A stretch of DNA of 64,000 nt, taken from the NCBI GenBank assembly GCA_025558095.1, contig JAIVFI010000013.1, positions 558,001 through 622,000 on the forward strand. Direction: 5' to 3'. This document shows, piece after piece, positions 1 to 64,000 of this stretch. The position numbers and the translations under genes are program-made. Position 1 is the first letter of the stretch. Every line of letters begins with the position of its first letter. The notes under the pieces were generated by a model. The model searched no databases. It had not been told where the DNA came from and saw only the letters and a list, made by a program, of their open reading frames with translations. Origin of the DNA: Hyaloraphidium curvatum (Eukaryota; Monoblepharomycota; Hyaloraphidiomycetes; Hyaloraphidiales; Hyaloraphidiaceae).

Positions 1-790
1 CATCCACTCTTGCATCCGAAAGCAGGAGCTTCACAACGTCCGTGCTGTTCGCTCTGCACGCCTCGTGGAATCCTGTTTCACCGGCAAATTCGTCCTGTGC
101 ATTGACATCCACACGTGCATCGGCCAGCAGGAGCTTCACGACATCACTGCGATTCCACGAGCAGGCCTTGTGGAAGCCCGTCGCGTTCCGGGTCGGAAGT
201 ATCCAGCCAGACCTGTCCTTGGCGTTGACGTCCACCCTCGGGTCCTCGAGCAGGAGCTTCACGACATCCACATGGCCTTGCACGCATGCTCTGTGAAATC
301 CTGAGGAGGAGACATTGACTCGTTCATCGGCCAACAAAAGCTTCACGACATCCGCAAAGCCGTTTCCACAAGCATTTTCAAATGCAGACGTGAGAGACTC
401 GCTGCTCGCTGAGGACCTCGGGTCCGCCAGCAGAAGCTTCACAACCTCCCCATGGCCCATAATGAATGAGTCGTCCAACGCCGTCATCCCCCATTTGCCC
501 CGTGCTGCACTGACATTAACCCTGTCGTCTGCAAGCAGGACCTGCACAACGTCCGCGTGGCCGGCTTGACACGCGTAGTGGAGCGCCGTCTTGTCGTCGA
601 TGCTGTTCCTCGCGTTCACGTCCAAGCCCGGTTTCGCGAGCAGATGGCCGACCCAAAACGCGTTCCCGGAGCTGCACTGGAGCCACAGCTGGTGCTCGTC
701 CCTCCATCGAGCCTCCACTTTCCACCGCCAGAGTAGCACCATCGCCGCGCCGAGGAACGCAGCGAGCAACAACTCCAGGATTCGGGACAT
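1..790 (-). CDS. Ankyrin-repeat protein with N-terminal membrane segment (C-terminus runs off the window)
   Basis: An open frame starts at an ATG at 788-790 and runs without a stop to base 1, giving at least 263 residues. The N-terminus MSRILELLLAAFLGAAMVLL is a hydrophobic signal anchor or signal peptide. It is followed by repeats of the type DVVKLLLADxRVDVNA, roughly 30-40 residues apart, with the GH/N-DVVKLLL and ALHYAC cores of ankyrin repeats. Ankyrin repeats are protein-binding scaffolds, so no enzymatic role is implied. The start is supported by the paralog at 1550-3040, which begins with the same MSRIL and a similar hydrophobic stretch. The stop lies outside the window. Family assignment is firm; function is unknown. 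Confidence 0.85.
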   Translation of the reverse strand, partial: MSRILELLLAAFLGAAMVLLWRWKVEARWRDEHQLWLQCSSGNAFWVGHLLAKPGLDVNARNSIDDKTALHYACQAGHADVVQVLLADDRVNVSAARGKWGMTALDDSFIMGHGEVVKLLLADPRSSASSESLTSAFENACGNGFADVVKLLLADERVNVSSSGFHRACVQGHVDVVKLLLEDPRVDVNAKDRSGWILPTRNATGFHKACSWNRSDVVKLLLADARVDVNAQDEFAGETGFHEACRANSTDVVKLLLSDARVD

Positions 791-1549
791 AGCGGTTCCG
801 TCCGCCGCGGCCCCGCGGCCCCGCGGCCCCGCGGCCGTGGCAAGAACGATGTGCCGGCCCGCGCGCGCGATTATTTCTCTCGCGCAGGAGACGGACGGCA
901 GGGCGCCGACGAGCAGTCCGGGCTCGACGGGGTGCGCACGGCCGTTTCGCGGGAAAACCGCGCCTCAAAGCTGGCATGGCGCACGTGGAGTTGCGCGCAC
1001 GGACGCGATCCGCGGCACAAATCCCGGCCTGGACAGTGGGAAAGTGTTTCGGACCTTGCGGTCAGGTGCTCGGGGTCGCGATGCTCGGGATGCGCTGGGT
1101 GGGGCTGTCGGAATGTTGGGCGGAGCGTGTCGCCGCGCGCGGACGCGGCCGTTTCCCCGGCCGGGAATCAATTGCAGTCCGTCACCTCGGTAGTTTAGGG
1201 CTCGGAAGGCGTGGTCAAAGGAATCGGGACTTGCCGTCGCATCGGGGACGGGATCGACGGCGAGCCTCGCCGGCCAGCGATGGTCCGCGTCTTTCGACCG
1301 GAACGAATCCCTTCCGGATCCGGGCGGATCGCTTCTCCATCATCATCCAGTGCATTCTAGAGACGGGCCCGCTTGATCACGCCGCCATCCTTGCGAGAGA
1401 TCGAGGGATTGAGGGACGGTGGGGATCGCAGCGACAGCCGCAGCCCTGCTTCTCTCCTCGTGGGACGCGACCCGTTAGCCCGTGACTGCTAGATGTTGGT
1501 AATAAAGATCTTCGCCGGACTCGGCCAGCTCGGGCGTGCTGGTGATTCG
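791..1549. other. Intergenic, upstream of the first ankyrin gene; holds one arm of a duplicated segment
   Basis: No convincing coding sequence. The part at about 1300-1490 matches 3315-3520 in direct orientation: both contain ccggatccSggcggatcg, then gatcgagggattgagggac, then gtgggacgcR. The rest is GC-rich promoter or UTR sequence. Confidence 0.5.
803..840. repeat. GC-only 9-bp tandem repeat upstream of the first ankyrin gene
   Basis: About four copies of the 9-mer cggccccgc lie 15-50 bases upstream of the ankyrin gene start at 790. It falls in the probable 5' UTR or core promoter and could form stable GC structure. No function is proven. Confidence 0.6.
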
Positions 1550-3040
1550 CTACAGCTCTTTCCGCAGCGCGCGCTCGGGCCCCTGCAGCTCCAGCTCCTC
1601 CTTCTTCAGCTCCAGCTCGCTCTTCTTCGCCGCGAGCTCCTTCTTGGCGGGCTCCGCCCCGCGCGCGAGGATTTCCGCCTCCTTCTCCTGCGGCCCGTCC
1701 GCCCGCTTCCGGGCGGCGATCTCGTCGAGCTTGGCCTGCACGAGCTTCCTGATCTCCGGCGGCCCGACGTCCGCGGCGGATTCGCCCGCCTTGTTCCGGA
1801 TGGTCATGTCCACGCGGTCCGTGCGGTCCAGGAGGTCGCGGACGACGTCCCCGTGCCCCTGGCGGCACGCGTGCACGAGGCCCGTGTCGCCGCCGGCGTC
1901 GACGGCGTCGGCGTCGACCCTTTTGTCCGCAAGCAGGAGGTCGACCACCTCCCGGAGCCCCTGGTAGCATGCCACGACAAACGCGGTGGGCCCGTCGAGC
2001 CCGATCAGCGCCGCCAGCATCGCGTCGAAAGCCCCGCCGTTCGGACCGTTCGGATCGATGCGCGCATCGCCCAGGAGGAGCCCCACCAGATCCGGCTTCT
2101 TCGCGAGGACCGCCGCGACCAATCCCGAGGGCCCCTGGCCGTCCCCCAGGAACGCCTCCGCGGCCCGGGGATGGGCGAGCAGGAGCTGCACGACGTCCGC
2201 GTGCCCGTTCAGGCTCGCGTAAGGGAACCCCGTGGCCCCGTCGTTGTCCCTCGCACCGACGTCGACCCGCGGATCCGCAAGGAGGAGCCGTACGATGTCC
2301 GCCCTGCCGTTGCGGCAGGCATCGTGGAGCGCCGTCTGGCCCGCGCCGTTCCTTGCGTTCACGTCGACCCTCCGGTCCGCCAGGAGCAGCCGTACCACCT
2401 CGGCGCTGCCGGCTGGAGAGCAGGCAATGTGGAGCGCCGTGGACCCCGCCCCGTCCTTGGCGTTCACGTCGAACCTGCCGTCCCCGAGCAGAAGCCGCAC
2501 GGCGCCGGCGTTGCCGGAAGCACAGGCCTCCTGGAAACCGGTCCACCCGCCGCCCGTTTTCGCCGACACGTCGACCCTGGGGTTGCCCAGCAGCAGCCGT
2601 ACGATGTCCACCTTGTTCGGAGGGCACGCGCGGTACAGCGTCCGCACTTTTGCGAGGACGCCGGCGGCGCCGTAGGATTCGTCGAGGTCGGCCGCGGCCG
2701 CGGCGGCCAGCCTGTAATGATCCCGGCAGGCGTGGTGGAAGCCCGTGGAACCGTCCGGCCCCTTGGCGTCCGGGTCGATCGCGGGGTCGTCCACCAGCAG
2801 CCGCACCACGTCGATGTGGCAATGCCGGCACGCCAGGCGGAAGCATTCCCCCCATTTGCGCCGATCCGAAGCGGCAGCAGGGTCCCCGAGCGCGCCGCCG
2901 ACGAATGTAGAGTCGCCATTGCGGCACGCATGCCGGAGCTTGTCCTGCGGCACGGGCCCCCCGTCGTTTTGGTTCCGTTGGATGAGCACGGCATCTGCAC
3001 CGAGCAAGGCGGCAAGCACCACGACAAGAATGCGGCTCAT
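1550..3040 (-). CDS. Ankyrin-repeat protein with signal peptide or anchor, tandem paralog
   Basis: A 496-residue protein from the ATG at 3038-3040. An upstream in-frame start at 3157 was not used, because MSRILVVVLAALLGADAVLI matches the start of the neighbouring paralog and forms a typical signal sequence or anchor. Residues of about 40-420 hold around ten ankyrin units (cores such as DIVRLLLADPRVDVGARD and TALHIAC). The C-terminal 60 residues are charged and heptad-like (KKELAAKKSELELKKEELEL), suggesting a coiled coil. It is divergent to the transporter at 3517, with 476 bp between. Together with the gene at 1-790 it is a tandem duplicate pair. Partner-binding role inferred; target unknown. 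Confidence 0.85.
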   Translation of the reverse strand: MSRILVVVLAALLGADAVLIQRNQNDGGPVPQDKLRHACRNGDSTFVGGALGDPAAASDRRKWGECFRLACRHCHIDVVRLLVDDPAIDPDAKGPDGSTGFHHACRDHYRLAAAAAADLDESYGAAGVLAKVRTLYRACPPNKVDIVRLLLGNPRVDVSAKTGGGWTGFQEACASGNAGAVRLLLGDGRFDVNAKDGAGSTALHIACSPAGSAEVVRLLLADRRVDVNARNGAGQTALHDACRNGRADIVRLLLADPRVDVGARDNDGATGFPYASLNGHADVVQLLLAHPRAAEAFLGDGQGPSGLVAAVLAKKPDLVGLLLGDARIDPNGPNGGAFDAMLAALIGLDGPTAFVVACYQGLREVVDLLLADKRVDADAVDAGGDTGLVHACRQGHGDVVRDLLDRTDRVDMTIRNKAGESAADVGPPEIRKLVQAKLDEIAARKRADGPQEKEAEILARGAEPAKKELAAKKSELELKKEELELQGPERALRKEL

Positions 3041-3516
3041 CGCGATGTTCCGCAACGCCTCGCTGCGACGGAGGGCAGGTGAAGGCCTGTGGCGCCGGAC
3101 TTGAGTCAGGCGTCGGGTGTTTGGCTCCGGGCCGGCCGGCGGGCCCGGCTGAGCCACGAACCCAATCCCACGGATTCCTCAAGCTCGACATTGGGATATG
3201 GACCGCTTGCCGAAAGCTTCGGGATCACTCGTTGGATCCCCTGTGCTTCTTTGGCCGTGCTTGTCCGGCCCGTCCGACGGAAGCACATGCTCGGGCACCC
3301 CCCGGGTGCGCGTTTCGGGAGCGAATCCGCTCCGGATCCCGGCGGATCGCCTTCTCCAACGTCCACTTGGTGCTCTCCGCGATGGAGCTGCTTGGCTTTG
3401 CCACCGAGCGTGCCAGGGATCGAGGGATTGAGGGACGCTGGGGACGGGGTCTGCGGCGCCGCAGCCGCACCGCAAGCCAACTTTCTTCTGGTGGGACGCA
3501 CCCCGTCCCTCCCACG
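3041..3516. promoter_or_regulatory. Divergent promoter region with second arm of the duplicated segment
   Basis: The region separates the divergent ankyrin (3040, minus) and DMT-transporter (3517, plus) starts. Bases 3315-3515 are a diverged direct copy of 1300-1490. The shared block gatcgagggattgagggac at about 3419 is followed by gtgggacgca just before the transporter ATG. No TATA-like element is obvious. Confidence 0.4.
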
Positions 3517-4710
3517 ATGACCGCGGGAGGCGAGGGCGACGCGGCGGCCGGCACCCGCGCGGCGCTGCTCTCCGCGGCGGCGCACACGGCCATGTCCGCG
3601 TGCCTCAAGGCGCTGCTGGGCGGCGGCGCGGCGGGCGCGGGGTCCCTCGGCGTGCCGCGCAGCGCGCCGGCCCTCGCGCTCGTGCGCTCCCTCGCGGCGC
3701 TCGCCGTGCTCGCGCTGTTCGTCTACGCGCCGCGCCCGGCGTGGCTCGCGGTGCCGCGCCCCGCGCGCACGCTGTTCCCCGCCGGCGCGCGCGCGCTGCT
3801 CGCCGTGCGCGCCGCGCTGGGCGGCCTGGCGAACCTGTCGCACTTTGCCGCCGTCTCGCGGCTGGACCTCGGCGTGGCCGCCGTGCTGGGCGGCCTCGGC
3901 CCGCTGATCGCCGCCGCCGCCGGCTGGGCCCTCCTGGGCGAGGCTCCCGCGCGGCACGACCTGATGGGCATGGCCTGCGCCTTTTCCGGCGTCTGGCTCA
4001 TCTCAGGCATGCCGCTACCGTTCGCCGGCAGCAGCCCCCGCGCGGCACCCGCGGTCGGCGTCGCCCTCGCCGTCCTCGCGTCGGCCGCCAAGTCGCTCGG
4101 CGCGGTGCTGGTCCGCATGCTCGCCCGCCGCCAGGGCGACCGGATCCACCCCCTGCACCTGGTCTCGGCCTACTCGATCGGCACCGCGGCGGTGGGCACC
4201 CTCGTGCTCCTCGTGCAGCCCACCCCGCCGCCCTCCCCGGGGGTATCCCCCCGCGAGCTCCCCCTCCTCGCCCTGCTCGCCCTGTCCGGGTTCGCCACGC
4301 AGCTCGCGCACGTCGTCAGCCTCTCCCACTTGCCCGCACACCGCGCCCTCCTCGTGACCTCGGCGCAGGCGGTCGCCGGCTTCGCCGCGCAGGTGGCCTT
4401 CTGGGGCACCTGGCCCGACGCAAGGACGGCGCTGGGCGGGCTGTGCGTGGTGGCGGGGGTGGCGATGGCCAGCGGGGCGGGGAAGAAGGGGTTCAAGGGG
4501 GAGAGGGAGAGGGGGGAGAACGGGCACGTTTTAGGGGTGGAGAACGGGCACGCAAAGGGGGAGGAGGCCAAGCTGGTCGCGCCGGCGGCGACGTTCGTGC
4601 CGCCGCAACTCGGAGGGGACAAGGAGACGGAGGCGCCGCTGGTCGTCGTCGAGCACGGGAGGCCGCATTCGGCGGATCCGGGGAGGGAGGAGAAGGAGGC
4701 CGTGGAGTGA
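3517..4710 (+). CDS. DMT-superfamily (EamA-like) transporter
   Basis: A 397-residue polytopic membrane protein from the ATG at 3517 (the open frame extends upstream without a good start). About ten hydrophobic helices lie between residues 15 and 325, in two halves. Features typical of EamA carriers include the loop SHFAAVSRLDLGVAAVLGGLGPLIAAAAGW and the short helix pairs around LVSAYSIGTAAVG and LSHLPAHRALLVTSAQAVAGF. The family exports or exchanges small metabolites across plasma or organelle membranes; the substrate cannot be read from sequence. The C-terminal ~75 residues are hydrophilic, low complexity and rich in Glu, Gly and Lys, a likely cytosolic tail. Single exon. Confidence 0.8.
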   Translation: MTAGGEGDAAAGTRAALLSAAAHTAMSACLKALLGGGAAGAGSLGVPRSAPALALVRSLAALAVLALFVYAPRPAWLAVPRPARTLFPAGARALLAVRAALGGLANLSHFAAVSRLDLGVAAVLGGLGPLIAAAAGWALLGEAPARHDLMGMACAFSGVWLISGMPLPFAGSSPRAAPAVGVALAVLASAAKSLGAVLVRMLARRQGDRIHPLHLVSAYSIGTAAVGTLVLLVQPTPPPSPGVSPRELPLLALLALSGFATQLAHVVSLSHLPAHRALLVTSAQAVAGFAAQVAFWGTWPDARTALGGLCVVAGVAMASGAGKKGFKGERERGENGHVLGVENGHAKGEEAKLVAPAATFVPPQLGGDKETEAPLVVVEHGRPHSADPGREEKEAVE

Positions 4711-4903
4711 TGATGGAGGCGGACATGGAGGAGGCCGGACGGGATGGATGGGTGAGTGGGACGCGATCAGAACGCTACTGCATGGGGGCTGTAGATGGTG
4801 TGATCCAGAACTAGAATGATGATCCAGAAGGGAACAGTCTAGATCTTCAGTCGACCCACGTGTCCGGGATTCGCTCCACGGCTCGCCCACGTGGGCGAGG
4901 GAT

Positions 4904-7900
4904 TCACATGCCCAACAAGGTTGCCGTTGCAGCGCCTATAGGCAGAACCTCGGCCTTCTTCGCCAACTCTAGAACCTCTTCCTGCTTCTCCTCCGGAAGC
5001 GCATTCAGCCACCCCTGAAGCTCCTCTTGGGCCTTGATTCTCCGCTCCCTCCGCGTGCGAATCTGTTGTACCACGTCCGCTGGGAAGGTAGCCTCCAGAT
5101 CCCGCACCTCCCATCGCCAGATCGACAACGGCTGTGGTCCGGTGCCATTTCGCTGCACCCCATAGTTCTTCCTCTCCGCAACGGAAGAGATGGCTTCCGC
5201 AACCACAGATGCAGACAGGTACGGCGGTGTCGGCGCTAGTTGGGGAGCTCAGAGGCGCTCGCTGGGCTTCGGATGCGAAACCCACGGTCATGCGACTCCT
5301 CCTCCTCGTAGGCACAGAGTTTCCTGAGCACTTCCTTTGCCAGCACCTCCCTGCTGGTCGTTTTGTCCTGGACCAGCCTGCCCAGCAGCGGCAGCCACTG
5401 CTCCGGAAACGTTGCGGCTGATTCAGTCTGCGTCCCGCTGAACTCCAAGAAGGTGAACATATCTTCGTGCGGGAACCTGTGAGTCGCGCGGTAGCAGAAC
5501 CAATGCACGCGAGGTGGGAACCTTTCAGGTTGTACGGAGCTGATCCGTAATCCACCTTGCTCTCTTTGAAGATGACCCTCCCATTCTCCACTTGCGCCGC
5601 CGTCGACTCCAGGATAGCCTCGTGAACAGGCGCGCGGCCTCTCTCCGCGCTCTTGCCGTCGCCGGGAGCCCGCCCTGCCCGCGTTTCGGCCTTGGTTTGC
5701 CGGCGGTGTCTTCTCTGCATCTCCTTCAACCTCTCTGCTAACATGCCAGGATCCTTGACTGTCGCGCAAAGCCGCTCAACCAACGAGATACCAATCTTCT
5801 CTACGTCCAGCTGGAACGCTTCCATCGGGGAGGCTCTGCCTTCGATCGCGGACAGGAGCGCGCGGGCGCCATCGTCCCCGATCGAGTTCTTGCGGAGGTC
5901 CAGAGATGTCAGTGCCGAGCTCTCCTTCAACCCCTCTGCGAGCGCCACGGCGCCCTCGTCCCCGATGGCATTCCCGCCGAGGTCAAGGTTGGTCAGCGTC
6001 GAGTTGGCCTTGAGCGCCTCCGCCAGCGCGCGTGCGCCGCGGACCCCAATCTTGTTGGCGGCCAGGTTGAGGGTGGTCAACGCCGAGTTGACCTTTAGCG
6101 CCTCTGCGAGTGCTTGCGCACCGTCATCCCCGACCTTGTTGCTGGCCAGATACAACGTGGTCAGCGTCGAGTTCGCCCTCAGCGCATCCGCCAGCGCGAG
6201 GGTGCCGCCATCCCCGACTTTGTTCGTGTTTAGGTCAAGGCTGGTCAGCATCCAGTTTGATTTCAGCGCCTCGGCAAGCGCGCGGGCGCCCTCGAGCCCG
6301 ATGGAGGTCGCGCTCAGGTGCAGGGTGGCCAGCGACGAGTTCCCGTTTAACGCCTCTGCGATTGCGCGAACGCCCTGGTCTCCGACGCGTTCAAAGCTCA
6401 GATTTAGCTCCTTTTGCTTTGCCAGCTCGGCGCGCCAATCAGCCGGATCGTGAAGAGACACAGAGGGAATGCGCGCCCGAACTCGTACAACTTCGAGATC
6501 AAAACGCGGGGTGCCAGTGACCGGGATGCACGCCACGCCCAGGTGGTGATTTGCCCAGTAGAAGTCAAGTCCGGCGACGGAGCGCTCAGTGCCACAGCGG
6601 CAGCAGCCCGACAGGAAGCCCTTGTCGCCCGGCGGGCGGCGCAGCAGGTGATGCACGATGAGGCCCCGCCAGTCCCTGTACACTTCGAGTTGGTCGATTG
6701 GCAGAGGCCGCAGCTGCGGGAGGGAGCCGGATGGCGCGTTGGCCAGCGCTTCATCGACCCGCTTGCGGTCGGCAGCGCTAAGGCTCGCTACCGTGGCCCA
6801 CCCGCGGCCCGCGGTGCGGGGCGCCGCATCGTCCGAGGACGACGAGTCGCGATTCGCCGCGGACACCGCGATGCGTTTGCTACCTAGGTGAATTCCCTTC
6901 TTCTCTGCAAGTTTGCTGCTTGAGTACGCTTCCTCATCACTGGCAAACAAAGATTCCGAGTCGGAGCTCCCCGAAACGTACGAGCTCCCGTCCGAGCTCC
7001 CTGTGTAGACCGAGCTCCTCGAAGGCGAGTCACGCGTTGAAGAGTCCACTGGTACCGGACCGAGATGAAACGCAATATTGTCCACTGCACCCGGATCAAC
7101 GTTGTAGCTCCTGAGCACGGCTTCCTTCACGAATCCAAACACCATCTGATGCGGGTCGCGAAGCACCAGGCCCGGCGTGTCGTACAGCCGCGGCCTTGAG
7201 GGGAAGAGTAGCCGAACGACCGACAGGGCAGTATCTCTGTAGCTGCCACAGGTCCTGTACAGCTCCAGCAAGAGGTCCGTAGCCGTCCACGTCCCGTGGC
7301 TCCCTTCCCACGTTCGTCCATCCGAGAAAGCCATCTCGAGCCGGTACTCCCCAGTGAACAGGTCCTCCATGTACGATGCCAAAGGATAGATCTGCTGAAG
7401 GGTGTCTTGGTTCACCAAGTCGCGCGAGTGCTTCTGGAACTGTCCCTTCACGCTTTGTCGGATCACGTTCTCTATCGTAGAGGATGACTTCAGACGTGGC
7501 CTCTGGACCGGCATGGCGTTAGACGCCTCGCAGGACCGGGAAACTCAACTCACAAGCTTAAAGACGTCCAAATCAAACTCGACTCGGCCTCGCCCAAGAT
7601 TCATTCGCCGCGGTCTCTGAACCAATGGACCTTCCGTCGGCTCATTGCTCTGTGCGTGGCGCGCGGCGGCCGTTGCATCCGCCGTCTCCAAAAAGATCCG
7701 ATACTCCACGCGGTCCAGGAGCGCGGGCCACGTGAAGCTCTTCTCTTGGCGGTCGAATCGCTTCCAAAGCTCCTCCGCGAGTACAAAAGTGAACAGGCAC
7801 CCGTACGCCTTCTCACCGTGTTGAGCGGCGAATCCGAGGATCACATTGTCCCTGTCCACGTCGAATGGTCGGTCTTCCGTGCCCATGGATCCGCGACAAC

Positions 7901-9545
7901 AATCAAGGAGCACGACCACGAGACCGCGGTGGTCTTCCGGAATCTGGGAGACAACATCGCGTTCCAAATCAACTGTGTTGTGGTCAGCTAGAAGCGTGGT
8001 GTCCCCAGGAGCCGCGGAGACTCCTTCAAACACGAAGCGGCCCTGGCGATCCCCGCCATGCCCAACAAAATGGATGACTGATGTCCCTCGAGTATAACGC
8101 AAGCTCGAAAGCGCAGGACGAGTTGTCGCTCGGATAGCTTCGGCCGTCCAATCAGAGTGCGAACCGTTCGAAGGCAGTTCCGAAAACCCATAGAACGACG
8201 CCAGCACGATGCGCAGCAAATCAGCGCTCTCCAATGCCATGGGCAAGTTCTTTGGATGATCTGCCGGTCCAAAAGCGCCGTTGGCCACCTGCAGCACAAT
8301 GCGATTCACAGGAACTCCTGTCTCCTCGCTGGAATCGCTCGTGCTGGTCACCGCGATATCCGGGGCAGGAGCTGATTCGGTACGCGCAGGGGAGCTGAAA
8401 GAAGCTTGATTGCCAGCAAGGGTCGCTGCCGAATGCGAGTGGCTCGGGGCACTGAGGCTTCCAATGTCGGGAGCCGATGCGGCGGGACCGGAAGCCGCGT
8501 TCGAGATATCCAAGGTGCGTTGCTCAGGTCCAAGAAGCTCATCAACAACGTCGGCGAAGGAAGGGCGTTCGAACCGATCAATCTTGGCGCAGGCCGCCAT
8601 TAGACGCCACGTTTGGTCGTCGTTCGCGATCTCGTACGGACGGGTGAAGGGTAGGTCGCTCAATGAACAACGAACCACGTCCTGGAGTAAAGGAGTAAGC
8701 TCCCGCGACACCAGACTCCCAGCTACGTACCACGTTCGGACGCCCTCCGCACGACATCTCGTACGCGATCACGCCGAAGCTGTACACATCAGCAGGCTTG
8801 TCCCGCTTCGCCGGTGGTCTCCGCAGCGCTTCCGGGGGCATGTAGGATTCGGTGCCCGCGGCCGACGTCCCAGCGAGGTTGCGCAAAGTCGACAGGCCGA
8901 AGTCTGCAATCTTGTACATGCCGTCGCGGATCAAAATGTTGGCAGGCTTCAAATCGCAGTGCAAGACGCCCATCGAGTGAAGGTAAAGCATGCCCCGAGC
9001 CACCTGCAGCAGGCACTTGCGCCGCCCAGCCCACGGAAAAGCTTTTGCGCGCCCCACGTCCTCCAGTACCCTGTTCAGGTCCCCTCCATCGGCGAATTCT
9101 GACACCAGGGCGAGAGGTTCCAGGCAGTAGCCGTGGAATCGTAAAACTGAAGCCAGATCATGGGTCAGGAGGCGGCGCTGCGACGGCGGGGAAGTTCACC
9201 ATTGTCGTCGGACAGTCGCTGCCATATCTCGACTTCCTTCCTCAATGATTCTCGTAGCTCATCGTTCGAACGCGATTCCTTCAGCCTCTTGACCGCGACC
9301 GGAATGGCATGGCGAAGCTTGGCTCTATAGGCGACGGCGAAGGCACCCTCCCCAAGCTTCACGGGCTCCAGTTTCTCCATGTCCAACTTGATGTCCCCGC
9401 AGTATGATAAGAGGAAGCGAGGTCTTTTGATCCGGACGGGCCTCTCTGCACGTGTAGCGCCCGCTCCGGCCCCAGGCGGCGGTGGAGGGGAAAGCGCGTC
9501 GAGAGAGAGAGAACTCCCTCCATCACGGCCCAAATTGCCGGCCAT
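4904..9545 (-). CDS. Kinase / caspase-like / unknown domain / LRR fusion protein
   Basis: Six-exon model: 9545-9200, 9146-8731, 8681-7554, 7502-5536, 5476-5286, 5235-4904. Introns are 53, 49, 51, 59 and 50 nt, all GT-AG; the sum is 4380 nt, a 1459-residue protein. Residues ~60-300 form a TKL-type kinase: glycine loop LGEGAFAVAY, VAVK lysine, HCDLKPANIL catalytic loop, ADFGL, and PPEAL in the APE position. Residues ~385-630 form a caspase-like (clan CD, C14) domain with a His motif FVGHGG and a Cys motif LLDCCRGS. Residues ~665-770 carry an unrecognised domain (YPLASYMEDLFTGEYRLEM and following) shared with the paralog at 12235-15262. A Ser-rich linker and a CCRC...HH cluster precede seven 28-residue LRRs of the NLR/ribonuclease-inhibitor type (~990-1200). 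The tail is helical and charged. The GTGAGT donor at 7553 precedes an in-frame TGA; without splicing the protein would stop after the caspase domain. Architecture suggests a receptor coupling sensing to phosphorylation and proteolysis (inference). Confidence 0.8.
5920..6420 (-). repeat. 84-bp tandem units encoding seven leucine-rich repeats
   Basis: Within the fusion gene, 28-codon units repeat with the core S(A/T)LT(S/T)L(D/Y/N)L...NxIGDxGAxALAEALK. The period of 84 bp and near-uniform spacing are typical of NLR-type LRRs. Similar neighbouring units could allow unequal recombination. Confidence 0.8.
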
Positions 9546-9917
9546 CGCAATGACCACAACAACGGCAACGGGCTCAGAGCCGCCCCGCGGGCCCGGAGGG
9601 CCCCGGCCGAGGAACGGGGAGGCGGGATTGATGGTCTCTACGCGCAAAGCGTCCTGAAGAGGGATCGACTCCAAGTCCCCTGTTCCATCGCCCTTCGCCG
9701 GGTGAGGAGGAGAGTTGATGCAATTTTCAGCTTGTTTTCTCATCCAACACTCAAGCAGGGCTTGAGATTGTTCCGACGACGTGCCCGGGCAGCGAGCTCG
9801 AGAACGGCGCACAGACGTTCGCGGAGCTTCTGCGTCGTCGAAAGTGCCGTAGCAGTAGATCGATCTGAGCTAGGACATACGTGGCAGACATGGACGCGGC
9901 CCTTGATTCAGCAGCTT

Positions 9918-10140
9918 TTACATAGCGTCGAGGATCGCCAACAGCCCATGCGCCACCTCGGCAGACTCCGGCTGCGCCGACAGGCCGAGCTCGCGCGGAT
10001 CGAAGGTATCTGGCCATGCCAGAGGAGTTCTGAGGCGGTCATGCCGAATGCATAAACGTCCGTTGTCGCTGTGCCCGGTCTAGGCGGCCTCGCAAAAGCT
10101 GGAAGTGACTGGTGGATCATTTCAGCGATTTGATGGAGCA
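9918..10140 (-). pseudogene. Protein-kinase C-lobe relic
   Basis: A short stretch reads ARPPRPGTATTDVYAFGMTASELL, which lines up with the post-activation segment of the neighbouring kinases (for example RRPPAKRDKPADVYSFGVIAYEM). The frame then shifts by one, and the next frame continues as PDTFDPRELGLSA...LLAILDAM to a TAA at 9918-9920, like a kinase C-terminus. No N-lobe or catalytic loop is present upstream before the next gene ends at 10337. It looks like the remains of another copy of the local kinase family. An unrecognised small intron is less likely because no GT-AG pair fits the frame change. Confidence 0.55.
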
Positions 10141-10336
10141 ACACACGCACGGATCCACCCACCCTCCTGCGCCACGGACACCGGCATTACTCCACCTGCT
10201 TGGTTGCAAGACTGCAGATGGCCCACCCCGACATCGTCCAAGAGATTGTTCTCGCTTGGGGTCGAGATCCACAACCGGATTCGGCCTCGAACGAAGGTGG
10301 TCCATCCCGAGCTCAACCCGGAAAGGGATGGAATGA

Positions 10337-12200
10337 TCACGGCAGCTTGGCCTCCAGCGCCCACAGCCGCTGGTACACCTCCGGGAACCGCGGCCGGTCC
10401 TCGGGCTTCTCCTTCCAGCAGTCCCCCATGATGACCCACAGCTCCTCGTTCGCGCCCTCGGGCTTGCTCGGCCGCTTGCCCTCCACCCTCACCAGCTTCA
10501 TGATCTGCACGGGGGGCGGGGTCGTAAGATGCGGCGGGCACGGAACGCGAGGGAGGACCCACCATGGGCTGGTTGCCCCTGGCCTCGTAGAACGGGAAGA
10601 GGCCCTTGCTCACCACCTCGTACGCCACCATCGCGAAGGCGTAGACGTCGGCCGGCGGCTTGAGCGACTGCGTGTACCGCTCGGGCGCCTGGCGGCCAAA
10701 GATGGATCAGCGCCCCGACCACGAACGCCAGCTCCCACCCGAACGAACCATGAAACCGGGAGTCCCGCCCCATCCCTGCCCCGACATCGTCAGCGCCACC
10801 CGATCCCTCAGCCTCGACATGCCAAAATCCGTGATCAGCGCTCTCCCGTCGTCCACCAGTATGTTGTGCCCCTTCAAGTCCCCGTGCAGCACCGGCGTTG
10901 GCAGCGAGTGCAGGTAGGCCATCCCCAGCGCGACCTCCTTGAGGAGCTTCACGCCGATTTTGAGGTCCCAGTTGCGCTTGGAAAGGTACGTGCGGAGGTT
11001 GCCCTCCCGGACGAGCGCCGAGATCATCATGGGAGGGTCCTCGCAGTAGGCCATGAGTGGGAGCACTGCCGGGCCTCAGCCGCCGTGCGAGAGGTTAACA
11101 CCGGCCGTGAGCGACCCACCGTGCCTGTGCCGCAGCTTCTGCCACATCCGCACCTCCTTCTTGAAGTCCGCCCGCGTGCGCTCGTCCACGTTGCCCTTGA
11201 TCACCTTGACCGCAACCTTGTTGGACTTGAACAGCACGCCCCGGTACACCACGCCGAACCCGCCCGCGCCGAGCTTCTGGCTCTCGTCGTAGACCACGTC
11301 GTACGCCTCGATCCGCAGTTCGTCGGGCTCTTCGGAGCGGGGGCCGGAGCCGCCGCTCGCGGAGGTCGGGGGGGTGGCGGGGGAGCTGCCGGCGGCGGCG
11401 GGGGAGCCATGCCGGTCCGGTCGGGGGGGGTCGGGGGAGATGAGCATCACCGGGGGGGAGGCCGGAGGGACGACCACGGGCCGCCGGACGGGCGGCGCGG
11501 GGGGCGGGTAGACGGGTTTGGCGGGGATGGCGGCGGCTTGCGCGGCGGGGGCGTCGTCGGGCCGGGGGCGGAGGTTGGCGGGGGCGGCGACGGGTGGGGG
11601 GATAAATTGCTGCGGGGGGCGGAAGACGGGGGGTTGCAAACGGGGGGCGGGGATCGGGGCCGGCGGGCCGTCGATTGGCGAGAACGGGACCCCGGCGGGG
11701 GTCCCCTGCTGGAGCGGCATGGCGATCGGCGCCGGGACGGGGCCCGCGGCGCCGACGACGGGCGACTGGGGGACTGGGGCCTCATCCGACTTGCGGTCGT
11801 CGATCTTGCGGTGCCCAAAGATCTTGCCCAGGCCGCCAAAGAGCTTGTGGCCGCCGGCGGGCGCGGGCTTGTCTGATCCAGCGTTGCTTCCCCCAAAGAG
11901 GGCGTTCCACTTGGCGGCGACATTGCCCGCGGAAGGGCGGCCCGCGGCGGCGGCGGGAGGAGACGGTGGCCGGGGGATCTCAGGTTGGGGAATGTTGGAG
12001 TACCGGTTCGGCTCGAGGCGCGAAATCTCAGGTTGAGGAATGTTGGAGTACCAGTTCGGCTCGACGCGCGAGTTGAGCTTCTCGAGCAGGTCGGTCGAGC
12101 GCTCGATGAGCGAGTTCCAGCGGTCGAAGAGGGTGTACTCTGAGATGGGCACGTCGAGCGAGGCGATGGACGCCTGGATCTCGCTCAGCTGTCGCCGCAT
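10337..12200 (-). CDS. Proline-rich TKL-type protein kinase
   Basis: Four exons: 12200-11120, 11065-10749, 10688-10563, 10504-10337. Introns are 54, 60 and 58 nt, all GT-AG; the total is 1692 nt, 563 residues. Residues ~1-75 are helical; ~75-300 are Pro/Ala-rich with two tandem YSNIPQPEI units and the motif AGGHKLFGGLGKIFGHRK. The same motif appears near the C-terminus of the neighbouring kinase-caspase protein. The kinase domain (~300-560) has LGAGGFGVVY, VAVKVIK, HGDLKGHNIL, TDFGM and APERY, so catalytic residues are intact. The first kinase intron sits at the same codon position and phase as in both kinase-caspase genes. The ATG at 12198-12200 is only 34 nt after the stop of the upstream gene on the same strand, so this may be the 3' part of one larger gene. 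Confidence 0.7.
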
Positions 12201-12234
12201 GGTATTGAACGACACGTTCTGAGTGGTTGATCGA

Positions 12235-15200
12235 TTAGCGATAGGAGGGCAACCGATGGTCTGGACAACCCATGTTCGGGGTCGTGGCCGGCAGCTCGCC
12301 CTCAAGTGCGCCGCGGAGGTCGCTCGGCAGTGACAGTGGCATCGTGGGCGCCTGGTGCATCGCCTGGCGACTGAGCGTGTCGAGGAGGGCATCGAACAAG
12401 TTGATCCGACTCCTGACAGAGGCGAGTTCGCTGTCCTCGACATCCTCGACTGGGGCGAAGACGGGCAACTGGGGCGGCACCACCTCGTTGGACTCGCGCT
12501 CCCCGGCCTTGCGGTGCTCAAAGACGTTGCCCAGACCGCCAAAGAGCTTGTGGCCGCCGGCGCGCGAGGTTTTGGCCTGACCAGCGTTGTTGCCCCAAAA
12601 GAGGGCTTTCGGCTTGGTGACGGAGAAGAGTGCGCCTCCAACGGCATCCTTGACCGGGGAGGAGGCAGGCAGACCATGCGATCGCGGAAGGTGTGCGGAG
12701 AAAACTTCTGATTCGGGCTCCAGTGGAGCCGCCCCGCGGTTGGAAAGCGAGTGATCAAGGAGAAACATCGTCTCCAGCTGGCCCGTTGCAGTTGGATCCC
12801 GCGTATCACGATAGCTTTCAAGCACGGCTTCCTTCACGAATCCAAACACCATCTGATGCGAGTCACGAAGCACCAGACCCCGCGTATCGTACAACCGCGG
12901 TTCGGAGGAGCAGAGCAGCCGTACGACCGACACCGAAGCATCACGGTAGCTGCCACAGGTCCTGTACAGCTCCAGCAAGAGGTCGGTCGCCGTCCACGTT
13001 CTGTGGCTCCCTTCCCATGTTCGTCCGTCCCAGAAAACCATCTCGAGCCGGTACTCCCCAGTGAACAGGTCCTCCATGTACGTTGCTAAGGGATAGCTCT
13101 GCTGAAGCTTCTCCAAATCCTGAAGGTCTTGCGCACGAAGCCGGAACTCCTCGCCCAGCCGGGCCCGCTGCCGGTATTCTTTCGCGTCAGTGGTCTTAGA
13201 ACGAGGATTCTGTGAAGAAGGCGCTCAGAATCATCCTGGGCAAGACTGACCGGGACCAAGTCAACTCACGAGTCGAAACGAGTCCTTCTCCCAGTCAACG
13301 TGACCACGACCGAGATTCACATGCCGTGGCTGCTGAACGAATGCAGGCCCGGTTGGCGGTCCGCCTTGCGGAAACGCAGCCGCAACAGCTGTTCCGGCTA
13401 CAATCCGCTGGTCCACGTCATCAAGAAGCGCGCGCCACGTGAAGCCCTGCTCCTGTCGGTCGAACCGTTTCCAAAGCTGCTCAGCGAGCACGAAAGTGTA
13501 CAGGCACCCGTAAGCCTTCTCCCCGTGCCGAGCGGCGAAGCCGAGGAGCACATTGTCCCTGTCCACGTTGAACGGTCGGTCCTCGGTGCCCACAGATCCG
13601 CGACAGCAATCAAGTAGCACAACGACGAGACCGCGGTGTTCTTTCGGAATCTGCTTAATGATATCGCGCTCCAAGTCCAGCGTGTTGCGGTCGGCCGGCG
13701 GGGTGCCGTCCGTCGCGGGTGACGAGACTCCTTCGAACACGAACCGGCCCTGTCGATCCCCTCCATGTCCAACGAGATGGACAATCGACGTTCCTTGAGC
13801 AGCCCCGAGACTCGAGAGCGCAGGACAAGCAGCAGTCCGGATAGCTGCGGCACTCTGATCGTACGACGGCGATCCATGGAACCCGTAGAAGGACACGAGG
13901 ACCGTCCGCAGCAGATCGACGCTCTCAGAGGCCATCGGCAGGTTCTTGGGATGATCCGTTGGTCCGTAGCCACCGTTCGCAACTTGGAGCACGATGCGGT
14001 CCGCGGCCCGTTCCTCCTTTTCGGGCCGGCCGGTCGCGGCCATCGATAGGCTGCTCACATTCGGTAATGACAGGCTGCCCACATCCGGTGCCAATAAGCT
14101 GCTCACGTCCGGTACAGATCCGCCTTGAGCCAAACTAGACGACGGAGCATTGCCCACGGAAGGCGAAAGCATGTGGGATTGCGGTGCAGGAACTTCAATC
14201 CGGGGTTCCGAGAGCGCGCTCTCCAAGCTTTGGACAATGGCGAAGAAGGAAGGGCGGAGGAAGGATTCCACGTGCGTGCAGGCTGTCATGAGCCGCCACG
14301 CTTGTTGGTCGTCCGAGATTGCGTACGGGGGTCCCGGTGCCAGTGAGCTTCCACTGATGAGGAACTCCACCCGATTCTGCAAGCCGCCGTGTTACGAGAC
14401 GAGGATCTCATATCGAATTGGCCCAAGAGACGTACCACAGGTGGGCGCTCCCCGCAAGCAAGCTCGTAGGCAACCATTCCGAAACTGTACACGTCACCAG
14501 GTTTGTCACGTGGTGCCGGTGGACTCCGTAACGTTTCCGGAGGCAAGTATGAACGAGTTCCCGCGCTCGACCTCCCCGCAAGATCCCGCAGGGTCGAGAG
14601 CCCAAAGTCCGCGACCTTGTAGACGCCATGGTCGACTAGGATGTTGGCGGGCTTCAAATCGCAATGGAGAATGTCATTCGAATGAAGGTAGCGCATGCCC
14701 CGGGCAACCTGGAGCAAGCAGTCCTTGAAACCCGAAATCGGAAAACAATCCGGCCGTCCCGAAGCCCTCAGCTCCCTCAACAAGCGATCCAGGTCCCCGC
14801 CACTGGCCAGCTCCGATACCATCGCAGGGGGATCGTCGCAGTAGCCGTGGAAAATGAGCACTGGAACCCGAGCCCGATGAGCAAGAAGGTGGGCGCGTCG
14901 CACAGCGGGAGCCCACCGTTCCTGTCCCTAAGCTTCTGCCAGACCTCGACCTCGGCTTTCAGTCCTTGCAGAAGCTTCTGTCGGTCAGCTCCAGGCCTTT
15001 GGTGGAGGATCTTCACGGCGACCGGCGTCGCCCGTTTGAGCTTCGCCCTGTACGCGACCCCGAAGGCTCCCTCGCCGAGCTTCACGGGCTGCAGCGTCTC
15101 CAGGTCCGTGTCAAGCTCGACATGGTCACGGAAGGAGAGGAAGAAGTCTGGCCGTTCCACCCGGACGCCGTCTCGAAGCACTGAGCCCGCCGCGGCGGCC

Positions 15201-15262
15201 GGCGGGGGAGGCAACGGCTGCTCGCCCAAAGGGCGCGGATCCTCGCCCGGGCCATCGGCCAT
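12235..15262 (-). CDS. Kinase / caspase-like / unknown domain protein (paralog without LRRs)
   Basis: Four exons: 15262-14917, 14860-14436, 14376-13270, 13209-12235. Introns are 56, 59 and 60 nt; the total is 2853 nt, 950 residues. Exon 1 is 346 nt, exactly as in the fusion gene at 4904-9545, and intron positions and phases match. The kinase (~60-300) has LGEGAFGVAY, VAVKILH, HCDLKPANIL, ADFGL and PPETL. The caspase-like domain (~385-625) has LVGHGG and LLDCCRGS. The unknown domain (~660-755, YPLATYMEDLFTGEYRLEM) follows a GTGAGT-TTCTTCACAG intron that removes an in-frame TGA. In place of LRRs it has a short tail with AGGHKLFGGLGNVFEHRK. The stop is TAA at 12235-12237. Joint signalling and proteolysis role inferred from domains; substrates unknown. 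Confidence 0.78.
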
Positions 15263-15613
15263 CGCGACGGTAGCAACCTCCGCGACGGGCTCGGAGCCAC
15301 GGCTCGGGCCCTCAGAGCCCCGGCCGTGAGGAACGGGGCGGCGGGATTGTGGCGGTCTCGACGCGACAGCAGGGTCTCGCCCACGCCGCGCCCAATCTCT
15401 CGCCGCCGACATGGCGACCGCGAGAGCAATTGCAGCTTTGTTTCCAGGCAAGCACCCAAGAAACGCTCAAGGTTGCTCGAACGATCGTTCGTACCTGCAA
15501 CTTGATTGGGCAGCACCTGAACCGCCGGGGTCGTAATCTTGACAGCTACCAAGCCGATTCGGACCGCGATCGGGCATCAAGGAAGACAGGAAAGCCAGGC
15601 ATTTCTGCATCAG
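15263..15613. other. Intergenic between membrane protein and kinase-caspase paralog
   Basis: No independent gene is visible. Sequence just upstream of the kinase-caspase ATG (gagcccgtcgcggaggttgc) resembles the corresponding position upstream of the other kinase-caspase gene (9546-9600), so the promoter-proximal part was duplicated with the genes. Confidence 0.4.
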
Positions 15614-17383
15614 CTAAGACGGGCACATGCTCTGCACGGTGAACGACACGCCCGCGCCGCGCAGCACGCTCCACAGCGCCACGCCCAGCGTCACCGCCGT
15701 CACCGCCAGCGTCTTTGCGAGGCCCCACGTCACAGGGATACCCAGGAAGGTAGCCCTGAGTCCCTCTGCGGTGCCGAAGGCGGCCAGGAACCCCGCGTGG
15801 GCCTCGAGCTCCGCAGCTGCTTGCGCACGGCGGGGATCGGGCGGCAGCCGCGCGGCCTCGGCCAGCATGCCGCGGATGGAAAAGACGGCGTCGGTGTAGG
15901 TCCTCGAGAGCGCGTCGATCTGCTGGTTGATGGCCGGGAGGTCGGATGTATCCACGACGATGATGTAGAGGGCGACAACGATGTTGAGGATGCACCAGAG
16001 GGTGATGCAGCCGCCAGCAGCCAGGTTCACGGCAATCGCGACAAGCTGCACCACCGGAAAGAAGGAGATGATCAGGCTCATGAAGGTTGGGGGCCCGGCA
16101 AACACCTTGCGCGGGCCTGTGCGCTCCCATTTGGCGCGATAGCCCAGGTGCAGCCGGACGTAGAGTTCGGAGGTGGTGGTTCCAGCCTCGGGGACGCCGC
16201 CACTGGGATCGTCCGAGGTCGCGAAGAGCAAGCGCCGGCGGTAGCGATCGAGCAGGTCCTGGATCGCGCGGAAGCTGGCACGGAGGTAGATGCGGGTCTC
16301 CAGATCTGTCTCGGCGGAGCTGTCCGAACCAAAACGCATGACAATGCCCGACAGGTTGTACACTAGAATGGCGGCGACTTGCGGCCCGGGAAGAATGATG
16401 TCGGTGAATGTGACGATGACCGCCGTTCGCAATCACTCACATAGCAAAACTCCCAGGGCCACGTAGGCTCCCGACGCCCAGAAAAAGGAGCCGTAGTATA
16501 CAAGGGGCGTCCAGCACGAGGCAAACAGGACGAGCACGTTGAACCCGTTCAGCGGAACGGTCCGCAATGTGCGCTCCCAGAAGCTCCAAGCAAGAACTGT
16601 GCGGGAACAGCACGTATGACATGGGCACGCGTCGTCGCCGTCCACGTGGGCCAGTAGCGGCGCCCCTGCTAAAACCGCCTGGCCCCAGCGGTGGAGGCCC
16701 GAGAGCGCGCGCGCCAGGAGCACTTCACGCCTGGGCAAGCCGCGCGTGGCGGCGAGCATAAAGACGTGCATGACGATGCCGGCAGCCATCACCATGGCCA
16801 GTGCGGTCATGCCCGCGGCGAGCTGCGGCGTCCCGAAGGTTCCGCCGCCGAAGGAGAAGACGGCGGCGTTGGCGGCCAACGTGCACGCCGTGCAGGCCGC
16901 AAAGGTCAACAGGAACGTACGAGATGTTCCGATATGCAGCGCCGCCGCTGCGGCGACCGCGTCCACCATGCGGAGCAGTCGAATCTCGCCCAGCGCTGCG
17001 AGGGTCGCGCGAAGTTCGTCCGGCGTCGGCGGCGCGGCGTCCTCCGCGGTCAGCAACTCCTTGGCGTCGTCCGGCTCGTCCGCGAGGGAGATGGGGAAAG
17101 ACGGCCGCGCACTGACGGCCGGCGGCGGCGGCGGGAAGATGGCGGCGAGTTCGACCGCGCTGAACTCCAGCGGTGCCGCGCCGGGGGCGGGCTGTCCGTT
17201 CATGCCCGCCGGGTCACGATCCAGCTCGATCTCCTCTCGATACGAGACGGGAATGCCGGCCGATTTCGGACTCGTGGGCCGAAAGCGTGGAGATTCGTCC
17301 GCCAACGCGTCCCGAAGAGGGGCCGACGGCGGCGCGTCCTGCGGGTGCGGCGGCCCGCCATCGCGGCCCAAACCGCCGGACAT
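15614..17383 (-). CDS. Polytopic membrane protein sharing the N-terminal leader of the kinase-caspase proteins
   Basis: Two exons, 17383-16441 and 16377-15614, around a 63-nt GTGAGT...CGCAAG intron; 1707 nt, 568 residues. The first ~60 residues (MSGGLGRDGG..., then SYREEIELD) resemble the leader before the kinase domain in both kinase-caspase neighbours (MAGNLGRDGG..., SYCGDIKLD; MADGPGEDPR..., SFRDHVELD). After a hydrophilic stretch come about six to seven hydrophobic segments, including FLLTFAACTACTLAANAAVF, MTALAMVMAAGIVMHVFML, LVYYGSFFWASGAYVALGVL and a C-terminal helix before FTVQSMCPS. No family recognised. It is co-directional with the kinases, 351 bp upstream of the nearest. A membrane anchor or sensor partner is plausible but unproven. 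Confidence 0.7.
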
Positions 17384-17758
17384 CGCAGACTGCGTTGCCC
17401 TCAACGGGCGGGAGCGTCACCTCGACCCCGCAGCGGCGCAGTGCGAGGAACGGGGCGGCCGGGGGATTGTTGTCTCGAACGCTGCCTCGGTCTGGACCGC
17501 CTGTACTCACCGGACAACCCCTCAGACTAGGCAGGGTCCTTTCCATCGCGAGAGCACAAGGCATTGCCCGACCTTGCTCCGACGACCTTCCCTCCGGACC
17601 CTGGCCGGACAGCACCTCGAATGAGAACGACCGCCTTGGCCGCACATGAACAACGGACGGGTCGGACGCGCAGCGGCGAGAAAGCCCGGCATCCCTGCAT
17701 CGCCACCCGGGTGGCATTCCTTCCATTCACGTCCCATCCGCTCGCACGTCCGCCCCCG
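17384..17758. other. Intergenic, no gene seen
   Basis: 375 bp between the membrane-protein start and the 3' end of the SGNH-type fragment. No supported coding sequence or structured RNA was recognised. Confidence 0.4.
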
Positions 17759-18934
17759 TCAGTGCACCGCCATCCCCGCGACCTGCGGCCGCCCCTCCCC
17801 CACGCTCACCTCCACCCTCCCCTCCCTCCCGTCCGCCAAGCCCGCCGGAACGGGACACCCGCACACCGCCCTGTACACCGGCGCCGAGTGCTTCGAACTG
17901 TGGGCGAACCTGCACGCCGGCACCCCCGGTGCGTCCGCGAACCGCGCGAGGAGCTCCTCGCCCGCGTCCGCGTGGATGACCATGCAGAGGGTGCGGGCGC
18001 CGCTGCGGAGGGGGATGGAGAAGACGGCGGTGGCGTTCGGGGCGAGGGGGACGTAGGTCCGCTTCACGTCCGTGCGGCCGAAGTGCAGGGTCGAGTGCGT
18101 GCGGAGCTCGAAGCCAGCGGAGGAGAGCGGGACGAGGTCGGGGGGGCCGAGGTGCGTGAGGGTGAGGCGGCATTCCAGGGGTGCGGGGGGTGAGCCGGGG
18201 CGGAGGGAGCCGGTGATACTGGAGAGGATGCGGGACGCGTCGGGGGGGAGGGGGGGGAGGTCGGGTGGGGGCAGGTCGTCACTTTCCAAGGTTGAAGGAT
18301 CGCGATCGGGATCCGGCGGCCTGGGGGGCACCGGCGAGTCGGGGTCGAGGGAGGCGGCGCGCACGAAGAGGGCGAAGAGGAACTCGGCCATGACGCGGTG
18401 CCCGTGGGCGCTAAAGTGTGCGTCGGTGCCGTTGTCCGCGCACAGGCTGCGCAAGTACGCCGACCGCGTGGCGTTGAGCCCGCGCTCGTCTTTGGTGCCT
18501 TCCATTGAGATCTGGGCGTCGAACGCCGCTCTCACGCCGTGACCGTAGGCCACCGACGGGGCGCCGGCCTGGGCCGCCGATCGGAGCGGCAGCTGCGTCA
18601 GCGTGGAGCCGAGCTCGCTGTCGAACCCCTGGGGATCCCTCAGGAGTTTCGAGGTGGAGACTATAACGTTGATCGCGGCTGTCCACGGATGCGCGCGCGA
18701 CGGAGCCCGCATGAGCGACGCCAGCAGGGCGGCAAAGTCGGATTCGGGCGGTTCGCCGCGGTCGTTGCGGCCGAGGTTCGGCGCGAAGTCCGCGAGCCAG
18801 ACGTCCGGCAGCACGGGCGTCCCGTTGTTGCGCAGCGCCCACGAGCGCTCCAGACAGAGCAGCGGCATCTTGAGCGTGCTCGCGCCCTGGGCGAACCGGG
18901 TCGGGATGAAGCACCCCAAGTCCGGGATATTATT
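17759..18934 (-). pseudogene. SGNH/GDSL hydrolase, 5'-truncated
   Basis: The frame encodes about 390 residues ending at 17759, but no ATG opens it; the earliest start-like codon is a TTG at 18919. It retains a probable block III (NLGRND, the GxND motif) and a block V (the DxxH of TDAHFSAHGHRV). The GDS nucleophile block I and the block II glycine are missing. The C-terminal half is a Pro/Asp-rich linker followed by a Cys-containing beta-rich region. SGNH enzymes hydrolyse or transfer acyl esters, often on polysaccharides; without the nucleophile this copy should be inactive. Its head abuts, back to back, a similarly headless epimerase on the other strand, suggesting a rearrangement junction near 18.92 kb. 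Confidence 0.6.
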
Positions 18935-19697
18935 GCGGACGTGACGGATCTGGGACAGGTGTTCTCCGCGTTCCAGACCTACGCGGGCTTCGCCGAGATC
19001 GACGACGGACAGGGGCCACCGGGGTTTCGACGCCGTTGTCCATTTCGCGGCGAGCGTGCCCCACGGCCCTTTCCCGGTCGACAGCGAATGCTACCGCATC
19101 AACGTCATGGGAACCTTCAACATTCTCGAAGCTGCGGCCAAGAATCGGGTCAGGAAGGTCATCTTTGCCTCCTCCGAGGTCACTTACGGCATCTGCCTCG
19201 TTGACGGCGTCGTGGATCCCAAATGGCTGCCTTTTGAAGAAGACTACCCTATCGATCCGACGGACGCGTACGGCATTTCGAAACGCGTCAGCGAGGTCAC
19301 GGCCGAGGGATATCAGCGCCGCACGGGGGCCGACATCATCGGCCTCCGGATCGGGAACGTCATGACGCCCGAAGACTACGTGCGGTTTCCGGGCTTTGCC
19401 AAGGACCCCGGCAGCCGGCGGCGCCTGGCCTTCTCGTACATCGACGCCCGCGACCTGGGCCAGATCGTGGACCTGTGCCTGCAGCGGACGGGCCACGGCT
19501 ACGAAATATTCAACGCGAGCGCGGACAACAACTCGGTCCCGCAGCCCAATTCCGAGCTGCTGGCGCGGTTCTTTCCCAACGTGAAGCTGCGCCGTCCGGT
19601 GACCGAGGAGGAGGGGCTGCTGTCCAACAGGAAGGCGCGCGAGGTGCTCGGGTTCAAGATGCAGCACAATTGGAAACAGTACGCGGCAGTGGAGTGA
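18926..19697 (+). pseudogene. NAD-dependent epimerase/dehydratase (extended SDR), 5'-truncated and frameshifted
   Basis: The remaining frame reads IIADVTDLGQVFSAF, then shifts by one base near 19015-19020, then continues DAVVHFAASVPHG...NVMGTFNILEAA, SSEVTYG, YGISKRVSEV (the YxxxK active site), and a normal C-terminus to the stop at 19697. This matches the second half of the Rossmann domain and the substrate domain of extended SDRs. The N-terminal GxxGxxG nucleotide-binding segment is absent, replaced by the back-to-back SGNH fragment. The family interconverts or dehydrates nucleotide sugars. Broken copy; a consensus indel could explain the frameshift but not the missing head. Confidence 0.65.
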
Positions 19698-19763
19698 ATG
19701 CAAGTGTGGATCGAGAGATGTATCATAGTAAACGAATAATCGTCGGCTGCACGCGAGAGGAGT

Positions 19764-20155
19764 TTGGCAGGACGCGTCGGCGCGCCTCCATCGGTGGAAG
19801 CTTGCCGCGCCGCGTTGTTGTCCAAGCGCGGAGCCAAGAAGGCTTTGAAGGTCAGCGAGATGCTCTTGAGATCTTCTTCTTCTCCGCCGCTTTGGTATCG
19901 ACGCAGGTCCTCGGGCGGCCGATCTCGGGTGCGGACCGAGCCATCGCGAGGGAGCTCCGGGGAAAGATCGACGAACGGATCGGGGACATTGCCGACAGCT
20001 GCGACCGCTGCGGGAAGGAAGCGGCCGATCTGATGCGTTGCTCGGGCTGCAAGGTCGAGCGGTACTGCGGGCCGGGATGCCAGCACGCGGCGTGGGCAGG
20101 GCACAAGGCGGCCTGCAAGGGGTGGTCGACCTGTTTGGGAGCATTCCGCAACACT
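19764..20155 (+). pseudogene. MYND zinc-finger gene fragment
   Basis: Two apparent exons (to 19850, then from 19907) flank a 56-nt GT-AG intron; the joined reading gives SKRGAKKALK-VLGRPISGADRAIAREL... followed by a complete MYND finger (CDRCGKEAADLMRCSGCKVERYC...C...H..AC). Directly after the last cysteine the frame must shift by one to reach a short tail VVDLFGSIPQH and stop, which resembles the HKANCVDVFRSA ending of the MYND gene at 28299-29547. No ATG or upstream exon was found. MYND fingers mediate protein-protein contacts. Confidence 0.5.
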
Positions 20156-20265
20156 AGACGGCATTTAAGTGGCCCAAAGTTCGCTTGTGATCCGAGGCGC
20201 CCCGAGCTCGTTGCACGGCTCCGACCAGCCACGCGCCCGCCACACTCCAAACACAGGCGTCCAAA

Positions 20266-21807
20266 ATGTTCTCCGCGCTCTCCTCGTGGTACCGCCAGCG
20301 CAATTTCGAGCAGGCCGTGCTCGACTTCCCGCCCGACGCGGCGCCGGCGGCGGTGTCGCGCGTGTCGGCGCTGCTGGCGGCGGATCCGAGCCTCGTGCTG
20401 CACGCGATGCCCGGCCGCTCGGGGCGGCAGGCGCTGGGCTGCGCCGTCGAGGCGGGCGCCGACGCGCTGGTGCGGCTGCTGCTCGGCACCTCCCCCGACG
20501 GCCCGGCCGCGCCCGCGAGGAAGCTGCCGCCGCTGCCCGAACGGCTGGCCGCCGCCGCGGGGGCGCCCCTCCCGCCGACGCCCCAACAAACAACAGCCGA
20601 AATCAAGACGAATCCGCTGCTGACGGCGCAGCTGGCACACCGCGACGCGCTGCACCGCACGCCGCTGGTCATTGGAATCGAGGCAGGCGACCCCGAGATG
20701 GTGGAGATGCTGCTGCGGGCCGGCGGCGTGGGCCAGCTGACGGGCCGCCACGGCATGGACTGGACGCCGCTCATGTGCGGCTACGCGTCGCTGCCGGCCG
20801 TCAGGGCGCTGTTCGAGGTGCTGGAGGACATGACGCGGGCAGGGCTGGGGGCCGACGAGGGCGCCCCCGGCGCGGCGCTTCCCCCGCACACCGATACGCC
20901 TGCCGCTTCCGCCAGCCAGGTCTCGGGAGAGCACACGATCGACGTCGGCAGCACTCCCACGAGCCCGACCGCGCACATCACCCCCGCCCTGCTCCTCTCG
21001 CACACCAACGAGCAGGGCCAGACCCTCCTCCACCTCGCCGCCCTGCACGCCTCGGCCGACCTCGTGCGCTACCTCCTCGGCGAACGCCGTGCCGACCTCG
21101 TCCACGGCTCCTCCCTCGAGGCCGTACTGCGGCAGCGCGACGCCTCGTCCCGCACCCCGCTGATGCTGGCCGCCTCCGGCGCCGGGTACGGCGAGGATGA
21201 CGCGCAGGCCGCCCGCCGCGCCGACGTCGTCCGCACCCTCCTCTCTGCCGCCGCCTCCGGGCTCGCCCCCGACGCTGCCCGCGATGCACTGCGCGCCCTG
21301 CTCCTCGAGGACCGCACCGCCCCTGGCGGCCGCACCGCCCCCATGCTCGCCGCCGAAAACGGCAACACCGAAGCCCTCTCGATGCTCCTCACCTTCCCCG
21401 CCCCGTACGACCCCGACCTCCTCGACGAGCAGCTCCTCGCCTCCGACGCCCAGGGCATGGGCATGCCCTCCCTCGCCCTCGCCGCGCGCCACGCCAAGCC
21501 GTGGCTCCGCGGCCGCGCCGACGCCGTGCTGCAGCTCCTCTCGCAGCTCCGCGGGTCGTCCCCCACTTCGGGCTCCCCGGGCACACCCGTGCTCCCCCCC
21601 GGCGCGGCACGCCCGCCGCTCGCGCCCCTGGTGGTGGCCAACCCCAGCCGCGCGGGACGGCAGGGCGGGACGAGCCTCGAGACGGGGATGCCGGAGATGG
21701 ACGGGAGGGGGAGGAGCGCGAGCCCCGGGGCCGCGGTGGGGGAGGTGCCGGGGGCGCCGGGGCTGAGGAGGAAGGGGAGCAACGGGAGCCGGGTGGGCGA
21801 GGAGTGA
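20266..21807 (+). CDS. Ankyrin-repeat protein, cytosolic type
   Basis: Single exon, 513 residues, starting at the ATG in ccaaaATGtt. Ankyrin-like units are visible at about 60-75 (GCAVEAGADALVRLLLG), 130-155 (HRTPLVIGIEAGDPEMVEMLL), 240-265 (GQTLLHLAALHASADLVRYLL), 280-320 (SRTPLMLAASG) and 355-375 (APMLAAENGNTEALSMLL). There is no signal peptide, unlike the two ankyrin proteins at the start of the window. The last ~90 residues are Gly/Pro/Ser-rich and probably disordered. Long linkers separate the repeats, so it is a divergent member. Protein-interaction role inferred; partner unknown. Confidence 0.8.
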   Translation: MFSALSSWYRQRNFEQAVLDFPPDAAPAAVSRVSALLAADPSLVLHAMPGRSGRQALGCAVEAGADALVRLLLGTSPDGPAAPARKLPPLPERLAAAAGAPLPPTPQQTTAEIKTNPLLTAQLAHRDALHRTPLVIGIEAGDPEMVEMLLRAGGVGQLTGRHGMDWTPLMCGYASLPAVRALFEVLEDMTRAGLGADEGAPGAALPPHTDTPAASASQVSGEHTIDVGSTPTSPTAHITPALLLSHTNEQGQTLLHLAALHASADLVRYLLGERRADLVHGSSLEAVLRQRDASSRTPLMLAASGAGYGEDDAQAARRADVVRTLLSAAASGLAPDAARDALRALLLEDRTAPGGRTAPMLAAENGNTEALSMLLTFPAPYDPDLLDEQLLASDAQGMGMPSLALAARHAKPWLRGRADAVLQLLSQLRGSSPTSGSPGTPVLPPGAARPPLAPLVVANPSRAGRQGGTSLETGMPEMDGRGRSASPGAAVGEVPGAPGLRRKGSNGSRVGEE

Positions 21808-21998
21808 TCCCGGGAATTGGATCGGGCTGAAGATACCACGCGAGGGCGGGCAGGAGCAACGGCGCCGCGGTGTAAAATTAGTTGTGATTCCCGGCTCTCC
21901 TGCCTTCCGGCGGCATAGATTTATCGACATAGCAAAAGAAGCGTCCGCCCACCCGCGATCCCGACCGTGATCCAGCCAACGGGGCGCCAGCAACGCGC

Positions 21999-22901
21999 CT
22001 ACAGGCATGCTCCGTACCCGATCAGCAGCTGCGCGAGGTAATAGGTGACCATGATAAAGTCCTTCGGGCCGGTTGTGCCCGGTTCGCCAAAGACGGGGAG
22101 GTAGCTGTTCAGGGTGGACAGGAAGGCGGGGTTGAACTTGTCCACGGCCTGCGGGGGAACCGAAAGGTCAGATGACGGCGGCGAGGCGGAACGGCAAGGC
22201 AAGCCCACGATGGTAAAGTCGCTCAGGCAGAAGAGGAACGCCCCCACGGCGGTCGCGTACCACTGCGCGCTCCTCCCCCTCCCCTCCCCGTCAGCCTTCT
22301 CGGGCCTGCTCCCATCTGCCCCCCTGCTCTCCCTCCCCGCGCTCGCGATCGCCTTGTATAGCATCGTCCCGATCGCCGCGTTGTACGCCGCCACGGGGAG
22401 CTTCTCCGCCCGCGGCACGTGCGGCCACACCGCGCTGCCGCAGCCCGCGATGAACGCCAGGACCCCCGCCGCCGCGGCCCAGTCCGTGGGGCCGCCGAGG
22501 GAGGCCATCCCGCGGACGTAGCACAGGTGGCCGAGGAGGAAGCTCGACAGGCCGGCGGTGAAGAAGCGGTGGTCGAGGGGCGTCAGCTCCATGAACACGT
22601 CGCCCAGGGCCGAGGCGGCCAGCCCGGCGGCGACGGAGGGCGTGTGCTCGTCCCTCTGCGGGCCCCTGCGCGGGCCCGAGCGGCGCGCGGCGTCGGCGGC
22701 GATCAGCGCCACCGGGAGCGACTTGACCAGTGCGCCGAGGAGGAGGAACTGCGTCGGCGTGAGGCCGAGCCGTGGGTTGCGCGGGAACAGCAGCCGCGGG
22801 AGGCGCGGCTCGTTGAAGGTCGAGAGGTACAGCGCCATCAGCGAGGCGACGAGGGGGAGCCGCGTGCCGGCCGGGAACGGCGGCGCGGCGGGCGCGGACA
22901 T
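21999..22901 (-). CDS. TMEM86/YhhN-family protein (lysoplasmalogenase-like)
   Basis: Polytopic membrane protein with the YhhN hallmark ALGDVFMEL...FFTAGLSSFLLGHLCYV and a second conserved block at SDFTIAVDKF. The second block forms only if a 60-nt GTGGGC...CCCGCAG intron (22149-22208) is removed, giving 280 residues; unspliced it is an open 300-residue frame. Family members hydrolyse the vinyl-ether bond of lysoplasmalogens or act as membrane lipid enzymes. Start is the ATG at 22899-22901. It is divergent to the ubiquitin-like gene, with 880 bp between. Family call good; enzymatic specificity inferred. Confidence 0.75.
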   Translation of the reverse strand: MSAPAAPPFPAGTRLPLVASLMALYLSTFNEPRLPRLLFPRNPRLGLTPTQFLLLGALVKSLPVALIAADAARRSGPRRGPQRDEHTPSVAAGLAASALGDVFMELTPLDHRFFTAGLSSFLLGHLCYVRGMASLGGPTDWAAAAGVLAFIAGCGSAVWPHVPRAEKLPVAAYNAAIGTMLYKAIASAGRESRGADGSRPEKADGEGRGRSAQWYATAVGAFLFCLSDFTIVGLPCRSASPPSSDLSVPPQAVDKFNPAFLSTLNSYLPVFGEPGTTGPKDFIMVTYYLAQLLIGYGACL

Positions 22902-23781
22902 CGCGGCGGAGGCGGCGGGCGGCGGAAGTCCGGTGTCGGGCTATTCGAAACCAGGCTCCGGATGGCCGGGGCCGCCGGGTCAGGCGCCCTCTGGGGGATG
23001 ACGGGGGATGAGCCTATTGTTTGTGCGGCAAGCGGCAAAGCGGCGGAGGCGGCGGGACCCGCCTGACTTTCCCCCGCGTCCTAGCATATACCTGGGGGAA
23101 CATCTTCCTTCCTCATGGTGCAGGCCGGGACAGTGAGCACGCCGGGACGGAGCCGGCGACCGTCGGGCCGGCAGGATGCCGCGACGTGCGCAACGAAAGC
23201 GTCGCACAGGCCCGGGGCACATCAAAGCACTCTAGAAGCTCTTATCGAGGTCGTGGATGGGGCATTCGACGCGTTGCGGGGCTGAGGCCCGCCGATCCCA
23301 CGTACACCACGTCAAGCCCACCATCGGCCGAGGCCAAGGTCAGGGCTCGACGCGAAGTCGCGGCCGCCCGGCGAGCTGGCGGATCATTATCGGCGGCATC
23401 CTCCCTGCTCGGTCGCGCGGAAGGACATGTCATCCGCCCAGGCCGGTCAGACGACGGAGCGGGCGGGGTCTCGGGCGGAAAACGGCAATTGCTCCGATCC
23501 CACTCCGCATATCGTCGGCCCTCGTCCGGCCACCCGACCGCCTGGCTCCGGGAGAGCCCCACCGCCGCAGCCTCCGTCTACCAAGCGGCCCACGGCTCGC
23601 GCTCGCAGGTTGGACGCCCCGTCCGCCTTGGGCCGGGCCAGCTGACGGCGGCATCATCCTCCCGCGCTCCACCTCCCCCGCGAACTCCCCCGCGCCCGTT
23701 GCCCGTCCCTCGCTCATCAGCAGACTCAACATCCAGCAAGGTCCCGCGCCGCACACCCGCGTCCCTCCTGCTTCGGGCGCA
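22902..23781. other. 880-bp intergenic region between divergent genes
   Basis: No supported gene. The only coding-like shred is near 23.2 kb on the plus strand (HQSTLEALIEVVDGAF then stop), with no start and no splice partner. Otherwise GC-rich sequence that should contain the promoters of the TMEM86-like and ubiquitin-like genes. Confidence 0.4.
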
Positions 23782-24056
23782 ATGCAAATCTTCGTCATGA
23801 CATCGGCGGGCAGGACCCTGACGCTCGACGTCGCGCCGTCCGACGCCATCGAAGACGTCAAGGTGCGCGCGCCGTGCCGCGATGTCCGTCGGTCCTGACC
23901 CCGCGCTGGGCGCAGGCCAAGATTTTCGACAAGCAAGGCACGCCGCCGGATCAGCAGCGCCTCAGCCTGTACGGCAAGCAGCTCGAGGACGGGCTGACTC
24001 TGGCCGAGTACAACGTGCAGCCGGACGCGAAGCTGCACGTCGACCTGCTTTACTGA
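23782..24056 (+). CDS. Ubiquitin-like protein without C-terminal diglycine
   Basis: Exons 23782-23862 and 23916-24056 around a 53-nt GTGCGC...GGCGCAG intron give 73 residues. It opens [20 protein letters not shown] and continues [40 protein letters not shown], clearly the ubiquitin/NEDD8 fold; the intron follows the VK of ubiquitin residues 26-27. Lysines equivalent to 27, 29, 33 and 48 are present; 6, 11 and 63 are replaced. The chain ends LHVDLLY and stops, so the RLRGG tail needed for E1 activation and conjugation is missing. No downstream GT donor that could add it was found. It may act as a non-conjugated ubiquitin-fold protein (inference), or be a decaying copy. Confidence 0.8.
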
Positions 24057-24162
24057 GCGGATTTTTCCGGGGGCAGGGGAGTCGACGAAAGGTTTGGGGG
24101 CTGTTGCCTCGGATGTCACCGATGTTTCATTCGAACAGGTCATCCCGGCAGGGGTAGACGCC

Positions 24163-24957
24163 TCAGAGCAGCGAGCTCCCTCCTCCAGTCCTCACAGTCG
24201 TCCCCGTCGCAAATCCGTCCTTCATGATGTAGAGATACGCTTCCGCCACGTCCTCCACCCTTCCCATCCGCTTGGTCAGAGTTCCCTTGGCGAACCCTTC
24301 GACGGCCTTGGCATCCAGCGGCCCCCACATCTCCGTCAGCACACCCCCCGGCATCACGAGGTTGGCCCTGATCGGCGCCAACTCCACGGCCAGCCCGCGC
24401 GCGAGGCCCTCCATCCCGGCCAGGAACCCGGCCATCACCGCCCACCCCTGCCGCGGCTTGTCCCCGCCCAGGCCCGAGGTGACGGTGAAGGTCGAGTCGG
24501 GCGACACGGCGAGGAATTTCCCGGGCGAAGCCGACAGGTGCCGCGCGATCGCGACGGGGGCGAAGAAGCGCACCTGCCCCGCCGCCTGGACCGTCGCGGC
24601 GTCGAAGGAAGAGAGCGGGCCGATGCGGAGCTTGTCCCCCGCGGTGTGGGCGATGTGGTCGCACGCGCCGCCGAGCGCCGCCACCGCGTCTTGGAGCAGC
24701 TTGAGCGCGTTGGCGTCGGCCGTCGCCGGGTTTCCGAGGTCGGCGGCGGAACCCGTCGCGTGGCCCTGCGGGTACGCCTCCTTGAGCCGGCGGACGGCGT
24801 CGTCCACGCGTTGGGGGTTGGCGGACGCGACGTGCACGCGGGCGCCGGCGGCGAGGGAGGCCAGGGCGACGCCGAAGCCGATGCCGGAACTGCCGCCGAC
24901 GACCAAGACGCGCTTGCCGGCGAGCTTGGAGGTCGGGAACGGGGCCTGCGGGGCCAT
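24163..24957 (-). CDS. Short-chain dehydrogenase/reductase with atypical active site
   Basis: Single exon, 264 residues from the ATG at 24955-24957; an upstream in-frame start was rejected because the Rossmann fold begins right after MAPQAPFPTSKLAGKRVLVVGG. Cofactor motif GGSSGIGFGVA, then AAGDKLRIG in the NNAG position. The usual YxxxK is replaced by WAVMA in GLGGDKPRQGWAVMAGFLAG, as I recall for a fungal SDR subfamily of the form KPRxGW(S/A)V. The C-terminus PIRANLVMPGGVLTEMW is canonical. Probably an NAD(P)-binding protein of unknown substrate; classical catalysis is doubtful without Tyr and Lys. Confidence 0.8.
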   Translation of the reverse strand: MAPQAPFPTSKLAGKRVLVVGGSSGIGFGVALASLAAGARVHVASANPQRVDDAVRRLKEAYPQGHATGSAADLGNPATADANALKLLQDAVAALGGACDHIAHTAGDKLRIGPLSSFDAATVQAAGQVRFFAPVAIARHLSASPGKFLAVSPDSTFTVTSGLGGDKPRQGWAVMAGFLAGMEGLARGLAVELAPIRANLVMPGGVLTEMWGPLDAKAVEGFAKGTLTKRMGRVEDVAEAYLYIMKDGFATGTTVRTGGGSSLL

Positions 24958-25138
24958 CGTTTGGAGGAAAAGGAAAGGCACGGGAGACACACACTGGGCG
25001 ATCGGCCGCCACCACCTCCGTCCTTGAGAGCGGTGTCGATCAGACCGCATTGCTCGTTTTTCGGATGATTTTCTTCGGATTTTGCAGGGGCCGGCGGCGT
25101 GGCGCCGCCTGCTCCATGTTCCATGCCCGACGTCTAAT

Positions 25139-26770
25139 CTACACGTGCATCCAGCGCCAACCCTTCCCCACCCGCAGCCACACCGTCATCGCCACCAGCA
25201 CCACCTGCGCAGCCCCGCCATAGGCGATCACCGGTGCCCAGTTCGTGGACAGCCGCGCGCCGCCCTCGCCAAAGGCCGAGTTGGCGTCCGCAATGGCGCC
25301 GAGCACGGCCCCGGCGACCAGCGTGCCGGGCGCCATCCAGACGAAGATCATGCCGACGGTCGAGGCGAAGTTCTTCTGCCCGAATGCGCCGGCGGCGATG
25401 TTGGAGACGAGCACGGGGAAGGGCGCGCCGAAGTAGCCGGTCATGATGCAGAAGGCCAGCAGCCCGGCGCCGGTGGTGGAGACGCAGAGGATGTAGACGG
25501 GGAAGAAGGAGAGCAGCACGCCGATGTTGACGAGGACGGCGAAGTTGAGGATGCCCAGGCGGCCGATGACGAAGCCGGAGGTCAGCTGTCCGATGCCGGT
25601 GCAGACGTTGAGGACGGCGAGGCAGACGGCGGCCGAGATGCCGTTGGCCAGTGGCCCGAGATCCGACATTTGCTGCGGGAGGAAGAACAAGGGCACTGCG
25701 AACCATGACCGCGAGGCGTCAGAGGAATTTTGGGACCGGTCCGGGGCCCGGTCACCCACCAAGAAAGTTCGAAGGGAAGAAAAAGCACATGGCCGCGAGC
25801 TTCCAGTAAGTGGCGTTCCTGAAGAGCGTCGCGTCGATGAGCTTCCTGCCCGCCTTGCGCGGCGGCAGGTCCTTGCGGGTCCGGAGCATCAGGGCCGCGC
25901 AGAACAAGATGGCACCTCCGACGATTCCGATCCCGCGCATTGCCCACCGCCACCCGAAGCTGTCCAGCAGCACTTGGCTGACGGGGGTCAGCACCGCGCC
26001 GCCGAACCCTACGCCGGACATCCCGATCCCGATCGCGAGCGGCAGCCGCCGATAAAAGTACTGCCCGGGCAGCCCGAGCGCGGGCGTGATGAGGCAAGAG
26101 AAGCCGAGGCCTTGGATGATGGTGCCGACAAAGAGCGTCCAGACTTGGTTCGCAAACGAGTTGGTGACCCCCGCGACCACCGTCAGGATCGCTCCGGTGC
26201 AAGCCACTCCGCGGTACGAAATCCGGTCGGCCAGGGCGCCCGTTACAGGGCCATCTGGTTGGCGGAGGGGTGAGTGGGGAGCGGCGCGGCGGTTGCTGCG
26301 GCCGACGCACAGAGGTTCATGCCGACCATCGTCAGGGACGCACACAGCGAGAGCTGCGTGTTGGCGGCGCCCGGGAACGTCCCCGTGTTGACAAAGTAGC
26401 CGATGAAGACGCCGACGGAGTTGGCGATGCCGCAGACAAAGAATTCTACGAGGAACATGGCGAAGACGACTGTCCACGCCACGAACCCGCCGTCCGGGAA
26501 GTCCGGCGTCGGGGGGGCTCCCTCGACGTCGGCATCCTTGTCGATCGCATCCTTGCCGGGGCCCTCCTTGGAGTCGTCCACCACGACGGTGTCGTCGTCC
26601 GAGGGGAGCCGTGCTGTGGCAAAAGTGCCCTTTTCCGGACCCGCCGGGAGACACACTTCGCCCGGCTCGGGTGGGGGCGCCGCGGCCAAAGAGGCGACCA
26701 GCGCCTCCTCCGCAGCTGCCGGAGGCTCGGCATTGCCGGATCCGTCCCCGTTTCCGTCGGCGGGTGCCAT
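25139..26770 (-). CDS. MFS monocarboxylate-like transporter
   Basis: Exons 26770-26311, 26254-25760 and 25695-25139; introns of 56 and 64 nt (GTGCGT...ACCAG, GTGGGT...GCAG); 503 residues. A ~110-residue acidic N-terminal tail precedes the SLC16-type signature FPDGGFVAWTVVFAMF. Twelve helices follow, with VTGALADRISYRG and GWRWAMRGIG loops typical of the family. The spliced joins NLYGPVTGAL and NFLVPLFFLP restore continuous helices, which supports the introns. Fungal homologues sit in plasma or vacuolar membranes; substrates are often unknown (monocarboxylates, riboflavin). Start chosen at MAPADG because the upstream start codon is not ATG. Confidence 0.85.
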
Positions 26771-27114
26771 CGCTGCGAATGCGGCCAAGCCCTTCGGTGC
26801 CTGCGCCAACGCCGCTCACTCACTCGCCTCCGCGATTTAGCACCTCAGTTCGACGAATTTCTTCTAGGAGACTGAAGAGCCCCATCGATCGGCCTGCTCC
26901 TATTGCAGCGAAGAACACTCGGACCCGATGTCTCCCATCCATCCTCCCGAAGCAAAATAACCTGGAGTCAGCGTCGGCCTGTTGTGGAAAGGGAAGCACC
27001 CAAAGTTGATGATTGGTCGGCAGCGAAAGCATCAATTCACATTATCGCAACTTCTTTGCCATCCGCATGACTATCTGTCTCTCCTTCCGATTCGCGAACT
27101 CGTATTCTGGTCCC
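26771..27114. other. Intergenic, no gene seen
   Basis: 344 bp between the transporter start and the end of the MYND gene, both on the minus strand. Locally less GC-rich than the flanking genes. No feature recognised. Confidence 0.4.
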
Positions 27115-28151
27115 TCACTCGCGCATCTGCTTGCACTCCTTGTGGTGCCTCTCCATCCAGTCCGTAGTCTGGCAGACGGGACCGCAGTAGAAGATCGAGT
27201 GGCACTCGGAGCACGCGCTGATTCCGTCCTCTACCCCGCAGACCCGGCACGCGAGAGCAGGGAAGCCGCCGACGTCACCGCCCGAGTCGGTTCCCTTGGG
27301 GAAGAAGTCGACTTCGATCGCGCAGATCAGGCCCCTGCAGCGGAGAATGTTAGTGATCGTGCATCATGCTGTGGAGTGCCGAGCTTACTTGGTGTCGCGG
27401 CGGAGCTTGACGGGGTAGAGCCCGTCCCCGAGTCCAGTCTTGACCGACAGCGTCTTCTGGCCCTCAGTGACGAAGTCCTCTTCGAAAATCTCGTCGTGGA
27501 TCGCCACCTTGCCCGACTCCAGCCTCATCGACCCGACGAAGAGGTGCCCGCGGCTCTGGTCCTCCTCCCCCGCGCACGATCGGAAAACGAAGTCGGGCCT
27601 GGCGAGCCACGCGCTCCCGACCCTGATCCCCTTGTCGGCGAAGTCAATCAGGCGCACGGAAAGCTGCCAAACCGTGCCGGGCTGCGCGGAGTCGACGACG
27701 GCGGCATCGAAACCTCCCTGGTTGTACGTCCCGTCGGTTGCGAAGGCCCATTCGCCGTCCTTCCCGGTTCCCATGTGGTACTGTCCGTGGGCCAGGTCGC
27801 GATCGGTAGGCACCGCGGTGAAGCAGACCTGCGCGGAATCAGCCGATACGTGAAGTCCGACGTCTCCCTTCTCGCGGGCGGCCAGCGCGTGGGGCATCGC
27901 ATGGTCGGGCCGGTTGACTTCGAGGGTCGTCGCAGTAACAAAGGTCGGCAGGACGTCGGCGTAGGTGGGCACGGGACTGCCAGGAGGTGCAAAGCCGTTG
28001 ACGACGGGGAGGTTCTTGCGGAGGCGCAGCTCAGCGGTGGTGAAGAGGCGAGTCGCTGAAAAGGGCGGCGTGGGAGGTGCAACGAAGGCGGGAGCCGTCA
28101 GCTGCGCAGGAAGGGAAGCTCAAGGAGCTCATTACAAGCGGCGTCGGTCAT
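27115..28151 (-). CDS. MYND zinc-finger protein with N-terminal beta-rich domain
   Basis: Exons 28151-28136 (only 16 nt), 28055-27389 and 27334-27115; introns 80 nt (pyrimidine-rich CCCTTTTCAG acceptor) and 54 nt (GTAAGC, branch-like CACTAAC, CTGCAG); 903 nt, 300 residues. Residues ~30-230 are an unrecognised domain rich in Val, Asp and Gly (VNRPDHAMPHAL..., GHLFVGSMRLESG). The C-terminal MYND finger reads CRVCGVEDGISACSECHSIFYCGPVCQ...H..EC. The first exon (MTDAA) depends on the long intron and is the least certain part. Divergent to another MYND gene across 147 bp. Likely a protein-interaction role; no SET domain. Confidence 0.75.
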
Positions 28152-28298
28152 TTTTGTCGGCCAGCAGCTGGAGGAGGCGGGATTTCGTTTCGGAGGTGAA
28201 AGGAGAAAATGATGGAGGCGCATCGACGCGTTCTGCCAAAAAGAAACCGAACGCGTCGAGCCGAGCGCAAAAGACGCGTCTAACATCTCTAGAAAACC
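28152..28298. promoter_or_regulatory. Shared divergent promoter with three ACGCGT boxes
   Basis: The 147-bp gap between two divergent MYND genes holds ACGCGT at 28226-28231, 28251-28256 and 28274-28279. ACGCGT is the MluI cell-cycle box bound by MBF-type factors in fungi. The motif is palindromic, so it could serve both genes. Binding is inferred. Confidence 0.45.
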
Positions 28299-29547
28299 AT
28301 GGATGATCTGTCGTCAAGTACCAGCGACGGTCGGCCGGCCCCGGGCACGGAGGACGCCTCGCCGCCGCGCCCCGCGCAGACAAAGCCCGCAGAGAAAATC
28401 CTCGACCTCTTCTGCAAAGCCGTAGCGGACGCTGACCACGCCGCGGCAAAGATCATCGAAGTCGCGGGACGGTGCGATGCGGGCGAGGCGGACCCGGCGA
28501 ACGGCCAGAACGGGACGCGTGCGGCTGCCGGATTCTGGGGCGCCGTTACCGCCGACGAAGGGCCGGGGTTTCAACTGCAACGCGCTGCGGAGCTCATGGA
28601 GATGCTGGGCATATTGGACTAAATTCCTTCCACGTTTCTGGCCTCCAAAGTGAAGGCGAGCGCGGCGATGCTCGGGATGCCGGAGATCGAGCTCCTCCAG
28701 CTGATGCGGCGTCCGCTGGACGAGGGTGACCTCCCCGATCTCTTCGACCGTGCCTTGCTGGCGACGTGGCCGGCATTGAGGAGGATCTGCATGTTTCGGC
28801 TGAACCTCTGCGTGCTGCGCGCCTTGGGAGTACCGATCGATCCATCCGCCGTCTGCAAGAAGCTTTGGACTCCACTCACCTTTGGCGGAAAGCACCCGTT
28901 CAACACGGAATGGATCTCGTTGCGCCTCGCCGAAGCTCTCTTTACCCAACGGGCTTTCGATTTCGCGGAGAACAGCATTTACCGTTGCATCCATGCCTTC
29001 GTCCAGGCAAAGAGCGCACGCCGGCGGATCAAGGCCGACGTGGACTTTGCGGATCTTATTGTTTTTTCAATGATCGATCTCTGCCGTGTGTGGTGCTGCA
29101 TCCTCGTCCTTCACCCGGCTCCGAACACGGTCGTGAATCCCATCTCGTTCCTGTCGCACCTCAAGTCGCCCTGCGACCTCGTGCAAACCGCCGTGAACTA
29201 CGCAAACGCGGTCTTCTTCCCCAACCGCATCGGTGGGAGAGTCCGGATGCCCGGGGGAGGGACTGTCGAGGATTGCATCAACGAGATCATGTTCGGTCTC
29301 GGCTTCATCAGCGGATTTGTTCACGAGGAGTTTCCCCGCGGGCTCGAGAAGAATTGCCCGGCGCCGAAACCTGTCGTCCGAAACGCACGCTGCCACGTGC
29401 GACGAATGCGGGCGAGCCGCAGCCGATGGGGCCAAGCTGATGCGGTGCGGGAGGTGCAAGGCGGCGCGGTACTGCAGCCGGGCGTGCCAGCGGTCGGCGT
29501 GGAAGGAGCACAAGGCCAACTGCGTGGACGTCTTCCGATCCGCGTGA
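28299..29547 (+). pseudogene. MYND zinc-finger protein with in-frame stop and frameshift
   Basis: Starts at a well-placed ATG (aaaaccATGg). The frame is open to ELMEMLGILD, meets TAA at 28620-28622, and continues in the same frame (IPSTFLASKVKASAAMLG...) for over 240 coherent residues, including FDRALLATWPALRRICMFRLNLCVLRALG. Near 29330-29390 the frame must shift by one to enter a complete MYND finger (CDECGRAAADGAKLMRCGRCKAARYC...C...H..NC) ending VDVFRSA at 29547. A 111-nt intron (28545-28655) could remove the stop but has a weak GTTACC donor, and no intron fits the frameshift. Either a recent pseudogene or two consensus errors. Body domain unrecognised. Confidence 0.6.
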
Positions 29548-29649
29548 CGCGCGCTTCGGATGATCAGCTAGCTGGTTCAGTCTACGTCGATGTCCGGATA
29601 TCAGCTAATCGAACCATACCCTCACTCGTCCCCGTTCCTGCTACATCGA

Positions 29650-30507
29650 TCATCCCCCCGCCGCCTCCTTCTTCCTCAACTCCCCCGCCAGCGCCGCCAT
29701 CCCCACCCCCACGAACGCCGCCCACACCCCCCTGACCACGCCCCACTCCTCCCATACCACCCAGAGCAGGTGCGCGGGGCTCGCGATGCCGTTGCACAGC
29801 AGCGCGGTCTGCGCGACCGCGGCGGAGGCCCTGTCCCCCGGATCGGGGAGGGAGAGGGAGGAGAGGAGCGTGGAGAGGCCGAGGAGGAAGTAGCCGGTGG
29901 CCTGCGAAGGCGTCTTCAGGGCTTCCGCGGGTGTGGCAACACCGGACTCAGACTTACTTCAAGCAAGGCTAGAGAGCGGCCAGTGGAGATGGAGAATGCG
30001 GCGAGCATCTTGGAGCCCCTGGGTCCTTTGCCGAGGTCCTGCAAAGAAATCGATCAGCTCGTGTCTTGGTGGCGTCGGTGAGGAAGCCCGCACCGCCAAC
30101 GCCTGCACGCAGTGGACCCAGAGCGCAATGCCCGCCGACCCGAGCTCGGCGCGGATAGCAGCACGAGAAAGGTGCTTCCGGTCGTCGGCGGCGAGGTCCA
30201 TGTGCAAGCACGTGGTTGCGAGGAGGAGCGACGAGTGCAGGACGCAAGGCGGGAGACAGATGATGACGGGGTGGACGAGGCCGAAGTCCGAGGCGGCTGG
30301 CCGATCGTTCAGAGCTCCGGCAGCATCGAGTCAGGAGATGGGAAGCAACTGACCGACGGAGAGCGCGAAAGACAGGGTCCCCGCCGCGGCGAGCTGCGCG
30401 GCGCTGCGGCCGAGGCGGAGCCGCCAGGGCGCGGGGAGGAGGTGGAGGAGGCGTTCGGGCCAGAGCGGGAGCAAGTAGACCTGTTCCGATATTTGGAAGC
30501 TTGCCAT
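29650..30507 (-). CDS. Polytopic membrane protein of unknown family
   Basis: Four short exons: 30507-30354, 30296-30094, 30038-29958, 29901-29650. Introns are 57, 55 and 56 nt with GTCAGT, GTGCGG and GTAAGT donors; 690 nt, 229 residues. The protein begins MASFQISEQVYLLPLW and has hydrophobic segments at LAAAGTLSFALS, HPVIICLPPCVLHSSLLLAT, GSAGIALWVHCVQALAV, ATGYFLLGLSTLLSSLSL and GVWAAFVGVGMAALAG. The spliced joins keep each helix intact, which supports the model. No family recognised and no catalytic motif seen. Exons are too small to show as long open frames, so the gene is easily missed. Confidence 0.65.
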
Positions 30508-30832
30508 CCCCCGGGGCCGGCCGCAAACGAACGGGAAACAGAATGGCAGAATGGCTGTGCGCGATTACGTGGCGCGAGGACTCGACCTCGGCCGCTTTCG
30601 CCGCTCCCGCGGTAAAGAACTCTCGTATCCTGAAAAAGATGCTTGTCGGACTAAACAAGCTCGAGATTCAGCGACGCAATGCTTCGATCTGCAGGCTTGT
30701 GCCTTCGCAGATCAGCTTCTCATGCGGACAGGTGACGGGGACCTGCGTCCCCAGCTTGGAGACCTCGTTCACACCCCTCAGAGTCGGACCAGGCGCGATA
30801 AGGCCACGTCATCGACCGCCGCTTCCACGCCA
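30508..30832. promoter_or_regulatory. Divergent promoter region
   Basis: 325 bp between the unknown membrane protein (minus) and the F-box-type gene (plus). No gene of its own; presumed to contain both promoters. Confidence 0.35.
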
Positions 30833-32069
30833 ATGCCGCCCGCCGCCGCCATGCCCGCGGTGTACGCGCGCGCCGGGCTGGGCTCCGTGCCGCCGGAGCT
30901 CGTCGAGCAGATCCTGCGGCACCTGCCGCTCCCCGCCGTCGAGGCCACCGCGCGCCGCGTCAACAAGCGATTTCGGGCCGTCGGCGGCCGTCGGCGGCGC
31001 GCACGTGCGGCGGCGGCTCGGCGCGCTGCGACTGCACCCCCTGCCCCACGCGGACGACGCGCTCGTCGAGCTCGGCCGCTACATCGCCGCGCTGCCGCCG
31101 TTCTCCTCCCAAAGGCCGCTTCCGCGCTGCTGGCCGCCGTCGGCTCCGGTTGCGGTGGGGCGCCGTGCTGCTGGCCTGCCGCCGCGATCGTTGCCGTCGT
31201 CTGCTCCGCGTTCAACCTGGCGAGCCACCGCTTGGTCTCCGTCGACACGCAGGGCGTCGCCAGCTTCATCAGGGCCGCCTCCGAGGTCTCCGGCCTGCCC
31301 GTGGCCGCGTACGTCAGCGATGTTCTGGCCGCGGCGTTCAAGGTCTCCGGAGCGAGGTTCCTCGCGCACGCATGCGGCGTCGCTGGACGAGCTCGCGCGC
31401 CACGCCAACGATGCCCTGCGCGCCAAGGACAAGGCGTTTCTCCGCGCATGGGAAGGCAAATGGTTCGACAGCAGGAAGAAAATCTCGGCCACGGCGCTGA
31501 AGCATTACCTCGGCGAAATCACCGGCCGGGGGCCGCACCGCCCCACCGTCACGGAAGTCTTTGCCGGACTCATGGAGTCCACGGCGGCGAGGGGATACGG
31601 GAATGTCGAGCAGGAAATCCGCAGCCTCCTGGCGTCCGAGTGGCCCACGGTCGGAGCCCCTCCCGAAGGGAGCGAGCTGCGCGAGGCCAACCCGTTCTCG
31701 GTCGGCCGTTGGATTCCGGTCGGCGTCGGGACCCCCGAGGCCGCGGCTGCCAACGCCCTGCTGGACCGCTGGGAGAAGAATGCGCGCTGGGCGCTACCGT
31801 GGATGCACGTGGAGCGCTTCTCGATCCTGTGGAAGCCGGACGCCGGCCAGACGGCCGAGGTTACGGCGCACGAGGCGTTCATCCTGCAGGCCGCCAAGGG
31901 TCTGCTGGATTCCGCCCGGCGGTTCTCGGCCGCGCCGTTCGACTGGGTCGGACACGTGCGGGGGATGGACTTCGAGGAGACGGACCCCGGCAGGTGGGAG
32001 GCGTGGTTCGCGGAGGGCGTCGAACGGTTCCGATTCCAAGGCGGGAACGGCCCACTGCGGAGCGCGTGA
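30833..32069 (+). pseudogene. F-box-type protein with several frame changes
   Basis: From the ATG at 30833 the frame gives MPPAAAMPAVYARAG, then an F-box-like segment (LGSVPPELVEQILRHLPLP...VNKRFRAVGG). Coherent sequence then appears in another frame (LGALRLHPLPHADDALVELGRYIAALPPF), returns to the first (AIVAVVCSAFNLASHRLVSVD...SEVSGLPVAAYVSDVL), and switches again at about 31380 to LDELARHANDAL... through to the stop at 32069. The first change lies in a duplicated ccgtcggcgg; none is explained by a GT-AG intron of usual size. F-box proteins link substrates to SCF ubiquitin ligases. Probably a decayed or mis-sequenced gene. Confidence 0.55.
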
Positions 32070-32196
32070 TTGCTTCGGCCGAAGAGCTCGACAACGAACG
32101 GAGATTCTGATTATCAGCGACATGAGCAACATGGATTATGAATGACTACATTCTCCATTCCTGACTTTCCGAGTCCTCGCCGACGCCCCTCGAGCT

Positions 32197-32719
32197 TCAT
32201 TGCTTGGTCACGTCGGCAGGCCCGTCAACGGGAGCGTCCAGGTACCCTTTCGCGTCCGCCGCGCCGTCCTCCATCGCCGGCCCGGCCTCGTTGGGGACCA
32301 CCCGGATGGGCCGGCACGTGATGTAGGTGAAGAGCGCCAGCAGGGCGGCACCGACGCCGACGAGCAGGAACCCGACGAAGAAGAACCCATCGGCCTGGAA
32401 ACAGGGCGTCAGCACCGTCCCGGCCGTCCGCCGGGAGCAGCAAGCCCACCTCGCACCAGTCGTCCCCGTCGCAGCCGTCCACCTCGCTGAACGACACCGC
32501 CACGCAGCCCATGCCGACGAGCAGGAACAGCGTGCCGAAGGGCATCGCGAGGGCGAACGCCATGGCGCGGCGGAGGTGCTCCCGCGAGGGGGGGGCGGCG
32601 ACCGCGCGGAGGGGGATGATGTCGGGGATGATGTCGGTCATCGCCGGCGCGGCCGAGTAGGCGGGGAGCTGCTCCGCGGGCGCGGGGGAGGAGGGGGAGG
32701 GGAGCTGCTTTGTGTCCAT
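32197..32719 (-). CDS. Small two-helix membrane protein
   Basis: Exons 32719-32450 and 32394-32197 around a 55-nt GTGGGC...TTTCCAG intron; 155 residues from the ATG at 32717-32719. Pro/Ser-rich cytosolic-like N-terminus, first membrane helix AFALAMPFGTLFLLVGMGCVAV, a short acidic loop SEVDGCDGDDWCEADG with two cysteines, second helix FVGFLLVGVGAALLALFTYI, and an acidic tail. The loop with paired cysteines is likely luminal or extracellular. No family recognised. Confidence 0.65.
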
Positions 32720-33017
32720 GTTTCGGGAGCTGCGATGGTGTCCGAGTGTGCTCGGGAGAGGTGAAGTGGGTCTGCGGCGAATCAGCAGGGGCCAACGGCG
32801 CGCCCCGGCGAGTCGGGGCTTCGTCCTCAGCTGCCTCGATTCGCGGCGAGCAATGCCGCCGGTCTCTCCCAGAACAAGAAACATGAGCATCAGTATCGAA
32901 TCCATCTCCGAGGTTTACATGCGCTGCTCGCAGTCACTCTATGCTCGTTCGTCCGTCGACGCTCTACACCTTACGAAGCATCAATCGAGCGTTCTGATCG
33001 GCCGCAGCAACAAGCGG

Positions 33018-33653
33018 TCAGTTGTCGGGCCGATAAGGCTCCTCGCGCACGGCGTGGGCGAGAACCAGCTTGGAGAGAAAGATCGGCGCGAACCAGGCCC
33101 ATCCCCCGGGCGCGGGGAGGTACTCCTGAAGCGACATCGCGGTGACGAGAAAGAGCATTGCCAGCGGCCTGGCGAGATAGAGTGGAGAATAATGGACGGC
33201 AGCAGCGCCGGCCAGAGAGTAGGAGTACAGCGCGGAACCCCAGAGCAAGTGCCTGCCGGGGTAGAGGGCCGCGACCACGATCGGGTGGACGTGCAGGGCC
33301 GTGAATCCCATGGTGTTGTGCAGGAATCTGCCGAGCCGCGTCGCCGATGCCGGAACCGGTCCGTGATACAGCCTCTTGCAGGTCGACAACGAGTTGGCGA
33401 CAGCTCCGCCGGCGACGTCGAGCACCATCGCGGCCGCGAAAGCATAATGCCACCACCGCCAGCCGACAATCGGCGAGAACGATGCCCGATACGCGAGCGA
33501 CGCGAGTCCGGGGACCGCAGCAGCCCACAGCAGCGCGTTTTCTGCCGCGGTCGCGCCCGGTCCGACGAGCCAGTCGTCCACGCTGTCGGCCGCCCCATCG
33601 GGCAGGGACCAGTCGATGTTGGCATTGGGGGTATGCGAGGGGCCTTTGACCAT
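33018..33653 (-). CDS. Polytopic membrane protein, unknown function
   Basis: Single exon, 211 residues from the ATG at 33651-33653. Hydrophobic segments lie at ENALLWAAAVPGLASLAY, WHYAFAAAMVLDVAGGAVAN, FTALHVHPIVVAALY, LYSYSLAGAAAVHY and PLAMLFLVTAMSLQEYL. Conserved-looking His and Arg residues border the membrane (KRLYHGPVP, RFLHNTMGFTALHVHP). The pattern recalls small integral-membrane enzymes or carriers, but I cannot name the family. Neighbours give no clear hint. Confidence 0.6.
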   Translation of the reverse strand: MVKGPSHTPNANIDWSLPDGAADSVDDWLVGPGATAAENALLWAAAVPGLASLAYRASFSPIVGWRWWHYAFAAAMVLDVAGGAVANSLSTCKRLYHGPVPASATRLGRFLHNTMGFTALHVHPIVVAALYPGRHLLWGSALYSYSLAGAAAVHYSPLYLARPLAMLFLVTAMSLQEYLPAPGGWAWFAPIFLSKLVLAHAVREEPYRPDN

Positions 33654-33794
33654 CTCGTAAAGAGCAGATTGGGAGCTTCAGCCGAACTGATGGGCCACGG
33701 AATGTTGGCTTCGGCACGGATCCGCGGGCGGGTTTCAGTTCTTCCGCAGCGGACAAACAAGCGTTGATATTGATTCACCATCGTTTGTAGTTGT

Positions 33795-35063
33795 TCACGC
33801 ATCACGCCTGCGCAACACGCGGATGAAGCAACGGAAGTCCTCGATCCGCGCAGGGTACCAGGCCTCGACGTCCTCGCGCTCCGCCTTTGGCAGCCTCCAC
33901 CACTCCCCGTCCCTGGCCGAGACCTCCTCCCAGAACGGCCCCCGGGAAAGCAGCAAAAGAAGCATCGGCGCCGGATACACCTTGCCTTCACCGCCGCCGG
34001 ACGAGAGCTCGAGGTCCGAGAAGGAGCCCGCGGAGTCGATGGTCGCCAGGATCGCGCCGGGCTTGGTCCGGGAGGTGAGGCGCTGGAGGAAGGCGGCCGT
34101 CCGCGATTTAGACTGCGCGAGGAGCTCGTTGAGGGTGAAATTGAGGGTGATGAGGTCCGCACCGGAGAGCAGCTCGTCCAGGCGAGACGATGCCGGATCG
34201 GTGGCTTCCGCGAGCAGATCCGCACGTTCAAAGTGGAAAGCGGCGACAGAGTACAGCTCGCCAAAAGAAGCGTACAGAGACGACTCCACTGTGGAGAACA
34301 CGGCTGAATAGTCGGCGTAATCGGCACAGGTAATGGAGATTGATGGGGCGGGGGCGTCCAAAATCAGTGGCTGTCCATTTGAAGCATTCGAGGGCCCGCC
34401 ATCGGACAACGTGAGGCTAGCAGCGGCCGAAAGGAGCTCCTTTTCTCCCTGCCCGGCTCGGGTAGAGCTTTCGTCGGTGCTCTTTCCTTCCGCCGCGCCA
34501 GTGCCAATGTCCGTGCCTGCAGCCTTCATGTCTTCAAGCACGCGGAGCAATATGCCAGCAGCAGCCACCGCTTCGGCCCCTGTGCCCGCCCCGAGGCACA
34601 GGATCCTCGTATGCTGCCGCAGCTCGCGCGAGGGTGCCCCAACACTGTCCCGACCTCGAAGAGCTCGACGAAAGACACTCCGTATGGAGTCTTCTTGAGC
34701 CCAAAGTTCGCAGTACCCGACAGCTCTCCCCCCGGCATAGTCCGCCGCGTACACGGCGAGCCGCTCCCGTTCCTCAGCTCCGGGACCGAAAATCTTCTCG
34801 TATTGTCGCGCCGCAAAGAAGCTTTTGATCTGCCGCAGCGTCGGTACGTAGGAAGGCGACGCGAAAGTCGGTTCGAAGGCCGCATGGAGGCATTTCAGGA
34901 GGGCATGGGCGGTAGTCGGGGCGAGAGGGGGGAGCAAGGAAGGAGGAGCATCCCGACGCGGCTCTTTCCCTCCCCGAGCAGAAGGGGCGGCATTTTGGGG
35001 CCGAGAGGTAGATATCCGGGCCTGCGGACGCGCCTGCCGCGGCGCAGAGTTCGTCTGGGGCAT
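33795..35063 (-). CDS. BMT6: Bmt6-like 25S rRNA uridine-N3 methyltransferase
   Basis: Single exon, 422 residues from MPQTNSAPRQ (ATG at 35061-35063; the upstream in-frame start is GTG). Rossmann-type SAM site RILCLGAGTGAEAVAAAG at about 150, an acidic post-motif ISITCADYADY at about 245, and the family hallmark GADLITLNFTLNELLAQSKSRTAAFLQRLT at about 310. These match the fungal putative-methyltransferase family that includes yeast Bmt6, which methylates a uridine of 25S rRNA. Basic, disordered N-terminus fits nucleolar targeting. Family call strong; exact site inferred. Confidence 0.75.
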   Translation of the reverse strand: MPQTNSAPRQARPQARISTSRPQNAAPSARGGKEPRRDAPPSLLPPLAPTTAHALLKCLHAAFEPTFASPSYVPTLRQIKSFFAARQYEKIFGPGAEERERLAVYAADYAGGRAVGYCELWAQEDSIRSVFRRALRGRDSVGAPSRELRQHTRILCLGAGTGAEAVAAAGILLRVLEDMKAAGTDIGTGAAEGKSTDESSTRAGQGEKELLSAAASLTLSDGGPSNASNGQPLILDAPAPSISITCADYADYSAVFSTVESSLYASFGELYSVAAFHFERADLLAEATDPASSRLDELLSGADLITLNFTLNELLAQSKSRTAAFLQRLTSRTKPGAILATIDSAGSFSDLELSSGGGEGKVYPAPMLLLLLSRGPFWEEVSARDGEWWRLPKAEREDVEAWYPARIEDFRCFIRVLRRRDA

Positions 35064-35139
35064 TCGTGTGTGCTTGTTGACAGTCACCGATCGTCCGAGG
35101 CGCCGCGTTACCGGCCGGCCTCCTTCTGCCCCGTTCTTT

Positions 35140-35951
35140 CTACTCTACTTTGCCAACAGGTACCGGAGCCACTTTCGAGCCCATCCGCCAAGACCAGTAC
35201 CACCGTTCCGCTTGGCCATAGGCCGTCAGACCCGCCCAGCCAACCAAAGCAGGTCCGAAGAGTACGGCCCACCAAAAGAAAGTCCGGAACCTTCCAGGCA
35301 CGACTTTCCGCAGCAGATCCTCCGTCTGCCGCTCCGCGTCCTCTTTGGAGCCGGTGTTGTCGATCACGTGCGTCGCCCGGGCGACTTTGGCGTCGATTGG
35401 CAGCTGGGAGGCAATCCGTTGCCGAGCGGCCTCTTCCGTCAGCTGCGGATTCCGCGAGAGTAGGCGGAAAAGTTGTTGCTCCGGCGTGCTGGGACTCGTT
35501 TAGAAGTTGCTGGCTTCCCCGGAAGGGCGCCGACCTACCAACGAACCACGATGACGACAGGTAGCCAGCGATCCATGTTTCCCTCGATCAGCAGCGGAAC
35601 GTCCCACAAGCAGGCGCGACGGCCAGTGAGCATCGCCCAAAGTGTTCTCCGGACCATCTCGCGAATGACGAAAGGATGCGTGGCCGCATTCAAGACGCGT
35701 CGCTGTCCCGGATCCGCGAAAATCGCGGCCCCGAGCTTGTCGCGATCAATGCCGCCAGAGGGGAGGAGGATTCCGCGGCCAAAATGGGCCACAATTTTGC
35801 AGAAAGAGGGCTGTCCAGGTTCGGTCACGTCGCGCGCGATTTCGTCCGCGTCGACGTGTTCCAGGTAAGGGGACACGGCGGAGCGCATGGCGGCGAGCGC
35901 GACCGAGGATTTTCCTGTGGCGATTCCGCCCGTCAGGCCGAGGAGTAGCAT
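35140..35951 (-). CDS. CAB5: Dephospho-CoA kinase with C-terminal membrane segment
   Basis: Exons 35951-35539 and 35488-35140 around a 50-nt GTAGGT...CCCAG intron; 253 residues. Walker A GLTGGIATGKSS directly follows MLLL, and the family motifs VDADEIARDV, FGRGIL, HPFVIREMV, LWDVPLLIE and SRNPQLTEEAARQRIASQLP are present. The enzyme phosphorylates the 3'-OH of dephospho-CoA, the last step of CoA synthesis. The N-terminal residues plus the segment FFWWAVLFGPALVGWAGLTAYG near the C-terminus suggest membrane attachment, possibly mitochondrial outer membrane as in yeast. The splice restores VIVVRCTPEQQLFRLLSRN, supporting the model. Confidence 0.85.
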
Positions 35952-36092
35952 GTTGGGCCAAGTTTTGTCGATGAGAATCGAAGAGCCAGGCAAGGCAACC
36001 CACGCGAAGGTGAAGACTCGAGATCACTCAATCATCTACGGTATCCAGGGTCATACAACACATTCTGAAGTTAATCCGAGGTGAAACGCATC

Positions 36093-36768
36093 CTACTTGG
36101 ACTTTGGAGTGTCTGCAGCCACTCGTTCTTTCTTCGAAGGGCTCTTTGTCGCCTTCGAGGACGTCTTGACCCCGACAGCCGAGTCCAAAGAGTCCATGGT
36201 GTCGCCAAGGAGCGCCACCAGGCCCAGCACCCCGCAGACGGCCGCGATCACGTTCGAGGTCGCGATCCGGCGGAGCACTTCCGCCTCGTCGTCGATCCGC
36301 ATCGAGTTGCCCAACAGCTTGCGGTCCGGAAGAGCACGGAAGTAATAAACTGCCGCTCCAGCAGCGGAAGACAGAAATGTAAAGACTGGGCTCAGGGAGA
36401 ACCGCGAGGTGACGGCGCGGTACACCGCGCGTGCCAGGAAGTAGACGACCAGAACGGTGAGCACATTGCTGATGAATTGGGCCCGCGGGAGCTGGTAGAA
36501 CGACTGAAAAGACGCGTCAGACGCGTGCTTTTGAAAAGCAGTCGCGCCTACTCACGGCCTGCGCTCGCCTGTCAGCCGACGTCACTTTGGACTTCAAGAT
36601 CGACTTCTCCAGCGACTGAAACAGCAGAGGATGCCAGTTTGAGTCCGCCGCGAGCGACGGAAAGAGAGACCCGATGAGCACAGAGAGCGCCGAGATGTCC
36701 AAGGGCAGGAACGCGTCCGCCATGATTAGCACGAGAGTGAGCAACGCGTACACGACGAACAGCGCCAT
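36093..36768 (-). CDS. Integral membrane protein with Lys-rich C-terminal tail
   Basis: Exons 36768-36556 and 36503-36093 around a 52-nt GTGAGT...TTTTCAG intron; 207 residues. Start taken at MALFVVYALL (ATG 36766-36768), since the earlier in-frame start is TTG; a missing upstream exon is possible. Hydrophobic segments: the N-terminus, PLDISALSVLIGSLFPSLA, VLTVLVVYFLARAVY, PVFTFLSSAAGAAVYYF and NVIAAVCGVLGLVALL. The cytosolic tail is basic (KTSSKATKSPSKKER). The intron holds two ACGCGT sites. No family recognised. Confidence 0.65.
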
Positions 36769-36997
36769 CACCAACACTACTACGGCCAAGTGCGCAGCAC
36801 GGTCAAGGAACGCGTGAATTCAGGAGCTCCCCGTCCCTGAATCAATCCAAGTCCGAAAGGAGATCGAGGCCGCGATGGCCGCGGAGCTCTGGGATGGAAT
36901 CTCTGAGGCGCGTGACATGGCGAATCGGCAACTGAACACACGTCATGGGACGTTCGCGGATTAACCGACAAGGCTCAATTGTCGGTAAGGTGAAGTG

Positions 36998-39030
36998 ATG
37001 CGTAACTCGATCGACTTTCGTGTGTTGCGGCGGTCGCCGATCCCGCTCGCCACGTCACGGGTCGGCAAAATGCTCCTGGCCATCCCCCCCGAGGTTCTCC
37101 TTCTCGTACTGTTATTCCTCCCCGCCGATGACCTCTATTTCTTGCGCTTCGTCTGCCGGGGCATCGGGAGGCTGGCTGGTGTCGCTTTTGCGGAGCGTTT
37201 CCGCGTCCTCGTGGGGGGCGTCGGCTTCGACTTTGTCGACACCGTGAAGGCTATCCGAACCTCGGGCCCGCACCGCGTTGGCACCGACGACTGCCTCGGC
37301 TCCTTGGCGCTCGGGAACTTGTTTCGTTCGTCCGGCGGAAACTACCATTCGACTTCGCTTCAAGTTCTCGTCCACCGCTCGCTGTGCGAAACTCGGGACA
37401 GCGTGGGCATGGGGGAACTGTTTTCTGGTATCGGGATCCCGGCGGCGGACACCCTGCGATACTACCTGGAGTTTGTGTTCCCCAAGGAAGTTTCGTTCCT
37501 GCTCGCCTTCTTCCGTGCGACTGGGTTCCATGTCGGCCTCGTCAACGATGCCGTCTTTAGCTGCAGCCACGTTCCTTTCTTTGACCGGTGGCACATCCGA
37601 ATCCAGTTGGAGCAATGGGATGAATCGCGCTGGAAGGCAACCGGGATGGCCCTGGTGTTTGCGATGTCTTCCGTTCGTACGGTTCCCTGCTCACCGGCGT
37701 CAACGCGGTCGGAGACCTTTTTGCCCGCCATTTGCCCCCCGCTCTACGGATGGACGCCGTTTGCAAGTTTCGGGGAAGCTGGGAAGCCAAGGGCAAGCTC
37801 GCGTGCAGGCTTTTGGTCGACTACCGGCTTTTTGGCGTTCCTTGGCTCGTTCGCACCTTGAGAGGCGTCTTTGTCGACGCCACGGACGTCGAGAATCCAC
37901 CATCACGTGAAGATCGCGTGAGCTTCCTCGCCGGGCTGCGCGATCACCTTCGGATGGTGCTGTACAACGAGGAGTACAAGGTGCAGCCGACCATACTGCA
38001 AGCCTTTCTCGACCCCGAGCAGGGCTGGCCGTCCGATCTGCCGCTCCAGGCAGCGGATTTCCTGCAGCCTTCCGACATCGAGCCTGCCCATGTTCGCGGT
38101 TTCCTGCGCGGCACTACGGCCGAGTGGACGCCGAGCTGGCGGACGCCCCTGCCGATCGGCTTCAAGCTGGATCCCGTGCGGCTTGCGGAGCTTATCCGGG
38201 CCGTTCGGGGTGCGGGCCCTGCGCTGCATGACTATTACCTTTTGGTTTTCGGAGACCCTGTTTCTTGGATCGACTACCCTGTTGGGAAGGTCGCGCTGCT
38301 TCTTGCTCATTCAGGGATGAGCTACAGTGCTTTGGCGGATCTCATCTACGGAGAGGAAGATCTCTCGGATGACGAGGTGCACTTCAACCCTGTCGCGTTG
38401 ATTGCCGAGGTCGACGGGCGGGAAGCATTCACCATCGAACTTGCTGCCTCGGTGTTGGTCTACTGCTTCGCCGACAACTTCTTCATCTGCAACAATCGAG
38501 TTCTGTGTCTGCGCAGAATCGCCAGGCTCGGGACTTCGTGGGCCCAAGGATGCAGGTCCTTCTACGACGACCCGAGTTCTCTGGCGGCATTCATGGACCA
38601 CGCTGCGGACATTCTGGAACACGTCGTGCTCGGCGGAGTCGTGCCGGTCGAGTGGACGCACGGCTTTTTCTATCTGATGGGTCTGGTTCTTGGAAGCAGC
38701 ACTGCGGATCGACCCCTTTTCAGACGCTCCGATGTGCAAGCCGCACTCTTTTGCTCTTCGGCATGGTTACGAGCCCGGCTGCGGAGCTATGGCGATGTTC
38801 GCGACCTCGTTCTTGGCCACTTCGTTGCTTCGGGAGCGATTCCGGTTCCCGGAGATCTTCGTATCGATCGCGAATCTTACCGTTTCAGCAGAGCCTCCGC
38901 ACTGAGAAGCGTTGGGCTAGCTGACATGCACAGGCCTGTGGAAGGCGAGGAGAAGGACCGCTTGGTTCGTATTCTGAGCTCCTCGTTCGGTTCGCTGGGG
39001 GTGAAGCGGCTTTGGGAGACGGCGAAATAG
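36998..39030 (+). CDS. F-box-type protein with one frame break
   Basis: ATG at 36998 (a second in-frame ATG at 37070 sits in a better context, aaaATGc). An F-box-like N-terminus (LLAIPPEVLLLVLLFLPADDLYFLRFVCRGIGRL) leads a long helical protein. The first frame is coherent to KATGMALV near 37650; about one base later the second frame takes over (VCDVFRSYGSLLTGVNAVGDLF...) and stays open to the stop at 39030. One extra base near 37650 explains the break; no intron fits. Corrected length would be about 677 residues. The substrate-binding part has no recognised repeats. Likely an SCF adaptor, if functional. Confidence 0.55.
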
Positions 39031-39217
39031 GCTCATGGAGACCCGTTTAGTCAAACAATGATCTTCCTTACGCTTGCTGGTAATGACGCTCGCATTACCG
39101 GGGCGGACGTGAGCCGTGATTCGGGGCGCAGAAGTCAACGGATCAACGGAGCGACGCGGCCGCGATGTGATCGCGAAGGGCTCCCAAACACGACTTCGAA
39201 CCGGTCCCCCTCTCGCG

Positions 39218-41640
39218 ATGCCGGGAGAGCCGCACAATCAGGACATCGTGCATGCGCTGCAGTCCCGTCGCAACGTGGCCGATGCCCTGAACCAGCGCAA
39301 AAAGTTCCAATACGACCGTGCCATCGCGGCGGTCGAAGCTCATCGGGGAAACATTACGCGGGCCGTGGACGTGCCGACCAAGAACATCACGAAGACGATC
39401 CTCAAAGAAATTGAAGACGTTATCAATGAGGTCAAGCCTATCGTGGTCGCGATGCCGACGCCGGCGCAGATTCAAAGGGCGCAGGCGAGAGGAGCGCCCG
39501 CGGAGTACAGGTGGGCTCCTTGACGCCATGCGGCGGGGGTCTCGTACTAAAGCTGTCGTCCGTCCGCACTTCGGGATGAAGACCGGGATACAGGACCGCG
39601 GCGTGGGCCATTCTCGTGGCCATGCGGCGAGCCTCTCTGGATCCACTATCCGCGGGTTATTTGACGAAGGACCAAATCGTCAGGCGGGCGCAACCCCTCG
39701 CGCAGCACGCTATGGTGGGCCACGGTCGCACGGGATGGATGGCCATGAAGCACACGCTGGAGCCGAAGCACCTCGTTCGGCGGGAGGCCTTGTCACGCCA
39801 CCACGGCAATTTTGGGTTGCAGAAGGACCGGTTCTACCTGACAGAAGAAGGAAAGCAGCCAGCGGAGAGCCTGGAGGACGACGAAGGGAACGGTTTGGCC
39901 TACGGTGCCGGGGGCGCGGAGAGCGAGAGCGATGTTGACCTCGACGCAGCAAGTGACGGGCCGGAGGAGCCTGGCATCGCGGGTGGACCGAACGGGCCGA
40001 CGATCTTGGACGACGAGGACTTCGATGTGGAGTACAAAGCACAGCTGCAACGTGCCATCGAAGTGTCCCGTCGGGAGGCACGTCAACGAGATAGCCCCGG
40101 ACCCTCCCGCAACGTCGGCCCTCCTCGTGAGCGCGCTTCCCGTGCCGGAACGGCGCACCCTACGCCCCCGACGACTCCGTCGCCGAGAGCCCGCATGGTT
40201 ATGTCTCCGACGCATGCCGCAGGCCAAGCTGCGCTGAAGCGTCAGATGGAATCGAAGCAGCTACGGGAAGCCCCCCCTCCCGATCCAACGAGCGAGACCA
40301 AACGAAGCAATGGGGCTGCACCTGCAGCCGCCGCGGGCAAGGCTTCAACAGTTGCTTGCGTCGTCGATTTGCGTGAGCGACTGTCCAACAAGTCGCCAAA
40401 TGACGTGTACCTGGCCGTTCGCGGCCGCCATCTGGAGCTCTTTCCCCTTGGTTCCCAGCCTGCGGTGCAAACCGGACGACGGACGTTGCCCATCGCAGAT
40501 TACCTCTGGGTTTCCTATCCTTCCGCGTCGCATTCGGGCCCTCCAGCCGAAGAGGCCGATTGGGTCGCGCTCGATCCGGAGGCGGTGCTGCTTCCCGTCG
40601 CCGTCGAGCGCAAAACTCTCGCGGACCTTGCGGGCCGCTCTCACGACCGCGATCATCTCAAGCAGCTGTCTGCCCTGTGCTCGCCCGGCATTGTCACTGC
40701 CTTGACGCACCGCATTCTGTTGGTTGAGTCGTCGGGGACCGCCGGCGTGAAGACTCTTGAGGGCCTGCGAGCCCTGGATGGAGGTCCGAATCCGGAGCCC
40801 GGCACCAAGATCACGTCACCTCAGGAGTTCTTTGCTTTGGTGTCGGACCTAATTCTGCATTCGAACGAGGCGGCGAGGCAGATCAAAGTCTTCAACACTG
40901 CCGACAACGAATCATCGTCGAGGTTCTTGGCGGCGCTTACCAAATGGATCGTGTCAAAGGGAGCATCTGCAGTCGGGTCGAGGCCCAAGCTCGGCAGCTT
41001 TGGGGCTGTCGTCGCGGGATCCCGCCCGAATGGTCCCGATCTGTCAGAACTTGGCCGGCATCCTGCTGGCGGCGCAGTGGCGCTTGCATTTGACCACAAA
41101 GTGCTGAACAAGGCGGCCGGCACGGAGCTCTGGAGCTCTAGCCTTGCGGGGCCAAAGCGTCTGTTCGTCTGCAAAGTTCAGGGCTCCCATTTTGTGAAGG
41201 CAGCAGTCCAAGCCTCCGCAACTGGGTCCCTGGAATGGATCCGTAAGACCTTTGGCCTCCCACAGGACCCGCGCGTTGTCCTGGTCGTGCAATCGCTCGA
41301 CGCCGGGGTGTCGCACTTCAATCGCTCCAAGGAGTTCCGCGCGGAGCACGATGCCGCCGGCTCTGCGTACTCTTGGCTGATCCAGCTCATGCTGGGCAAG
41401 GGCGTGCACGTGCAGCTGACGGCGAGCAAGGAAGAGACAGCCTTGTTCGTGGCCGCGCTTGCTAGGAACATTGGACGCGCGTTGGAAGTGCATGCCGTTG
41501 CCCACGCGGCGCCCGCTGCCGCAGCTCGCGAAGATAGGATGGATGAAGACGAGGTGCAGATCGTCTCGGAGAGGCCTGCGACCGCTAACCGCTCGCCTCC
41601 TCGAGCACCATCAAAGGCGGCACCAATCGTCATTGATTGA
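39218..41640 (+). CDS. MUS81: MUS81 structure-specific endonuclease subunit
   Basis: Exons 39218-39510 and 39594-41640 around an 83-nt GTGGGC...ATACAG intron; 2340 nt, 779 residues. Residues ~1-95 match the N-terminal helix-hairpin-helix region (NQDIVHALQSRR..., KKFQYDRAIAAVEAH). The splice creates YRTAWAILVAMRRAS, leading into the MUS81 winged helix (GYLTKDQIVRRAQPL...GWMAMKHTL...LVRREALSRHHGNFGLQKDRFYLTEEGKQ). The ERCC4 nuclease core is at ~330-460 with DLRER and VAVERKTLADLAGRSHDRDHLKQ (ERKxxxD). The acidic, Pro-rich linker is unusually long, and the C-terminal tail after the HhH region ends in VQIVSERP. It would cut branched DNA with an EME1 partner. A GATT tandem repeat spans the stop codon. 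Confidence 0.88.
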
Positions 41641-41655
41641 TTGATTGATCATCTT
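41636..41655. repeat. GATT tetranucleotide repeat at the MUS81 stop codon
   Basis: Four GATT-like units (attgattgattgattgatc) overlap the MUS81 TGA at 41638-41640, a small microsatellite. Confidence 0.7.
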
Positions 41656-41688
41656 GACACTTCATTTCTATGTCAGTTCAACGAAAAT

Positions 41689-43324
41689 CTATACCACCTC
41701 TGCCTTCTTCTCTTCTTTCGAGCCGTCCGCTGCCCCGACGTGCACGTCCGACTCCTCCACTTTCGGCGCCTTCCACCTCAAATTCCCCTTGGCATCCAGC
41801 AGCAACCACGTCCCCATGGCGGCCGTACCGAACGCGAGGGCGGTGTAGCCCACGGCGTACCATCCGCCGTGGACCCAGGCCTGGACGCCGACCACGGAGC
41901 CGATGCTCATTCCGCAGAAGCCAATGACCTGAGCACACGAACAGTCAGTTCCAAAACTGGCTGCGAGCAGCAAGAAAACCAACCATGTACACGCTGTTGA
42001 GCCGCGATCGCGCCTTTGCATTCAGCGCGAACACCCGCACCTGGTTCGGCAGATGGATCATCTGGAGCGACAGTTCGCCGATGAGGGTGCCGATGACCAC
42101 AGCCCAGACGCCCAGCGGCGCCGTAGGCGTGAGGAACGCCCAGGCCAGCAGGAGCCCTGCAATGCCGCTCCCGATAAGAGGCATGGGTCCGATGCGGTCC
42201 GCGAGCGCGCCGACTCCCGACGTGAAGAGCATGCCGGCGATGCCGATGATGGAAAACAGTCCGATGATGCTCGGAGAGTAGGAGTAGGGCGGGTTCGAAA
42301 GGAGGAAGGTGAGCGTCGTCCAATACAAAGAGAAGACGGCGAAGGCGAAAAGGGAGATGAAGGAGGATTGGAGGAGCGCCGGTTGCGTCCTCGCAAGGGT
42401 GACCAAGCTCCAGAGGAGCTTCGGGTAACTGATGTTGGCGTTGTTGGCCGGCGTTTTGGGCAGCAAGATCCAAAAGAGGACCAGCATGGAGAAGTTGAGA
42501 ATGCCGGCGCCCCAGAACACGCTGTTGGTTGCAAGAGCATTCAGCGAACCTGGCTCAGTGCGGAATTGGGGTACTCACATTCTCCAGCTGAAGTACTGGG
42601 TCACGATGCCCGAAATCAGGCGGCCGAGGAGCGAACCGACTTTCATTCCCGTCAACACGATGCCCATCATCAATCCCCGACGCGCCGGCGGCGCAATGTC
42701 GGCCGCGAAAGGCATAAGAATTTGCGGCGTCACGGTCGTCAGGCCGATGAAGAAAGCAAACACTTGGAACATCACGAGGTTAACCGACAACCCGCGAACG
42801 ACGTTGATGACGCTCGTGATTGCCGTGAGGGTCAGCATGAGGGGTTTGCGCGGGAGCAGGTCCCCAAGGGGCGTGAGGAAGATGAGGCCCGTGGCGTATC
42901 CCCCTTGTTCGAGCGATACCACGGAGCCCACTTCGGCGTCCGTGGCGTTGAAGTCCCGCTTGAGAGCGTACAGGATCGGCTGCGTAAGGTAAAGGTTGGC
43001 GACGGTAATGGCGCCGCCAAAGGCGAAGAGGAGCGCCAGCCCGAAACCCATGACGACGGCGGGCTGCTCCGGGGCCGGCGCGGGAGCAGGCGGCTCCTCC
43101 ATGCGCGGGTACTCGTCCAGGATGTCAATCTCCCCTCCTTTATGCGAGCTCGGGTCGCCGTGGCCGACGGCTTCTTGGTCGCCGCCGTTCCGATCCTCAG
43201 GCGCAGCATCGCCGGCCGTCTGGCCTCCCAAAGACGGCGTCGACGCGCGGTCCAGAGTCGTTTCGGCGTCCGCCGCTGCGGCCTCGGCCGGCCTGGCGTC
43301 GGCGTCTCCCGAGCCGTCGGCCAT
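41689..43324 (-). CDS. MFS transporter (bacterial-type efflux subgroup)
   Basis: Exons 43324-42579, 42521-41984 and 41928-41689; introns of 57 nt (GTGAGT...AACAG) and 55 nt (GTTGGT...CTCAG); 507 residues. An ~85-residue acidic N-terminal tail precedes twelve helices. Motifs: LTPLGDLLPRKPLM in the loop 2-3 position, TPQILMPFAADIAPPARRGLMMGIVLTG and YFSWRIVFWGAGILNFSML. The pattern resembles sugar or drug efflux carriers of the YnfM/AraJ kind that occur in bacteria and some fungi. Splice joins NSVYMVIGFCGMS and SWRIVFWG restore helices. Substrate unknown. Confidence 0.85.
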
Positions 43325-43615
43325 GGGGACACCGAGGGCGCGGGAACGGGGGCAGAATCGCGGGGATCCAGGCGGCCACGTGCAGTCCCTGTCCAGAAAT
43401 TCGAGTAGCGATGGCTTCAGCGAGGAGCCAGGCAGAGGGCCGAGTGAGTGGTGGCCGCGGGGCAAAGTGGAGCCGCCGCGGAGCCGCCCGCCGCCCTTGC
43501 CACCTCTCTCGCACCATCGATCGATCCGCTCGCGTGCTGCTCGTGCGCAGCAATCCATAAAAGGTATCGCGTCTTCCTTGGACCCATAAGCTACATAAGC
43601 ATGTCATCCGCGCCC

Positions 43616-46258
43616 TCAACCCGCGAGCGCATAAACCGCCTGGCACGCCGCGACCACGGCCGCGACGGCCGCCAGCCTCCTCACCATCCCCGCCTCGCCC
43701 CCCTTGATCCCCGCCCCCGTGACCCAGTCCACCGCGGCCCCGTTCGCCCGCCCCGCCGCCTCGCAGGTCCACAGGAAGAACCCCGTGGCCGCGGCCAGGT
43801 TGCCCCAGAAGGCGCCGGGCCCGGGCCAGAAGGCCAGGATCGCGCGGGTGTCCATGGCCAGCCAGACGTGGAACTGCAGGATGAAGGTCTCGAGCGAGAT
43901 CTTGCCCACCCACGCGGCGAACACCGAGTGCGACCGGCGCAGCGCCGCCGTCGCGTTGCGCAGGGCGCAGTACCCCAGGATCGGAAGCAGCGAGGCCCAA
44001 GGGTGCCGCGTGTTGTAGTCGAACTTGTCCTTGCTGGCGTACCAGACGCCCAGCCACGCCAGCATGCACAGGGCGCCGCCCACCAGCGCCGCGCGGACCG
44101 TCACCAGGCCGTTGTCCAGGCCGTTGGAGAGGGGGGTGAGCGAGATCAGCGCGCACATGCGCTCCCAGTTGATCGTGGCCCATGCTACCGCCACGCCGAG
44201 CAGCGGGGCCCAGCAGTCCAGCGCGACGCGGAAGCACCATTCCCTTGCGTCCCAGTCGATGCCCAAGGAGCGCAGGGCGGCGAACGCCGCCACGACGAGG
44301 CGGGTGTCGGCCGCGTGGAGGTACCACGTCACGCCCCAGACCACGGCGCACTTGGCGAGGAGCACGGGGAGGCGGTCGTTGTACTTGCTGGCCGGCCAGA
44401 AGGCGAGCCAGATGGCGACAAAGTAGAGCGAGACGAGCGGCGAGAAATAGTAGCCCAGGAAAGGGGCGTCGAGGACGTACGCGAGCAGGATGGGGAGCAG
44501 GTTCAGCCGCAAGAGGAGGTTGACGAGCCGGGAGAGGGGGAACTGCTTCTTGGTCAGGAAATAGCTCGCGTGGCCGTACCTGGAGCGTCGAAGGTCAGCA
44601 CGAAGGCGCGCCGTGCTCGGCATCGAGCGACCCACCCCGTCATGAACAGATACGCGCCCACCAGCACCCTCACCACGGCGTAAACCCACCCCACCTTGCT
44701 GGTCCCCGTGTAATGGTACACCAGGATGGCCACCTGCATCCACCCCCGCCACTCCTCGGTCTGGTCCCGGTTCAGGAACCCCGCGTCGCGCTGCTTCGCC
44801 TCGGGCGCGGATTTCCACGTGAGCGCCGCGGGGATGCCCGACAGCGCGAGGATGATGGCAAGGCGAGGGACCGAGACGAGCTTGGGCGCCGCGGCGAGCC
44901 ACGGCGTGCGGTCGGCAAGGAGACTGCCCATGACGGGGACGAGGAAGTCAAAGAGGCCGTGCCCGAGCTTGGGGGGAAGCCAGGAGAGCGAGGACGGCGG
45001 AGGATGGTTGGCGCGGGAGACTTGGCGGGGGGCGGATCAGAACGAGACGGGTGGGAGGAGCGAGATGCGACCTACCGAGAAAGCCCGCGGCACCCAGAGC
45101 GAGCAGCACAAGGATGCTCAGAATCTGCCCCCCTTTCCAGCCACCTCCGGCGCCGCACACGCTGCTCTTGCCGTTGACCCCGGCAAGCACGCGTCGGTTG
45201 CAAAGATGGTTGAGGAAGTAGTCCGCGGTCCCGCGCACCAGAACGGGGGAGTAGTGCAGCCCGTCCGTGGTCGCTTCCAGGCGCCCGCTGGCTTCGAGCG
45301 CGATGCCCCGGTCGAGGAGGTCCTTCCACGTCCAGGGCAAGTGGACGGAAGGCTGCACCGGCAGCTGGTCGGCCCGCAGCGCGGCCGCCAGCTCGTCGAT
45401 CTTTGCGTTGGTCATGGTCCGCCGCCGCTCCTCGTTCAGCTTGAACGGCTGCACGTGCCCGGGCGGCCAGAAGTAGAGGGCGCTTTCGGCCGCGACGGGC
45501 GACTGCGCTAGCGCGTCCCGCGTGGCCTTGAGCAGGGCCAAGTACAAGGGCATGGCCGCGTCGGGCTCGTAGCGCAGAAACCACAGACCGTGGCTGGCAA
45601 TCACAACGGTGCGCCGGTCCGTTTGCGCGGCCCGGGCCAGCACCTTGGGCAGCGTGATGTTGCCGAACGGGTCCCAGTCGAACTTGATCCTGCCCGTGCC
45701 CACGTCCCGGTAAAAGTCCTGGTGCTTGCCGTACGTAATCTTCTCCTCGCCCTTTTGCAGCGTCCGCGAAGCGACGTCGAGCATGAGCTCGCGGGCGCGC
45801 GAGTCGCCGACAAAGTGCCACTCCGTGTTTTCGACGCAGGCGGCAATGTCCTTGCCGGTGTACGCGTGCAGCACGCCCGAGTTCTGCGGCACGTAGAAGG
45901 TGCCCGCCGGCGGGCCCTGGCTCGGCGAGATTTCCCAGGCGCCCCCGCCGTCGACCAGGTCGGGGCACGAGCGCAGCGACGAGAGCGGGCCGGGTGCCAG
46001 CGGGAAGAGCCGCAGCACAGCGAGCAGCGCGGCAAAGGCGAGCGAGGCGCGCGAGAGCACCGCGGGGAGGACGTTGAGGGCGCGCTCGAGCGGCGTCGGC
46101 GTCGGGGCCGCGGCGGTGACGGGCGCGGGCAGCACCGCCGACGCGTCCGCCGCCTCGCCCCGCGGCGGCGCTGCCTTGGGCTCGGCCGCCTCGACCAGCG
46201 GGACGGATTCCTCGCGCGGCGCGGGCACCGGCGACCCCTCGCGCGCGTGGGACGCCAT
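43616..46258 (-). CDS. Cas1-like polysaccharide O-acetyltransferase
   Basis: Exons 46258-45076, 45020-44636 and 44579-43616; introns 55 nt (GTAGGT...CCAAG) and 56 nt (GTGGGT...CCAG); 2532 nt, 843 residues. An N-terminal Pro/Ala tail and one membrane helix lead to a luminal PC-esterase/SGNH-like domain with HFVGDSRARELM (GDS) and DGLHYSP (DxxH). The second half is the multi-helix Cas1 acyltransferase domain: EEWRGWMQVAILVYHYTG, MTGYGHASYFLTKKQF and ISLETFILQFHVWLA. Fungal Cas1 O-acetylates capsule or cell-wall polysaccharides in the Golgi; the same is likely here. Its neighbourhood to 59 kb holds further glycan-related genes. Splices restore FMTGYGHAS and PPKLGHGLFDF, confirming the model. Confidence 0.88.
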
Positions 46259-46393
46259 TGTTTGGGCAGGGACAGAAGAGCGTTTGCGCCGGGCGGGCGC
46301 CCCGCGACGCCCCCGCTCAACGTCCTTGATCAAACGGGACTCCGTTTGCAGAACGGCTGGCTACTCCCCGGATTCGATTCTGTTTGGAGCAGG

Positions 46394-46933
46394 CTACGGA
46401 CGGTCCTCGACGCCAATGTCCTCGTTCCACACCCCCGGTTTCTCGGCGATGAACTTGTTCATCAAGTCCTTGCACTCGGCCAGGTCCAAGTTGATGACCT
46501 CGACGCCCCGAGAGCGCAGCAGGTCTTCGCCGCCCACGAACGTCGCGTTCTCGCCCATGACCACCCGGGGGATGCCGTAGAGCATGATCGCGCCCATGCA
46601 CATGTCGCAGGGGCTCAACGTCGTGTACATTGTCGCCCTCTTGTAGCTGCACGCCAACGACAAAGACGAAATCAACGAGAATGAGCCGGAAGTTTCGGTC
46701 TGGCCAGGAAGCGACGCCCACACGCTCGCCGGCAGCCTCCCCGCGTTCTCCAGCGCGTCCGTCTCGCCGTGCCGGATGGCCGAATCCATCTGCACCCGCT
46801 TGTTGTACCCCGAAGCCAGCACGGTTCCGTCCGCGACCAAGCACGCTCCGATGGGCACGCCGCCTTGGGACGCGCCCTCGCGTGCGGCATCGATTGCCTT
46901 CTGCATGAATGCGAGGTCTTCGGGGCGGGCCAT
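46394..46933 (-). CDS. FCY1: Cytosine deaminase (Fcy1 type)
   Basis: Exons 46933-46722 and 46646-46394 around a 75-nt GTGGGC...GTGCAG intron; 154 residues, close to the yeast enzyme. The intron is a multiple of three without a stop, so unspliced RNA stays open, but only the spliced join LPASVYKRATMYTTLSPC matches the family. Zinc site: RHGETDALENAG (His, Glu) and SPCDMCMGA (two Cys). C-terminus FIAEKPGVWNEDIG is typical of the fungal enzyme. It deaminates cytosine to uracil for pyrimidine salvage. Divergent to fructose-bisphosphatase across 235 bp. Confidence 0.9.
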   Translation of the reverse strand: MARPEDLAFMQKAIDAAREGASQGGVPIGACLVADGTVLASGYNKRVQMDSAIRHGETDALENAGRLPASVWASLPGQTETSGSFSLISSLSLACSYKRATMYTTLSPCDMCMGAIMLYGIPRVVMGENATFVGGEDLLRSRGVEVINLDLAECKDLMNKFIAEKPGVWNEDIGVEDRP

Positions 46934-47168
46934 GTCCGTCGCCGAGGGGGGAGCTGGCAAAGAAACGCGACAAAAAGAGTCTTTGGAACCGCAGATAGAA
47001 GAGGAGACGCTTTCCGGCTCGAGACACGAGGTGTGACTCGCTCGATCCCGGGGACGCGATCGACCGACACGGCGACAGGGTCATCCTCCCTGACCCCGAA
47101 TCCCGGCCCTCGAGCAGCGAATCCCGGCCGCCGCGCCTCCCTTTCGGAATCCATCCCCTCCCGCCGCG
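46934..47168. promoter_or_regulatory. Divergent promoter, cytosine deaminase / fructose-bisphosphatase
   Basis: 235 bp between two divergent start codons, so both promoters must lie here. No TATA or known box stands out. Confidence 0.4.
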
Positions 47169-48179
47169 ATGCGCGGCCCCCGCCTCGCGCAGCACCTCGC
47201 GGAATCGCAGCGCCGCACCCCCGGCGCCTCCGGCTCCCTGACCATGCTCCTGAACGACATCGCGTCGGCCTGCAAGGCCATCGGCCACGAGGTCAACCGC
47301 GGCGCGCTCAACGGCAACCTGGACGTCGCGGGAACGGAGAACGTGCAGGGGGAGGTGCAGAAGAAGCTGGACGTGCTTTCGGACGAGATTTTTGTCAACG
47401 AGCTGGCCTGGACGGGCAGGTTGGCGGCCATGGCGAGCGAGGAGCACGAGAAGATCCTGCCCATCCCGCCCGAGTACCCGCGCGGCAAGTACCTCGTCGC
47501 CTTCGACCCGCTGGACGGCTCCTCCAACATCGAGGTCAACCTCTCCGTGGGCACCATCTTTTCCGTCCTGCGCGCGCCCGACGGACGGGAACCCACCGCG
47601 GAGGACTTTCTCCGCCCGGGGACGGAGCAGGTCGCCGCCGGGTTCTGCATCTACGGCCCCACCACCATGCTCGTGCTCACCACGGGCCACGGCGTGGACG
47701 GCTTCACCCTCGACCGCGACGTGGGCGATTTCGTGCTCACGCACCCGGGCATCCGCATCCCCGAGGACACGGCCGAGGTGGCCGTCAACGTTTCCAACCG
47801 CCGGCTGTGGGAGGAGCCCATGCGGCGCTACGTGGACGAGTGCTTCGCAGGGACCGAGGGCGGCCGCGAAAAGGCGTTCAACATGCGGTGGCTGGCGAGC
47901 ATGGTCGCCGAGGTGTACCGGATCCTCATGCGGGGCGGGATTTTCGCGTATCCGATGGACGAGCGGCTCAAGGACAAGGGGGGCAGGCTCCGGCTGCTGT
48001 ACGAGGCCAATCCGATGGCCTTCATCGTGGAGCAGGCGGGAGGGGCGGCGTCGACGGGGAGGGAGAGGATCATGGGAGTGGTGCCGGGGAGCGTGCACCA
48101 GAGGGTGCCGGTGGTGCTGGGGTCCAAGAACGAGGTGGAGCGGATCGTTAGATACCACCTGGAGGCGGAATCGGGCTGA
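47169..48179 (+). CDS. FBP1: Fructose-1,6-bisphosphatase, class I
   Basis: Single exon, 336 residues. Metal and substrate motifs are all present: [75 protein letters not shown] and the active-site signature [15 protein letters not shown]. It hydrolyses fructose-1,6-bisphosphate in gluconeogenesis. Full length for the family; start at the ATG in ccgcgATGcgc, followed by the usual [16 protein letters not shown]. The best conserved gene of the window. Confidence 0.95.
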
Positions 48180-48506
48180 AAAAAAAACAGTACAAGGTGA
48201 AGGTGTTCCGGGGCCGGTTCCTGGGTTCGTGGTGGACTTCGGGGTGCTGCCTGAGGACCTTCCTCGTGACCGTGTTTACCCTGTTGATTGGGCTCTGGTC
48301 GATCCTGCGGGGGTCCGCGTTCTTCTCGCTGGACTCGATCTGCCCGACGCGGTGATCCGGTGCCGGCTGCGGTTCGCGGACAGGGCAGGGCCGAAAGACA
48401 GTCGGCGGCGTGGCGATTGAATGTCGAGCGGTGGCAGCCGACCACGGAGGCCAGGAATGCAAAACCGGGGTTCAGATTCATCGCCGCGTACGCAGGCATC
48501 AGTACA
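48180..48506. other. Convergent intergenic region
   Basis: 327 bp between convergent stops of fructose-bisphosphatase and the next gene. An A8 run directly follows the bisphosphatase stop and may belong to its 3' UTR. No gene seen. Confidence 0.4.
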
Positions 48507-49418
48507 TCATGGAACGGCGTAGCTCGCCGCCAGCACCGCCAACCCCCGCTCGGCCTCGCACTTGACGGGGTGGTACAGCTTCCCCGGCCCAACCGTCCCG
48601 TTGCCCAACTCCGCGAGCCTTTCCAGCGACTTGGGCTCCAGCAAAGGGCCCCAGTGGCCGTTCTTGTAGGTCCCGATCATATTCGGATCGAAGGGGGCGA
48701 AGGAGCAGTCGGGGTCGCGGTCGCACACGGCACCGGCCAGCGCCTCGTGGTGTCCCCTGGCCCCTGCTTCCACCGCGGCGAGGATGTTGGTCGCCAACCG
48801 CCGCGAGACGCGGGACACGGCCCAGTAGAACTGCGTCAGGTTGCGGCCCCCCGCGGGGTCGAGGCACGGCACCTCGCCGGGCAGCACGCACGAGGGCGCC
48901 CACCACCACGATTCCGGGGTCGAATGGGAGTCCCAATTGCCGGTGGCGTCGGCTGGGGAACCCCTGTGCCCGCCGAAAAAGTCCTCCCACTTTCCGGTGA
49001 AGAGCGCATCGTGCTCGACGAGCCAGGCGTGGTCGTGGTCGCTGGCGCGGAGCCACCGGAGGAAGTCCCGCTTGGAGTCGCCCGAGTAGGAGCGGAAGTG
49101 GGTCCAGTTGCCGACGGCGACGGGCAGCGCGGCGGGGTTAATGAACTGCACGCCGCGGGCACGCAGCCGCGCGAGGAGCGTCCGCGACACGTTTGCCACG
49201 CCGACGAGCGCGAGCACGGGGTGCGCCGGGCCGGCCGTGGCTGCTAACTGCAGCAAAGTGCCCGCCGAGCACGAATCGAGCGTCCCGGCCACAAACACCG
49301 CGGGCTCCGCGGGGCGCGGGTCGCCGCCAGTCCGCGCGAGGGACCCGGCGGCGCCCGCAGCGAGCACGCCGAGCGCCACGCCGCACGCAAGGGTAGCGAG
49401 CGTGCAAGCTCTACGCAT
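48507..49418 (-). CDS. Signal-anchored secretory-pathway protein, glycosyltransferase-like (intact copy)
   Basis: Single exon, 303 residues from MRRACTLATL (ATG 49416-49418). The N-terminal hydrophobic stretch ACTLATLACGVALGVLAAGAAG is a signal peptide or type II anchor. The lumen-facing part has FVAGTLDSCSAGTLLQLAATAG, a central WLVEHDALFTGKWEDFFGG that could carry a metal-binding acidic motif of a nucleotide-sugar transferase, and two N-glycosylation-like sites (NLT, NGT). The C-terminus GPGKLYHPVKCEAERGLAVLAASYAVP recurs in two degraded copies at 50092-50264 and 58469-59147. I do not recognise a named family; the transferase idea rests on that motif and on glycan genes nearby. Confidence 0.65.
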   Translation of the reverse strand: MRRACTLATLACGVALGVLAAGAAGSLARTGGDPRPAEPAVFVAGTLDSCSAGTLLQLAATAGPAHPVLALVGVANVSRTLLARLRARGVQFINPAALPVAVGNWTHFRSYSGDSKRDFLRWLRASDHDHAWLVEHDALFTGKWEDFFGGHRGSPADATGNWDSHSTPESWWWAPSCVLPGEVPCLDPAGGRNLTQFYWAVSRVSRRLATNILAAVEAGARGHHEALAGAVCDRDPDCSFAPFDPNMIGTYKNGHWGPLLEPKSLERLAELGNGTVGPGKLYHPVKCEAERGLAVLAASYAVP

Positions 49419-49597
49419 TCGGCCCCGGTCGGGCAACGCGAAACAAGGGCAGGGGTGCCGCGAGTTTGGTTATTTGGGGGGGATGCTGCACGACCCCTCT
49501 TCCTTCCCCGCCCTTCCTCACGTCTAGCCCACACCCACCACCACTCCGCTACATCGAAGCAGAAGCCCGATTCCTTGCGTGAACGAATAGATACGAA

Positions 49598-49950
49598 GCA
49601 TTCTGACGCCGCCCCGCACCGCATCCCCTTGTACCCCTCCCACGCCCTCACGGCCTGCACGGCGCCCCACGTCCGCCTCCACGGCCAGCAGCAGCGCCCC
49701 CAACCTCGCGCACTTCCCCTCCGGCCCCTCCCACGCCCCGCAGTCCCACCCCCTGCCCAGGATCCGCGCCAGCTCGCACGCCTCCCTCGGGTCTCGCACG
49801 CCTCCCTCGGGTCCGCGACCTTGCGCGCCGACAGCGCCAGCAGCCCTGGCCCTCGTATCGTGCCCCAGGTCCGTATCCGCGTCCACCCGCGCCCGCTTGT
49901 CCCCCAACAGAGCCTTCTACCCCCCCCTTGATGTCGATCTTCCACCCCGC
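49598..49950 (-). pseudogene. Duplicated C-terminal fragment of the GT14-like gene
   Basis: The minus strand matches the last ~110 codons of the gene at 53207-55849 (GWKIDIKGG..., KVADP-EACELA, WEGYKGMRC) with frameshifts and a small internal tandem duplication (gcacgcctccctcgggtc twice). Only the tail of the parent is present, so it cannot be functional. It joins directly to the next fragment at about 49950. Confidence 0.65.
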
Positions 49951-50264
49951 AGTTCACCAATCGGAGAAAGCCTGGAAATGCGATGTATGCGGCGATACGA
50001 GCGGACGCCGGGACTTTACACCCGGTGCTACAAGCCGGAAACTAGGAAGTCCGGGTACCGTCCATATCGGCGCATCAGGCCCGCAAAACCGTCACGGGAC
50101 GGCGTAGCTCGCCGCCAGCACCGCCAGGCTCCGCTCGCCCTCGCACTTGACGGGGTGGTACAGCTTCCCCGGCCCGACCGTCGCCTTCCCGAGCGCCGCG
50201 AGCCCCTCCAGCGACATGGGCTCCAGAAACGGGCCCTAGTGCCCATAGCTGTACGTCCCGCCAA
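49949..50264. repeat. Arm A of an inverted duplication (partner 58976-59290)
   Basis: Reverse complement of this segment aligns with 58976-59290 across the C-terminal coding part and about 160 bp beyond the stop (for example gatgcgccgatatggacg and atcgccgcatacatcgcatt are shared). Identity looks roughly nine in ten by eye. Confidence 0.75.
50092..50264 (-). pseudogene. C-terminal fragment of the glycosyltransferase-like secretory family
   Basis: Reads TYSYGH-stop-GPFLEPMSLEGLAALGKATVGPG...LAASYAVP-stop. The tryptophan of the GHWGP motif has become TAG (50236-50238). No sequence upstream of this point matches the rest of the gene. Clear relic of the family at 48507-49418. Confidence 0.8.
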
Positions 50265-50280
50265 GGCGACGCACTGGGCT

Positions 50281-51011
50281 TTTGATCTCATCCATTTCCG
50301 CGGTGCACTTTAGCGTTTCGACGACCGGCGAATCTGACGGCTATCGCCGCCGCACCCTGCCGCTCCCCACGATCGCGCAGATGTGCGCACAACGGGGTGA
50401 ACCGCGCGGAAACTGGTGAGCCTACCGTGCTTTATGCGCGCCAAGCTCCGCTTTGCCCGGAGCGATCGTCGTCACAGGCCGACGGCAATGCCCGACGGTG
50501 ATGCCCGACGGCGGTACGGCCATTTCGCGCACGCGTTCGGTTTGCCGCCGGGGGGCGAGGTCGGCGATCGCGGATACCGGTCGGAATCTCGTCCAATTCA
50601 TCACCCTTGATGGAGATCCCGGAATTCTCGGCCGTGGCCGCCCCGCCGATTTGGGGAATTCGACGGCGAACTGCTTAAAATTCACCGTGCCTGGACAGAA
50701 CCCGCCGAGGTGGGTCCAAAGGGCCAAGCCCGCTCCCCTGCCAAAACTTTACCGGATTTCCAAAGGCAGAGATCTTCCATATGTCGCCAGTTTCCACATG
50801 TTCTTCCCCGCGTCTGCCTCCTGATTCGCTTACAAACCACGGTGGCATGAGCACCACCAGCCGAAGCAGCATTGGACCCGTTTATAGCCCCCGCCTCGCA
50901 AACCCCCGACCAATCGATCGCCGGCAAGGACAGGCCCGCCTCGATAACTACCCCGGCACCCGATCTCCGTCCGCCCCAACCGCCGCCAACCGCGACCGGC
51001 CTGCCGCCAGC
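50281..51011. other. Intergenic, no gene seen
   Basis: 731 bp upstream of the cysteine-rich protein gene. No coherent frame, RNA gene or repeat was recognised; it should contain that gene's promoter. Confidence 0.4.
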
Positions 51012-52918
51012 ATGCCCCGCCCCGTTCGCGCCGCCGGCCGCCTCGCCGCCTGGGCTGTGTGCGCGCTCCTCGTCGCGTCCTGCGCGACGGGGGCCGCCGC
51101 CGTCTTCATGCGCGCGCTCGTGGAGTACGGGCCCTCGCCGTTGGGACCTTGCGGAGGTGGGCGCACGTGGCATCCGGAGCCCGCCAAACACAGGGCGAAC
51201 CTCACGCGTTCGGGCAGACAACTCGACGATTCTGCGCGTTTACACCATCTTCTCGGTTTCGTCCTCGCTCTGCCTGCCCTCCGATACCCCGTCCTTCGCC
51301 GCCAGCTCCTGCGTAGCGGCGAACGGCGAAACCCACGCCCGAACCTTCTGCACCGACCTGCCCTCGGTCCCCGCAGGCCGCGGCCTGCCCGGATGGCCGT
51401 TCGATGATCCCATTGAGCACCTGGGTAGGTTCAGCGGGCTCACCGAGCCATGGTCCTCGACGGCTGACGCCGTTTGCAGAACCGTCCCCCACGCACATCG
51501 AGCTCGTTTACGAAGGCGGCGCCCTGACCTGCCGCGGCTCCGACGGCGGGGCGGACGAGCCCCCACGGATTCCCTCAAGAGCGCCGACTTTGTTTTTTCC
51601 GGATGCGCGGACGCGGCCGGCGTCGTGTGCGAGCCCAGCGCCCGCGGCGGGCGCGACGGTCTCGAGTCGGCTTGCGGAAGATTTGGTGGGTCGCGGCACG
51701 CCCCGGACTAGCGTGCGTCATCTCACAATTCGCCCTGGTGCAGACAAGCATCCTCTGCGCGCCCAGAGGCGGTATGCCAGCTCGCTCCAACTGCAGTTTC
51801 CGCACCTTGCTCCGCGCGATGTGTCCTGCGTCGTAATGCAGACTCTCGACCCATCGGGCGATGCGGAAACGAGCTGCCCCAGAGCATGCATCGTCGGTGG
51901 AGCGGGCAACGCGTGCTACGGTTATTTTCCAGACAACAGATTGTGCACTATGGTTCAGTGCCCCGCGCCCCTTTCGCCTTCGAACTTTGTTTCGTGCGGA
52001 TCTGGACGTACCTGTGGAAAGCGTGAAAACGGCTTCACGTACGGGTTTTACGCTACGTCGTTCGAGAACTGCCAGCAGGTCTGCCGAATCCTGACTGGCA
52101 CTGAGCCCTTCATGTGCGACACCGCAGTATACAACACAGCGTCGCAGAAATGCACTCTCTTCGCCAAAGAGGATTGCAATGGCTACTGGACGCCCTCGGA
52201 TCCAGCCGATGGTCCCGTGGTCCTGACGGCCCCTACATGCCCGGAGGAGCTGCCTCCGAAGGGTACACCCTTTGTCAGCTGCGGATCGGACAGAGCATGC
52301 TGCGGATCAAGTTTCCATGACAATTCTACGTTCGAGAACGTGTTGTCCCTCGCGGATTGCGAGGCCCTCTGCTACGACGACGGCCCTCGCTGCGCTCTTG
52401 TTACGTACAACACAACCAGCCGGCAGTGCAGGCTCCATGGAAGCCGCTCTTGTGACGGCTTTGGCTACTTAAACGCCCCAGGCGTCAAGATGACCGCGAG
52501 GGCTTCTCGCTTCTGCGTATCGTCGGAGAGCCACAAGGACGAGGATGGGGGCTGTCGCCCCGGGGCATTCCCCCCTCCCCCCCCGCCTCCCCCGCCGGGC
52601 TGGCCCAACGGCACGTACGGCATGACGGCGACCTTCTGCGGACAGCAGACGTGCTGTCGGCCTGCGCCGGGCGTTTTCCTCGGTTACAAGGAGCGCGCCG
52701 GTGGGTATTGCCCGGACAGAGACGGGGGATGCGGAGTCGTCGAAACGACCAGGCCGGTCGCGAGGCGCACGACCTCGGCGAAGCGCACCAGCATCAAGAG
52801 GCGTTCGACGACCAAAAAGCTCATTGCGACCAAGAAGCGTACCACGATCAAGAAGCGGACGAGCACCAAAAAGCGCACGACCACCAAGAAGCGCCGGACG
52901 ACCACGAGGAAGGGATGA
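51012..52918 (+). CDS. Secreted cysteine-rich protein with proline hinge and basic repeat tail
   Basis: Model: exons 51012-51156, 51194-51424, 51480-51685, 51744-52918; introns of 37, 55 and 58 nt (GTGGGC, GTAGGT, GTGGGT donors). The exons sum to one base short of whole codons; the break is in exon 3 at a C5 run (gagCCCCCacgg) near 51560, where one more C restores TDSLKSADFVFSGCADAAGVVCEP. Signal peptide MPRPVRAAGRLAAWAVCALLVASC. Later come two or three related Cys-rich units (NFVSCGSGRTCGK...; FVSCGSDRACCGS...CEALCYDDGPRCALVTYN...CRLHGSRSC) resembling PAN/apple-like folds, then a nine-proline run and a C-terminal repeat of TTKKRTS-like units. It is probably extracellular or wall-bound; the basic tail could bind anionic glycans (inference). 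Confidence 0.6.
52775..52915 (+). repeat. Degenerate repeats encoding the Lys/Thr/Arg tail
   Basis: About six degenerate copies of a unit like ACCAAGAAGCGBACSACS encode the TTKKRTT-type tail of the cysteine-rich protein. Spacing is near 21 bp. Confidence 0.65.
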
Positions 52919-53206
52919 GGGGGGGCAGGGGCGGGGGCATTGGAGCGCATCCAGGGGGTGTCCACGGCGGCTGGGAGGGCGGCCGGTGAGGTAAGTCGTC
53001 GGGTGGAGGGCACGGCTCAGTGGCTCTACGAGATGGAAGGGTAAACTTCGGGGGGCAGGGGTTCGCTTTTCGTGTATATTGTCTTCTGATCGAGAACTGC
53101 ATCCAGTCACCGTGTCCATAAGTCGTACCGAAAAATGGGTCTATGGTCTAGCGGCAATGGAACGTGCCAACCATGCATCACGGGCCTGTCCCCACAGCCC
53201 AGACGC

Positions 53207-55849
53207 TCACGCCGCTTCGCATCGCATCCCCTTGTATCCTTCCCACGGCGTCACCGCCTCCACGGCGCGCACGTCCGCCCCCACGGCCAGTAACAGCGCC
53301 CCCATCCTCGTGCACTCGCCCTCGGCCCCCTCCCACGCGCCACAGTCCCCGCCCCTGCCCAGGATCTTCGCCAGCTCGCACGCCTCCCCCGGATCCGCGA
53401 CCTTCCTCGCCGAAAGCGCCAAGAGCCCCCTCGCCCTCGCGTCGTGCCACAAATCCGTATCCGCGTCCACCCGCGCCCTCTTGTCCCCGGCCACCGCCTT
53501 CTGGCCCCCCTTGATGTCGATCTTCCACCCCCCTCCCTCCTCGTGCTCCCAAAACGCCTCCCTGAGCCTCAGCGCGCCCTCCACCCACCCCTTCCCGACC
53601 GCCCTGGTCATCTGCATCCGGTCCCAGTCCCAGTACTTGAGCGTCTTGCCGCAGACCTCCCCCCCGGGCCCGGCGCCGCCCAGCTTGCGGCGGAAGGCGA
53701 GGTGCAGCGCCGCCGTGGTCACGTACCCCTCGTCCGGGATCGGCCGCGTGCGCCAGGCACCCAGCAGCAGCGCGCGGAGCTCCGGGTCCTCAAGCAGGCT
53801 GCGGACGAGGGCGCGGGAGAGCACGTGCCACTGCGAGAGGGACGAAGACAGCGGCGGGTTCACGGGCAGCGGGGGCAGGAGCCGCGTGCGGGGGGGGAGC
53901 TGCCACGTGAACCCGCCCTCCCTTGCGGCGCGGGCGACGTCCTCCCTGTCGGCCTCGTGGAAGATGTACGAGAATTTGTGGGGATGGCGGGACGCCGGCA
54001 GGGGGTGGCGCAGGTCGTCGGGGAGGTCGTGCAGGTACGGCCCGCGGTGCAGGCGGCCCGAGGGGAACGGCGTCCGCCAGCCCTCGCCCGGATCGGGGAT
54101 GGGGATCGCGCGGGTGGGGGTGGAGCCGGGTCGGGCGGCGAGCGGCATGCGCAGGGCAGGGCCGTGGACGTCGGTGTGCAGCCCGACGAACGACACCCCG
54201 CCGTCAGCATTGCCGGCGAGGGGGTGGCACGGCGCGTTGCGGAACGGCCGGTGGTGCCGAACCAGCGCGTCCCTGACCGCGTGGAGCCACTGCGCGTCCA
54301 GGTCGTCCGGGGGCCACAGGAATAGGTCGGTGCCGGCCATGTTGACCACGTGCGTCCAGGCGCCCGCGGGCCCGGGGATCTCCAGGCCGCGGGCGTCCGA
54401 CGTCCGGGGGAGGAAGGCAAACATCCAACACGAGGCTTCCATGTACAGCAGCGGAATCCTTGCCCACGCCCCGCGGAAGGACATCCTCTTGGGCATGATC
54501 CACAGGTTGCGCGGCAACCCCGCGCGGCGGTTCGACTCGGCGAGCACCTCGGCGAGGAGCCCCAGCGAGTGCCTCAGGCGGGGGGACGAGTTGGCGTCCA
54601 CGTGCACGGCGAACTTGTGCCTCCGCGGCGTGTAGTAGGTCGGCAGCAGGGCCAGAAGCAAGGGGAGCGCGCGGCTGCGGGGCACGTCGCCCGTGCCGCT
54701 GCCCGACGCGAAAAGGTGGGCTTCGGTGACGTAGATGCAGAAGAAGATGTCGGTCGAGTTGGCCGCGTCCTGCGGGGGGGGCAACGGGGTGTGCCGCGCG
54801 AGGAGGCGGAGGAACTGGACGTCGCCCGCGTCCAGCCAGGGGCCGTACGAGGCGGCCTCGGCCGCGACGGGGTTGGCACCGGCCTTTTCGACCAGGCACG
54901 TGGCATTCAGGGGCAGGTAGTACCCCTCGGGCACCATGTCCGGGCCCTTGGAGCCCTCGCCGACCGCGTTGAACAACTCCCCGGCGGGAATCCTGATCTC
55001 CCCCCCACCGGGTGGCCCGCCCCAGGCTAGGAGGCACAGCAGCGCCGCCGAGGCCGAAGAGGTGCAGTCCCTGGGCCCGGTGCCACGCCTGCGTTCGCCG
55101 ATGGCCGCCGCCATAAGCGCGGTCTGCGTCCGGTTGAGCCGGAACCACGCGGGCAGGTAGAGCTTTGCGGGCCGGCCGTCGTCGAGCGTGACGCCGACTG
55201 TCGCCTTGTTCCCGCCGCGTGCCACTTGGACGTGCTCTGGGCGGAGCTCGGCCCAGGAGGAGTTGACGAATATCCGCCCGCTCTGCTCGTCCACCTCGAC
55301 GGTCGGGAGCAGCCCGTGCGTCCACCACACCTGCCCGCAGTCGGCGCAGAGGAGCACTCGGCTCGCGATGGCTGCGGCATCGGCGTCGGGCGTCGACGTT
55401 GCTGTCCGCCCCCACGCGCTTCCGTGTGTCGACCCCGCGTCGGAATCCAGCGGCAGCAGGTGCCCGCAAAACGCGCCTGCCGTCCGCGGCGGGCACGCAC
55501 AGGGGCGGAAGCCGTCCAACAGCGATCGCAGCGCCGGCCCCAGCGCGGCGGCGGGCACGGGAGCCCCGCCCAACGCGCACTCCGTCTTGCCGCCCGACGC
55601 GCGGCCCCCGCCGTGCCGCCACGCCGCCACCCGCCCGCGCCCGCGCTCAGCCCGCGGCGCGCACTCCAACCACTCCGCCGGCGGCACCCGCACGCCCCAC
55701 TGCGGCGCCCCGGGCGGCCCGCGCAGCCCAACCACAAACCCCCCCTCCCCGCCTCGCCGCCCGGCAACGAGCGCCCGCACCGCCGCCCACGCACAGGCAA
55801 TGACGACGAGCAGCCGTGTGAGCCGCGTGCGCCACCGCCGCGGCGGCAT
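53207..55849 (-). CDS. GT14-like glycosyltransferase (core-2/I-branching or xylosyltransferase type)
   Basis: Single exon, 880 residues from MPPRRWRTRLTRLLVVIACA (ATG 55847-55849); a longer upstream frame lacks support. Type II membrane topology: short basic tail, one anchor, luminal rest. A GT14-like core spans ~390-770: KFAVHVDANSSPRLRHSL, MPKRMSFRGAWARIPLLYMEA (the WG-S-V region), HVVNMAGTDLFLWPPDDL (the LSGxDxPL position), LSQWHVLSRALVRSL and IPDEGYVTTAALHL (the PDExxxxT position). An N-terminal Cys-rich stretch (CACPPRTAGAFC...CADC) is extra. The last ~110 residues are duplicated as a relic at 49598-49950. Probable Golgi enzyme adding GlcNAc or xylose; donor not certain. Confidence 0.75.
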   Translation of the reverse strand: MPPRRWRTRLTRLLVVIACAWAAVRALVAGRRGGEGGFVVGLRGPPGAPQWGVRVPPAEWLECAPRAERGRGRVAAWRHGGGRASGGKTECALGGAPVPAAALGPALRSLLDGFRPCACPPRTAGAFCGHLLPLDSDAGSTHGSAWGRTATSTPDADAAAIASRVLLCADCGQVWWTHGLLPTVEVDEQSGRIFVNSSWAELRPEHVQVARGGNKATVGVTLDDGRPAKLYLPAWFRLNRTQTALMAAAIGERRRGTGPRDCTSSASAALLCLLAWGGPPGGGEIRIPAGELFNAVGEGSKGPDMVPEGYYLPLNATCLVEKAGANPVAAEAASYGPWLDAGDVQFLRLLARHTPLPPPQDAANSTDIFFCIYVTEAHLFASGSGTGDVPRSRALPLLLALLPTYYTPRRHKFAVHVDANSSPRLRHSLGLLAEVLAESNRRAGLPRNLWIMPKRMSFRGAWARIPLLYMEASCWMFAFLPRTSDARGLEIPGPAGAWTHVVNMAGTDLFLWPPDDLDAQWLHAVRDALVRHHRPFRNAPCHPLAGNADGGVSFVGLHTDVHGPALRMPLAARPGSTPTRAIPIPDPGEGWRTPFPSGRLHRGPYLHDLPDDLRHPLPASRHPHKFSYIFHEADREDVARAAREGGFTWQLPPRTRLLPPLPVNPPLSSSLSQWHVLSRALVRSLLEDPELRALLLGAWRTRPIPDEGYVTTAALHLAFRRKLGGAGPGGEVCGKTLKYWDWDRMQMTRAVGKGWVEGALRLREAFWEHEEGGGWKIDIKGGQKAVAGDKRARVDADTDLWHDARARGLLALSARKVADPGEACELAKILGRGGDCGAWEGAEGECTRMGALLLAVGADVRAVEAVTPWEGYKGMRCEAA

Positions 55850-56451
55850 CGGGCGTGGGCCGCGGGGCGGCGGGCAAATTGTTTGTGGAGGAACCGCCGG
55901 CCCCGCCGCCTTGACGCAATCGCGGACGGCCAACAGCCGGCATCCGGGGAATCGGCAGGAAAGAACCGATTCCAGCTCGGATGCATCCTTTTGTGCGGCC
56001 AGTGGGCACCCAGAGTCCGCTGCCCCCCAACTCCCCACGCCTGCAAAGCCACCCTTACGCCCCGGCCCAAACTGACGCCGAGAATAGCATTCCCCTCCCG
56101 TGTCACCATACGCGACGGGATGGAAGAGGATGGAAGCCGAATCCGTGCGCCGACAGCGCGATTCTCGCTCCCCCGGCCAAGTTGACTTGCTTGGCCCGGC
56201 CTCGGCCTCACTCGGCCGCGTTGCTCGCTCGCCCATACCGAAAACGGGGGCAAACACCAACCTGGCAGCCTAAAGACGCATTGAAAGCCTTGCTTTGGTC
56301 ACTGAGAGGCAGCAGTATTGGATGTCCGGCGTAGTGGATGAATAGTTCCCGGGGAGCGATCGACGCTTGCCACGCCAACTCCTACTACGCATCCTGCCAC
56401 CTCCGGTGTGCGCCTTGGCCCGACTCGGACCGGCCCGGGGACGCGCCGGCG
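55850..56451. promoter_or_regulatory. Divergent promoter between two glycosyltransferase genes
   Basis: 602 bp separating the GT14-like (minus) and GT37-like (plus) starts. A few open codons upstream of each start exist in frame but carry no signal-anchor character. Shared control of two secretory-pathway transferases is plausible. Confidence 0.4.
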
Positions 56452-58290
56452 ATGGTCGGCCGCACGCAGCTCGCGGCGCTGCTCCTCGCCGTCGCCCTGA
56501 CGGCCGTCGCGGCGCTGCTCACCGCGGGACCGTGGGCGCGCGCCCGTTTGGCGGACGAGGGCGCGCCGCGGCCGTTCAAGGGCTGGGGCGGGACGCGCGT
56601 CCCCGCGCAGAAGGGGGCGTCGGAGGGGGCGGAGGGCGAGGAAGCGGGGGAGGGAGGGCCGCCGGGGCGCGTCGGGGCGGGAAAGGACCCGCCGGGTGGG
56701 GGGGCCGAAACGCCCCTCCCTGGCAATATTCCTGGCATTGGGGAGCCATTCCCAGCCTCGGACTTCTTGCTGCAGCAGGCCGCGGCCTTCCGCACCCGCC
56801 AGGCCGCCGCCGAGAAGGACCTCCGGACCGTCCTCCTCGCCCTGCGCTCGCGCACCCCTCCCCCCGAACCCGCCCTCTCCGCGGCCCTCGCCCGCAGCTA
56901 CCTGCACATCAAGTGCATGTGCTACACTGGCCTTGGCAACCGCATCCCCGGGATCGTCGCGGGGTTCGGGCTGGCCCTCGTCGCGGGGAGGGTGGCGGTG
57001 CTGGATTACCCCCTTGGGGGGTGCCAGGGGGCCGGGAGGTGGTGGGAGCACGATGCGATCGAGTGGGAGTGGCCGAGAAGGGGCAATTGCTCCGCGAATG
57101 AGGAGGGGGCGGGGGTGGAGGAGCTGGATCCGGCGGCGGCGGCGGCGGACGGGCCGTTCGAACCCGACGCGGAGGGGGAGCCGCCGGTCCCCGAGACGCT
57201 GGGCCAGCTGGTCCTCCTCATCACCTCGGGCAGGCTGCCACCCCTGCTCCGGAAACTGTTCCCCGCGGAGCACCCCAACCTCCCAGCTGCGGACCCGCCG
57301 CCGCGGCGCCCGCGCTCGTGCCCCCCCGTCCCGCGCAACATGGACTCGTGGATCTTCCACGACGACAACCACCTCCCGTCGCACGCGCTCCCGCTGCTCA
57401 GGAGCAACCTCACGCTGTGCCATCCCGAAAGGCTGTGGCGCCTCTACACGGGGGACTACCTCCTCCCTTTGCTGGACGCCAACCCGCACTACGCGCCGTG
57501 GTTCCGCAGCGCGTTTCCCCGCGGGGACGCGTTCTTCCAGCTCGCGAGGCAGTTCTGGCGGCCCGCGACGAGGCTGAGGGAGGAAGCGGGGCGGTTCGCA
57601 AAGGAGGAGTTTGGCCTGCGCACGGTCGGGATGCACGTAAGGACGCTCAAGAACAGGGAGACGGCGCCGCGGATGGAGGTGTTCTTGGACGCGGCACTGA
57701 CGGTCGCGAGGCAGATGGGCGTGCTGCCCGCGGACCTGCTCCCTTCCGCGCACTCGGACGCCCCGAAGGCAAGCAAACCCGCGCGAGCCGCCGCCCGCCC
57801 CGAGTTGCGCCTCTTCCTCGCCACCGACACCCCCAACGCCACCATCCCCGCGCATCTCCTCCCCTATGTCGTCACCCACACCCCCCCCTCCTCCCTCGCC
57901 GTCCTCAACCCGCAGGACAACCCCTCCACGGACGACGAAGCCATGTCGGACCTCCTCCTCCTCGGCCTCTCGGACGCCGTCGTGACCACCTTCGGCTCCT
58001 CCTTCGGCAACGTCGCCGCCTCGCTCGCCGGCCTCGTCCCATACGTGGCCATGCACGCCGGCACGGGCGGCCTGCTGACCGTCTCGCGGGCGTGGACCGC
58101 CGAGCCGTGCGTGTTCCATTCCTCCGCCTTCCTGGGCTGGGCGCGCGACGGGGAGCCGGGGATCGAGTATCCGCCGTGGTGGAACGGGACGGAGGGGGAG
58201 AGGAGGAAGGAAGAGGGGTGGGCGAGGGAGGTGGGGAGGAGGTGGGGGGGTTACTATGCCCACAGGGCGGTGGGGGAGTGCCATTGGTGA
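56452..58290 (+). CDS. GT37-like fucosyltransferase
   Basis: Single exon, 612 residues from MVGRTQLAALLLAVALTAVAALL (ATG 56452; another in-frame ATG lies at 56338). Type II anchor, then a Gly/Pro-rich stem. Catalytic core: CYTGLGNRIPGIVAGFGLALVAGRVAVLD (the GLGNR motif of xyloglucan-type fucosyltransferases), RTVGMHVRTLKN (the HxR motif), LRLFLATDTPNA and SDLLLLGLSDAVVTTFGSSFGNVAASLAGLVPYV. These are the three conserved GT37-type blocks. It would transfer fucose, or a related sugar, to a wall or secreted polysaccharide in the Golgi. Donor inferred. Confidence 0.78.
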   Translation: MVGRTQLAALLLAVALTAVAALLTAGPWARARLADEGAPRPFKGWGGTRVPAQKGASEGAEGEEAGEGGPPGRVGAGKDPPGGGAETPLPGNIPGIGEPFPASDFLLQQAAAFRTRQAAAEKDLRTVLLALRSRTPPPEPALSAALARSYLHIKCMCYTGLGNRIPGIVAGFGLALVAGRVAVLDYPLGGCQGAGRWWEHDAIEWEWPRRGNCSANEEGAGVEELDPAAAAADGPFEPDAEGEPPVPETLGQLVLLITSGRLPPLLRKLFPAEHPNLPAADPPPRRPRSCPPVPRNMDSWIFHDDNHLPSHALPLLRSNLTLCHPERLWRLYTGDYLLPLLDANPHYAPWFRSAFPRGDAFFQLARQFWRPATRLREEAGRFAKEEFGLRTVGMHVRTLKNRETAPRMEVFLDAALTVARQMGVLPADLLPSAHSDAPKASKPARAAARPELRLFLATDTPNATIPAHLLPYVVTHTPPSSLAVLNPQDNPSTDDEAMSDLLLLGLSDAVVTTFGSSFGNVAASLAGLVPYVAMHAGTGGLLTVSRAWTAEPCVFHSSAFLGWARDGEPGIEYPPWWNGTEGERRKEEGWAREVGRRWGGYYAHRAVGECHW

Positions 58291-58468
58291 CCGGCGGGGA
58301 CGGGTCCGTGGCACGCAGGGTTGACCTTTGGGCGATTGGAGCGCCTTGCATCGGAGGGGATCCTCCTTTCCCGCTTTCGCATTTTGGGGTTCAAGGAGGC
58401 GGGGTCGGGACCTTGCGGGAGCGTACCACCTGTAAAGACCTCTACGTCCCGACGTCTGCGTCGCCCGG

Positions 58469-59147
58469 ATGCGCTGCACGCGCCCCATCGCTGCCGCGAG
58501 GAGCCTGGCGCTGTGCATTGTGACTGCCGCCGCGGTCTCGGAGATCGCGGGGGCGGCGCCGCCGGCGGGCTCTTCCGGCCGCGCGACCGCGGGCCCGCCG
58601 AGCCGTCGTGTTCCTCGCGGGAACGCTCGATGCGTGCTCGGCGGGCACTTTGTTGCAACTGGCGGCCACTGCCGGCCCGGCGCACCCCGTGCTCGCGCTG
58701 ATCGGCGCCGTCAACGTGTCGCAGACTCTTTTCTCGTGGCTGCGTTCTCGCGGCGTCGAGTTCGTGTGTGCTGGCGGGCGACTTGCCCTGCCTCGACCCC
58801 GCCGGGGGCGCAACCTGACGCAGTTCCACCATGCCGTGTCCCGCTTCTCGCGGCGGCTGGCGACCAACATCCTCGCCGCCGTCGAGGCCGGCGCCGTGGG
58901 GCACCACGAGGCGCTTGCCGGCGCCGTGTGCGACCGCGACGCCGGGTGCTCCTTCGCGCCGCACGACCCGGGGAGGATCGGGGCGTACAGCTCCGGGCAC
59001 TGGGGCCCGTTCCTGGAGCTTATGTCGCTGGAGGGGCTCGCGAAGCTCGGGAACGCGACGGTCGGGCCGGGGAAGCTGTACCACCCCGTCAAGTGCGAAG
59101 GCGAACAGGGATTGGCGGTGCTGGCGGCGAGCTACGCCGTTCCGTGA
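58469..59147 (+). pseudogene. Degraded copy of the glycosyltransferase-like secretory family
   Basis: Begins with an ATG and a signal-like N-terminus (MRCTRPIAAARSLALCIVTA), shifts frame before VVFLAGTLDACSAGTLLQLAATAG, then loses about 270 nt relative to the intact copy at 48507-49418, precisely the part with the VEHDALFTGKWEDFF motif. A missing C in ggggg(c)cgcaacc restores the frame for NLTQF...GPGKLYHPVKC...LAASYAVP. Without its centre it is unlikely to be active. Confidence 0.75.
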
Positions 59148-59290
59148 CGGTTTGGCGGGCCCGATGCGCCGATATGGACGGCATCCTACTTGCTAGTTTC
59201 CGGTTTGTAGCACCGGCTGTAAAGTCCCGGCGTCCGCTCCACATCGCCGCATACATCGCATTTCCCGGCTTTCTCCGATTGGGGAACTGC
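58976..59290. repeat. Arm B of the inverted duplication (partner 49949-50264)
   Basis: Covers the C-terminal coding part of the degraded copy plus about 145 bp beyond its stop; the non-coding flank is as similar to arm A as the coding part is. Confidence 0.75.
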
Positions 59291-59547
59291 AATCCACGTC
59301 TGTTGATGAAGCGGACCCAAACGTCGTCCAGCTTCGGTTTGTTGCGCGGTGCGCGGAGGAGGCTGTCGCATCCGTTACTCCACCGGTCCGCTGACCGGGC
59401 GAACAACCCAAAGACCGCGGCCAACAGCACATCGCGGTCCAGTCTCCGAGGAATATCGTCTCTTTTCTCGCCTTGACGTCTTGTTGCGTCGCCGCGTGGG
59501 CCGTTACCACCCCGCGATCCGTTGTCCCCGACGCGTCCTCCGCTGCG
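59148..59547. other. Intergenic, includes the repeat flank
   Basis: The first 145 bp belong to the inverted duplication. The reverse strand of that part could encode KCDVCGDVERTPGLYSRCYKP, partly conserved in arm A, but no gene model could be built. The rest is without visible features and precedes the next gene. Confidence 0.4.
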
Positions 59548-60054
59548 ATGGATCGGACTTCCCCCCTGCGCGCGTTCCGCACCGTGCGCCTGCCGGTGCA
59601 CGCGCCGCTCCTCGTCTCCGATGCGGCGCCGGGCTCGTGGCGGGGTGATGTGCCCGCGCTCGTGCGCCGGGGGGTCGTGTGCTACGCGGGCATCTCGGGC
59701 CGACCGCCCCAAGAAGGCGGCGCGGCCGGCGGACCCACCGTTCCTTGCTTTGATGAATGGAAAGCCGAGGTAGTCAGGACGTGGAGGGAGGAATCGTGGG
59801 CGTTCGAGTGGGGAGAGCAGGAGGACGAAGGCGGCCCCGAGTTCGCCGAGTTCCGCGTCGGGAACCCGGACGAGGCATCAGAGGCCGCAAAGTCGCTTGC
59901 GGAGCGGCTGTTGGCCAGGAGAGGGGTCCTGCTGTACCCCGTTTCGGATGCCGAGGGAACGGTCGCGGCGGTGCAGGAGGTTGCCGGGGCTGTTCCTGGA
60001 CTCGTGGCCGAGATGGGCAAGGCCAAAGCCGATGCCAAAGCTGCTCGGCTGTGA
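59548..60054 (+). CDS. Small protein of unknown function
   Basis: Single exon, 168 residues from the ATG at 59548. N-terminal half: LRAFRTVRLPVHAPLLVSD, GVVCYAGISG. Middle: CFDEWKAEVVRTWREESWAFEWGEQEDEGGPEFAEFRVGN. C-terminal half is helical and Ala/Glu-rich (ASEAAKSLAERLLARRGVLL, GTVAAVQEVAGAVPGLVAEMGKAKADAKAARL). Composition is that of a real soluble protein. I do not recognise it. Confidence 0.55.
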   Translation: MDRTSPLRAFRTVRLPVHAPLLVSDAAPGSWRGDVPALVRRGVVCYAGISGRPPQEGGAAGGPTVPCFDEWKAEVVRTWREESWAFEWGEQEDEGGPEFAEFRVGNPDEASEAAKSLAERLLARRGVLLYPVSDAEGTVAAVQEVAGAVPGLVAEMGKAKADAKAARL

Positions 60055-60345
60055 AACCGCATTGAATTCGCGACTTGAACCACCCTCCCTGGCCCCGCTG
60101 GCTGCGGGCGGCGATCGGCCGGTTGGCTGTGCAGGGCTGGTGCACATGCCGATGCAACGTGGATCGCAGCATCCCCCAAGCCCAAACGCAAACCGGCCGA
60201 ATTCCCGGCGGCTGGGCATTTCCTTCCCCGGTGCCGAATTCTCCGGACGTCTCCCAGCCTAGATTCACGAGGCCTCGCCTTCCAGGCCCCCCGCGAGCTC
60301 CACGTCGCCCCCCTCGCGCGCTGAAGCGGCCTCGCCGAAAGCGCC

Positions 60346-62358
60346 ATGACGCCCGTCCCGACCTCCCTCTCCCTCCCCTCGCCTGCCATGGAGCAACTCA
60401 ACCCCACAAGTGGCGAGGAACTGCTCGTCCAGCTCAAGCTCGGCGCGCTCCTGGGCCGCCGCGACGAACACGGCGGGCGGTGCTTCCACGGAGTGCCCTA
60501 CGGGCGCGCGGGACGCTGGGAGCTCCCCGTCGAGGCTCAGCCCTGGGACGGCGTGAGGGATGCCACGGAAATGGGGTGCGATCTCTCGCAATTCCCCTGC
60601 CATTTGAACTGAACGCGGTTGCTCGCAGGCCAATATGCCCGCAGCTCCCTTCGGCCTACATGGAACCCCTCGAGGCCAAGATCCGCGCTCTCGGCAGGCT
60701 GGACCGCGAGGACGATCCCGTCGAATCCAGGCGGCCGTCACGCGAGGTTCAGGACGAGGAGCGGTGCCTCAACCTCAACGTCATGACGCCCGGCCAAGGA
60801 GCCGTCGAGCAGGGCAAGCGCAAGGGCGGGCTGCCTGTGGTGGTGAGTTCGACGTCGCTCGTACCTCACTTGGGATTATTTGCTGATCGCGTTGCTTTAA
60901 GTTCTGGATCCACGGCGGCAGCTTTCGCCAGGGGCACGCGAACCATCCGACATACACCCGTTCGCCCCTTGCCGTTCGCGAGAACCTGATCCTTGTCGCC
61001 GCCAACTACCGCACGTCTATCTTTGGCTTCCCGTCGTCCGCCGACCTCAAGATTCCCGGCAACCACGGCCTCCACGACCTGCGCCTCGCCCTGCGGTTCG
61101 TCGCCGAGAACATCGACCGGTTCGGCGGTGATCCCTCCAACATCACCCTCCTCGGCGAGTCCGCCGGCGCCATTCTCGCCTCCTACATCCTCCTCGACCC
61201 CCCGGTGCCCGTCGCCGGCGCCGTCCTGATCTCGGGCTCCGCAACCTCCGTGGTCCCCAAGGCTCCCGGCACCCTCGGCGACTCCTCCCTCTTCTCCCGC
61301 CTCGCCGCATCCTGCCTCGCCGACGCCAAAGCCGACCTCCCCCTCCCCCCCGCCCCGGGCCTCGAATCCCCCGTGCTGGGCCCGCAGAGGATCGACACCT
61401 TCGAATCCGCCGACGACGCCGCGACGCTCTACGTGCCCTCGCCGCCGCTGGCGGCCTCGCGGCCGGATCCGGTGGCGGCGATGCGGGCGATGCCGGCACG
61501 GGAGCTCTTGAAGCACCTAGAGCGGGTCGAAGCGGAGGGGGATGCGGCGTTCGCGCCGTGCTTCGACGGCGCGCTGATCGCGCCGACCGAGGCCAGCCAT
61601 CCGTTCTTGCGCATGGAGGACGGGTTCGAGGGCGTTAAGAGGGTTGCGATGGTCGTCTGCGGCGACGAGGGAACCATGTTCGGTGGGCACCCGCTCGATC
61701 GCTGCTCTGCGGATGAGGAGCGACCCGTCGTACCTGCCAGTTCCCCAGGTCCCTCTTTCCAACCCCCACGTGCTCGACGCAGCCCTCGGCGCCCTTCTTC
61801 CTCTACCCGCGCTGCGGGACCACGCCAAAGCCATGTACGGTCTCAACGACGTCCTCTCCGAAACCGAGGCGCGCGAGAAAGCCGCACAGCTGATCGGCGA
61901 CATGGGTGAGTAAGACCGGGGCCTGAACCAAATGACCGTGACTGACGACATTTGTTGTAGCATTCTATGCCCCGACGCTGCACGCCCTGCGCTCCCTCGC
62001 CCAGCAGCCCTCCCCGCCCACCCTCCACGGCATGCTGCACCTGCGCCCGCTCTCCTGCTCCCCCTTCCCCGAATGGGGCGCGCACCACTCGTCCCCCCTG
62101 CCCTTCATCTTCGCCGCCGACGCCGTGCTCGACGCCTCGGAGAGGCGCATGGCCGCGGCCGTCGGGAGGTGGCTCGGGCGGTTCGCGCGGGGCGAGCGGG
62201 TCCCCGCGACGCACGAGGGTTGGACGGTGGCGGACGACGGCACGGATGCGGTGCCGGAAGATGCGGTCTGGGGCGCGGGGAGGCGGGAGAGGTGCGGGTT
62301 CTGGATCGGGGTCGCGGCGGGGGTGGCGAGGATGCAGGTGCGGGCCGCCAGCGGCTAG
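60346..62358 (+). CDS. Type-B carboxylesterase/lipase
   Basis: Five exons: 60346-60575, 60629-60842, 60902-61682, 61741-61905, 61961-62358. Introns are 53, 59, 58 and 55 nt, all GT-AG; 1788 nt, 595 residues. Splices create MGPICPQLPS, LPVVFWIHGGSFRQGH (oxyanion-hole HGG) and DMAFYAPTLHAL. Nucleophile elbow FGGDPSNITLLGESAGA; the acid lies in the region of VCGDEGTMF; the catalytic His is likely in EWGAHHSSPLPFIF. No signal peptide, so possibly cytosolic. Alpha/beta-hydrolase of broad ester specificity. The start could also be the in-frame ATG at 60388. Confidence 0.85.
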
Positions 62359-62578
62359 GCCGGCTTCCGCACGCGAAATTGGAGGTCGGAAGAGCGTGAG
62401 AGATACAGACGTGACTGCCATCTTTAGAATAATGACTTTGTGTAACCGCGAGAGAAGGTCCATTTAAAACAGAGAGGTACACAAACCACTTCCAATTGTC
62501 AGCATTGCTCCCCAGACGCAAGCAGTCAGCGCACTTCCAACATTCAACAAGCTCCTGAAGACGCAAGCAGCCAGGCGG

Positions 62579-63534
62579 CTACGAATCCGAATTCCCATTG
62601 TACCCCTGCAGCAACCTCAGCACCGCATTGTCCGCATCCGCCCCCGCATACGAGTCCTCCCCGATCCAGTACCGCAAATCCGTCCAGTCCGCGCCCTGGG
62701 CGTCGGCCAGCACCGGTCCGAACCCGCGGCCGTCGAACGCGGGCGGCGGTGCGAGCGTCGCAGCGGGCAGGGCTAGGCTGCCGCCCTGCAGCGGAGAAGG
62801 GTACCCCACGGGGCCGGCCGGAATCTCCGGCTCCGCGGACCAAGACTCCTGCCCGTGTCCGTGGGCGCATCCCCCGTCCCCCCGCTGGCTCCAGACGGCG
62901 GCATCCGCCCCGACGCGCGCCCTGCCGACCTCGGCCTCGCGCTCGCGCTGCCATTCCAGGAGCCCCTCTATCGTGCTCCGCGCGCGCTGGATGATGGCGA
63001 TCTTGGTGTTGGGCGCGCCGGGGGCCGCCGGGGGCAGCACGGCCTCGAGCAGCTCGATCTCCGCCTTAAGGGCGTCCCGCTTGAGCTTCTCTGCGTCCTG
63101 CCGGGTGCGGGTGAGCGGCGGTGCGCGCCGGGAGCTGCGCGGGGGAATCCCCCGGGTTAACGGACCTTTTTCTGGATGCGCGGGCCCGGCTTGGGCGGGC
63201 GGCCGGGCCGCGCCCTGGGCGGCGCCCGTGCCTGAACCGGCGCTTTGGGGTCCGGATAAAGGGGCGTGTCCGGGCCCGGGCGGTGCGGTCCCGGGCCGGG
63301 CTGCACATCCGGCGGGGCGCGGCCGGGCGCGCCGGCGGCGAGATGGGCGTAGTCATCCGGCAGCACGGGCAGCGCCGGGCCAGCACCGCCCCTCGCCAGC
63401 ACGCGCGAGAAGGCGCGCGCGACGGCGGCGGGGCCCGAGGCGGGGCCGGCCTGCAGCGCGGCGTCGTCCGCGTCGCCGAACAGTTCCCGCAGCCACGCGC
63501 GCCGCGGCGACGGCGTCCGCGGCGGCCCGTCCAT
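62579..63534 (-). CDS. Putative bHLH-type DNA-binding protein
   Basis: Exons 63534-63166 and 63097-62579 around a 68-nt GTCCGT...CGGCAG intron; 295 residues. The N-terminal half is Pro/Arg-rich and disordered. The splice joins PGPRIQKK to DAEKLKRDALKAEIELLEAVL, followed by a loop and NTKIAIIQRARSTIEGLLEWQREREAEV, fitting basic region-helix-loop-helix order. A classical basic-region Glu/Arg pair is not clear, so DNA binding is less certain than the helix-loop-helix. The C-terminal ~100 residues are Gly/Asp-rich. Confidence 0.6.
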
Positions 63535-64000
63535 CGAGGTGGGCCTGAATGTGTCTAGCGCGGCGTGGCTGGAAACACCGACAGGGGAAAGCTCCTAGTG
63601 ACGTGACTCGAAAAAAACCCCGACTCCAGATGATTCGAGGCGGGAATGCAAAGAACGGTTGCATCGCAGACGGGGCGATGAGCCGGATGATCTGCTCGGA
63701 GGATTCGTTCGGCGCGTTGGAATTCTTCCAGCCAGAGATCGCCGTGCAGCAATCAAAAGGTTTCACCACCTTGCATGTGGCGACATGGGTGTTCTCCCGC
63801 AGCACAGGCGACTCGTCGCAATCGTGGGCCTCGCATGCAGGTCGGTGCTGGTGACGGCGACCTGACACCCTTCATGGCATTTCCGGCGGAGACCAAATCG
63901 GAGATCAACAATGCGGTACCGGCGCGGCCGGGCCGATTCCGAGGGCCTGCGCCGGGGCGCTCCTCGGCCCCGGGTCCGCGGTCGCATGTCCCGTGGCGTC
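63535..64000. other. Window end, no confident gene
   Basis: Minus-strand frames contain coding-like text (LLHGDLWLEEFQRAERILRADH in one; VLRENTHVATCKVVKPFD in another), which might be pieces of a gene continuing beyond 64000 or a relic. No start, splice pair or domain could be supported. Confidence 0.3.

Follow-up and report, generated by a model that had tools for sequence, protein, structure and literature searches.

Organisation of the W1 gene

The window analysed here is a stretch of 64,000 nucleotides from Hyaloraphidium curvatum (contig JAIVFI010000013.1, positions 558,001 to 622,000), and close to its start lies a minus-strand gene that we call W1 (Table 1). Its six exons (9545-9200, 9146-8734, 8681-7554, 7502-5536, 5476-5286 and 5235-4904) are separated by introns of 53, 52, 51, 59 and 50 bp, all five with GT-AG ends, and give a coding sequence of 4377 nt, that is 1458 residues and a stop; use of another donor in intron 2 would make the protein one residue longer. 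The initial annotation had these exons closing on 1459 residues: the six-exon GT-AG structure is borne out, while 1459 is the number of codons with the stop included. From its N-terminus, the predicted protein runs from a TKL kinase through a low-complexity linker to a caspase-like domain and an unclassified domain, ND, followed by a Ser-rich linker, a Cys-containing module, leucine-rich repeats (LRRs) and a C-terminal module. A single open exon of 1967 bp, coding-like in its codon positions throughout, takes in ND, the Cys module and the LRRs. We confirm the gene model with this set of domains, in which the LRR part probably has no promoter or start of its own.

Table 1. Features of the W1 locus (positions within the window)
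Feature	Position	Strand	Basis or remark
W1, whole gene	4904..9545	-	six exons, 1458 aa
TKL protein kinase domain, residues 59-303	8532..9371	-	two introns inside; Pfam, PDB relatives
Caspase-fold (Peptidase_C14) domain, residues 375-629	7554..8318	-	Pfam; AF2 with Foldseek/VIA
Putative catalytic His461 codon (VGHGGDR)	8058..8060	-	invariant in 5 paralogues
Putative catalytic Cys515 codon (LLDCCRG)	7896..7898	-	invariant in 5 paralogues; aligns with MALT1 Cys region
Intron 3, joins caspase to ND	7503..7553	-	51 bp, phase 0; holds in-frame TGA 7545-7547
ND, unclassified alpha/beta domain, residues 630-770	7080..7502	-	in 5/5 family members
Cys-containing module (GWATV...SGCCRCGTER), residues 861-960	6510..6809	-	relative in contig C4 gene
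Seven 28-residue leucine-rich repeats, residues 991-1186	5832..6419	-	Pfam LRR_6
C-terminal module	4907..5616 (about)	-	two introns; relative on contig C34
W2, paralogue (kinase-caspase-ND, unlike tail)	12235..15262	-	tandem with W1

The kinase, first described as intact-looking, scores 113.7 bits in Pfam with its second exon alone, retains the VAVK, HCDLKPAN and DFG motifs, and has CERK1, CTR1, RIPK4, TAK1 and RIPK3 as its closest solved relatives in the PDB, a set that includes both plant receptor kinases and RIPKs. With its kinase fold, its VAVK, HxD and DFG motifs and its TKL relatives, it is a TKL kinase as annotated. The annotated count of seven repeats also stands (LRR_6, 104-108 bits), but to call them NLR-type was too strong, given that W1 contains no nucleotide-binding domain and that the repeats are of the RI-like class, which occurs in about 60 places in this genome. 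We likewise rejected W1 as an NLR (STAND) receptor because it has no NACHT or NB-ARC domain; these domains are absent from W1 by Pfam, and an exon-by-exon search, which does not prove genome-wide absence, detected none in the genome. Tandem clusters of LRR genes of the same 28-residue class lie on contigs C6 (8-24 kb) and C33 (492-529 kb), and in the C6 cluster at least one gene (L056) also encodes ankyrin repeats with a TKL kinase.

What was initially taken for a single novel domain proves to be two unrelated things, ND and the Cys module, to which the C-terminal module has to be added. ND matched no Pfam family, no solved relative (E 1.8) and no known fold (best E 0.47), and we therefore dropped a guess of a beta-grasp; nor were relatives found in viral contigs, in a scan that reaches close relatives only. 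The Cys module is 59% identical over about 97 aa to its relative on contig C4, and the C-terminal module is shared with a gene on contig C34 that has no LRR; its exons there are 54-81% identical, and both introns are conserved. On contig C4 the SGCCRC module of W1 recurs in L021 (G000:C4:140500-150000, 4766-5062 minus), a protein that is otherwise unlike W1, lacks LRRs and has a predicted coiled coil.

The caspase-like domain

A search of the genome (31.9 Mb in 55 contigs) showed the caspase part to recur in four more genes, at 51-69% identity: W2 in this window, L018 and L019 on contig C30, and L020 on C23. Peptidase_C14 is matched by W1 at 23.8 bits (range 22-24; gathering cut-off 21.4) and by all five paralogues, at best with 2.6e-8. 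The clan-CD His/Cys dyad read initially from VGHGG and DCCRG holds up, since both residues are invariant among the five diverged paralogues, as are their surroundings, VGHGGDR.GRFVFEG and LLDCCRG..G.EDRPF. In a template-free AF2 model built from the five-sequence alignment, and of low confidence (mean pLDDT 49), H461 and C515 sit where predicted strands 80-84 and 134-138 end. Foldseek searches with this low-confidence model returned caspase-superfamily chains as all of the top 48 matches (best E 2.4e-3), and VIA-align gave Z values up to 9.5 over 188 residues spanning 1-251, almost all of the domain (rmsd 4.2), with Arabidopsis metacaspase 4 among the matches. With a C14 score above the cut-off, a dyad following two core strands and a caspase fold, the last in a model of low confidence, we regard the W1 domain as a member of the caspase superfamily and a putative peptidase.

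The metacaspase motifs G-C-x-N-D and D-x-C-H-S-G are absent from W1, which has LESAD and DCCRG instead, and by these defining motifs W1 is not a metacaspase. The best solved sequence relative is MALT1, at a non-significant E of 0.06-0.1; that match, together with the failure of Pfam to find Ig or death domains in W1, led us to reject a paracaspase as well. A profile comparison with the metacaspases of the same genome was weak (probability 24%), scans of prokaryote contigs, viral contigs and plasmids, which reach close relatives only, gave no relatives of the caspase part, and the best E from PADLOC was 0.027. Where the metacaspase GCIND motif has its acidic residue, the family has an invariant Ser (motif alignment by eye). 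We take the Asp before the putative catalytic Cys to be that of metacaspases and MALT1, and the Ser to replace the other S1 acid, so that a cleavage preference cannot be read from the Asp alone.

The comparison between paralogues also bears on whether the domain cleaves anything. In the caspase part pN is 0.17-0.32 against a pS of 0.55-0.83, indicating purifying selection, and in ND too non-synonymous change is well below synonymous. Such strong selection, together with the invariance of the His, the Cys and their surroundings, makes it unlikely in our judgement that the domain is merely a scaffold or pseudo-protease, one that dimerises and regulates the kinase without cleavage, much as c-FLIP acts on caspase-8. 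In favour of a scaffold, MALT1, the nearest solved relative, functions as one too, and the exchange of the GCIND acid for Ser points that way. There is also a bacterial precedent, in that about 70% of the caspases at the effector position of vWA systems lack catalytic activity (PMC7159879).

Kinase, caspase and ND in a single chain

The W1 model was drawn from DNA alone, an in-frame TGA stands right after the caspase exon, and an ATG lies just ahead of ND, at about 7514. Kinase-caspase, ND and LRR could on these grounds be neighbouring genes joined by an artefact of the gene model, and the initial annotation had itself named transcripts stopping at the TGA, and hence two genes, as the case against a single protein. 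However, intron 3 keeps both its residue position and its phase, 0, across all five paralogues (51, 60, 55, 57 and 55 bp), and in L018 and L020 the length of the gap is not divisible by three, meaning that only splicing restores the frame. Furthermore, four of the five (W2, L018, L019 and L020) have no ATG or methionine upstream of the conserved part of ND. Separate genes are unlikely because the intron is conserved in five genes and ND is without its own ATG in four; taking into account also the open exon that ND shares with the LRRs, we consider the artefact highly improbable.

Intron 1 is likewise common to all five members, and intron 2 to four. The fusion of caspase and ND in one chain is thus well supported by comparison of the paralogues, as is the kinase-caspase-ND architecture: all four paralogues have, like W1, a kinase upstream and ND downstream of the caspase, and this same order and the shared introns uphold the earlier claim of one polypeptide with a kinase and a caspase-like protease.

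A five-member family with variable tails

Beyond ND the family members differ. The tail of W1 consists of LRRs, that of L019 of ankyrin repeats followed by a kinase, that of L020 is short and that of W2 is unclassified, while in L018 the frame continues into the beginning of a further kinase, possibly a second kinase of the same protein, the gene border there being ambiguous. The LRR, treated initially as a fixed part of the design, is present in only one member of the five. As judged from these sequences, the conserved core is kinase-caspase-ND, with the tails differing and the LRR outside the core. This fungus has genes for at least five proteins in which a protein kinase and a caspase-like protease form one molecule, and the main point of interest is this five-gene fused family with its exchangeable tails, rather than the LRR alone.

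The kinases combine with other modules too. Downstream of sister kinases that lack the caspase come further kinases (L058, L059) or Sel1 repeats (L060), and elsewhere in the genome there are LRR-ankyrin-kinase and LRR-kinase genes (L055, L056). In the kinase tree the caspase-fused kinases are not one clade, and L020, which has the caspase, and L059, which does not, are closest neighbours (99/97), suggesting that modules have been exchanged recently. Such free combination of a large kinase family with kinase, ankyrin, LRR and Sel1 modules, and the scatter of the fused kinases over the tree, would also suit fungal TKL kinases of an ordinary signalling or developmental type with shuffled accessory domains, in which the caspase trims its own kinase and there is no immune role. 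We hold this to be rather unlikely, as fast module exchange, variable repeat tails and tandem clusters would seem a better fit to genes of non-self recognition than to conserved developmental kinases.

Several neighbouring features deserve mention. Between W1 and W2 (window 10100-12200 minus) lies a gene for a TKL kinase that has the motif GGHKLFGGLG in common with the W2 tail; W2 may form a single gene with it, as in L019. A predicted membrane-protein frame at window 16433-17416 minus opens with the leader of the family kinases (GRDGG...YREEIELDRDP), and this common leader suggests an exchange of first exons. An ankyrin-repeat protein adjoins the family cluster (window 1377-3224 minus), and L020 adjoins a strong two-exon match to fungal alpha-aminoadipate reductase (Lys2; 683 and 746 bits), a sign that the genome is fungal.

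A possible clustering-activated sensor enzyme

Initiator caspases are activated by proximity, and by analogy W1 most likely works as a receptor-coupled initiator protease. More specifically, we propose that W1 is an intracellular modular sensor enzyme, with a kinase triggered by clustering and a protease activated by proximity, a proposal for which we judge the chances to be evenly balanced. The tail (LRR and C-terminal module) would bind a ligand or partner and cluster W1; the clustered kinases would phosphorylate each other and the linkers; adjacent caspase domains would thereby be brought together and activated; and the protease would then cleave itself or nearby substrates. A recognition event would in this way become irreversible as a signal, perhaps for cell death or a non-self response. 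The proposal is favoured by the conserved core and introns, the selection on caspase and ND, the invariant dyad, the C14 and fold matches, the TKL kinase with its relatives, the exchangeable tails and the similar plan of bacterial conflict systems. Counting against the sensor enzyme are the low confidence of the caspase model, the non-significant E-values against solved caspases and the fact that ND has no known fold. An immune or cell-death role of the family may be conjectured by analogy; it is important to note that RI-like LRRs are frequent in housekeeping proteins too, which counts against it.

Animals keep phosphorylation and proteolysis in separate signalling proteins, and animals, plants and bacteria couple recognition to caspase-like proteases by way of adaptors, filaments or operons. 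If the sensor-enzyme proposal is true, one chain would do the job of the separate animal RIPK kinases and caspase-8, offering a simple, testable receptor for a fungal non-self response or regulated death, and it may help to explain recognition in a fungus without detectable NACHT or NB-ARC genes. A broader reading, tentative and in our view doubtful, is that of an NLR-independent eukaryotic recognition system, whose core would gain interchangeable sensor tails by recombination between tandem genes, to yield receptors of one chain able both to phosphorylate and to cleave, and whose caspase would form a lineage of its own, apart from metacaspases and paracaspases.

Comparison with known systems

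The pairing of a TKL kinase with a caspase-fold protease recalls RIPK and caspase-8 of animals, and RIPK4 and RIPK3 are among the solved relatives of the W1 kinase. Unlike these, which are separate proteins held together by death domains, the family has both in one chain, with no death domain found. W1 resembles MALT1, its best though non-significant solved sequence relative, in the Asp before the putative catalytic Cys, but differs in lacking Ig and death domains and in carrying a kinase. No named kinase-caspase fusion turned up in the literature consulted, although one may nevertheless have been described.

A constant caspase with swappable C-terminal domains, kinases and repeats included, is also found in the bacterial EACC1 and EACC2 conflict systems (Kaur et al. 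2020, 2021), the nearest published parallel in principle. Bacterial EACC1 systems combine a constant caspase with about 50 interchangeable C-terminal domains (PMC7159879), and for EACC2 systems it has been proposed that the variable part senses and the caspase is activated as an autopeptidase (PMC8195603). The NCBIfam profile caspase_w_EACC1 (NF047832) gave 29.5 bits (E 4.8e-7) with L020 and 19.1 bits (E 7.2e-4) with W1, weak matches that both fall far below its cut-off of 140, and we did not class W1 as an EACC1-associated caspase. The present family differs from EACC systems in having a TKL kinase fixed N-terminal to the caspase, and in a eukaryote; if the sensor-enzyme proposal is true, the bacterial-style logic of constant caspase and variable tail would operate there as well.

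Among fungal proteins, NLRs (NACHT or NB-ARC with ANK, TPR or WD repeats) likewise join an effector-like domain to variable repeats, with PKinase among the effector domains and no LRRs reported in surveys (PMC4986451); W1, by contrast, has LRRs and no nucleotide-binding domain. Proteins with LRRs and a kinase but no transmembrane segment occur in B. dendrobatidis and some ascomycetes, and are few in fungi (PMC2939053). These have LRR and kinase in one chain, as W1 does, but have not been described with a protease domain.

Fungal type I metacaspases are clan CD His/Cys proteases like W1, with GCIND, SGHGG and DACHSG where W1 has LESAD, VGHGG and DCCRG, and W1 is without a Pro-rich N-terminus. 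That fungal metacaspases usually stand alone, as the initial annotation stated, fits this genome, in which one such copy (L051) has motifs of the GCIND and DxCHSG type. Another caspase-family gene, L052 (G000:C4:291500-299500, 3393-5777 minus), encodes ankyrin repeats, an FHA domain and a C14 domain in one open frame, and its C14 motifs are SGHG and, in place of DxCHSG, DGCFT.
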